Of a stretch of DNA of 39,438 nucleotides, positions 1 to 39,438 are shown piece by piece (the first letter of the stretch is position 1; every line of letters starts with the position of its first letter). This stretch comes from Gammaproteobacteria bacterium (lineage in GTDB: Bacteria > Pseudomonadota > Gammaproteobacteria > S144-34): positions 1 to 39,438 of the forward strand of contig JALSJE010000134.1 of NCBI GenBank assembly GCA_026989495.1. The letters are read 5' to 3'. A model generated the notes under the pieces. The model had not been told where the DNA came from and did not search any database. It saw nothing but the letters and a program-made list of their open reading frames with translations. The translations under genes were made by a program, and so were the position numbers.

Positions 1-129
1 CGCGGCCAGGGACGGCCGCGGAACGGCTCATGCACATGGAAGTGCATGACGATACGAAAAAATCGAAAATGGGTCGCGAAGCACCATAGCGCTGATCAAT
101 CCGCGCAGCGGATTGATCAGAGTTTCCGG
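1..129 (+). repeat. Four-hairpin intergenic repeat, copy A (cut by window edge)
   Basis: This is the right-hand part of a roughly 168-bp element found four times in the window. The first hairpin of the full element lies left of base 1. Visible here are the GC hairpin (arms CGCGGCC and GGCCGCG, bases 1-21), the CATGCAC/GTGCATG hairpin with loop ATGGAA (about 30-49), and the terminal 13-bp perfect stem (CTGATCAATCCGC at 92-104, GCGGATTGATCAG at 108-120, loop GCA). The copy ends with GTTTCCGG. It has the same orientation as the copy at 3726 and the opposite orientation to those at 18816 and 23455. No convincing protein is encoded. Confidence 0.9.
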
Positions 130-363
130 CCGCAATGCAGCTTGAGACAGAGTCGCCCATGGGAACGGCGGACAGCCGAATTTTCCTGCACAGGGTGCGA
201 CAATCGGGGCCGGGCGCCAAGGAGCCGTCCGATGCCCCAGCAAGACCGGGAAGGCTGCTGGTCCACGACCACCGCCGTTGAGGCCCGGGAGGCCTCGGGC
301 GGCGTGCTTGCTCGATCCGCCCGCCGACGCCCCCGGCGCCGTAGGGCCGGCCGGTAGCCGGCC
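130..363. other. Non-coding spacer between repeat A and the SRAP gene
   Basis: No credible gene is seen here. Short open frames exist on both strands but have no ribosome binding site or recognisable family. The only structured part is the strong hairpin next to the SRAP stop codon, listed separately. Confidence 0.5.
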
Positions 364-369
364 CTACGG
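339..369 (-). terminator. 13-bp perfect hairpin at the SRAP gene end
   Basis: The arms CCGTAGGGCCGGC (339-351) and GCCGGCCCTACGG (357-369) form a perfect 13-bp stem with a 5-base loop. The SRAP stop codon (364-366) lies inside the right arm, so the structure forms as soon as translation ends. There is no T-run after it on the minus strand, so it may slow transcription or protect the mRNA end rather than act as a classic intrinsic terminator. The outer GTAG is reminiscent of REP sequences, but only one copy is seen. Confidence 0.55.
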
Positions 370-1050
370 GCGGGCGCCCTCCGCCAGGGGCGCGGCCAGC
401 GCGGGCCCGTCGCGCCGGGGATCGTTCACGGCGCTTCCGACCGGCCAGCCCTCCATGCGCTCCGGCGCGAGCGGCCGGAGCAGCGCCCGCAGCCGCCCCG
501 CCTCCCCCGGCCCGCCTTCCAGCCACCGGGCCATCGCCTCCGGCTCCGCAAGGATCACGGGCATGCGTGCGTGCACGGGCCGCACGAGGCCGTTGGCCTC
601 GGTGGTCAGGATGGCGCAGGTCTCGACGACGGTGCCGTCCGGCCCCTCCCGGCGTGCCCACAACCCCGCGAAGGCGAAGGGAGCGCCGCCGCGCAGGCGG
701 AACAGCCACGGCCTCCGGGCGCCGGCGGGGCCACGGACCCACTCGTAGAAGCCGTCCGCCGCCACGAGGCAGCGGCGCCGGCGGAAGGCCTCGCGGAAGG
801 CCGGCCGCACGGCCACCGTCTCGGCGCGGGCGTTGATGAGGCCCCTGCCTCCGGGCGCCCGGGCCCACGGCGGCACCAGCCCCCAGCGCAGCGCCACGAG
901 CTCGAGCACCCCGTCCCGCCGGCGGCGGGCCGCCAGCACGGGCTGCGAAGGGGACACGTTCCAGCTCGGCGGCAGCGCGGCCACCGGCTCCGCCCCGAGC
1001 AGGTCCGCCCAGGCCTGAGCCGGCCGTGATCGCACAAAGCGTCCGCACAT
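364..1050 (-). CDS. yedK: SRAP-domain abasic-site shielding protein (YedK/HMCES family)
   Basis: The 228-residue protein begins MCGRF, the hallmark of SRAP proteins. Cys2 becomes the N-terminal catalytic residue after Met removal and forms a thiazolidine DNA-protein crosslink with abasic sites in single-stranded DNA. The other family residues are visible: Asn73 (LINARAET), Glu103 (DGFYEW) and His160 (PVHARMP), which match Asn75, Glu105 and His160 of E. coli YedK. Length matches the family. The start at 1050 is fixed because Cys must be residue 2. The gene diverges from the CnoX-like gene (start 1104), so both promoters must sit in about 53 bp. It ends in a 13-bp hairpin. The family assignment is firm. 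The role in abasic-site protection rests on the family. Confidence 0.93.
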   Translation of the reverse strand: MCGRFVRSRPAQAWADLLGAEPVAALPPSWNVSPSQPVLAARRRRDGVLELVALRWGLVPPWARAPGGRGLINARAETVAVRPAFREAFRRRRCLVAADGFYEWVRGPAGARRPWLFRLRGGAPFAFAGLWARREGPDGTVVETCAILTTEANGLVRPVHARMPVILAEPEAMARWLEGGPGEAGRLRALLRPLAPERMEGWPVGSAVNDPRRDGPALAAPLAEGARP

Positions 1051-1103
1051 GGGATCATTATCACCCCTGTCCCGGCCGCCTCGCCTGCGCTAAGGTGGAC
1101 GGC

Positions 1104-1976
1104 ATGAGCGAGCCCGCGCCCTGCCCCTGGATCGCCGAGGCCACGCCCGAGACCTTCGGGACGCTGGTGCTCGGCAACTCCCGCAAGGGCCCGGTGCTGG
1201 TGAACTTCTGGGCCCGCTACGCGGGACCCTGCCTGCGCCTGTGGCCCGTGCTGGAACGGCTCGCCCGCGACTACGGCGGCCGCTTCCTGCTCGTCAACCT
1301 CGACTGCGAGCGCCACCGCGCCTTCGCGCGCGAGCTGGGCGTCACCAGCCTGCCCCTGGTGCGCCTCTACCGCGACGGCGTGGTGCGCGAGAGCGTGCAC
1401 GGCTACGACAGCGAGCAGGCCTTCCGGCGCCTGCTCGACCGCTACGTGGCCCGTCCCTCGGACCGCGCCGCGGCGCTGGCGCTCGCCCGGCTGGAGGCGG
1501 GCGAGGTGGAGGCGGCGCTGGCCGAGCTGCGGGCCGCGGTCGAGGCCGACCCGGACAATCCGCGCCTGCCCGCGGCCTACGTCAAGGCCCTCATCCGCGC
1601 GGGACACCCCCGCGAGGCGGCCGCGTGGGTGGCGGGGCTGCCCCGGAGCCTGCGCGAGCGCGAGGACCTGGACACCCTCCGGGGGCATGCGGCCTTCCTC
1701 GCGGCCGCGGCCGAGGCCCCGGACGAGGCCGACCTGCGCCAGGCCATCGAGACCGAGCCCGAGGCCGTCGCGCCGCGTTTCCGGCTCGCCGCCGTGCTGC
1801 TCAAGGCCGACCGCGTCGACGAGGCCCTCGAGCTCCTGCTCGATACCCTGCGCACGTGCGGCGACACGCCGGAGCACGACGTGCTCCGGGGGCTCGTCAC
1901 GCTCTTCCGGATGCTGGGGGCCGACGACCCGCGGGTGCGACGCCTGCGCCCGCGGGTCGCCGAGCTGCTGCGCTGA
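1104..1976 (+). CDS. cnoX: CnoX/YbbN-like thioredoxin-TPR co-chaperone
   Basis: The 290-residue protein has an N-terminal thioredoxin fold (about 10-110) followed by TPR-like helices, the layout and length of E. coli CnoX (YbbN). That protein holds unfolded clients and passes them to GroEL or DnaK. The thioredoxin active site reads YAGPC (residues 39-43), so the first Cys of CXXC is Ala40 and only Cys43 remains. It therefore cannot act as a classical disulfide reductase, as in E. coli CnoX. The start ATG at 1104 is preferred over the in-frame codon at 1026, which would lie inside the divergent SRAP gene and add 26 residues with no thioredoxin similarity. The C-terminal half is rich in Ala, Glu and Leu helices with repeated EVEAALAELRAAVEADP-type units. 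The next gene starts 114 bases on. Confidence 0.88.
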   Translation: MSEPAPCPWIAEATPETFGTLVLGNSRKGPVLVNFWARYAGPCLRLWPVLERLARDYGGRFLLVNLDCERHRAFARELGVTSLPLVRLYRDGVVRESVHGYDSEQAFRRLLDRYVARPSDRAAALALARLEAGEVEAALAELRAAVEADPDNPRLPAAYVKALIRAGHPREAAAWVAGLPRSLREREDLDTLRGHAAFLAAAAEAPDEADLRQAIETEPEAVAPRFRLAAVLLKADRVDEALELLLDTLRTCGDTPEHDVLRGLVTLFRMLGADDPRVRRLRPRVAELLR

Positions 1977-2090
1977 GTGCCGCGCCCGCCGGAAGCCTGC
2001 GCGCCGAACCCCTGGCCGCATCCTGCCCTCTCAACCTTTGGCCGTAAGGGCCGATCCCATCGGTGAGGAACGAGCATTACGGCAAGGCCA

Positions 2091-3587
2091 ATGGAAACCG
2101 CGCTGTACTCCCCCGCGGACGAGGCACGGCTCGCAGCCTGGACGGAGGCCCTGAGCGAGGCGGACATGCCCGTCCTCGCCCGCACCGCCCGCGACGTGGG
2201 CACGGTCACGGGCCGCGAGGAGGCCTCGGCCGCCGAGCTCGCAGCCGTGGTGCTGCGCGACGCTGCCCTCACGGCGCGCGTGCTGCGGGTGGCCAACAGC
2301 AGCTACTACAACCCCGCGGGGCTCCCCATCAGCACCGTGAGCCGGGCGGTGATCGTGCTCGGCTTCGACACCGTGCGCAGCATCTGCATCTCGTGCGCGG
2401 TGGTGGAGGCCCTGGCGGCAGGGTTGCCACGCCAGCGGGTCACCGAGGAGCTCGCCCGCGCCGTGCATGCGGCGGTGCAGGCCAAGGCCTTCGAGGAGGC
2501 CCGCGGCGGCGGGCGGGGCGAGGAGGTCTTCATCGCGGCGCTCCTGCACCGGCTGGGCCCCATGGTCTTCTGGTGGCGCGGCGGCGCGGAGGCGGAAGCT
2601 CTGGAGCGGGCCCTGGCCGAGGCCGGCCCGACGGCCGATCCCAGGGGGGTCGAGCGCGAGGTGCTGGGATTCAGCCTCGACCGGCTCACCCGCGCCCTGG
2701 GGCGAAGCTGGCGCCTCGGAGCGCTGGTGGAGGCGGCCCTGGACTCCGCCACCCAGGACCCGGCCGCCCGCCTCGCCGCCCAGGGACATGCGCTGGTCGA
2801 GGCCCTCGCCCACGGCTGGGAATCGCCCCAGGCCCAGGCCGCCCTGCGCGCCATCGCCCGCACGGCAGGCCTCGACTTCGAGCACGTGGTGCGCCTGGCG
2901 CGCGAGGGCGTGCGGCGCGCCGAGGAGACCGCACGCGCCCTCTGCGGCACCGACCTGCCCATGCCCGGAGCCGCGGTCCCTGGCGGCCCCGCGCAGGCGC
3001 CCGACATCGCCCAGGGCGAAGGCCGGGATGGCCCGGAGGTGGAGGCCACCGCCTTTCCCGAGCCCGACCCCGCCCTGCAGCTTCGCATCCTGCGCGAGCT
3101 GGCCGCCCTGCTCGACGAGCGGCCCAACGTGGTGCTGATGCTGGAGATGGTGCTGGAGGGCATCCACCGGGGCGTGGGCATGGACCGCGCGCTGTTCGCC
3201 CTCCTCACCCCCGACCGGCGCCTGCTGCGGAGCAAGCACTGCCTCGGCGTCGATGCCGAGACCCTGCGGCACGCCTTCCGCTTCCCCCTCGCACGCCCCA
3301 ACGTGGTGGTGGAGACGCTAGAGGCCGAGACGGCCCGTCTCGTGGATCCGGCCGCCGATCCTGCGCTCGCCCGGGGCATCACCCCGGAGGTCATCGCCGC
3401 CGTGGGGACGGGCCCCTTCTGCCTCATGCCCCTGCGCGTCGGGCGCCGGCCCATCGGCCTGCTCTACGCCGACCGGCGCCCCAGCGGCCGTCCGCTGGAC
3501 GAGGAGTCCTTCGCCGCCTTCCGTCAGTTCGGGCAGCAGGCGAACCTGGGGCTGGCCGCCCTGGAGCTGAGGCGCCGGCCCGGGTGA
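2091..3587 (+). CDS. HDOD-GAF domain signalling protein
   Basis: The 498-residue soluble protein has an N-terminal HDOD domain (about 20-260). Its recognisable core runs through LAAVVLRDAALTARVLRVAN and NSSYYNPAGLPISTVSRAV, followed by a helix with VLGFDTVRSI. A linker leads to a GAF-type domain (about 325-495) containing GIHRGVGMDRALFALL and FCLMPLRVGRRPIGLLYADR. HDOD proteins serve as signalling scaffolds in motility, biofilm and c-di-GMP circuits. GAF domains bind small ligands or mediate dimerisation. The ligand here is unknown. There are no membrane segments. A weak AAGG ribosome binding site precedes the ATG. A GC-rich hairpin (3671-3709) and repeat copy B follow. Domain calls are confident. 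The pathway is inferred only. Confidence 0.88.
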   Translation: METALYSPADEARLAAWTEALSEADMPVLARTARDVGTVTGREEASAAELAAVVLRDAALTARVLRVANSSYYNPAGLPISTVSRAVIVLGFDTVRSICISCAVVEALAAGLPRQRVTEELARAVHAAVQAKAFEEARGGGRGEEVFIAALLHRLGPMVFWWRGGAEAEALERALAEAGPTADPRGVEREVLGFSLDRLTRALGRSWRLGALVEAALDSATQDPAARLAAQGHALVEALAHGWESPQAQAALRAIARTAGLDFEHVVRLAREGVRRAEETARALCGTDLPMPGAAVPGGPAQAPDIAQGEGRDGPEVEATAFPEPDPALQLRILRELAALLDERPNVVLMLEMVLEGIHRGVGMDRALFALLTPDRRLLRSKHCLGVDAETLRHAFRFPLARPNVVVETLEAETARLVDPAADPALARGITPEVIAAVGTGPFCLMPLRVGRRPIGLLYADRRPSGRPLDEESFAAFRQFGQQANLGLAALELRRRPG

Positions 3588-3725
3588 CGCCCTCCGGTCT
3601 CCCGCCCCCCGCCTCCCCTCGGCTCCCGCCTCCCGCCCTCTCGAAACTCACCCTTCACGGCACCTTATCCTTCCCTCACCCCATCCCGGAGGAGGGCGGG
3701 GAGGGGGAATGCGCGGGCAAAGCGC
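3588..3725 (+). terminator. Pyrimidine-rich spacer with hairpin after the HDOD-GAF gene
   Basis: Bases 3593-3645 of the top strand are almost all pyrimidine. Further on, TTCCCTCACCCC (3671-3682) pairs with GGGGAGGGGGAA (3698-3709), giving a 12-position stem with one mismatch and one wobble. There is no T-run. The structure could end or slow transcription from the HDOD-GAF gene. C-rich stretches of this kind are also compatible with Rho-dependent termination. Confidence 0.45.
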
Positions 3726-3893
3726 ATGGAAGGTCTGAAAAATCTTGATTTTTCAGGGCTTCCCCGCGGCCAGGGACGGGCGCGGGACGGTCCATGCACA
3801 GGGAAGTGCATGACGACTCAAGGAAAATCAGAATGGACCGCGAAGCACTATCGCGCTGATCAATCCGCGCAGCGGATTGATCAGCGTTTCCGG
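3726..3893 (+). repeat. Four-hairpin intergenic repeat, copy B (complete)
   Basis: This is a complete 168-bp copy in the same orientation as copy A. The hairpins in order are: a 17-position stem at 3728-3744/3747-3763 (arm ends GGAAG and CTTCC, one G-G mismatch and one T-G wobble); a GC stem at 3764-3771/3778-3785 with loop AGGGAC; a 7-bp stem CATGCAC/GTGCATG at 3793-3799/3806-3812; and a perfect 13-bp stem at 3856-3868/3872-3884 with loop GCA. A spacer of about 40 bp between the last two contains GGACCGCGAAGC, shared by the other copies. It sits between the HDOD-GAF gene and pncA, which point the same way. No transposase is encoded. Confidence 0.93.
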
Positions 3894-3969
3894 CAGAAGA
3901 AGAGTCATTGAAAGGGCGCGCCGGTGGCCGCATCATCCCTGCAGGCGCCCCTTCGAGGAGCATGCCGCC

Positions 3970-4563
3970 ATGGCCGATCAGCGCATGGAGCCGGGGCCGG
4001 GCGACGCCCTGGTGATCGTGGACGTGCAGAACGACTTCCTGCCGGGCGGGGCCCTGGCCGTGCCCCACGGCGACGAGGTCGTCCCGGTGCTCAACCGCTG
4101 GATCGAGCGCTTCACCGCCCGTGGGCTTCCGGTGATCGCCACCCGCGACTGGCACCCGCCGGACCACTGCTCCTTCCAGGCCCGGGGCGGGCCGTGGCCC
4201 CCGCACTGCGTGGCAGGCACCGAGGGAGCCGCCTTCGCCCCCGGGCTGCGGCTGCCGCCCGACGCCCTCGTCATCTCCAAGGCCACGGAGCCCGACCGCG
4301 AGGCCTATTCGGGCTTCGAGGGCACGGCACTGGCCGAGCGCCTGCGGGCGCTCGGCGCGCGGCGCCTGTTCGTGGGGGGGCTGGCCACCGACTACTGCGT
4401 GCTCAGCACCGTGCGCGACGCCCGCCGCGAAGGCTTCGAGGTGGTCCTGATCGAGGACGGGGTGCGGGCGGTGGACGTGCGGCCCGGTGACGGAGAGCGG
4501 GCGCTGGAGGAGATGCGCCGCCTCGGGACCGCCCTCGTGCGCACGGAGCCTGCCGCCGCATGA
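3970..4563 (+). CDS. pncA: Nicotinamidase (isochorismatase fold)
   Basis: The protein converts nicotinamide to nicotinate and ammonia in the cytoplasm, the first step of NAD salvage by the Preiss-Handler route. The 197-residue protein shows the catalytic triad of the family: Asp18 (VIVDVQNDFLPGG), Lys104 (VISKATEPD) and Cys143 (GGLATDYCV). The metal ligands Asp60, His62 and His66 are in RDWHPPDH. The start at 3970 is chosen because GAGGAG lies 9 bases upstream, whereas the longer frame from 3877 would run into repeat copy B. The stop overlaps the start of pncB by four bases (ATGA), so the two enzymes of the pathway are translationally coupled. Length and motifs fit the family closely. Confidence 0.95.
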   Translation: MADQRMEPGPGDALVIVDVQNDFLPGGALAVPHGDEVVPVLNRWIERFTARGLPVIATRDWHPPDHCSFQARGGPWPPHCVAGTEGAAFAPGLRLPPDALVISKATEPDREAYSGFEGTALAERLRALGARRLFVGGLATDYCVLSTVRDARREGFEVVLIEDGVRAVDVRPGDGERALEEMRRLGTALVRTEPAAA

Positions 4564-5909
4564 GCCAGGCGCATGGCGAGGCGCTCCTCACCGACCTCTA
4601 CCAGCTCACCATGCTCCAGAGCTATCTGGAGCATGGCTATACGGATACGGCCGTCTTCGAGTTCTTCGTCCGCAAGCTGCCGCGGACGCGCGCCTTCCTC
4701 CTGGCCGCGGGCCTGGAGCAGGCCCTCGACTACCTCGAGGGCCTGCGCTTCACCGGGCCCGAGCTCGAGTGGGTGCGGCGCTCGGGCCGCTTCTCGCGCG
4801 ACTTCGCGGACTGGCTCGAAGGCTTCCGCTTCAGCGGCGAGGTGCACGCGCTGCCCGAAGGGACGGTCTTCTTCGCCGACGAGCCGGTGCTGCGGGTGAC
4901 GGCCCCGCTCCCAGAGGCCCAGCTCGTGGAGAGCCGCCTCATCAACCTGCTCCATTTCCAGACCCTGATCGCCTCCAAGGCCGCGCGCTGCGTGCTGGCG
5001 GCCCGCGGGAGCCTCCTCGTGGACTTCGGCATGCGCCGTGCCCACGGCGCCGAGGCCGCGCTGCTGGCCGCGCGGGCCTGCTATCTCGCAGGCTTCGCCG
5101 GGACCGCCACCGTGCTCGCCGGCATGCGCTGGGGCATCCCGATCTACGGGACCATGGCTCATTCCTACATCGAGGCCCACGACGACGAGGCCGAGGCCTT
5201 CGAGCACTTCGCACGCAGCCACCCGGACAACGCCGTCCTCCTCATCGACACCTACGACACCGAGGCCGGCGCGCGGAAGGTGGTGCGGCTCGCGGAGCGC
5301 CTCGCCGCGGCCGGCATCCGCATCCGCGGCGTGCGCATCGACAGCGGCGACCTTGCCGCCCATGCCCGGCGCGTGCGCGCCATCCTCGACCAGGGGGGCC
5401 TGCGCGAGGCCATCATCTTCGCCAGCGGCAACCTCGACGAGCACGAGCTCGCCCGCCTGCTGGAGACCGGGGCCCCCATCGACGGCTTCGGTGTCGGCAC
5501 GCGGCTCGACACCTCCGCCGATGTCCCCTACCTCGACTGCGCCTACAAGCTGATGGAGTACGCCGGCCGGGCGCGGCGCAAGCGCTCCGAGGGCAAGGCC
5601 ACCTGGCCCGGACGCAAGCAGGTCTGGCGCGAGCGCGATGCCGAAGGCCGCATCGTGCGCGACGTGCTCACGGTCGAAGGCGACCCCCAGCCCGGCGAGG
5701 GGCTGCTGGTGCCCGTGATGCGCGACGGCCGCCGGCTGGCTCCGCCCGAGCCGCTGGAGGCCGTCCGCGCGCGCGCCCGGCGCGAGCTGGAGCGGCTGCC
5801 TCCCGCGCTGCGCCGCCTGGAGCCGGCCGAGACGCACTTCGCCTGCGAGATCGCCCCCGCGCTGCGCGCGCTGGCGGCCGAGGTGGACCGCGCGACGGGG
5901 GGCGGCTGA
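4560..5909 (+). CDS. pncB: Nicotinate phosphoribosyltransferase
   Basis: The enzyme joins nicotinate to PRPP, normally with ATP hydrolysis, to give nicotinate mononucleotide. It takes the product of the preceding nicotinamidase. The 449-residue sequence opens with LLTDLYQLTMLQSYL, typical of the longer NAPRTase subfamily found in many bacteria, rather than the E. coli PncB type. Further signatures are VDFGMRRAHG (155-163), IYGTMAHSYI with His201 as the likely phosphorylated histidine, RGVRIDSGDL, and FGVGTRLDTS. The start ATG overlaps the pncA stop by four bases. The stop lies only 8 bp from the stop of the convergent diguanylate cyclase gene, so no room is left for a separate terminator. Confidence 0.94.
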   Translation: MSQAHGEALLTDLYQLTMLQSYLEHGYTDTAVFEFFVRKLPRTRAFLLAAGLEQALDYLEGLRFTGPELEWVRRSGRFSRDFADWLEGFRFSGEVHALPEGTVFFADEPVLRVTAPLPEAQLVESRLINLLHFQTLIASKAARCVLAARGSLLVDFGMRRAHGAEAALLAARACYLAGFAGTATVLAGMRWGIPIYGTMAHSYIEAHDDEAEAFEHFARSHPDNAVLLIDTYDTEAGARKVVRLAERLAAAGIRIRGVRIDSGDLAAHARRVRAILDQGGLREAIIFASGNLDEHELARLLETGAPIDGFGVGTRLDTSADVPYLDCAYKLMEYAGRARRKRSEGKATWPGRKQVWRERDAEGRIVRDVLTVEGDPQPGEGLLVPVMRDGRRLAPPEPLEAVRARARRELERLPPALRRLEPAETHFACEIAPALRALAAEVDRATGGG

Positions 5910-5917
5910 GCGGAACC

Positions 5918-7372
5918 TCAGCCCGCGCCGTTGCCCCCGCGGTCCGAGGAGGCCGGGGAGGGTGTCTCCTCGTCGTCCTCCTCGCCGGTGTAGCTCTCGT
6001 CGAATTCGATGCGGTTGCGCCCGAGGCGCTTGGCGCGGTAGAGGGCCGCGTCGGCACGCTCGACGAAGCCGCCCGGTGTCTCCCCGGGACGGTAGAGGGC
6101 CACGCCCGCCGAGAAGGTGGGCACCTTGAGCGTGCGGCCGTTGAAGCGGCAGTAGGTCTCGGCGGCGCGCTTCCTGACCTTGGCGAGCGCACGCAGCGCG
6201 CCTTCGCGGTCGGTGTTGGGCAGCAGCACCGCGAACTCCTCGCCGCCGTAGCGCGCCACCAGGTCGTGGTGGCGGAAGACGGATAGGATGTCGTTGGCGT
6301 AACAGCGCAGCACGGCGTCGCCGGCGGCATGGCCGTAGCGGTCGTTGATGCCCTTGAAGCCGTCGAGGTCGATCATGGCGAGCGAGAGCGAGGAGCCGTA
6401 GCGCTGCACGCGCCCCACCTCGTCCTCGAGCCGCCGCAGGAAGGCGCGCCGGTTGGGCAGGTGCGTGAGCTCGTCGGTGAGGCTGAGCACGCGGGCGCGG
6501 TGCAGCTCGTGGCCCAGCCGGCGGCTGTCGGTCTCCACCATCTGGAGATAGCGGTAGGTGTCGTCGAGCTTGCGCGCCAGCGCGTGGTGCGCGCGCAGCA
6601 TCTTCTCGATCTCGCGCACCGCGCTCGCGCGCAGGCGCCCGAAGTCCTCGGCCGATCCGGCACGCTTGAGCTCGGAGAGCACCACCTCCAGCAGCACGCC
6701 GAACTCCTGGTTCTCGAGGATGGTCTCCTGCACCTGCAGCGCGAGCGTCTCCTGGAGCTTGCGCAGCTTGCGCACCTCTTCGGTGCGCCGCGGTGGAAGC
6801 CCTGCCAGAGGAAGCCCGGGAGGAGCGGCCTGAGGATCGCCCGGGCCCGAGGGGGCCGTCTGCCCCTCCTGGACTGGCGGGCCCGCCGCTTCGTCCGGAC
6901 CGGTGACGCCAGCCGTCCCGCGGGTTTCCGTCACCCCGTACGCCTCCAGCAGGGGGGCGAGGGCCTTCCGGAAGGCGGCCTCGTCGATGCCGCCCTCGCG
7001 CCGCTCGAGCTCGCGCGCGTGGAGCTCGGCGTACTGGCGCAGGTGATCGAGCTCGGCCAGCGACAGCGGTGGCTGCAGGCGGCGCTGGATGAGCCTGACC
7101 TGCACATGCAGCGGCGAGCCCGGCTCAAGGTGCCGCAGAAAGGCCTCCAGCAGGAGATGGACGATGGCGGCGTAGGTGCGCTCGACCCGGAGGCGTTCGA
7201 CGTCGGCGTCCTCGAGGATACGCTCGACCTGGCGGTAGATGACCATGCCCGCAGGGCTACGCTGCAGGGCCTCCAGCAGGCGAAGCGCCTTGCGCGCCCC
7301 GGCCCATTCCGGGCCGGGACGCAAGGGCTGATCCCCCCTGGACGCGCTTTCCCGTTCTCCCCCGCTGCTCAT
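5918..7372 (-). CDS. GGDEF diguanylate cyclase with a helical N-terminal region
   Basis: The protein makes cyclic di-GMP from two GTP. The 484-residue sequence has a C-terminal GGDEF domain (about 290-460). Its active-site loop GGEEF is at 376-380, and the substrate-site segment MIDLDGFKGINDRYGH lies upstream. An intact product-inhibition I-site RHHD (367-370) sits five residues before GGEEF, so feedback inhibition is expected. Residues 20-145 are predicted helical and of unknown family. Residues 150-195 are a Pro/Gly/Ala-rich linker, and about 197-300 looks like a coiled coil that could drive dimerisation. No membrane segment or signal peptide is seen, so it is probably cytoplasmic. The C-terminus ends in an acidic tail (TGEEDDEET). 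The input signal cannot be told from sequence. Confidence 0.93.
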   Translation of the reverse strand: MSSGGERESASRGDQPLRPGPEWAGARKALRLLEALQRSPAGMVIYRQVERILEDADVERLRVERTYAAIVHLLLEAFLRHLEPGSPLHVQVRLIQRRLQPPLSLAELDHLRQYAELHARELERREGGIDEAAFRKALAPLLEAYGVTETRGTAGVTGPDEAAGPPVQEGQTAPSGPGDPQAAPPGLPLAGLPPRRTEEVRKLRKLQETLALQVQETILENQEFGVLLEVVLSELKRAGSAEDFGRLRASAVREIEKMLRAHHALARKLDDTYRYLQMVETDSRRLGHELHRARVLSLTDELTHLPNRRAFLRRLEDEVGRVQRYGSSLSLAMIDLDGFKGINDRYGHAAGDAVLRCYANDILSVFRHHDLVARYGGEEFAVLLPNTDREGALRALAKVRKRAAETYCRFNGRTLKVPTFSAGVALYRPGETPGGFVERADAALYRAKRLGRNRIEFDESYTGEEDDEETPSPASSDRGGNGAG

Positions 7373-7740
7373 CGTCCCCTGGCGGTGCCGTCTGTCTGCG
7401 TGTCGTCGTGGCCTCCCTGTGTCCTGCGGCGCGGCGCCACTACGTCGGCCCGCCGGGCCGCGCCTCGGCGATACCGTTCATCCCGAACCTTACTCTCAAC
7501 CGTTCGGGGGGACAATTTCGCTCAGAGGGCCACGATCCCTCGTCCCGGGCCATGGCATGTCGGCGGCCCCTGCTGGAAAGACCGCCGATACGCGTTCCAA
7601 GCTTATGAAAAGATGGTATTTTCTCGTGTGCGGGGAGGCCCGCCTGGGTAAGGAAGGCACCGCGGCAGGGGCGTTTTCCTACAGGCGGACGGGCGGATTT
7701 CTCACGAAGGGCGGCCTACGAGCGCGGGCCGCACGGGCGC
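7373..7740. other. 368-bp intergenic region upstream of the diguanylate cyclase
   Basis: No supported gene is seen. Two inverted repeats stand out: CCCGAAC/GTTCGGG (7482-7488/7502-7508) and TCGGCGG/CCGCCGA (7560-7566/7582-7588). A short AT-rich patch around 7600-7625 is unusual for this genome and may hold a promoter. On the minus strand the repeats would lie about 110-215 bases upstream of the cyclase start, so they could belong to a long leader. The sequence does not match the conserved core of GEMM c-di-GMP riboswitches as far as can be judged by eye. Confidence 0.45.
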
Positions 7741-9186
7741 TCAGGCGACACTGCGGCGCGCGCCGCGCCCCCTGGCCGCCGGGGCGACGATCCGGGCGAG
7801 CCGCCTCGTCCGGTCCGCCAGCGCCGCGTTCCCCAGGCCCAGGCGCCGGACGACGGCCTCCGGCACCCGTGCCCGCGGGCCCTCGCAGCCGGCGGCCCGG
7901 GCGATGAGCGCATCGGCGAGGGCGGCCAGCCCCACGTAGGGCCACGCCGCCTCCCCCACGTCGAGCTCGGGCCGGTGATGGGCGCAGGCCACCGCCACCA
8001 GCGGAGGGGGCGCCTGCCACTCGCGCAGCAGCCACCCGCCCAGACGCGCATGCCCGGTCTGGACCACCTGGCGGGCATCGCCCAGCGCCAGAAGGTGGCT
8101 CTCCAGCTCGGGGACGGGTGTTGCGGGATTGGCCGCGGCCATGCGGTTGAGCAGGTGGAACTCGGGCTGGAAGAGGTGTGCGAGCAGCCTCAGCCCGACG
8201 TCGCGCAGGAGGGCGGCGGCGACGAGCAGGCCCGGCGACAGCGGAGGCCGGAACCCGGGCTCGGCGGCCAGCGACAGGCACAGGGCCGCCGCCACCTCAC
8301 CCTCGCGGTCCAGGGCCGCCGCCCCGAGGGGGCCGCCGGGCGGCACGCGCAGGGCACCCTCCGCCACCGTGGCGAAGGCCACGGCCACGACCCCGCCGGG
8401 GCCCAGCGGGCCGGCGGCCGCTGCGGCGACATCCCCGGGCCGCTCCCCTCCCAGCAGGGGAGAGGCGGCGATGGCCAGCACCCGTTCGGTGGCCCGTCCC
8501 GGCGGCACCAGCGCCGCCGCTTCCGCGGGGGTGAGCGTCTCCTCGTGCTCGAGCGCCGCGCGCAGCCGTGCGGCGGCCCGGGGCAGCGCGGGGAGCCGGT
8601 AGAGGCGCTCGATGCGGCCGCACAGCTCGGCCGCGGGCAGCAGGCGGGCCAGATCGCCTTCGTCCAGGCCATCCCGTCCTTCCCGGGGCGCCGGCCGGGC
8701 GATGCGCCCGACGAGGGCCCCGGCCTGCAGGCCCAGGAAGTCCGGGCCTGCCATGCGCACGTAACAGCCGTGCCGCCCACCCTCGAAGTGCACGGTGCCG
8801 CAGCGGGCCACGGCGGCGTCCACCACAACGCGCAGCCCGTAGGGCTCGCCGAGGGGGGGCACGCACCCCGGATCGCAGTCCGCGAACCGGCGCGCGGCGG
8901 CATCCAGCCCGGCGGGCTCCCAGCGCCGTCCCGTGAGCGCCTGCAGGGCGTCGAAATCGATGAGCTCGCCCGCCCGCACGACCGCGAGGCATTCCGCCCC
9001 CTGGCAGTCCGTGAGCAGCACGCCCCGGATCAGGGACGCCTCCGGAATGCCGGCCGAGCGGGCCTCGGCCTCGAGCCCGCCGCAGGCGGCGGTGCCAGGA
9101 CGTCCGCAGGGCACACCCGTGACCAGGTCATAGGGGCGGCCCGCGGCGCGCAGCCGCCCGTCGATGGCCTTCGCCGGCAGGATCAT
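7741..9186 (-). CDS. YbaK/aminoacyl-tRNA-deacylase-like domain fused to HDOD domain
   Basis: The 481-residue protein joins two known folds. Residues 1-165 resemble the YbaK/ProX editing domain (GVLLTDCQGAECLAVVRAGE, then PPLGEPYGLRVVVDAAVA and a GTVHFEGGRHGCYVRM strand pair). In stand-alone form that fold removes wrong amino acids from tRNA. Residues about 185-450 form an HDOD domain (LYRLPALPRAAARLRAAL, LVAAALLRDVGLRLLAHLF, HARLGGWLLREWQAPPPLV, VACAHHRPEL). The tail is Arg-rich. The editing domain may keep catalysis or may be used only as a sensor. Nothing in the sequence settles this. The protein is co-directional with the downstream diguanylate cyclase, but 368 bp separate them. Domain recognition is good and the function is open. 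Confidence 0.82.
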   Translation of the reverse strand: MILPAKAIDGRLRAAGRPYDLVTGVPCGRPGTAACGGLEAEARSAGIPEASLIRGVLLTDCQGAECLAVVRAGELIDFDALQALTGRRWEPAGLDAAARRFADCDPGCVPPLGEPYGLRVVVDAAVARCGTVHFEGGRHGCYVRMAGPDFLGLQAGALVGRIARPAPREGRDGLDEGDLARLLPAAELCGRIERLYRLPALPRAAARLRAALEHEETLTPAEAAALVPPGRATERVLAIAASPLLGGERPGDVAAAAAGPLGPGGVVAVAFATVAEGALRVPPGGPLGAAALDREGEVAAALCLSLAAEPGFRPPLSPGLLVAAALLRDVGLRLLAHLFQPEFHLLNRMAAANPATPVPELESHLLALGDARQVVQTGHARLGGWLLREWQAPPPLVAVACAHHRPELDVGEAAWPYVGLAALADALIARAAGCEGPRARVPEAVVRRLGLGNAALADRTRRLARIVAPAARGRGARRSVA

Positions 9187-9244
9187 CGCTTCGCTCCCCC
9201 ATCCCAGGCCCGGTCCAGGGCCTTCTCCCGCTGCCTGCAGGCTA

Positions 9245-9263
9245 GCCCGCCGGCAGGGCGGGC
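9245..9263 (-). terminator. GC hairpin after the VWA-like gene
   Basis: The perfect 7-bp stem GCCCGCC (9245-9251) and GGCGGGC (9257-9263) with loop GGCAG lies in the 127-bp gap between the VWA-like gene and the YbaK-HDOD gene. There is no T-run, so terminator activity is uncertain. It marks a likely operon boundary. Confidence 0.35.
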
Positions 9264-9313
9264 GCCGTGGCGCCGGTCACACCTCGCGCGGCGGCGTGCG
9301 GCCGCAGGCCCGC

Positions 9314-10516
9314 TCAGTTGAGCTGCACCCGGATGCCCCAGGGCACCTCGGCGCCACCCTTGACCAGCCAGATCACCGGGTAGGGCGGCTCGCGCGCCGG
9401 GAATTCCCCCTGGGCGTCCGTGAAGTAGACGAGCACGTCGGGGCGCAGCCCCTCGCGCTCGACCCAGTCGAAGACCGGCCGGAAACGGGTCCCCCCACCG
9501 CCGCGCAGGCTCGCGGGCAGCGCAAGCGGCTCCCACGGCTCGTAGCGCCAGGGCCCCTCCGGGGCCAGGTCCCAGTCGCAGGCGAGCAGCGTGAGCCGCG
9601 CCCGGACCTGGCCCTTGATGGCGTCGAGCTCGGAGGCGAATGCGCGGATCTCCTCGTCCGTGATGGAGCCGCTGGTGTCCAGCGCCACCACCAGGTCCAC
9701 CTCGTGGCCGCGCAGCGCCGGCAGGATCGCCTGACCCTCACGGCGCGAGGGCCGCATGTAGGTGTAGTCGTCGCGGGCACGGGCCACGAGGTAGCGCGCG
9801 AGCAGCGTGCGCCACGGCACCTGCGGGGCCAGCAGCCGGTCCACCATGCGCGCGAGCGCGCCGGCGAGCTTGCCCGCCTGCAGGGCCTGCTGGGCGGCGC
9901 CCGCGAGGTAGCGCCGCCAGCGCTCGGCCAGCGCCTCACGCTCCTGGGGGCTGAGCGGCTGGGGCTGGCCCGCAGGCCGGCGCCCCTGCCGGGCCTGCCG
10001 CTGCTCGGGCTGGGGTGCCTCCTGCGAAGCGGGTGCGGGGGCCTCCTGCCCGCCCTGGCGGCTGCCTTCATAGAGGTGCCGGTCGAAGGGCTCGTGCCCC
10101 TCGATCTGGTCGTCCTTGACCAGCGGATAGATCTCCTCGGCGCTCATGCCCTCGAAGTCCGGGATGATGAGCGCGCCGGGCGCCGGGCTCAGCCCCTCCT
10201 TGACGAGCAGCGGGTTGATGGCGAGGTCGCAGGCGAGGTCCCAGCGGTGCTTGACCCGGTGCTCGCGGCGGGCGAAATGGGACAGCGCGCAGTGCAGCGC
10301 CTCGTGGGCGAGCGCGAACTGGACCTGCTCCAGCGGGAGGCCGCGCACGTACTCCGGGTTGTAGTAGAGCGCGCGCGCGTCGGTGGCCACGGTGGGACAC
10401 CACCGCGGATCGGCCTCCACCAGCGGCAGGCGCAGCACCAGCGCCCCCAGGAAGGGCTTCTCCAGGATGAGGCGCGTGCGCGCCGCGGCGAGCTTGGTCT
10501 GGACCCGGTCGTTCAC
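9314..10516 (-). CDS. VWA-like metallopeptidase-fold protein (DUF2201 family)
   Basis: The 400-residue protein has an N-terminal peptidase-like domain with HEALH at 71-75, an HExxH zinc-binding type motif. The middle is Gln/Pro/Ala-rich (about 175-220). The C-terminal VWA-like domain carries the metal-site motif ALDTSGSITDEE. Family members sit beside MoxR-type AAA ATPases, as here, and the pair is thought to remodel or mature partner proteins. The substrate is unknown. The start is taken as GTG at 10516, 23 bp after the end of the ATPase gene. The open frame continues far upstream but overlaps that gene antiparallel to its reading and has no family similarity. HEALH suggests possible protease activity, but no experiment on this family is assumed. 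Confidence 0.85.
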   Translation of the reverse strand: MNDRVQTKLAAARTRLILEKPFLGALVLRLPLVEADPRWCPTVATDARALYYNPEYVRGLPLEQVQFALAHEALHCALSHFARREHRVKHRWDLACDLAINPLLVKEGLSPAPGALIIPDFEGMSAEEIYPLVKDDQIEGHEPFDRHLYEGSRQGGQEAPAPASQEAPQPEQRQARQGRRPAGQPQPLSPQEREALAERWRRYLAGAAQQALQAGKLAGALARMVDRLLAPQVPWRTLLARYLVARARDDYTYMRPSRREGQAILPALRGHEVDLVVALDTSGSITDEEIRAFASELDAIKGQVRARLTLLACDWDLAPEGPWRYEPWEPLALPASLRGGGGTRFRPVFDWVEREGLRPDVLVYFTDAQGEFPAREPPYPVIWLVKGGAEVPWGIRVQLN

Positions 10517-10539
10517 CGCTGCACCCCGGGCACCGGGCC

Positions 10540-11586
10540 TCAGACGTCGTAGAGCATCACGTCCGCGACGAGCTGGGCCCACTCGGAGAACTCCGGCACC
10601 TCGAACAGCGCCTGGCCCACCGCGCGGTGCAGGTCCGAGACCAGCATCACGCCCATCTCCCGCTCCGGGAAACGTCCCGCGTAGGCGAGGATGCGGCCGA
10701 GCACACGCCGCCCCTCGGGGCCGGTGCCCGCCTCGATGCCACGGCGCACGAGGGCCGAGGCCACGGCGTACTGGAGGTCGATCTCCTCCGGCACCGCCAC
10801 GTCCTCGCCGCGCAGGATGGCGTCGATGTCCGGCATCTTCTCCAGGTTCTCGAGGAAGGCCGCGAGCTCCACCCCCGCCGCCTGGCCCACGCAGGCCGCC
10901 AGCGCCCCCGGCAGGAGCCGGGGATCGTCGCCGAACTTGGCGAGCGCCCGATGGGCGAACTCCCAGGAGCGCGGCGATGGGAAGGCGATGGGGTTCTGGG
11001 CCGGGTCGAAGTCGAACAGCAGCTCGGGGCGGAAGCGCAGGAAGGCCACCAGCCGCTCGTCGATGCCGGCCCCATGCGCCCAGGCCACCCAGTCGTCCAG
11101 GTTGGGCTCCACGTCCAGATGGGCGAAGCGGTTGGCGAGCGGCGTGGGCATGGGATAGGTCACGCCCCGGTCGCCATGGCGGTTGCCGGCGGCGAAGATG
11201 GCCCAGCCCGGCGGCACCGTGTAGTCGCCCAGGCGCCGGTCGAGGATGAGCTGGTAGGCCGCGGCCGAGACCGCCGGCGGGGCGGAGGTGATCTCGTCCA
11301 GGAACAGGATGCCGCGCGGCCCGTGCCGGGCGGCGTCCGGCAGCATCGAGGGAATGGCCCACTCCACGCGGCCGTCCACCCGGAAGGGGATGCCGCGCAG
11401 GTCGCTGGGCTCGAGCTGCGAGAGGCGGATGTCCACCACGGGCACGCCGTGGGCCTCGGCCACCTGGGCCACGATCTGGCTCTTGCCCACGCCCGGCGGG
11501 CCCCACAGCATCACCGGCGTGTGGCGGCCGGCCTCGACGCTCTGGAACTCACGGTCGAGAAAGGCTCGCACCTGGGACGGTCGCAT
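10540..11586 (-). CDS. MoxR-family AAA+ ATPase
   Basis: The 348-residue ATPase has Walker A GPPGVGKS at 29-36, Walker B ILFLDE at about 93-98, and LSQLEPSDLRGIPF with FAAGNRHGDRGVTYPMPTPL as sensor-1 and following elements of the MoxR/YehL type. MoxR ATPases act with VWA proteins as chaperone-like machines that load metals or activate enzymes. The VWA-like gene lies 23 bp downstream. GGAGGAG about 9 bases ahead of ATG 11586 fixes the start. The thioredoxin gene ends 32 bp upstream, so a thioredoxin-ATPase-VWA transcript is likely. The client protein cannot be named. Confidence 0.9.
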   Translation of the reverse strand: MRPSQVRAFLDREFQSVEAGRHTPVMLWGPPGVGKSQIVAQVAEAHGVPVVDIRLSQLEPSDLRGIPFRVDGRVEWAIPSMLPDAARHGPRGILFLDEITSAPPAVSAAAYQLILDRRLGDYTVPPGWAIFAAGNRHGDRGVTYPMPTPLANRFAHLDVEPNLDDWVAWAHGAGIDERLVAFLRFRPELLFDFDPAQNPIAFPSPRSWEFAHRALAKFGDDPRLLPGALAACVGQAAGVELAAFLENLEKMPDIDAILRGEDVAVPEEIDLQYAVASALVRRGIEAGTGPEGRRVLGRILAYAGRFPEREMGVMLVSDLHRAVGQALFEVPEFSEWAQLVADVMLYDV

Positions 11587-11618
11587 CGCTCGCTTCTCCT
11601 CCGTGCGTGCTCGTCGCC

Positions 11619-12020
11619 TCAGGCCCGGGGCGCCTCGCCGCCGCCCTCGCCCTGCCCTGCCTGCTGCTGGGCCTCCACCTCGCGGCGCACCTCGTCCATG
11701 TCCAGGGCCTTGGCCTGGGTGAGGATCTCCTCCAGGGCGGAGGCGGGCAGCGCCCCCGGCTGGGCGTAGAGGATGATCTGCTCGCGGAAGACCATCAGCG
11801 TGGGGATGGAACGGATCTGGAACCAGCCCGCGAGCTCGCGCTGCTCGTCCACGTTGACCTTCGCGAAGACCACGTCGGTGTGCTTCTCCGAGGCCGCCTC
11901 GAACACGGGGGCGAAGCTCTGGCAGGGCTGGCACCAGGAGGCCCAGAAGTCCACCACCACCATGTCGTTGCCGGATATGACCTCGTCGAAGTTCTCCTTC
12001 GTCAGCTCGACCGTCGCCAT
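11619..12020 (-). CDS. Thioredoxin-family protein with C-terminal extension
   Basis: The 133-residue protein starts MATVELTKENF and carries an intact redox site WCQPC (Cys30, Cys33) in a complete thioredoxin fold with the cis-proline segment IRSIPTLMVF. About 25 residues beyond the usual thioredoxin end form a charged, Gln/Gly-rich tail (EVRREVEAQQQAGQGEGGGE). ATG 12020 has GGAAGAG upstream. It would reduce disulfides in the cytoplasm, as no signal peptide is present. The placement just before the MoxR-VWA pair suggests it may serve the same client proteins. That link is inference. A T-rich leader separates it from lnt. Confidence 0.9.
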   Translation of the reverse strand: MATVELTKENFDEVISGNDMVVVDFWASWCQPCQSFAPVFEAASEKHTDVVFAKVNVDEQRELAGWFQIRSIPTLMVFREQIILYAQPGALPASALEEILTQAKALDMDEVRREVEAQQQAGQGEGGGEAPRA

Positions 12021-12038
12021 TGCGTCTCTTCCATCACG

Positions 12039-12068
12039 AAAAAAAAGGATTCTGCCGGAAGCCTCCGG
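12039..12068 (-). terminator. lnt: Possible lnt terminator
   Basis: On the minus strand a 5-bp stem (CCGGA 12055-12059 with TCCGG 12064-12068) is followed after eight bases by a run of eight T (12046-12039). It lies in the 181-bp gap between lnt and the thioredoxin gene. The stem is short and the T-run is offset, so termination would be partial. The T-run also sits just before the thioredoxin ribosome binding site. Confidence 0.35.
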
Positions 12069-12201
12069 ACCGGGCAGCCCACCGTAGCACCACGGCCGGC
12101 GGGTGTCCAACCGGAGGCACCAGACCGGGGAGCGTCCTTCACAGCCGTGGGCGCCAGGCGCCGATGCCGGTCGCCGCCGCAGCGCCGGCATGGCACGCCT
12201 C

Positions 12202-13710
12202 TCACCGACCCCGCCGCGACCGGGCGAGGGTGGCGAGGGCGAGCAGCGCGGCGGCGGCGAGCAGGGCCGGGGCGTCGCCGAGGCGGACGTAGGGCGTGAG
12301 GCCCCCGTGCGGCGTGACCGTGGCGCGCACCACCGCGACCTCGAACTGAGGGGCGCGGGCCAGCACGCGCCCGTGCGGGCCGATGACGGCCGTGATGCCC
12401 GTGTTGGTGGCCCGCAGCAGGGGCCGGCCCGTCTCCAGGGCCCGGAGCCGCGCGATCTGCAGGTGCTGGTGGGGCGCGAGCGAGTCGCCGAACCAGCCGT
12501 CGTTGCTCACGTTGACCAGCACCTGCGCGGCGGGCAGTGCGCTGCGCACCAGGGCCGGGAAGGCGATCTCGTAGCAGATGGTCGGGCCCAGCACGAGCCC
12601 GCCCGCCCGCAGGGGGGGCTGGCGCGCAGGGCCCGGGCTGAAGTCGGCATAGGGGACGTTGAGCAGGTTGGCCGCCGCCCCCAGCAGGCCGCGCAGCGGC
12701 AGGACCTCGCCGAAGGGCACCAGGTGGCGCTTGTGGTAGAGCTGTGCGGGCTGCCCCACGGCCAGGATGCTGTTGTGGTAGCGGCCCGAGGCCGGATCCA
12801 TGTGCAGGATGCCGGTGACGAGCGCCGTGCCGGCCGGCGCCAGGCGCGCGGCGAGGCGGTCGAGATAGCCCTGCGCCTGGTGGGCGAAGGCGGGGATGGC
12901 GCTCTCGGGCCAGAGCACGAGCCGCACGCCCTGCTGGGCCAGCGTGAGCTCGCGGTAGAGGGCCAGCGTGGCGGCGCGCCGCTCCGGGCGCCACTTCTCC
13001 TGCTGGGCGACGTTGCCCTGCACCAGCGCCACCGGCACCGGCGCACCTGTCGGGCGGGTCCACTCGAGGCGCCCCAGCAGGGCGCCGCCCGCGAGCGCGG
13101 CGGCTGCGGCGAGCGCCGCCGGCAGGGCCCGCCGGCGCGGCGCGCCCGCGGCCCATGCGGCGAGCCCCGCGAGCCCGGCGCCGGCGAGCCCCATGCCGTG
13201 CTGGCCCGCCACAGGGGCGAGACCGGCGAGGGGGGATTCCACCAGCGCGTGGGCGAGCAGCAGCCACGGGAAGCCCGTCAGCAGCCAGCAACGCGCCCAC
13301 TCCGCGAGCGCCCAACCGGCCGGCAGCCACAGGAGCAGCCGCCACGCCCCGGGCGGGGCCAGCCGCGCCGCGCCCCAGGCGAGCAGCGCCGGGAAGAGCG
13401 CCAGCGCGGCCACGAAGAGCGCGGTGAGCACGGCGGCCAGCGCCGCCGGGGCGCGGCCGTAGTCGTGCAGGCTCACGTAGACCCACGAGACCCCCACGCC
13501 GAAGGCGCCGAGGCCGAAGAGCCAGCCCAGCGCCAGCGCCCGGCGCGCAGGCAGCGGGCCCCCCACCAGGGTGAACAGGACCGCCGGGGACGCGATGGCG
13601 AGCAGCCACCACCCGAAGGGGGCGAAGCCGAGGGGATAGGCGGCGCCGGCGAGCGCGGCGAGGACGGGGGCGCGCCACGGGCGGGCCGCGGCCCCGGCCG
13701 GGCCCGCCAT
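12202..13710 (-). CDS. lnt: Apolipoprotein N-acyltransferase
   Basis: Lnt adds the third acyl chain to the N-terminal cysteine of lipoproteins in the inner membrane. This allows their release to the outer membrane. The 502-residue protein has several hydrophobic segments in residues 15-210, then a nitrilase-type domain. The catalytic residues Glu269 (LWPESAIP), Lys327 (YHKRHLVPFGE) and Cys379 (GPTICYEIAFP) are all present. The start ATG 13710 is two bases after the corC stop. The gene follows corC, ybeY and phoH in the order usual for gammaproteobacteria. Length compares well with E. coli Lnt (512). Confidence 0.96.
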   Translation of the reverse strand: MAGPAGAAARPWRAPVLAALAGAAYPLGFAPFGWWLLAIASPAVLFTLVGGPLPARRALALGWLFGLGAFGVGVSWVYVSLHDYGRAPAALAAVLTALFVAALALFPALLAWGAARLAPPGAWRLLLWLPAGWALAEWARCWLLTGFPWLLLAHALVESPLAGLAPVAGQHGMGLAGAGLAGLAAWAAGAPRRRALPAALAAAAALAGGALLGRLEWTRPTGAPVPVALVQGNVAQQEKWRPERRAATLALYRELTLAQQGVRLVLWPESAIPAFAHQAQGYLDRLAARLAPAGTALVTGILHMDPASGRYHNSILAVGQPAQLYHKRHLVPFGEVLPLRGLLGAAANLLNVPYADFSPGPARQPPLRAGGLVLGPTICYEIAFPALVRSALPAAQVLVNVSNDGWFGDSLAPHQHLQIARLRALETGRPLLRATNTGITAVIGPHGRVLARAPQFEVAVVRATVTPHGGLTPYVRLGDAPALLAAAALLALATLARSRRGR

Positions 13711-13712
13711 GC

Positions 13713-14600
13713 TCAGCCGGCGTCGGCGGCGCTGGGCGCCGCCTCGCGCTCGGGGGCGCAGATGCGATCCACCCGCAGCAGGTGCACACGGCGGTTGTCG
13801 GCGCGCAGCACGGTGAAGCGCAGCCCCTCCAGGGTGATGCTCTCGCCGCGCCTGGGCAGGTGGCCCATGGCGTGCACCACCAGGCCGCCGATGGTGTCGA
13901 AGTCCTCGTCGCTGAAGGCGGTGCCGAAATAGGCGTTGAAGTCCTCGATGGGGGTGAGCGCCTTGACCGTGTACTGGGTCTCGGTGCGCTTGCGGATGAG
14001 ACCGCCCTCGGTGACGTCGTGCTCGTCGTCGATCTCGCCCACGATCTGCTCGAGCACGTCCTCGATGGTGACCAGCCCCGCCACGCCGCCGTACTCGTCC
14101 ACCACGATGGCCATATGGTTGCGGCTCGCGCGGAACTCCTTGAGCAGCACGTTGAGGCGCTTGCTCTCCGGGATGAACACCGGCGGGCGCATCACGTCAC
14201 GCACGTCGAAGCCGGCGAAGCCCTCGCCGCAGTAGCGCAGCAGGTCCTTGGCGAGCACGATGCCCACCACGTCGTCGCGGTCCTCGCCGATGACGGGGAA
14301 GCGCGAGTGGCCGGAGGCGGTGATGGTGCGGACCCATTCCTCCGGCGGACGGTCGCGCTCGACCACCACCATGTGGGCGCGCGGGACCATGATGTCGCGC
14401 ACCTGCATCTCCGAGACCTGGAGCACGCCCTCGATCATGGCGAGGGCGTCGGCATCGAGCAGGTCGCGGCGCTGGGCCTCGCGCAGGAGGGTGAGGAGCT
14501 GTTCGCGGTCCTGGGGCTCGCGCAGGAGGAGCTGGCCCAGCCGCTCCAGCCAGGAGCGGTGCGGTCCGCCGTTGCCGTCGCTACTTCGGTCCTCGCTCAT
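13713..14600 (-). CDS. corC: CorC/YbeX-type CBS-domain protein
   Basis: The 295-residue soluble protein has two CBS domains. The first is [20 protein letters not shown] to [10 protein letters not shown] and the second is [20 protein letters not shown] to [17 protein letters not shown] CorC/HlyC C-terminal domain follows (about 210-285). It lacks the membrane DUF21 segment found in longer family members, as in E. coli CorC/YbeX. That protein has been linked to magnesium/cobalt efflux and, through its operon, to ribosome metabolism. The start at 14600 gives MSEDRSSDG and overlaps the ybeY end by 20 bases. CBS domains bind adenosine nucleotides in related proteins. The ligand here is not known. 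Confidence 0.93.
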
Positions 14601-15069
14601 GGGATCGTCCCGCCTCCTCTGCGTAGGGATCGGGAAAGCCGAGGCGTGCCAGGATGCGCCGCTCCAGGCCCTCCATGACGCACGCCTCGTCCTCGGTCCG
14701 GTGATCGTGGCCCAGCAGGTGCAGCACACCGTGCACCACCATGTGCGCCCAGTGGGCCCGCGGATCCTTGCCCTGGGCGCGCGCCTCGCGCGCCACCACC
14801 GGCGCGCAGATGACGATGTCGCCCAGCGGGGCGTCGCGCACGCCCGGCGGCGGGTCGTAGGGGAAGGAGAGCACGTTGGTGGCCCGATCCTTCCCGCGCC
14901 AGGCGCGGTTGAGGGCGCGTCCCTCGGCCTCGTCCACCACCCGAACCGTCACCTCGCCGCGGGCGCGCGGGGCAGAACCGAGCGCCGCCTCGGCCCAGCG
15001 CCGCAGGCTCCGGGCGGCGGGGACCCCCCGCCGCGGCGCGGCGTATTGCACGCTCACGCGGACGCTCAC
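14581..15069 (-). CDS. ybeY: Endoribonuclease YbeY (rRNA maturation factor)
   Basis: YbeY is a zinc-dependent RNase needed for 16S rRNA 3' end processing and 70S ribosome quality control. The 162-residue protein contains the zinc motif [11 protein letters not shown] with His113, His117 and His123, and the conserved NVLSFPYD segment. The start is taken as GTG at 15069, which overlaps the phoH stop as GTGA, a coupled arrangement. A second GTG at 15057 is a possible alternative. Both give a plausible N-terminus (VQYA). The C-terminus overlaps the corC start by 20 bases. The open frame extends upstream on this strand but is only a shadow of the phoH gene. Confidence 0.93.
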
Positions 15070-16103
15070 CTCCGCTCCGGCTCCTCGCCGCGCGCCGCGC
15101 CCCGGCGCTCGTGCGCCTCGTAAGCCGTGACGATGCGCTGCACCAGCGGGTGGCGCACCACGTCGCGGGCGTTGAAGAAGGTGAAGCTGATGCCCTGGAT
15201 GCCGCGCAGCACCTCGATCACGTGGCGCAGGCCGGACTCGCGTCCGCGCGGCAGATCCACCTGCGTGACGTCGCCCGTGATGACCGCCGTGGAGCCGAAG
15301 CCGATGCGCGTCAGGAACATCTTCATCTGCTCCACGGTGGTGTTCTGCGCCTCGTCGAGGATGATGAAGGCGTCGTTGAGCGTGCGCCCGCGCATGTAGG
15401 CGAGCGGCGCGATCTCGATCACGTTGCGCTCGAGCAGCCGCGCCACGCGCTCGAAGCCCAGCATCTCGTAGAGGGCGTCGTAGAGGGGACGCAGGTAGGG
15501 GTCCACCTTCTGCGCGAGATCCCCCGGCAGGAAGCCGAGGCGCTCGCCCGCCTCCACGGCCGGGCGCACCAGCACCAGCCGCTGCACGCGCTCGCGCTCG
15601 AGCGCCTCCACCGCGCAGGCCACGGCGAGGTAGGTCTTGCCGGTTCCGGCGGGCCCGATGCCGAAGTTCACGTCGTGGGTCAGGATGGCGCGCAGGTAGC
15701 GCTGCTGGTTGGGCCCGCGCCCGCGCACCAGGCCACGCCGAGTGCGGATCACCACCTCCTCGCCCGCCGCCTCGGCCTCCTCGGCGAGCAGCGCCTCCAC
15801 GCCGGACTCCTGCAGGTAGAGGTGCACGCGCGCGGGCGTGAGCGCCTCGTGGGCGGCGGCGTCGTAGAGGCCGCGCAGGAGGCGTCCCGCGGCCTCCACC
15901 GAACGTGCCTCGCCGATGACGCGGAAGCGGTTGCCGCGGTTGCTGATCTCCACGCCCAGGCGCCGCTCGAGCTGGCGCAGGTGCTCGTCGAACTGGCCGC
16001 AGAGGTTGGCGAGCCTGCGGTTGTCCGCCGGCTCGAGCACCAGGTCCACCGAGCGCGGGGAGCCGCCGGCGGGAGGGGGCCTTTCCTCGCGCGTGGCGTC
16101 CAT
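15066..16103 (-). CDS. ybeZ: PhoH-like ATPase (YbeZ)
   Basis: The 345-residue protein belongs to the PhoH family of NTPases and partners YbeY in RNA handling. Residues 18-110 resemble the small RNA-binding region found before PhoH domains. Walker A is GPAGTGKT at 150-157 and Walker B is [12 protein letters not shown]. The segments [20 protein letters not shown] and [12 protein letters not shown] are typical. ATG 16103 shares one base with the miaB stop (TGATG), and its own stop overlaps ybeY. The order miaB-ybeZ-ybeY-ybeX-lnt is conserved across gammaproteobacteria. Its biochemical role in this organism is inferred from the family. Confidence 0.94.
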
Positions 16104-17518
16104 CAGGCTGTGCCGCCTCCCGCGCCCGCGGCGACGGCGTCCGCGGCCTGCCGGGGCGAGGCACCCCCCGCGCCGTCGGCCTCGCCCGGGGCGAGCCCCA
16201 CCAGCTCGCCCCGCAGGGAATGGGGCTGGGCGTCGGTGATGCGCACCTCGACGAAGCGGCCGACGAGGCCGGGATCGCCGGGGAAGTTCACCACGCGGTT
16301 GTTCGGGGTGCGCCCGGCCAGCTCCCGCGGGTCGCGCCGCGAGGGGCCCTCGACCAGCACGGTCTGCACGCTGCCCACCATGCGCCGGCTGATCCGGTGG
16401 CCCTGGCGCTCCAGCAGGGCCTGCAGACGCTGGAGCCTCGCCTTCTTCACCGCGGGCGGGAGGGGGTCGTCCATCTCCGCCGCGGGCGTGCCCGGGCGTG
16501 GGCTGTAGACGAAGCTGAAGGAATAGTCGAAGCCGATCTCCTCCACCAGCGCCAGCGTCGCCTCGAAGTCCTCCTCGGTCTCGCCGGGGAAGCCCACGAT
16601 GAAATCGGACGAGATCGTGATGTCGGGGCGGGCCTCCCGCAGCCGGCGGATCACCTCGCGGTACTCGTCCACGGTGTGGCCCCGCTTCATGCGCGCCAGC
16701 ACCCGGTCGGAGCCGCTCTGCACCGGCAGGTGCAGGTGCGGGACCAGCTCGGGCACCGTCGCGTGCACCTCGATCAGGCCGTCGGTCATCTCCAGCGGGT
16801 GGGAGGTGGTGTAGCGCACGCGCCCGATGCCGTCGATGGCGGCCACGTAGGCGATGAGCGTGGCGAGGTCGGCGGTGTCGCCGTCGGCGGTGGGCCCGCG
16901 GTAGGCGTTGACGTTCTGGCCGAGGAGCGTGACCTCGCGCACCCCGCGCTCGGCCAGCGCCGCCACTTCCGCGAGCACGTCCTCGAAGGGGCGGCTCACC
17001 TCCTCGCCGCGGGTGTAGGGCACCACGCAGAAGCTGCAGTACTTGCTGCAGCCCTCCATGACGGAGACGAAGGCGGTGGGGCCGTCGGGGCGCGGCTCCG
17101 GCAGGTGGTCGAACTTCTCCACCTCCGGGAAGGAGACGTCCACCACCGGGCGGCGCTCGGCCTCGAGCCGGCGCAGCATGGCGGGGAGCCGGTGCAGGGT
17201 CTGGGGGCCGAAGACCAGGTCCACGTAGGGGGCACGGCGCAGGATGGCCTCGCCCTCCTGGCTCGCCACGCACCCGCCCACACCGATCACCACCTCCGGG
17301 CGCCCGGCCTTGAAGGCCTTCCACTGCCCGAGCTGGGAGAAGACCTTCTCCTGGGCCTTCTCGCGCACCGAGCAGGTGTTGAGGAGCAGCACGTCGGCCT
17401 CCTCGGGCCGGTCGGTCAGCTCCAGGCCGTGCGCGGCCGCCAGCACGTCCGCCATGCGGGCGGAGTCGTACTCGTTCATCTGGCAGCCGAAGGTGCGGAT
17501 GTAGAGCTTGCGCCCCAT
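16103..17518 (-). CDS. miaB: tRNA-2-methylthio-N6-dimethylallyladenosine synthase MiaB
   Basis: MiaB adds a methylthio group to i6A37 of tRNAs that read U-starting codons, using two iron-sulfur clusters. The 471-residue protein has the auxiliary-cluster cysteines Cys12 ([12 protein letters not shown]), Cys49 ([11 protein letters not shown]) and Cys83 ([11 protein letters not shown]). The radical-SAM motif is CSKYCSFC with Cys157, Cys161 and Cys164. A TRAM domain occupies about 380-445 and an Ala/Gly-rich tail ends the protein. The start [11 protein letters not shown] at 17518 is standard for the family. It leads the miaB-ybeZ-ybeY-corC-lnt operon, with ssb ending 80 bp upstream on the same strand. 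Confidence 0.97.
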
Positions 17519-17597
17519 GCACGTCCGGGCCGGCGCACGCAGCGCCCACCCCTGCTACGAAGCTACTACAGGGCCGGGCGGCCTTCCAGCCCGCCCG

Positions 17598-18035
17598 TCA
17601 GAAGGGAATGTCGTCATCGAGGTCGTCGGCGGGGGCCGCCGTGCCGGCCTTGGCCGGGGCCGCGGCAGCCGCCGGTGCCGGCTCGGCGGGGGCGGATGCG
17701 CGGCTGTCGAGCATCTGCATGTCGTTGGCCACGATCTCGGTGGTGTAGCGGTCCTGGCCGTCCTGCCCCTGCCACTTGCGGGTCTGGAGGCGCCCCTCCA
17801 CGTACACCCGCGAGCCCTTGCGCAGGTACTCGGCGGCGATCTCGGCCAGCCGCCCGAAGAAGACCACGCGGTGCCACTCGGTGCGCTCCTGGCGCTCGCC
17901 GGTCTGGCGGTCCTGCCAGGTCTCGGTGGTGGCGATGCGGACGTTGGTGATGGCCCGCCCGTCCGGGGTGTAGCGGGTCTCCGGGTCCGCGCCCAGGTTG
18001 CCGATCAGGATGACCTTGTTGACGCCGCGTGCCAT
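17598..18035 (-). CDS. ssb: Single-stranded DNA-binding protein
   Basis: The 145-residue protein opens [23 protein letters not shown], the usual SSB start, followed by an OB fold (about 1-110), a flexible Ala/Pro-rich linker and the acidic tail DDDIPF that recruits repair and replication proteins. It forms tetramers on single-stranded DNA. GGAGG sits just ahead of ATG 18035. The longer frame from 18068 adds residues not found in the family. It is shorter than E. coli SSB (178) because the linker is short. In Pseudomonas ssb lies beside an MFS gene and uvrA. Here a toxin-antitoxin pair and a repeat copy separate them. Confidence 0.97.
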
Positions 18036-18057
18036 GTCGCCTCCTCCGTCTTTCCCT

Positions 18058-18086
18058 GGAACGCGCATGCGCGCTCCCTGCGTTCC
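18058..18086. promoter_or_regulatory. Inverted repeat upstream of ssb
   Basis: GGAACGC (18058-18064) and GCGTTCC (18080-18086) form a 7-bp inverted repeat with a 15-base gap. The gap itself contains the palindrome GCGCATGCGC. It lies 23 bases upstream of the ssb start in the region shared with the divergent antitoxin gene. It could be an operator, but it does not match the gammaproteobacterial LexA box. Confidence 0.3.
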
Positions 18087-18153
18087 GGGACAATGCTACG
18101 GCTTCCGGCCGGCCTGCGGAAGGGGCGGCAGCCGGCGCGGTCCCGGGATCGCG

Positions 18154-18187
18154 CAGGCATGCTGCCTGTGCTAGCATTGACAGCATG
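18154..18187 (+). promoter_or_regulatory. Likely operator/promoter of the toxin-antitoxin pair
   Basis: CATGCTG (18158-18164) and CAGCATG (18181-18187) form an inverted repeat whose right half overlaps the antitoxin start codon. A second small repeat, CAGGCA/TGCCTG, lies at 18154-18168. Between the halves is TGTGCTAGCAT, which could be an extended -10 element. Ribbon-helix-helix antitoxins commonly repress their own promoter through such sites, so autoregulation is expected. The exact site is inferred. Confidence 0.45.
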
Positions 18188-18448
18188 GCGACCCTGACCA
18201 TCCGCAACGTGCCGGAGGAGGTGCGCGAGCGCCTGCGCCTGCGTGCCGCGCGGGCGGGCCGCAGCATGGAGGCCGAGGTGCGCGCCATCCTCGAGGCCGC
18301 CACCCTGGAGGAGGAGGCCCGTCTCGCTGCCGGCGCCCTCCAGGATTGGGTGGCGGGGCTTTACGGTGGCCGGCCGCCGCAGGGCGCCGCCGACGAGCTC
18401 ATCGCCGAGCGCCGGCGCGCAGCCCGGGAGGAGGCCGGAGGCGCTTGA
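18185..18448 (+). CDS. FitA/VapB-type ribbon-helix-helix antitoxin
   Basis: The 87-residue protein begins MATLTIRNVPEEVRERLRL, a ribbon-helix-helix DNA-binding start close to FitA-like antitoxins, with RAARAGRSMEAEVRAILEAA as the following helices. The C-terminal half (AAGALQDWVAGLYGG to AAREEAGGA) would wrap the toxin. It would neutralise the PIN toxin encoded next and repress the operon. The start ATG 18185 lies in a palindrome. The stop overlaps the toxin start as TTGA. The pair interrupts the ssb-MFS-uvrA neighbourhood known in other gammaproteobacteria, which suggests later acquisition. Confidence 0.88.
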   Translation: MATLTIRNVPEEVRERLRLRAARAGRSMEAEVRAILEAATLEEEARLAAGALQDWVAGLYGGRPPQGAADELIAERRRAAREEAGGA

Positions 18449-18828
18449 TCGCGCTCGACGCCTCGGCGCTGCTCGCCTTCCTTTTCCGGGAGCCGGGCCA
18501 CGAGGCCGTGGCCGACGTGCTCGAGCGGGCCTGCATCAGCACCGTCAACCTGGGCGAGGTGCTCGGCCGCTTCGCCCGCGACGGTCACGACCCTGTGCAG
18601 GTGCTGTCGCGCCTGCGCGCCAGCCCCCTGGAGATCGTGCCCTTCCTCGCCGAGCACGCGGCATTCTCTGCCGCGATCCTGCCCCGCACCCGGCACCTGG
18701 GTCTCGCCCTGGGCGATCGCGCCTGCCTCGCCCTGGCGCTGGCGCGCGGGATCCCGGCCTGGACCGCCGACCGCGCCTGGACGGCGCTCGACCTCGGCAT
18801 CTCCGTCCATTGCATCCGGAAACTCTGA
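18445..18828 (+). CDS. VapC/FitB-type PIN-domain toxin ribonuclease
   Basis: The 127-residue PIN protein has the four acidic active-site residues: Asp5 (IALDASALLAFL), Glu38 (STVNLGEVLGRF), Asp91 (LALGDRACLALA) and Asp109 (WTADRAW). Such toxins cut specific RNAs, often tRNA or rRNA, with Mg2+. The start is TTG at 18445, with GGAGG upstream and a four-base overlap with the antitoxin stop. The family begins at this point with (M/L)IALD. The last three residues and the stop codon are encoded by the edge of repeat copy C, so the repeat abuts or has replaced the original gene end. The active site is intact, so the toxin is probably functional. Confidence 0.9.
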   Translation: MIALDASALLAFLFREPGHEAVADVLERACISTVNLGEVLGRFARDGHDPVQVLSRLRASPLEIVPFLAEHAAFSAAILPRTRHLGLALGDRACLALALARGIPAWTADRAWTALDLGISVHCIRKL

Positions 18829-18984
18829 TCAATCCGCTGCGCGGATTGATCAGCGCGATGGCGCTTCGCGGTCCATTTCGATTTTTCGTCCCATTGTCAT
18901 GCACTTCCCTGTGCATGGGCCCTCCCGCGGCCGTCCCTGGCCGCGGGGAAGCCCTGAAAAATCAAGATCTTTCAGGGCTTCCAT
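18816..18984 (-). repeat. Four-hairpin intergenic repeat, copy C (complete)
   Basis: This is a complete 169-bp copy, inverted relative to copies A and B. Top-strand coordinates are: 13-bp perfect stem at 18825-18837/18841-18853 (loop TGC); CATGCAC/GTGCATG stem at 18898-18904/18911-18917; perfect GC stem CCGCGGCC/GGCCGCGG at 18925-18932/18939-18946; and a 17-position stem at 18947-18963/18966-18982 with a single non-Watson-Crick pair. It fills the gap between the convergent vapC-type and MFS genes, and the toxin stop codon lies inside it. CATCCG is found at both edges (18813-18818 and 18982-18987), which could be a target duplication or chance. Confidence 0.93.
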
Positions 18985-19007
18985 CCGCTGAGGAGATGCG
19001 CCGGGCC

Positions 19008-20399
19008 TCATGGGGAATCGCCGCCGGCGACCGCCCGCAGGGCCGCGCGGTCGAGGGCGGCGGGGTCCACCTTGAGGTAGGCCACGCCCTCCTCCGGCAC
19101 CACCACGGCCTCGGCCACCCCCCGCACGGCGGTCAGCCGCATGGCGAGCCGGCGTGCCGCCTCCGGCCCGTCCACCGCGACCCGCACCACCTCGCTCGAA
19201 AGGTAGCGGGGCGCGCGCATGGTCCAGGCCACCAGGAACCACAGGGCCGCGAGCAGCGCCCCGGCGAGGAAGACCCCCTCCGGTCCCCAGTGGCGCTGGG
19301 CGAGCCCGCCCATGACGCCGCCCAGGAAGGCGCCGAAGAACTGGCTGCTGGAGAAGGCCCCCATGGCCGAGCCCTTGGCCTGGGGCGGGGCCATGCGCGA
19401 GACCAGCGAGGGGAGCGTGGCCTCCAGCATGTTGAAGGCGGCGAAGTAGACCACCAGCATCAGGCCCACGCCCAGCAGCCCTTCGCGGTATTCGGCGAGC
19501 CCCACCAGCGAGAGCGCCAGCACGAGCACGCTGCCCGTCAGCACCTGCCGCATGCGCCGTCCCCGCTCGGCCAGGATGACGAAGGGCACCATGAGGGCTA
19601 CGGAGACGACGAGCACCACGGCGTAGAGGGCTGCATGCTGGTGGGTCGGGAGCCCGAGGCTGTCGCGCAGCTCGAGCGGCAGCGCCACAAAGACTGAGGT
19701 CTGGATGGCATGCAGGCACAGCACGCCGACGTCCAGGCGCAGGAGCTGGCCGTCGGCGAGCACGAGCCTGAGCTGCGCGGGCACCGGTTCTGCGTCGCGG
19801 TGCACGGTCGAGCGCACCGGCTGCGGCACCACCCACGCGAGCACCCCGATGCCCGCGAGCGCGAGCCCGGCCGTGAGCCAGAATATGCCGCGCACCCCGA
19901 TCCAGGCCTCCAGCACGGGACCCGCCACCAGCGAGGCCATGAAGGCCGCGCCGATGGAGACCCCGATCATGGCCATGGCCTTGGTGCGGTGCTCCTCGCG
20001 GGTGAGGTCGGCGGCGAGCGCCATGACGGCGGCGGCGATGGCGCCGGCCCCCTGCAGGGCCCGGCCCAGGATCACGCCCCCCATGGAGTCGGCCAGCGCG
20101 GCCACCACGCTGCCGGCGGCGAACACCAGGAGCCCCCCCACGATCACGGGCTTGCGGCCGATATGGTCGGACAGCAGCCCGAAGGGGATCTGGAGCAGGG
20201 CCTGGGTGAGCCCGTAGGCCCCGATGGCCAGCCCCACGAGCTCCGGGCGGAAGCCCTCCAGGGTCTCGGCGTAGAGGGCGAAGACGGGCAGGATCAGGAA
20301 CAGCCCCAGCATCCGCAGGGCGTAGATCGCCCCCAGGCCGAGGGCCGCCCGCCGCTCGACGGGCGTCATGCCGTCGTTGCCGCGCCCCTTTCCGCGCAC
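19008..20399 (-). CDS. MFS transporter with C-terminal YAM-like domain (YajR type)
   Basis: The 463-residue protein has about 12 hydrophobic helices and the MFS motif [12 protein letters not shown] (74-84). It is followed by a soluble C-terminal domain (about 397-463) with a ferredoxin-like pattern ([40 protein letters not shown]). This matches E. coli YajR, whose YAM domain follows the transporter. The substrate is unknown, and drug efflux is the usual guess. The start is taken as GTG 20399 because AGGAG lies six bases upstream. ATG 20369 is an alternative. It diverges from uvrA with 69 bp between starts, the same partnership as in Pseudomonas. Confidence 0.88.
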
Positions 20400-20411
20400 C
20401 TGGAGCTCCTC

Positions 20412-20440
20412 TGCCGCGTGTCAGAAAAGGGCGCTATAGT
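20412..20440 (+). promoter_or_regulatory. uvrA: Possible uvrA promoter
   Basis: TATAGT (20435-20440) is a good -10 candidate 29 bp before the uvrA start codon. The -35 region (20412-20417, TGCCGC) is poor. The CTG-N10-CAG pattern of the E. coli LexA box was not seen, so SOS control of uvrA is not supported here by eye. Confidence 0.35.
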
Positions 20441-20468
20441 AGAACGTTCGCCACCGGCCACCAAGACG

Positions 20469-23315
20469 ATGGATCAGATCCGCATCCGCGGGGCGCGCAC
20501 CCACACCCTGCGCGACATCGACCTGGACCTGCCCCGGGACCGGCTCATCGTGATCACCGGCCCCTCCGGGTCCGGGAAGAGCTCGCTCGCCTTCGACACC
20601 CTCTACGCCGAGGGCCAGCGGCGCTACGTGGAGTCGCTCTCCACCTATGCGCGCCAGTTCCTCTCGGTCATGGACAAGCCCGACGTGGACCACATCGAGG
20701 GGCTCTCGCCGGCCATCGCCATCGAGCAGCGCGCCGCGGCCCACAACCCCCGTTCCACCGTGGGCACGGTGACCGAGATCCACGACCACCTGCGCCTGCT
20801 CTACGCCCGCGCCGGCACGCCCCATTGCCCCACCCACGGCACCCCTCTCGAAGCCTACACGGTCAGCCAGATGGTGGACCGGGTGCTGGCGCTGCCCGAG
20901 GGCTCCCGCATCCTCGTGCTCGCCCCATTGGTCGCGGGCCGCCGCGGCGAGCATGCCGCGCTCCTGGAGCAGCTCCGGGGCCAGGGCTTCGTGCGCGTGC
21001 GCATCGACGGCACGGTCCACGAGCTCGACGAGCTCCCGCCCCTGGATCCGAAGCACCGCCACGAGATCGAGGCCGTGGTGGACCGGCTGCGGGTGCGGCC
21101 GCAAGCCGCGGCGCGGCTGGCCGAGTCCATCGAGACGGCCCTGCACCTCTCGGAAGGAACGGTGCGCGTGGCCTTCATGGACGAGCCCGAGCGCGAGCCG
21201 CTCCTCATGTCGGCCCGCTTCGCCTGCCCCGCATGCGGCTGGAGCGTGCCGGCGCTGGAGCCGCGGCTGTTCTCCTTCAACAACCCCGAGGGGGCCTGCC
21301 CGCGCTGCGGCGGTCTCGGCGTGGAGGAGTTCTTCGACCCGGACAAGGTCGTGGCGCACCCGGAGCTCAGCCTCGCCGGCGGGGCCGTGCGCGGCTGGGA
21401 CCGGCGCAACGCCTGGTACTTCCAGATGCTGCGCTCGCTCGCCGAGCACTACGGCTTCGACGTCGAGGCCCCCTTCGAGCGCCTGCCCGAGCGCATCCGC
21501 CGGGTCATCCTCTACGGCAGCGGCGAGGAGGTCATCGCCTTCCGTTACCTCGACGACCGCGGCGGGCACATCAAGCGCCACCCGTTCGAGGGCGTCATCC
21601 CCAACCTGGAGCGGCGCTGGCGCGAGACCCAGTCCCAGACCGTGCGCGAGCAGCTCGCCCGCTACCGCTCGCAGCGCGCCTGCCCCGAGTGTGGCGGCGC
21701 GCGTCTCAACGAGGCCGCCCGCAGCGTGCGCATCGGCGGGCTCACCCTCCCGGGGCTCACGGCGCTGCCCATCGGCCGTGCGCTGGAGACGCTCGCGGCG
21801 CTGCGCCTGCCGGGTCGCCGCGGCGAAATCGCCGAGCGCATACTGGAGGAGGTGCGCCGCCGGCTCGGCTTCCTGGTGGACGTGGGCCTCGACTACCTCA
21901 CGCTCGACCGCCCCACCGACACCCTCTCCGGCGGCGAGGCCCAGCGCATCCGGCTGGCCGGCCAGATCGGCGCCGGGCTGGTGGGGGTGATGTACGTGCT
22001 CGACGAGCCCTCCATCGGGCTGCACGCGCGCGACAACGCCCGCCTGCTGGAGACCCTGCGGCGGCTGCGCGACCAGGGCAACACCGTGATCGTGGTCGAG
22101 CACGACGAGGCGGCGATCCGCGCCGCCGACCATGTGGTGGACATGGGCCCGGGGGCAGGCATCCACGGCGGGCGGGTGGTGGCGCAGGGCACGCCCGGCG
22201 AGATCGCCGCCCATCCGGACTCCCTCACGGGCCAGTACCTCTCGGGCCGGCGCGCCATCCCGGTGCCCGCGCGCCGGCGCGCCCCGGAGCCTGCGCGGAT
22301 GCTGCGCCTGCGCGGGGCGCGCGGCAACAACCTCAAGGGCATCGACGTGGAGTTCCCCCTGGGCCTCATCACCTGCGTCACGGGGGTCTCGGGCTCGGGC
22401 AAGTCCACCCTCGTGGTGGACACCCTCTACCGCCACTGCGCGCGCGTCCTCAACCGCGCGCGCGAGGCCGAGCCCGCGCCGGTGGAGGCCATCGAGGGGC
22501 TCGAGCACCTCGACCGCGTGATCGACATCGACCAGAGCCCCATCGGCCGCACCCCGCGCTCCAACCCCGCCACCTACACCGGCCTCTTCACCCTCATCCG
22601 CGACCTCTTCGCCGCCACGCCCGAGGCACGCGCGCGCGGCTACGGCCCGGGGCGCTTCAGCTTCAACGTGCGCGGCGGCCGCTGCGAGGCCTGCCAGGGC
22701 GAAGGCCTGGTGCGGGTGGAGATGCACTTCCTCCCGGACATGTACGTCACCTGCGACGTGTGCCAGGGGCGCCGCTACGAGCGGGAGACCCTGGAGGTGC
22801 GTTACAAGGGGCGCAACATCCACGAGGTGCTTGAGATGACGGTGGAGGAGGCGCTCGGCTTCTTCCACGCCGTCCCGGCACTCAGGCGCAAGCTCGAGAT
22901 CCTGCAGGAGGTGGGCCTGGGCTACATTCGCCTCGGCCAGAGCGCCACCACGCTGTCCGGTGGCGAGGCCCAGCGTCTCAAGCTCGCCCGCGAGCTCGCC
23001 AAGCGCGACACCGGCCGCACCCTCTACATCCTCGACGAGCCCACCACGGGCCTGCACTTCGCCGACGTGGAGCAGCTCCTCGCCGTGCTCGCGCGACTGC
23101 GGGACCACGGCAACACCATCGTGGTCATCGAGCACAACCTGGAGGTGGTCAAGACCGCCGACTGGGTCATCGACCTCGGCCCGGAAGGGGGCGATTCCGG
23201 CGGCGAGCTGGTCGCCGCCGGCCCGCCCGAGGCCGTCGCCGCCTGCCCGAGCTCGCACACCGGCCGTTTCCTCGCCCCCCTGCTCGCGCGCGCCCGCGCC
23301 GCCGCGGCCGGCTAG
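20469..23315 (+). CDS. uvrA: Excinuclease ABC subunit A
   Basis: UvrA finds DNA damage and loads UvrB in nucleotide excision repair. The 948-residue protein matches the family length (E. coli 940). It has two ABC ATPase modules: the first Walker A is GPSGSGKS at 31-38 and the second is GVSGSGKST in [20 protein letters not shown]. Signature sequences are [12 protein letters not shown] and [12 protein letters not shown], with Walker [10 protein letters not shown] and LDEPTTGLH. Two zinc modules are seen: CPACGW with CPRCGG, and CEACQGEG with [11 protein letters not shown] 20469 gives the family start [17 protein letters not shown]. The frame is open further upstream but that part is antisense to the MFS gene. 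Repeat copy D lies downstream. Confidence 0.98.
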
Positions 23316-23454
23316 CCGCGGCCGGCCAGCCCGGGAAAGGGCGCCGCATCCTTGCCGCAACGTCAGGCCGGCAGGGCCCCTGAGTCGAACGCCACGAGGA
23401 GGTGGACTCCCACGAAAACGAGAGAAAAGCCTGAAAATGGCTCGGAACTCTGAT
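23316..23454. other. Spacer between uvrA and repeat copy D
   Basis: No gene is seen. The uvrA end carries GCCGCGGCCGGC twice in tandem around the stop codon (about 23301-23326). Just before repeat D the sequence GGAACTCTGAT is followed by GGAAACTCTGAT, a near-perfect tandem copy of the repeat's own end. Confidence 0.5.
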
Positions 23455-23619
23455 GGAAACTCTGATCAATCCGCCGCGCGGATTGATCAGCGCGAGGCGC
23501 TTCGCGGTCTATTCGATTTTTCTCCAAGTTGTCATGCACTTCCATGTGCATGAACCGACCCGCAGCCGTCCCTGGCCGCGGGGAAGGGCTGAAAAATCGC
23601 GATTCTTCAGCTCTTCCAC
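23455..23619 (-). repeat. Four-hairpin intergenic repeat, copy D (complete, most diverged)
   Basis: This copy of about 165 bp has the same orientation as copy C. The 13-bp stem is perfect (23462-23474/23478-23490, loop CGC). The 17-position outer stem (23582-23598/23601-23617) differs from copy C at two adjacent pairs, where C-G, C-G has become G-T, G-C on the top strand, so pairing is kept despite sequence change. The GC stem has one G-T or A-C pair and the CATGCAC stem is intact with loop ATGGAA on the minus strand, as in copy A. It fills the gap between convergent uvrA and the first PEP-CTERM gene. Confidence 0.92.
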
Positions 23620-23666
23620 GAGTAATTGCAACTGCCGCGAGGCGACACGCCGGCCCCACGACGTCC

Positions 23667-24236
23667 TCAGATCCGAGGCTTGCGGTGCTGGAAAACACCC
23701 AGCCCAACCAAACCCAACCCTAGCAGGGCGGCCATGGCCGGTTCCGGCACGCCGTGGACCGGTCCCGAGGGAGGCGTCCCAAGCGTGATCTGGTAATCAT
23801 AGACTCCATCGGCACCAGGGCCACCGGAGGCGTAGGACCACACCTGCACGGTGTAATAGCCGGTGTTGGGAAGCGCGAAGCCGCTGAGTTGCGCGTCCCA
23901 CCACGGACCCTCGTATCCGGGGAACTCGTCGATCTCATCGTCCGCCATGGCCAGGAAAGTGAGGCTCGCAGTATCGGTCCCCATACCGAAATAGAGGTAA
24001 AGCGCGGGATCCAGCGACGCCTCCAGACGATTGACCGTGAGCGTAATGATGTCGCCGGCATTCCCGTAGAACCACCAGAAATCGTCATTCGGGGATCCAG
24101 TTGGAGACGGCTCCGAAACCTGCCCGAAGAACGTGACGTCCTCGACCAGCTCTCCCTCGTAGGAAGCGATGGGCACTGCCGAGGCCGTCCCCGCAAACAG
24201 CATCGACGCCAACAGCAAGAGCCAGCCTTTTCCCAT
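23667..24236 (-). CDS. PEP-CTERM exported protein with PPC-like beta-sandwich domain
   Basis: The 189-residue protein has a signal peptide (MGKGWLLLLASMLFAGTASA, cleavage about residue 20). Its middle region resembles the bacterial pre-peptidase C-terminal beta-sandwich: DDFWWFYGNAGDIITLTVN, then LDPALYLYFG, ADDEIDEF and LPNTGYYTVQVWSY. The C-terminus is a PEP-CTERM sorting signal: VPEP at 163, a hydrophobic helix, then basic HRKPR. Exosortase would cleave it during export, probably to the surface or the polysaccharide matrix. ATG 24236 is chosen over an upstream start because AAGGAGGGG lies just ahead and a signal peptide begins there. Base composition is visibly less GC-rich than in the neighbours. 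A sigma-54 promoter lies 40-55 bases upstream. Confidence 0.9.
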   Translation of the reverse strand: MGKGWLLLLASMLFAGTASAVPIASYEGELVEDVTFFGQVSEPSPTGSPNDDFWWFYGNAGDIITLTVNRLEASLDPALYLYFGMGTDTASLTFLAMADDEIDEFPGYEGPWWDAQLSGFALPNTGYYTVQVWSYASGGPGADGVYDYQITLGTPPSGPVHGVPEPAMAALLGLGLVGLGVFQHRKPRI

Positions 24237-24276
24237 CTTCCCCTCCTTGCCTCGTCCAATACCCGACCTGCGGATA

Positions 24277-24291
24277 GCAAGCTCCACGCCA
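24277..24291 (-). promoter_or_regulatory. Sigma-54 (-24/-12) promoter of the first PEP-CTERM gene
   Basis: On the minus strand the site reads TGGCGTG-GAGC-TTGC, preceded by T and followed by T. It fits the RpoN consensus TGGCACG-N4-TTGCW with the required ten bases between GG and GC. Transcription would start near 24265, leaving a leader of about 29 bases that contains the strong ribosome binding site. An activator of the NtrC type would be needed. Confidence 0.7.
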
Positions 24292-24340
24292 AACTACAAG
24301 TTATTGTTCATAAACATATTCTCTGCCCTTCTCCCTGCAA

Positions 24341-24371
24341 AACTTAAAAAAACTGCGACAGCCTTCGCGCA
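24341..24371 (-). terminator. DUF62 gene terminator or upstream activator region of the PEP-CTERM gene
   Basis: On the minus strand GCGA-AGGCTG-TCGC is followed directly by AG and seven T (24352-24346). This is consistent with a weak intrinsic terminator about 100 bases after the SAM hydrolase stop. The block AGGCTGTC-N4-TTTTTTT-AAGTTT closely resembles one upstream of the second PEP-CTERM gene, so it may instead, or also, be a regulator-binding site. Confidence 0.4.
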
Positions 24372-24473
24372 TTCCTGGCGCCCGTCCGGCCCGGATGCGC
24401 GCCGCCCTTTCGATCGGCCTCCGCGCGTGCGCGGTCCGGCGTCGTTTGGACTGCGAAGGTGAAGGCCGGGCGC

Positions 24474-25217
24474 TCAGGGGAAGTGCACGCGGACGGGCGC
24501 ACCCACGGCGAGCCCCAGGGCCTGGTCGGCGCGGCCCTGGTTGACGGCGATCTCGGCCAGCCCGTTGGCGTTCTCGTACCAGAAGGCCGCGCCCGGGGGG
24601 ACGTCGCAGAAGGTCCGCGCCCGGGCCAGCAGCCGCCCGCCGGCCTCCAGCCGGGCATCGGGCGCGAGCCCGCCGGCCCGCAGGCCCGTCATGGCGTTGC
24701 CGTAGCGGTCCACGTAGATCACTTCGGCCAGGTCCTCGGGCCAGTCCGCGCCCACGTGGTCACCGGCCGCCCGGGGCGCGAGCGCCACGGCCTGCCCGGC
24801 GGCGAGCCGGGCCCCCACCGGGGCGAACAGGTCACGGCCGTGGAAGCTCGCCGAGAGGCGCCCGGGCCGCCAGGTGATGGTCCACCAGCGGGCCGTGCGC
24901 GCCCGGCGCGCCACCACGGCGAGCAGTCCGTTGTCCGGGCCCACGTAGCGGCGCCCGTCGGCCTCCAGGACGAGGGCGTCGCGCGCGCCGCCCACGCCCG
25001 GGTCCACCACCGCCACGCACACGCTCCCCTCCGGCAGCCACGGCGCGAGCGCGGCGAGCAGATAGGCCGCAGGCCGCGGGCGGAAGGGCGCGAGGTCGTG
25101 GCACAGGTCCACGACCTGCAGCCGCGGGTCCACCGCAGCGACGGCCGCGCGCATCTGCCCCACATAGGGCCCCTCGAGCCCGAAGTCGGTGTACAGGTAA
25201 AGGGCTCGGTCCGTCAC
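24474..25217 (-). CDS. SAM hydrolase, adenosine-forming (DUF62 family)
   Basis: The 247-residue protein belongs to the SAM hydroxide adenosyltransferase group related to fluorinase and chlorinase, which turns S-adenosylmethionine and water into adenosine and methionine. Family motifs are YTDFGLEGPYVGQM (Asp11), VVDPGVGGARD, YVGPDNGLL and FHGRDLFAPVGA. The Asp72, Arg79 and His126 set fits the Asp-Arg-His triad described for the archaeal enzyme. The start is GTG 25217. The ribosome binding site is weak. The cellular purpose of this reaction is poorly understood. The gene lies between two PEP-CTERM genes on the same strand, about 190 bp from one and 240 bp from the other. Halogenation is unlikely because the triad is that of the hydrolases. 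Confidence 0.93.
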   Translation of the reverse strand: MTDRALYLYTDFGLEGPYVGQMRAAVAAVDPRLQVVDLCHDLAPFRPRPAAYLLAALAPWLPEGSVCVAVVDPGVGGARDALVLEADGRRYVGPDNGLLAVVARRARTARWWTITWRPGRLSASFHGRDLFAPVGARLAAGQAVALAPRAAGDHVGADWPEDLAEVIYVDRYGNAMTGLRAGGLAPDARLEAGGRLLARARTFCDVPPGAAFWYENANGLAEIAVNQGRADQALGLAVGAPVRVHFP

Positions 25218-25335
25218 GGTGCAGAACGTCCCAGCTTCCGTTCTCGCCGGCGGGAATCATAGCAGGGACGACAGACGGCCGGACGCGGGCCTGCCTGCAC
25301 GGTCCGAAGGCCGCCCCCAGGGGGCGGAAACGGAA

Positions 25336-25363
25336 AAGGCGCCTTCCGGGGGGAAGGCGCCTT
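25336..25363 (-). terminator. Intrinsic terminator of the second PEP-CTERM gene
   Basis: AAGGCGCCTTCC (25336-25347) pairs perfectly with GGAAGGCGCCTT (25352-25363) around a GGGG loop. On the minus strand the stem is followed by TTCCGTTTCC, a T-rich but interrupted tail. It lies 47 bases after the PEP-CTERM stop codon and ahead of the SAM hydrolase gene, so the two are probably separate transcripts. Confidence 0.7.
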
Positions 25364-25409
25364 CTCCTGCCATCCCGGCCGTGAAGGCCGGAAGGTCGAT
25401 CAAGGGGCT

Positions 25410-26444
25410 TCAGCGCCCACGCTGGCTGCGGCGCCGGCGCAGCCCAGCGAGCCCCAGGAGGCCCAGTCCCACGAGACCGAGCGAGGCGGGCTCGGGCACG
25501 GCGCCGGGCGGCGGCAGCACCGGCCTCCCGCCGACCCCCTTGAAGCCGAAGATGAAGGTGGCTGGCTCGCCCGTCACCTCGCCGCCGTTCGACTGCCCCA
25601 GCGAGAACAGCTCGATCCCTTCGGCGGCGATGGCGGCGAGCGCCTCCGACTCGCTCCCCGCGGCGCCGTAGAAGATCTCGAAAGTGAAGCTATCGCCGGC
25701 TGCCAGGTCACCGAACTCGAAGAGGAAGTAGGCCCCGTGGTCGGCCGGGCCGGAATCGGTGAAGTCCGTGTCCAGGGTGGAGAGATCGATCGGCGTGGTG
25801 GAAAGGCCCGTCAGGGGATTGGGCGACTCGAACCCGTCGTCGTGCGAGCGTAGGAGGTAGCTCGTGGTCCCCACCCCCTGTATGGTCACGAACTCGTTGA
25901 ACTCCGTCGGAGGGATGTCCCAGTCCATGACGCGCACGTACCGCAGGGCGGTGAGGTCGTTGCTCGTCATGTTCTCGACCGTGACGATGGAGCGGAAGAG
26001 GTTGTCGGGCGCGTTGGGCGCGGGCGCAAAGTCATGGGTGACGGTGAGCCCCGGCATGGAGGTCAGGCTCACCACGGAGGTGGCCGAGGAGGGCCCGGAG
26101 GTGAAGCTGACGGGGCTCAGGTTGGAGTTGCCGAGGGCCTCATTGGCCCAGCCCGCCGTGGTGCCGTTGACGGAAATGCCCCAGCCCTCGCAGAGGCAGC
26201 CCGGCGCCGTGGCGTCGCGCCAGTCCGGCGCCGACGGGGTGCCGAAGTTGTAGGCGAGCCCGGTGGCGCTGGCGTTACTCGCGATGTTGCCCGTCGTGGT
26301 GTTCAGGCTGCCGAGGTCGTTGACGCCCAGCGCCACCGTGCCGGCAGGATTGATGATGATGGCCGCCGCCTGGACACCGCCCGTCGTCGCCAGGCCGAGC
26401 AGTGCGGCCGCCACCGTTCCCGTCGCGATCCGATTGATCTGCAT
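25410..26444 (-). CDS. PEP-CTERM exported protein, larger
   Basis: The 344-residue protein has a signal peptide (MQINRIATGTVAAALLGLAT, cleavage about residue 26, VQA-AA). A long Thr/Ser/Asn-rich extracellular region follows, with segments such as CLCEGWGISV, VRVMDWDIPPTEFNEFVTI and YFLFEFGDLAAGDSFTFEI. The C-terminal PEP-CTERM signal has VPEP near 316, a Leu/Gly helix, then RRRRSQRGR. The body looks like beta-rich surface protein and does not match an enzyme family I recognise. ATG 26444 is preferred because GGAGGAG lies nearby and a signal peptide begins there. The two Cys (CLC) may form a disulfide. A sigma-54 promoter lies about 95-110 bases upstream. Confidence 0.9.
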   Translation of the reverse strand: MQINRIATGTVAAALLGLATTGGVQAAAIIINPAGTVALGVNDLGSLNTTTGNIASNASATGLAYNFGTPSAPDWRDATAPGCLCEGWGISVNGTTAGWANEALGNSNLSPVSFTSGPSSATSVVSLTSMPGLTVTHDFAPAPNAPDNLFRSIVTVENMTSNDLTALRYVRVMDWDIPPTEFNEFVTIQGVGTTSYLLRSHDDGFESPNPLTGLSTTPIDLSTLDTDFTDSGPADHGAYFLFEFGDLAAGDSFTFEIFYGAAGSESEALAAIAAEGIELFSLGQSNGGEVTGEPATFIFGFKGVGGRPVLPPPGAVPEPASLGLVGLGLLGLAGLRRRRSQRGR

Positions 26445-26538
26445 TTTCGGTATCTCCTCCGTCGGGCCTAACAGCACCGCCCGTTCACCGCTTATGCCGT
26501 GTCGGCCTGAGGAGGACACGGCGTCCGATCAAGCATGG

Positions 26539-26553
26539 GCAATAGACGTGCCA
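26539..26553 (-). promoter_or_regulatory. Sigma-54 (-24/-12) promoter of the second PEP-CTERM gene
   Basis: On the minus strand the site reads TGGCACG-TCTA-TTGC followed by C. It equals the RpoN consensus in the -24 box and has TTGC in the -12 box, with correct ten-base spacing between GG and GC. Transcription would begin near 26527, giving a leader of about 83 bases. The surrounding 40 bases are AT-rich compared with the rest of the genome. Confidence 0.75.
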
Positions 26554-26573
26554 TATCTGCATCTATATGAATT

Positions 26574-26643
26574 CAAACTAAAAAACCAGACAGCCTGTCC
26601 CCGCCGGGGTTCGGCGGGCAAGGGACTGTAAAAATGTCCGACA
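26574..26643 (-). promoter_or_regulatory. Hairpin, T-run and TGTC/GACA repeats upstream of the PEP-CTERM promoter
   Basis: On the minus strand, TGTCGGACA (26643-26635), a 7-bp GC hairpin CCCGCCG/CGGCGGG (26618-26600) and the palindrome GACAGGCTGTC (26599-26589) are followed by GG and six T (26585-26580). The run AGGCTGTC-N3-TTTTTT-AGTTT matches the block upstream of the other PEP-CTERM gene. It could be the upstream activator site for an NtrC-type regulator, a terminator for rplQ read-through, or both. Confidence 0.4.
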
Positions 26644-26869
26644 GAAGACGCTCCCGCGTGGGAGGGGGGCGAACCCGGCCTGGAGCTGCCGGCAGCGGGA
26701 TGGAACGAGGATGGAGGCACGCCGTCGGCCTGCTGAGACGGTAGCTGCCGGGTGACCGCCTCGCAGGACAGACCAGGGGCGGCTGTCCGTCGGGCGCCGT
26801 GAAGGCCATGGACGCAGGGGCCGGGCACTGGACCTGGCCCCTGCTCGCGAGGCGCGGCTTCGGTCCGCC
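26644..26869 (-). terminator. Downstream region of the alpha operon with inverted repeats
   Basis: No gene is seen in this gap. GCAGGGGCC (26814-26822) and GGCCCCTGC (26836-26844) form a perfect 9-bp stem starting 26 bases after the rplQ stop. There is no T-run. A second pair, GGACAG (26766-26771) and CTGTCC (26783-26788), lies further on. These are the best candidates for the end of the long ribosomal protein transcript. Confidence 0.45.
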
Positions 26870-27256
26870 TCAGCCTTCCGCCTCGGCCTCCTCGGGCTGC
26901 GGGCGGTCGACCAGCTCCACCAGCGCCATGGGCGCGGCGTCGCTCGGGCGGAAGCCCATCTTGAGGATGCGCGTGTAGCCGCCGGGGCGCTCACGGTAGC
27001 GCGGCCCGAGCTCCTCGAAGAGCTTGCGCACCGCCTCCTTGTCGCGCAGGCGCGCGAAGGCGAGCCGCCGCCGGGCCACGGTGTCCTCCTTGGCCAGCGT
27101 GATGAGCGGCTCGGCCACGCGCCGCAGCTCCTTGGCCTTGGGCAGCGTGGTGCGGATGCGCTCGTGGCGGAACAGCGCGGCCGCCATGTTGCGGAACATG
27201 GCGCGCCGGTGCGCGCTCGTGCGGTTCAGATGCCTGCCAGCCTTGCGGTGACGCAT
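26870..27256 (-). CDS. rplQ: 50S ribosomal protein L17
   Basis: The 128-residue protein begins [20 protein letters not shown], the invariant L17 start, and has the length of the E. coli protein (127). It binds 23S rRNA near the exit-tunnel side of the large subunit. The C-terminus has an acidic tail ([10 protein letters not shown]). It is the last gene of the alpha operon, 25 bp after rpoA. Downstream lies a 425-bp gap with candidate terminators before the PEP-CTERM gene. Confidence 0.98.
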
Positions 27257-27281
27257 GCTCTCGCTCTCCTCCGGCGGCGCT

Positions 27282-28280
27282 TCAGGCCGAGGCCTTCTCC
27301 CTGCCGAGCTCCGGCGGCGGCCAGTTCTCCAGGCGCATGCCGAGCTGCAGCCCGTGGTTGGCCAGCACGTCCTTGATCTCCGTGAGCGACTTCTTGCCGA
27401 GGTTGGGCGTCTTGAGCAGATCCACCTCGGTCCACTGGATCAGGTCGCCCACGTAGTGGATGCCCTCCGCCTTGAGGCAGTTGGCCGAGCGCACGCTGAG
27501 TTCGAGGTCGTCGATGGGCCGCAGCAGAATGGGGTCGATCTCGGCCTCCTTGCGCTCGGCGGGCGCGGCCTCCTCCTTGCCCTCCAGCTCCACGAAGACC
27601 GAGAGCTGGTCCTGGAGGATGTGGGCCGCGCGCCGGATGGCCTCCTCGGGATCGATGGTGCCGTTGGTCTCGATGTCGATGACCAGCTTGTCCAGGTCGG
27701 TGCGCTGCTCCACGCGCGCGCTCTCGACGTTGTAGGCCACGCGCCGCACCGGGCTGAAGCTGGCATCCAGCTGGAGCCTGCCGATGGGGCGGTCCTCGCC
27801 GGCGGCGCGGCGGGCGGTGACCGGCTGGTAGCCGCGCCCGCGCGCGACCTTCAGGGTCATCCTGAGCTCGCCGCCCTTGTTCAGGTGGGCGATGACGTGG
27901 TCGGGGTTGACGATCTCCACGTCGTGGGTGAGCTCGATGTCGGCCGCGGTGACCACCCCCGGGCCCCTCTTGTGGAGCGTGAGCGTGGCCTCGTCACGGG
28001 TCTGCATGCGGATGGCGAGGCCCTTGAGGTTGAGGAGGATGTCGATCACGTCCTCCTGCACGCCCTCGATGGTCGTGTACTCGTGGAGCACACCCTCGAT
28101 CTCGGCCTCCACCACGGCCGCGCCGGGCATGGAGGAGAGCAGGATGCGCCGCAGGGCATTGCCCAGGGTGTGGCCGAAGCCGCGCTCCAGCGGCTCCAGT
28201 GTGATGCGCGCGTGGCACGGATCCAGCACCTGGACCTGCACCGACTGCGGCTTGAGGAATTCGCTGACCGAGCCCTGCAT
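27282..28280 (-). CDS. rpoA: RNA polymerase alpha subunit
   Basis: The 332-residue protein (E. coli 329) begins [20 protein letters not shown]. It has the N-terminal dimerisation and assembly domain ([20 protein letters not shown]) and the C-terminal domain (about 245-320) that contacts UP elements and activators ([34 protein letters not shown]). It lies between rpsD and rplQ, 18 bp after rpsD, as in the classical alpha operon. Nothing in it looks altered. Confidence 0.99.
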
Positions 28281-28298
28281 AGCCGTTTCCCTCTGGGG

Positions 28299-28928
28299 TT
28301 ACTTCGAGTAGAGCTCCACCACCAGGTGCTCGTTGATCTCGCTCGGCAGGTCCGAGCGCTCCGGCACCGCCTTGAACACGCCCTCCAGCTTGCCGGGGTC
28401 CACCTCGACCCAGGGGGCGATCAGGTCCTGCTGCTGCGCGAAGGCCAGCGCCGCCTGCACACGCGCGTGCTGGCGCGCCTTCTCCGCCACCGCGATCACG
28501 TCGTTGGGCCTGACCTGGTAGGAGGGGATGTTGACCTTCTTGCCGTTGACGAGGATGTGGTTGTGGCGCACCATCTGCCGCGCCTCGGCGCGGGAGCTGG
28601 CGAAGCCCATACGGTAGACCACGTTGTCCAGCCGGCACTCCAGGAGCTGAAGCAGGATCTCACCCGTGGAGCCGCGGCGGCGCGCCGCCTCCTGGTAGTA
28701 GCGACGGAACTGCCGCTCCAGCACCCCGTACATCCAGCGCAGCTTCTGCTTCTCGCGCAGCTGAAGCGCGTAGTCGGAGAGGCGCTGGCGGCGCTGGCCG
28801 TGCTGGCCCGGCGCGTAGGGGCGCTTCTCGATCGGGCACTTGGGCGTGTAGCACTTCTCGCCCTTGAGAAAGAGCTTGGTCCCCTGCCGGCGGCAGAGGC
28901 GGCACTTCGCTCCGGTGTACTTCGCCAC
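28299..28928 (-). CDS. rpsD: 30S ribosomal protein S4, zinc-binding (C+) form
   Basis: The 209-residue S4 nucleates 30S assembly and, in E. coli, represses the alpha operon by binding a pseudoknot near the rpsM start. The N-terminus carries four cysteines (Cys9, Cys12, Cys26, Cys31 in CRLC and CYTPKC), a zinc site. The E. coli protein lacks this complete set, so this is the C+ form. The S4 RNA-binding domain ([20 protein letters not shown]) follows. The start is GTG 28928. It lies 16 bp after rpsK. Confidence 0.97.
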
Positions 28929-28944
28929 AGCGTGCCTCCTGGCC

Positions 28945-29331
28945 TCAGACCCGCCGCTTCTTCGGCGGACGGCAGCCGTTGTGCGGGATGGGCGTCACGT
29001 CCGAGATGTTGGTGATGCGGAAGCCGACCGCGTGCAAGGCGCGCACCGCCGACTCGCGCCCGGGTCCCGGCCCCTTGACGCGCACCTCCAGGTTCTTGAC
29101 GCCGTGCTCCTGGGCGGCCTTGCCGGCGCGCTCGGCCGCGACCTGGGCCGCGAAGGGCGTGCTCTTGCGCGAGCCCCGGAAGCCGGAGCTGCCCGCCGAG
29201 GCCCACACCAGGGTGTTGCCGGCCCGGTCGGTGATGGTCACGATGGTGTTGTTGAAGGTGGCGTGGATGTGCGCCACCCCGTCCGAGACGGTCTTCTTGA
29301 TCTTCTTGCGGCTGCGGCTTGCCTTGGCCAT
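28945..29331 (-). CDS. rpsK: 30S ribosomal protein S11
   Basis: The 128-residue protein has the S11 core [19 protein letters not shown] and ends [10 protein letters not shown], typical of the family. It forms part of the platform near the mRNA exit in the 30S subunit, with S6, S18 and S21. It is 45 bp downstream of rpsM. Length matches E. coli (129). Confidence 0.98.
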
Positions 29332-29376
29332 GCTCTGCCCTGTCCGGTCCGTTCCTGCTCAGCGGCGCCCGCGGCC

Positions 29377-29736
29377 TCAGCGCCGGCCCACGGGGCGGCG
29401 CGGCCCCTTGCGGGTGCGCGCGTTGGTGCGGGTGCGCTGGCCGCGCACGGGCAGCCCCCGCCGGTGGCGCAGCCCCCGGTAGCAACCGAGGTCCATGAGG
29501 CGCTTGATGTTCATGGAAACCTCGCGGCGGAGGTCACCCTCCACCGTATACTTGCCGACCTCGGCGCGCAGGGCGTCGAGCTCGGCCTCGGTGAGGTCCT
29601 TGATCTTGACGTCGGGGCGCACCCCGGCCGCCGCGCAGATCTGGCGCGCGCGTGTCCGCCCGATGCCGTAGATGTAGGTCAGGGCGATGACCGCGTGCTT
29701 CTGCGCGGGGACGTTGACGCCAGCGATGCGGGCCAT
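29377..29736 (-). CDS. rpsM: 30S ribosomal protein S13
   Basis: The 119-residue protein begins [20 protein letters not shown] and ends with the basic tail [19 protein letters not shown] that contacts P-site tRNA. It sits in the 30S head and bridges to the 50S subunit. A 75-bp gap precedes it, larger than most in the cluster. This matches the place where E. coli has the alpha-operon promoter and the S4 regulatory structure. Confidence 0.98.
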
Positions 29737-29776
29737 GTTCGGTCGCTCTCCTGAGTCGGTCCGCGGTAAACGGTTT

Positions 29777-29804
29777 ATTCTACCGAGCCTGCTGCTCCGC
29801 GCAA
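29777..29804 (-). promoter_or_regulatory. rpsM: Possible alpha-operon promoter upstream of rpsM
   Basis: On the minus strand TTGCGC (29804-29799) and TAGAAT (29782-29777) are separated by 16 bases, a plausible weak sigma-70 promoter in the 75-bp rpmJ-rpsM gap. E. coli also has a promoter and S4 control at this point. Whether the leader folds into the S4-binding pseudoknot cannot be judged by eye. Confidence 0.35.
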
Positions 29805-29811
29805 GGCCAAG

Positions 29812-29925
29812 TCAGCCCTGGCGCTGCTTGTGGCGGGGGTCCTTGCAGATGACCCGCACCACGCCCTTGCGTCGGATGATCTTGCAATGGCGGCAGATAC
29901 GCTTGACGGATGCCCGTACCTTCAT
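29812..29925 (-). CDS. rpmJ: 50S ribosomal protein L36, zinc-binding (C+) form
   Basis: The 37-residue protein has the zinc ligands Cys11, Cys14, Cys27 and His32 (CRHC, then CKDPRH), the primary C+ form. It helps the late folding of 23S rRNA. ATG 29925 gives [14 protein letters not shown], the standard start. It lies between secY (20 bp upstream) and rpsM. The frame is open much further upstream but that part is a shadow of secY. Confidence 0.97.
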
Positions 29926-29945
29926 GGTCCTGCCCTCCAGGGGGG

Positions 29946-31304
29946 TCAGCGGGGCGCGCCACGCGCGCCGTAGCTCTTGAGGTTCGCCTTCCTGATCAGG
30001 CTCTCGTACTGGTGCGACATCAGGTGCGCCTGCACCTGGGCCATGAAGTCCATCACCACCACCACCACGATCAGCAGCGAGGTGCCGCCGAAGTAGAAGG
30101 GCACGTTCCAGTACAGGATCAGGAACTCGGGCAGCAGGCAGACGGCGGTGACGTAGATGGCGCCGGCCAGCGTCAGCCGGGTCATGACCCCGTCGATGTA
30201 GCGTGCCGTCTGCTCGCCGGGGCGGATGCCGGGGATGAATGCCCCGCTCTTCTTGAGGTTGTCGGCGGTCTCGCGCGCGTTGAACACCAGCGCCGTGTAG
30301 AAGAAGCAGAAGAAGATGATGGCGATGGCGTAGATCATCACGTAGAGCGGCTGGCCCGGCGCGAGCGTCTGTGCCAGGTCCTGGAGCCAGCTCAGCTCCT
30401 CGCTCTGCCCGAACCAGCTCCCTAGGGTGGCCGGGAACAGGATGATGCTGGAGGCGAAGATGGGCGGGATCACGCCGGCCATGTTGAGCTTGAGCGGGAG
30501 GTAGCTCGACTGCTGGCCGTAGATGCGCCGGCCCTGCTGGCGCCGCGCGTAGTTCATGGGGATACGGCGCTGCCCGCGCTCGACAAAGACCACGAAGGCG
30601 GTCACCCCCAGCGCCAGCAGGAACAGGAACAGGATCTCGAAGGGGCCGAGCTCGCCGGTGCGCGCGAGCTCCAGCGTCCCGCCCACGGCCGAGGGCAGGC
30701 CCGCCACGATCCCGGCGAAGATGATGAGCGAGATGCCGTTGCCGATGCCGCGCTCGGTCACCTGCTCGCCCAGCCACATGAGGAACATGGTTCCCGTCAC
30801 CAGCGTCACCGTGGTGGTGAAGACGAAGCCGGGGCCGGGATTGGGCACCACGGGCTGCCCGCCGAAATGCTGGCCCTGGAGCGCGATCGCCACGCCGATC
30901 GCCTGGAAGGTGGCGAGCGCCACCGTCCCGTAGCGGGTGTACTGGGTGATCTTGCGCCGCCCGGCCTCGCCCTCCTTCTTGAGCTGCTCGAGCTTCGGCA
31001 CCACCACCGTCATGAGCTGCATGATGATGGAGGCCGAGATGTAGGGCATGATGCCGAGGGCGAAGATGGTGAAGCGCTCGAGCGCCCCGCCCGAGAACAT
31101 GTTGAACATGTCGAGTATGGTGCCGCGCTGCTGCTCGAACAGCTGCGCCAGCACCGCCGAGTCTATGCCGGGCACCGGGATGTGGGCGCCGATGCGGAAG
31201 ACCACCAGCGCGCCGAGCACGAACAGCAGCCGGCGCCTGAGATCGCCCAGGCGGGTGAGGTCCCCAAGGCCACCGGCCGCCGCAGCTGCTCCGGCACGCG
31301 CCAT
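29946..31304 (-). CDS. secY: Preprotein translocase subunit SecY
   Basis: The 452-residue membrane protein (E. coli 443) forms the channel of the SecYEG translocon through which both PEP-CTERM proteins of this window would be exported. It has ten hydrophobic segments. The plug region ([20 protein letters not shown]), [12 protein letters not shown] and the cytoplasmic loop [20 protein letters not shown] are conserved. The N-terminus is Ala/Gly-rich. GAGG lies about 8 bases before ATG 31304. It is 7 bp downstream of rplO. Confidence 0.98.
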
Positions 31305-31311
31305 CGCCGCC

Positions 31312-31749
31312 TCAGTCCTCGACGCGCCCGCCGGCGGCCTCGATGGCCGCGCGCGCGCCCTTGGTCACGGCGAGCCCCTTGACCGTGACCGGCCGGGTGA
31401 GCTCGCCGCTGGCGATGATCTTGACCCGCTTGACCACCGAGGAGATGAGCCCGGCCTTGCGCAGGGCAGCGAGATCCACCACGTCGCCCTCCACCTTGGC
31501 GAGCTCGTGCAGGCGGATCTCGTCCCACTCGCGCGCCTTGCGCGAGCGGAAGCCCACCTTGGGCAGGCGCCGCTGCAGCGGCATCTGGCCGCCCTCGAAG
31601 CCCACCTTGTGGAAGCCGCCGGAGCGGGCCTTCTGGCCCTTCTGGCCGCGTCCGCAGGTCTTGCCGAGGCCCGAGCCCGGTCCGCGCCCGACGCGCTTGC
31701 GCGCAGGCCTGCTCCCGGGGGCGGGCTTGAGCGTGTTCAGCCTCATCAT
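31312..31749 (-). CDS. rplO: 50S ribosomal protein L15
   Basis: The 145-residue protein begins [20 protein letters not shown] and has the Gly/Arg-rich stretch [20 protein letters not shown] that threads into 23S rRNA. The start ATG 31749 overlaps the rpmD stop (ATGA). A second ATG follows directly at 31746, and either could be used. Length equals the family (E. coli 144). It is followed closely by secY. Confidence 0.98.
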
Positions 31750-31934
31750 GCGTCCTCCACCTTGAGGAGGTACCGGACCTTGCGGATCATGCCCCGGTTC
31801 TCCGGGGTGTCGTCCACGAGCACGCTCTGGTGCATGCGCCGCAGCCCCAGCCCGCGCACGCAGGCCTTGTGGCTGGCCAGGCGCCCGTGGTAGCTCCGCA
31901 CCAGCGTCACCTTGAGCTTCTTGGCCTCGGCCAT
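31746..31934 (-). CDS. rpmD: 50S ribosomal protein L30
   Basis: The 62-residue protein carries the L30 motif [20 protein letters not shown] and the following [20 protein letters not shown]. It binds 23S rRNA and is lacking in some bacterial lineages. It sits 10 bp after rpsE and overlaps rplO by four bases. Confidence 0.97.
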
Positions 31935-31944
31935 GGCGCCTCCC

Positions 31945-32448
31945 TCAGCCCGTGATCTCTTCGAGCTTCTTGCCGCGCTTGGCGGCGATCTCCTCCGGCG
32001 AACGCATGGAGGCCAGGCCCTTCATGGTGGCGCGCACCACGTTGATGGGGTTGCGCGAGCCGATGGACTTGGCCAGCACGTCGCGCACGCCCAGCACCTC
32101 GAAGACCGCACGCATGGCGCCGCCGGCGATGATGCCGGTACCCTCGGAGGCCGGCTGCATGTAGACCTTGGAGGCGCCGTGCTCGGCCGTGATCGCGTAG
32201 TGCAGGGTGCGGCCCTCGCGCAGCGGGATCTCGCGCATGTTCCTGCGCGCCTTCTCCATCGCCTTCTGGATCGCCAGCGGCACCTCGCGCGCCTTGCCGT
32301 AGCCGAAGCCCACGCGCCCCTGGCCGTCGCCGACCACGGTGAGCGCCGTGAAGCCGAACCGCCGTCCGCCCTTGACCACCTTGGCCACGCGGTTGACGGC
32401 AATCAGCTTCTCCTGCAGGCCGTCGTTGCCGCTCTCGCCGTTCGCCAT
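31945..32448 (-). CDS. rpsE: 30S ribosomal protein S5
   Basis: The 167-residue protein contains the double-stranded RNA-binding N-terminal domain ([40 protein letters not shown]) and the C-terminal domain ([20 protein letters not shown]). It takes part in decoding accuracy and mRNA unwinding at the entry channel. Length equals E. coli S5. The gap to rplR is 13 bp. Confidence 0.98.
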
Positions 32449-32461
32449 CGCTCGCTACCTC

Positions 32462-32818
32462 TCAGAACTCCAGGCCGGCCTCGCGCGCCGCCTCGGCCAG
32501 GGCCTTGACACGGCCGTGGTACTTGAAGCCGGAGCGGTCGAAGGCCACGCGCGTGATGCCCTTCTCCTTCGCACGCTCGGCGATGAGGCGCCCGACCACC
32601 GCCGCCGCCTCCTTGTTGCCGGTGCTCTCGAGCCCGGAGCGAACCTCCTTCTCGAGCGTGGAGGCCGCGGCCAGGGTCCGGCTGCCGTCCGGCGCGATGA
32701 TCTGGGCGTAGATGTGCCGCGGCGTGCGGTGCACGCACAGCCGGTAAGCCCGCAGCTCGCGGATCTTCATCCGCGCCCGCCGCGCCCGGCGCAGTCTCGC
32801 AGCCTTCTTGTCGCGCAT
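32462..32818 (-). CDS. rplR: 50S ribosomal protein L18
   Basis: The 118-residue protein begins [20 protein letters not shown], with the basic start of L18, and ends [19 protein letters not shown]. It links 5S rRNA to the large subunit with L5 and L25. The 47-bp gap before it is one of the wider gaps in the spc region, but no promoter is evident in it. Confidence 0.98.
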
Positions 32819-32865
32819 GTTGCGATGCCCTCGTCAGCGGCACGCGGCGCCCCGGGGCGTCCGCG

Positions 32866-33390
32866 TCACTTCTTCTTCGCTTCCTTCCGGATGATCTGCT
32901 CGTCGGCGTAGCGCACGCCCTTGCCCTTGTAGGGCTCGGGCGGCCGCAGCGCCCGGATGGAGGCGGCCACCTGGCCGACCTTCTGCTTGTCGATGCCCTT
33001 GATCAGGATCTCCGTCTGACTGGGCGTTTCGATGGTGATCCCCTCCGGGACCTCGAACTCCACCGGATGGGAGAAGCCCAGCGACAGGTTGAGCTTGCGC
33101 CCCTGCGCCTGGGCACGATAACCCACGCCCACCAGCTCGAGCTTCTTCTCGAAGCCCCGGCTCACCCCGGTGACCATGTTGTCGATCAGCGAGCGCATGG
33201 TGCCCGCGAGCGCCCAGGCACCGTTGCGCGGGGCAACGCGCACGGTGCCCTCCTCGAGCCGCACCTCCACGCTCTCGTGCACGTCGAGCTCGAGGGTCCC
33301 CTTGGGCCCCTTGACCGTGACGTGCTGGCCATCGAGGCGAACCTCGACCCCCTGCGGCACGCTCACCGGCTGCTTGGCGATTCTGGACAT
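32866..33390 (-). CDS. rplF: 50S ribosomal protein L6
   Basis: The 174-residue protein has two L6 repeats with [20 protein letters not shown] in the first and [20 protein letters not shown] at the C-terminus. It lies near the factor-binding centre. ATG 33390 gives [17 protein letters not shown], the standard start. The longer frame from 33432 would overlap rpsH. It follows rpsH by 16 bp. Confidence 0.98.
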
Positions 33391-33406
33391 GATCTCCTTC
33401 CCGTCG

Positions 33407-33799
33407 TCAGGCGACGATGCAGAGCACCTCACCCCCGTGCCCGGCCTTGCGCGCGGCGCGGTCGCTCATCACGCCCTTGGAGGTCGAGACGATGGCGATC
33501 CCGTAGCCGCCGAGCACCTTGGGCAGCTCCTCGCGCCCGCGGTAGATGCGCAGGCCCGGCTTGCTCACCCGCTCGATGCGCTCGATCACGGGCTGGCCAC
33601 GGTAGTACTTGAGACGGATGGCGAGCACGGGCTTGCCGTCCTCCTCCGTGACCTCGTAGCCCTCGATGTAGCCTTCCTCCTCCAGCACCTTGGCGATGGC
33701 GACCTTGATCCTGGAGGAGGGCATGCGCACCTCGGCCTTGCGCGCGGCCTGGCCGTTGCGGATGCGGGTCAGCATGTCGGCGATGGGATCGGTCATCAT
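33407..33799 (-). CDS. rpsH: 30S ribosomal protein S8
   Basis: The 130-residue protein starts [17 protein letters not shown] and has [20 protein letters not shown] in the C-terminal half. Length equals E. coli S8. S8 binds helix 21 of 16S rRNA and in E. coli represses the spc operon at the L5 mRNA. Two ATG codons adjoin (33799 and 33796), so the initiator is uncertain by one residue. Confidence 0.98.
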
Positions 33800-33812
33800 G
33801 GCCGCAGCCCTC

Positions 33813-34118
33813 TCACCAGCTCGCCTTGACCAGCCCGGGGATGTCCCCCCGCATGGCGGCCTCGCGCAGCTTGTTGCGCCCAAGTCCGAACTTGCGGTAG
33901 TAGCCGTGAGGCCTGCCGGTCAGCCGGCAGCGGTTGCGCAGCCGCACGGGGCTCGCGTTGCGCGGGATCTGCTGCAGCTTGCGGATCGCCTCCGCGCGTT
34001 GCTCGGGCGTGGAGTTCGGGTTCTTGATGATCGCCTTGAGCTCGGCGCGCTTGCGCGCGTAGCGCTGCACGAGGCGCTGGCGCTTGAGCTCTCGCTGGAT
34101 GACGGAAACCTTGGCCAT
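33813..34118 (-). CDS. rpsN: 30S ribosomal protein S14, zinc-free (C-) form
   Basis: The 101-residue protein starts [20 protein letters not shown] and ends [18 protein letters not shown], the long S14 form without the CXXC zinc site. It belongs to the 30S head. Length equals E. coli S14. It contrasts with S4 and L36 in this window, which both keep zinc-binding cysteines. Confidence 0.98.
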
Positions 34119-34135
34119 ATCTCACCTCGTCCCGT

Positions 34136-34675
34136 TCAGCCGCGGAACGGAAAGTCGAAAGCCTCCAGCAGGGCGCGCGCCTCCTCGTCGGTGCGCGCCG
34201 TGGTCGTGATGGTGATGTCCAGCCCCCGGATCGCGTCGATCTTGTCGTAGTCGATCTCGGGGAAGATGATCTGCTCGCGCACGCCGAGGCTGTAGTTGCC
34301 GCGGCCGTCGAAGGCCTTGGGGCTGAAGCCGCGGAAGTCGCGGATACGCGGAATCGCCACGTTGATGAGGCGGTCCAGGAACTCGTACATGCGCTCGCGC
34401 CGCAGGGTCACCTTGCAGCCGATGGGCCAGCCCTGACGGATCTTGAAGCCGGCGATGGACTTGCGCGCACGTGTGACCACCGGCTTCTGGCCCGAGATGA
34501 GAGCAAGGTCGTTCATGGCGTGCTCGATGACCTTGCGGTCGCTCACGGCCTCGCCCACGCCCATGTTGAGCGTGATCTTCTCGATCCGCGGCACCTGCAT
34601 CACGTTCTCGTAGCCGAAGCGTTCCATGAGCCGCCCGACCACGTTCTTGCGGTAATGCTCCAGCAGTCTCGCCAT
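34136..34675 (-). CDS. rplE: 50S ribosomal protein L5
   Basis: The 179-residue protein has [20 protein letters not shown] and [20 protein letters not shown], typical L5 segments. It binds 5S rRNA and contacts P-site tRNA. ATG 34675 gives [12 protein letters not shown], matching E. coli length (179). The frame from 34696 would add seven residues overlapping rplX. It follows rplX by 17 bp. Confidence 0.98.
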
Positions 34676-34692
34676 CGCCCGCGTCCCCGCGC

Positions 34693-35016
34693 TCACGCGT
34701 CCACGACCTCGCCCGTGGACTTGAAGTAGCGCACCTTGCGCCCGTCCTCGAGCACCTTGAAGCCGACCCGGTCCCCCTTCCTGGTCTGAGGGTTGTAGAG
34801 CATCACGTTGGAGATGTGCAGCGGCGCCTCCTTCTCGATGATGCCGCCGGGGATGCCGCGCGCCGGGTCGGGCTTTTGGTGCTTCTTGACCATGTTCACG
34901 CCCTCGACGATCACGCGGTCGTCGGGCAGCACGCGCAGCACCGTCCCGCGCCGGCCCTTGTTCTTGCCGGCGATGACGACGACCTCGTCACCCTTCCTGA
35001 TCCTGCGCATCGCCAT
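34693..35016 (-). CDS. rplX: 50S ribosomal protein L24
   Basis: The 107-residue protein has the KOW motif ([20 protein letters not shown]) and [20 protein letters not shown]. It begins large-subunit assembly at the 5' end of 23S rRNA. The start could be ATG 35016 or ATG 35010. The first leaves three bases to rplN and the second gives [10 protein letters not shown]. Confidence 0.97.
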
Positions 35017-35019
35017 GGC

Positions 35020-35388
<369 letters not shown>

Positions 35389-35419
35389 GGCCCTGTCCCC
35401 GCAGTCCTCGCCGGTGGCC

Positions 35420-35680
35420 TCATTCGGCGCGCTCGACGATCTTGATCAGCCGCCAGCACTTGGTCTTCGACAGCGGCCGGCACTCCTGGATCACCACCAC
35501 GTCGCCCTCGCGGCACTCGTTGCCCTCGTCGTGCGCATGCAGCTTGGTCGAGCGCCGGATGTACTTGCCGTACAGCGGGTGCCTGACCAGCCGCTCGACC
35601 AGAACCGTGATGGTCTTGTCCATCTTGCTGCTGACCACACGGCCGGTGACCGTCCGTCCCTTGCCGCTTGCCTCGCTCAT
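35420..35680 (-). CDS. rpsQ: 30S ribosomal protein S17
   Basis: The 86-residue protein contains [20 protein letters not shown] and [20 protein letters not shown], the S17 OB-fold core. It is a primary binder of the 16S rRNA 5' domain. ATG 35680 overlaps the rpmC stop by four bases. Length compares with E. coli (84). Confidence 0.98.
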
Positions 35681-35880
35681 GCCTGCTCACCCGCTCGACG
35701 CTTCTCGTTCATGATGGTCTTGACCCGGGCGATGTCGCGCCGCACCTTGCGGAACTGGTCCGGTCGCGGCGGCTGACCCGCCCCTTTCTGCATGCGCAGG
35801 TTGAACTGCTCGCGCAGCAGCTCGTGCAGGGTCTGCTCGAGCTCCTCGAGGCTCTTGTCGCGCAGCTCGCTCGCCTTCAT
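35677..35880 (-). CDS. rpmC: 50S ribosomal protein L29
   Basis: The 67-residue protein starts [20 protein letters not shown] and has [17 protein letters not shown] near its end. It forms a helical hairpin at the exit tunnel, near the site where trigger factor and SRP dock. It begins one base after the rplP stop and overlaps rpsQ by four. Confidence 0.98.
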
Positions 35881-35881
35881 C

Positions 35882-36295
35882 TCAGGCCACCGTGCGGGTC
35901 ACGAAGGTCGCCTTCACCGGGAGCTTGGCCGCGGCCAGGCGAAAGGCCTCGCGCGCCACGTCCTCGGGCACGCCCTCGATCTCGTAGAGCACGCGGCCGG
36001 GCTGCACCTTGGCGACCCAGAATTCGACGTTGCCCTTGCCGTTGCCCATGCGCACCTCGAGGGGCTTCTTGGTCACGGGCACGTCCGGGAAGATGCGGAT
36101 CCAGAGCTTGCCGCCACGCTTGACGTGGCGGGTGATGGCCCGGCGCGCGGCCTCGATCTGGCGCGCCGTGATCCGCCCCCGGGTCGTGGCCTTGAGCCCG
36201 TACTCGCCGAAGCTCACGCGGTTGCCCCGCGTGGCGATGCCGCGGTTGCGGCCCTTGCGCTGCTTGCGGAACTTGGTCCTCTTGGGCTGGAGCAT
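35882..36295 (-). CDS. rplP: 50S ribosomal protein L16
   Basis: The 137-residue protein starts [20 protein letters not shown] and has [20 protein letters not shown] and [20 protein letters not shown]. It contacts A-site tRNA and helps build the peptidyl-transferase centre. Length equals the family (136). It is 15 bp after rpsC. Confidence 0.98.
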
Positions 36296-36310
36296 GGCGG
36301 TCTCTCCCCG

Positions 36311-36997
36311 TCAGCCTGCCGCCGCCTTCTTCTCGGGCGCCGCCTCGGCGGCCTCTCGATCGCTCTCGAAGACCTCGCCCTTGAAGATCCACACCTTGAC
36401 GCCGATGACGCCGTAAGTGGTGCGCGCCTCGGCAAAACCGTAGTCGACGTCGGCCCGCAGGGTATGCAGCGGCACGCGCCCCTCCCGGTACCACTCGGTG
36501 CGGGCGATCTCGGCGCCGTTGAGGCGGCCGGCGACCTGGATCTTGATGCCCTGGGCGCCCAGGAACATGGCGTTGGTCACGGCCCGCTTCATGGCGCGGC
36601 GGAACATGATGCGCCGCTCGAGCTGCTGGGCCACGTTCTCGGCCACGAGCTGGGCATCGAGCTCGGGCTTGCGGATCTCCTCGATCTTGATCCGCACCTC
36701 CTCGGTGTCCGGCATGAGGGCCTCGAGCTCACGGCGCAGGCGCTCGATGTCCTCGCCCTTGCGCCCTATGACGATGCCGGGGCGGGCCGTATGGATGGTG
36801 ATGAAGGCCTGCCGCGCCGGACGCGCGATGTCGATGCGGCTCACGGCCGCGTGCGCCAGCCGCTTCTTGATGTGCTCGCGCACCTTGAGGTCGGTGTAGA
36901 GCTGGTCCGCGAAGCGGCGCGAGTCCGCGTACCACTTCGAGGCCCACTCCTTCGAGACCCCGAGCCGGAACCCGGTGGGATGCACCTTCTGACCCAT
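36311..36997 (-). CDS. rpsC: 30S ribosomal protein S3
   Basis: The 228-residue protein has a KH domain ([20 protein letters not shown]) and the C-terminal [20 protein letters not shown]. It lines the mRNA entry channel with S4 and S5. ATG 36997 gives [20 protein letters not shown], standard for S3. The longer frame from 37105 is antisense-free but overlaps rplV and lacks similarity. The C-terminus ends in an acidic then Lys/Ala tail. Confidence 0.98.
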
Positions 36998-37016
36998 CGC
37001 TTCTCTTCCCCTGCCC

Positions 37017-37379
37017 TCAGGCAGCCCGGCGCCGCCGGCGCGGCGGCTTCTCGTCCGAGACCTTGACCGTGATGTGGCTCGTGCGCTTGAGGATGCGCGT
37101 GGCACGACCCTTGGCGCGGGGCTTCCAGCGCTTGAGCCTGGGACCCTCGTCCACGTAGATGGCCGAGACGTGGAGGTCGTCCACGTCGGCGCCCTCGTTG
37201 TGCTCGGCGTTGGCGATGGCCGACTCGAGCGCCTTGCGCACGAGCTGCGCGCCCTTCTTGGGCGTGAAACGCAGCACGTTGAGGGCCTCGCCCACGGGCA
37301 GGCCGCGGACCATGTCCGCGACGAGCCGGCACTTCTGCGGCGAGATCCTCGCGTAGCGGAGCCTGGCAGCGACCTCCAT
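37017..37379 (-). CDS. rplV: 50S ribosomal protein L22
   Basis: The 120-residue protein has [20 protein letters not shown] and the tunnel-lining loop [20 protein letters not shown]. It reaches into the exit tunnel, where macrolide-resistance changes arise. It is about ten residues longer than E. coli L22 because of the basic C-terminal tail ([11 protein letters not shown]). Confidence 0.98.
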
Positions 37380-37390
37380 CGTGCGTACCC

Positions 37391-37666
37391 TCAGCGTTTG
37401 GCCTTCTTGTCCGCCGCGTGTCCGCGGAAGGTGCGGGTGGCGGCGAACTCGCCGAGCTTGTGCCCGACCATGTTCTCCGTGATCAGGATCGGCACGTGCT
37501 GGCGCCCGTTGTGCACGGCGATGGTCAGCCCCACCATCTCGGGGATGATCATCGAGCGCCGCGACCAGGTCTTGATCGGGCGCTTGCTGTTGGTCGCACG
37601 CGCCTCCTGCACCTTCTTGAGCAGGTGCAGATCGACGAACGGTCCTTTGCGTACGGAACGTGGCAC
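37391..37666 (-). CDS. rpsS: 30S ribosomal protein S19
   Basis: The 91-residue protein starts [20 protein letters not shown] and has [20 protein letters not shown], typical of S19. It lies in the 30S head with S13. Length equals the family (92). It is 15 bp after rplB. Confidence 0.99.
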
Positions 37667-37681
37667 TGTCTCAACCCCTGG

Positions 37682-38509
37682 TTACTTCCGCCCGCGCCGG
37701 CGCACGATCCACTTGTCGGTGCGCTTGTTGCGGCGCGTCTTGTAGCCCTTGGTGGGCACGCCCCAGGGCGTGACCGGGTGCCGGCCGCCCGAGGTGCGGC
37801 CCTCGCCGCCGCCGTGGGGGTGGTCGACCGGGTTCATGGCAACGCCGCGCACGGTGGGCCGGATGCCGCGCCAGCGCTTGGCGCCGGCCTTGCCGAGCGA
37901 GCGCAGGTTGTGCTCGTCATTGCCCACCTCGCCCACGGTGGCACGGCAGTCCACATGGATCTTGCGCATCTCGCCCGAGCGCAGGCGCAGGGTGGCGTAG
38001 CTTCCCTCGCGCGCCAGGAGCTGGGCCGAGGTTCCGGCCGCGCGCGCGATCTGCGCCCCCTTGCCAGGGCGCATCTCCACGCAGTGCACGAGAGTGCCCA
38101 CGGGGATGTTGCGCAGCGGCAGGGCATTGCCGGGGCGGATCGGCGCATCAGGGCCCGACATGAGCTCGTCGCCGGGCTTCACGCCCTTGGGCGCGATGAT
38201 GTAGCGCCGCTCGCCGTCGGCGTAGAGCAGCAGCGCGATGTGGGCGCTGCGGTTCGGGTCGTACTCGATGCGCTCGACCTTGGCCGGGACGCCGTCCTTG
38301 TCCCGCTTGAAGTCGATGATGCGGTAGCGCTGCTTGTGGCCGCCGCCGCGGTGGCGCACGGTGATCCGGCCCTGGTTGTTGCGGCCGCCCGTCTTGGTCT
38401 TCTTCTCGACCAGGGGCTCGTAGGGGCCGCCCTTCCACAGGCCGGGCGTGACCACCTTGACGACGAAGCGCCGTCCCGGCGAGGTCGGCTTGCACTTGAC
38501 CAGCGGCAT
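37682..38509 (-). CDS. rplB: 50S ribosomal protein L2
   Basis: The 275-residue protein starts [20 protein letters not shown] and has the C-terminal [20 protein letters not shown], which contains the conserved histidine near the peptidyl-transferase centre. It is needed for subunit association and peptide-bond formation. ATG 38509 is the family start. The frame from 38602 overlaps rplW. Length equals E. coli (273) within two residues. Confidence 0.99.
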
Positions 38510-38529
38510 CGCCCGTCTCCCCGTCCCGA

Positions 38530-38835
38530 TCAGGCCTGCTCGGCGCCACCGAGCAGCTCGATGGTCTGCCCCGGCTTGAGGCGCACGTAGGCCTTCTTCC
38601 ACGAGGGGCGTCGCCCCTCGAGATAGCCGAAGCGCTTGCGCTTGCCCTTGACGTTCAGCACCGTGACCGACTCGACCTCGACCTCGAACAGGGTCTCGAC
38701 GGCCTTGCGGATCTCGGGCTTGGTGGCGTCGCGCGCCACCTTGAACACGTACTGGTTGCTGCGCTCCATCGCCCGCGCGCTCTTCTCCGAGACGTGCGGA
38801 GCGAGGATGATCTTGTACAGCCGCTCGCGGTTCAT
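38530..38835 (-). CDS. rplW: 50S ribosomal protein L23
   Basis: The 101-residue protein starts [20 protein letters not shown] and has [20 protein letters not shown], the L23 core. It sits at the exit tunnel and is the main docking point for trigger factor and SRP. ATG 38835 overlaps the rplD stop as ATGA. The upstream open frame is an alternative reading of rplD and is rejected. Confidence 0.98.
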
Positions 38836-39437
38836 CCCAGCCACTCCTCGATCCGCCGCACGGCGCCCACGGTCATGAGCACCTTCTCGAAGCGCACCAG
38901 GCTCACCGGGTCGAGGTCGGAGACGCCGAGCGCGAGCACGCGCGGCAGGTTGCGCGTGGCCAGATGCAGGTTCTCGCTCAGCTCCTCGGCCACGATCAGG
39001 ACCTCGTCCAGGCCCATGTCCTTGAGACGCGCCGCCATCGCCTTGGTCTTGGGCGTGTCGGCGTCGAAGGACTCGACCACGATGAGGCGCCCCTGGCGCA
39101 CCAGCTCCGAGAGGATGGAGCGCATGGCGCCGCGATACATCTTGCGGTTGACCTTCTGGCTGTGGTCCTGCGGCTTGGCCGCGAAGGTCACGCCGCCGCC
39201 CCGCCACAGGGGGCTGCGGATGCTGCCGTGGCGCGCGCGGCCGGTGCCCTTCTGGCGCCAGGGCTTGGCACCGCCGCCGCGCACCTCGGCGCGCGTCTTC
39301 TGGGCGCGCGTTCCCGCGCGCGCGCCGGCGAGGTACGCGACCACGACCTGGTGGATGAGCGGCTCGTTGAAGCGCTCCCCGAAGGCCCGGTCGGAGACCT
39401 GCAGCCTGCTGCCGGTATCCTGCACCGCGAGCTCCAT
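38832..39437 (-). CDS. rplD: 50S ribosomal protein L4
   Basis: The 201-residue protein starts [20 protein letters not shown] and has the tunnel loop [20 protein letters not shown] and [20 protein letters not shown]. Length equals E. coli L4 (201). L4 lines the exit tunnel and in E. coli controls the S10 operon at transcription and translation through the leader before rpsJ, which lies beyond this window. The gene is complete, its start codon lying one base from the window end. Confidence 0.98.
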
Positions 39438-39438
39438 C

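Follow-up and report, generated by a model that had tools for sequence, protein, structure and literature searches.

A chain-of-hairpins intergenic element in a gammaproteobacterial genome, very probably a non-autonomous transposable element with IS5-type ends

Introduction

The stretch of gammaproteobacterial DNA analysed here (the window, 39,438 nucleotides) is an entire contig (C134) of a source genome of 2.54 Mb in 143 contigs, that of an uncultured bacterium, and several of its intergenic regions are occupied by copies of one palindromic repeat. What kind of element is this, and how did it reach its present positions? The initial annotation of the window, made from the sequence alone, reported four copies and considered, among other readings, a non-autonomous mobile element and a structured transcript end. 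Here we describe the architecture, copy number, insertion sites and relatives of the element, and weigh the explanations for its spread.

Results

Architecture of the element

All four copies in the window were confirmed and aligned (Table 1), with limits, set by target duplications and a profile search, that lie within 2 bases of those first given. The palindromes follow the same order in each, as described before: four are strong (consensus columns 1-36, 37-58, 66-85 and 129-157) and a weak fifth lies at columns 112-128. The 164-bp consensus accordingly comprises a 36-base terminal hairpin (H1), H2, H3, the weak H4 and a second terminal hairpin (H5). It has no coding sequence of its own, and the earlier statement that there is no transposase is correct for the element itself.

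Table 1. Element copies in the window, parts of copy 2 and adjoining features (bits are profile scores).
Feature	Position	Strand	Remarks
Element copy 1	1..127	+	Partial, consensus 38-164, truncated by the contig start; 127.8 bits
Element copy 2	3728..3891	+	Complete, 164 bp; 183.9 bits across the full profile; no target duplication remaining
H1, 5' terminal hairpin of copy 2	3728..3763	+	Contains the GGAAG..CTGAAAAATC end; compensatory changes among copies
H2, internal hairpin of copy 2	3764..3785	+	CCGCGGCC-GGCCGCGG type
H3, internal hairpin of copy 2	3793..3812	+	CATGCAC..GTGCATG
H4, weak internal hairpin of copy 2	3839..3855	+	CGCG-CGCG; 254/296 cells Watson-Crick across copies
H5, 3' terminal hairpin of copy 2	3856..3884	+	CTGATCAATCCGC-GCA-GCGGATTGATCAG
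3' end of copy 2	3872..3891	-	Minus-strand reading GGAAACGCTGATCAATCCGC
Target-site duplication ATCC, left of copy 3	18814..18817	.	GGAT on the element strand
Element copy 3	18818..18982	-	Complete; 174.4 bits
Target-site duplication ATCC, right of copy 3	18983..18986	.	
Partial tandem duplication of terminal repeat	23444..23454	-	GGAACTCTGAT on the + strand; immediately outside copy 4
Element copy 4	23455..23617	-	Complete; 159.6 bits; no target duplication recognised

Folded as single-stranded DNA, copy 2 reaches -50.7 kcal/mol, compared with -25.1 +/- 2.9 for shuffled sequences (z -8.7); H4 is absent from this fold. In the minimum-energy folds of 75 copies, the 5' and 3' ends are paired with each other in only 15, and not in the other 60. 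Each terminal repeat sits in its own palindrome, which makes the element a row of hairpins.

The pairing in H1 is maintained while its sequence varies. At columns 6-8, 193 of 225 cells are Watson-Crick; shuffles yield 139 and never more than 155. The test is inflated, because shuffling ignores the relatedness of the copies. The variable triplet occurs in five distinct Watson-Crick types (GTC/GAC, CTC/GAG, GGC/GCC, CCC/GGG and GCC/GGC), which requires several compensatory steps. RNAalifold, applied to a MAFFT alignment of the 75 copies, gave a result from which H1 was missing, probably through local misalignment, and the H1 pairs were therefore counted directly. G-T pairs (85) exceed A-C pairs (48), and 21 of the former come from one column, so that these counts do not separate a constraint on RNA from one on DNA.

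Two features of the window lie at or near copies. A PIN-domain (VapC-like) ORF at 18346-18828 (Pfam PIN) takes its TGA stop from the end of copy 3, and about 850 bp around this ORF are missing from the sister genome G001 (L163). Close to copy 1, at 330-370, lies a short hairpin (CCGTAGGGCCGGC-CGGTA-GCCGGCCCTACGG) that somewhat resembles the repeat around the RAYT (Y1_Tnp) gene of the source genome. This gene, a single one (contig C114, L046, 1-1020), stands amid many palindromic repeats of the forms GGGGCCGGCAGGATGCCGGCCCC and CGCGGCTTCCAGCCGCG, with which it evidently makes up the REP/RAYT pair of the genome.

Copy number and occurrence

The profile search recovered 98 copies, 76 of them near full length, in 1.238 Mb of the source genome, a sample partly selected for contigs already known to carry copies. 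Since a less biased sample of 406 kb gave 23 matches, we estimate some 140-200 copies (roughly 150) genome-wide, at a density of about 60-80 per Mb. The abundance that the initial annotation had predicted beyond the window is thereby borne out, and the possibility that no further copies exist is rejected. The annotation had also drawn on the absence of copies from the ribosomal half of the window; this is uninformative, as zero copies in 15.8 kb has a probability of 0.29-0.38 at 62-79 copies per Mb. BLAST returned about 40 near-complete copies, with 40 of 163 candidates scored, and a pattern search counted 46 perfect H5 palindromes genome-wide (reversed control, 0). Identity between nearest neighbours among the copies has a median of 94%. 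Contigs C74, C90 and C30 likewise have their start within a copy or close to one, and the repeat thus apparently interrupts the assembly.

Searching relatives as well as the genome, as had been proposed, revealed the same family in two sister species, G001 (MAG S144_34) and G002 (MAG S012_21), at 84-92% identity; none of the other genomes of the class in this search had more than one match of 38 bases. Plasmids and viral contigs held nothing similar, and a literature search on the terminal sequence led to unrelated papers only. Exact matches to the H5 core were seen three times in unrelated phyla (L084, L098 and L102); they are without the GGAA ends and are probably due to chance.

Evidence for transposition

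Flanks could be read for 75 near-full copies. In 35 of these, the GGAA...TTCC ends are directly abutted by an exact 4-bp target-site duplication, where 0.49 would be expected from flanks exchanged among copies. Duplications of 2, 3 and 5-7 bp are not enriched, one 8-bp match was seen, and the table of end matches peaks at offset (0,0). In some copies the last 12 bases (ATCAGAGTTTCC) are tandemly duplicated and the target duplication then lies outside the second unit; a few further duplications were recovered outside this 12-bp terminal duplication. Examples of such a tandem at one end are found in the source genome (G000) at C21:63022, C74:3221, C93:11282 and C19:23802, among others. Three copies in the same genome (C53, C60 and C69) have a common outer flank, CCGCCCGGAAGGAAnGGGAGGGCGGCGTCC, which suggests that they were inserted into a different dispersed repeat or became fused with one.

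When orthologous places were compared with those of the sister species, most of the compared sites proved to be filled in one species only. This comparison, which the initial annotation had suggested for sister strains, provided two clean empty sites. In the pair L080 and C25, CTAA is present twice when the site is filled and once when it is empty; in the pair L093 and C74, ACCA is single in the empty site. The sites C19/L138 and C38/L149 may be shared between species. The element has transposed with a 4-bp duplication and has IS5-like ends. Taken together, the duplications, the empty sites in sister species and the IS5-type terminal repeats described below uphold the earlier proposal of a non-autonomous mobile element.

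Insertion sites

Genes were called with a simple finder based on codon composition. Of 80 insertion points, 71 fall between genes, 5 at the edge of a gene and 4 within predicted ORFs, whereas 78% of random points fall inside genes (p about 1e-40). The observation that copies lie only between genes thus holds for the large majority but not for those four. Divergent, convergent and tandem gaps are occupied roughly in proportion to the intergenic DNA available, and where the flanking genes are in tandem, copies are slightly more often oriented in the same sense as these genes (24 vs 12, p = 0.065).

A+T makes up 62% of the target duplications, in a genome of 73% G+C, and the positions 6-9 bases out are AT-rich on both sides of the insertions. 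The sequence YTAR was found in 0 of 37 target duplications in the source genome and in 1 of 13 in the sister species. Targeting of -10 promoter boxes was considered and rejected: the flanks are TANAAT-like, but the enrichment is modest and indistinct from general AT-richness. In the position test the mean score was 2.08 at the predicted offset vs 1.76 at offset 1, and a match at five of six bases was present in 3 of 75 sites.

Terminal repeats and IS5 relatives

The two consensus ends agree at 15 of their first 19 bases (GGAAnnTCTGAnnAATCCG). Compared with the inverted repeat of an IS5-family IS in another gammaproteobacterium (G262), the consensus of the H5 end (GGAAACTCTGATCAATCC) matches at 17 of 18 positions and the H1 end more weakly, at 13 of 18; the first 18 bases of the 3' end of copy 2 are identical to the G262 repeat. 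The IS in question is intact, 1220 bp long, with IRL GGAAACGCTGATCAATCC and duplications CTAG, CTAA and TTAG (YTAR), and encodes an IS5-family DDE transposase (NF033581, 325.7 bits; PF01609, 112.8 bits). At two places in that genome (L154 and L156), two 1220-bp copies stand in direct tandem with one common 4-bp target sequence.

The pattern GGAARCTCTGATCAATCC, with at most 1 mismatch, occurs in 19 of 274 genomes of the class, sometimes in dozens of copies, and its reversed control in none. In G149 a decayed IS5 relative adjoins the same terminal repeat, MITEs with these ends are present in G164, G205, G160 and G017, and the repeat bounds YTAR MITEs in several other families. G164 has 116 terminal-repeat matches and a 160-bp MITE with TTAA duplications; judged by the pattern, this family is larger than that in the genome of the window. 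Two elements, L133 (G260) 1409-1518 and L128 (G082) 1501-1648, combine the same terminal repeat with one long hairpin, the classical plan. The elements of G160 (151 and 186 bp) and G017 (81 bp) are chains of hairpins with TTAA, TTAG or CTAG duplications, and since a similar plan is found there, in two other families, with different internal sequences, the hairpin-chain plan recurs.

No IS5-type transposase bearing these ends was found in the three draft genomes of the genus (G000, G001 and G002); as these are drafts, this is no proof of absence. The mover of the element, which we infer, may be extinct. Two insertion sequences were discarded as helpers, an IS1182 on C47 and an IS5_3-type IS of G001, both of which are without the terminal repeat. 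Fragments with H1 only or H5 only (C25, C140, C38 and C77) were read as candidate ends of a longer IS and turned out to be solitary hairpins with no transposase beside them in the stretches read.

Discussion

Our data indicate that the element is very probably a MITE, a non-autonomous transposon derivative, whose ends are of the IS5 type. It is shorter than about 500 bp and has no transposase gene, it has terminal inverted repeats and a duplication of fixed length, and it is dispersed in many copies with empty sites in relatives; the end-to-end pairing that is typical of MITEs, if not strictly defining, is seen in 15 of 75 copies only. If the element is a MITE, its enzyme most likely belonged to the IS5 family, since the ends are IS5-like and the duplication has the right length, although not the YTAR sequence, and no autonomous copy with the same ends was found. 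The lack of a matching transposase in the genus, the duplications other than YTAR and the 13/18 agreement of the 5' end count against this explanation. We regard it as a new family of MITEs, in which both the architecture and the target preference are variant.

In the mechanism that we propose, an IS5-family DDE transposase encoded elsewhere would bind the GGAARCTCTGAnnAATC repeat at both ends and join them, at a 4-bp stagger, to a site rich in A+T, after which host repair would duplicate the 4 bases. The palindrome around each terminal repeat could place two opposed transposase-binding sites at each end, and palindromic ends would allow either end to form a hairpin by itself. From the compensatory changes in H1 it would seem that folding has been kept since copies that fold are better at transposing or do less harm to neighbouring genes. 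That copies survive mainly between genes would be explained by selection removing genic insertions.

Other explanations account for parts of the data. A transposase outside the IS5 family that also makes 4-bp duplications might have moved the MITE, the likeness of the 3' end to IS5 then being old ancestry or convergence. Target sites that are AT-rich and not YTAR would fit such a mover, as would the three drafts in which no IS5 transposase was found to bear these ends; we nevertheless regard it as unlikely, given that the H5 end agrees at 17 of 18 bases with the inverted repeat of a real IS5, the stagger is the same 4 bp, and YTAR MITEs of several other families end in the same repeat. The initial annotation had raised the possibility that the copies are parts of a decayed coding insertion sequence. 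Such remnants would have IS5-type ends too, but we reject this origin as extremely improbable: the 75 copies have one uniform 164-bp form with a palindromic interior, no version extended by coding DNA occurs in the 1.24 Mb read, and no matching transposase was found in the genome.

It is also very unlikely that the element is a REP/REPIN-type repeat, mobilised as structured single-stranded DNA by a RAYT (Y1 tyrosine transposase), even though it is palindromic, intergenic and high-copy, and its stems show compensatory changes of the kind that has been reported for REPINs (PMC3116915). One Y1_Tnp gene is indeed present in the genome, but it sits among a different repeat (GGGGCCGGCAGGATGCCGGCCCC), and no element copy lies beside it in the stretch read. 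Moreover, exact 4-bp target duplications, such as those of the element, are made by DDE enzymes and not by Y1 HUH transposases. A structured RNA or a regulatory element that the host has domesticated and kept (an mRNA end, an RNA stabiliser or an attenuator) could account for the strong fold, the conserved hairpins with compensatory changes, the surplus of G-T over A-C pairs and the excess in the sense of tandem genes. It is very improbable in view of a placement that roughly tracks intergenic DNA in all gene arrangements and of sites mostly unconserved between sister species; in addition, the window has 0 Rfam matches above the gathering score. At the two copies scanned (copies 2 and 3) no T-tract terminator, with a T run behind a GC-rich stem, was found, and given this result and the placement, the structured transcript end of the initial annotation is unsupported.

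As a MITE with IS5-type ends, the element is a very successful parasite, which makes up about 1% of a small genome without a detectable helper. It is conceivable, though doubtful, that palindromic terminal repeats represent a recurring adaptation in a class of IS5-type MITEs of Gammaproteobacteria, in which terminal hairpins, maintained through compensatory changes, are active in transposition and the YTAR rule has been shed in this genus. An active role of the hairpins could consist in two opposed transposase sites per end, or in recognition as extruded or single-stranded hairpins. With the plan present in different gammaproteobacterial families, it becomes testable whether hairpin ends are an aid to DDE transposition or a protection for host genes, and roughly 150 natural insertions with empty sites in sister species form a ready data set for the question of hairpin ends.

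MITEs are typically AT-rich, and the element differs from them in that it is not. It has the same features as bacterial MITEs, especially those derived from IS5, which are described as short, geneless and structured, with terminal inverted repeats, target duplications, an intergenic position and a high copy number (PMC10969869, PMC2229807). In classical bacterial MITEs a stem results from pairing of the 5' end with the 3' end (PMC2229807), whereas in 60 of 75 copies of the element each end forms its own hairpin. In E. coli, IS5 carries repeats of 16 bp, duplicates 4 bp of its target and favours intergenic AT-rich places (PMC11677980). The element is similar to the IS5 family in its G262-like inverted repeats (GGAAACGCTGATCAATCC) and 4-bp duplication, and differs in being without a transposase gene and in having AT-rich duplications that lack the YTAR consensus.

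Several palindromic repeats of other bacteria resemble the element in part. REPINs share palindromes, dispersal and compensatory stem changes with it (PMC3116915); they are however REP doublets associated with RAYTs, whereas the element has duplications of the DDE type and is not near the RAYT of its genome. YPAL/RU-2 of Yersinia, which is about 168 bp long, intergenic, palindromic and not AT-rich, and has target duplications (PMC2229807), is alike in all these respects, including base composition, but the duplications of YPAL are 3 to 26 bp long and its inverted repeats internal, in contrast to the fixed 4 bp and the terminal repeats of the element. CIR of Caulobacter likewise consists of separate stem-loop arms (two in CIR) and a linker without a 5'-3' stem; unlike the element, it has a GANTC methylation motif, and no terminal inverted repeat is listed for it (PMC2229807). 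The hairpin-chain MITEs of G160 and G017 have internal sequences that look unrelated and duplications that follow YTAR (TTAA, TTAG, CTAG), but they are built on the same plan: both ends hold the terminal repeat within a hairpin, short hairpins occupy the interior, and the duplication is of 4 bp.
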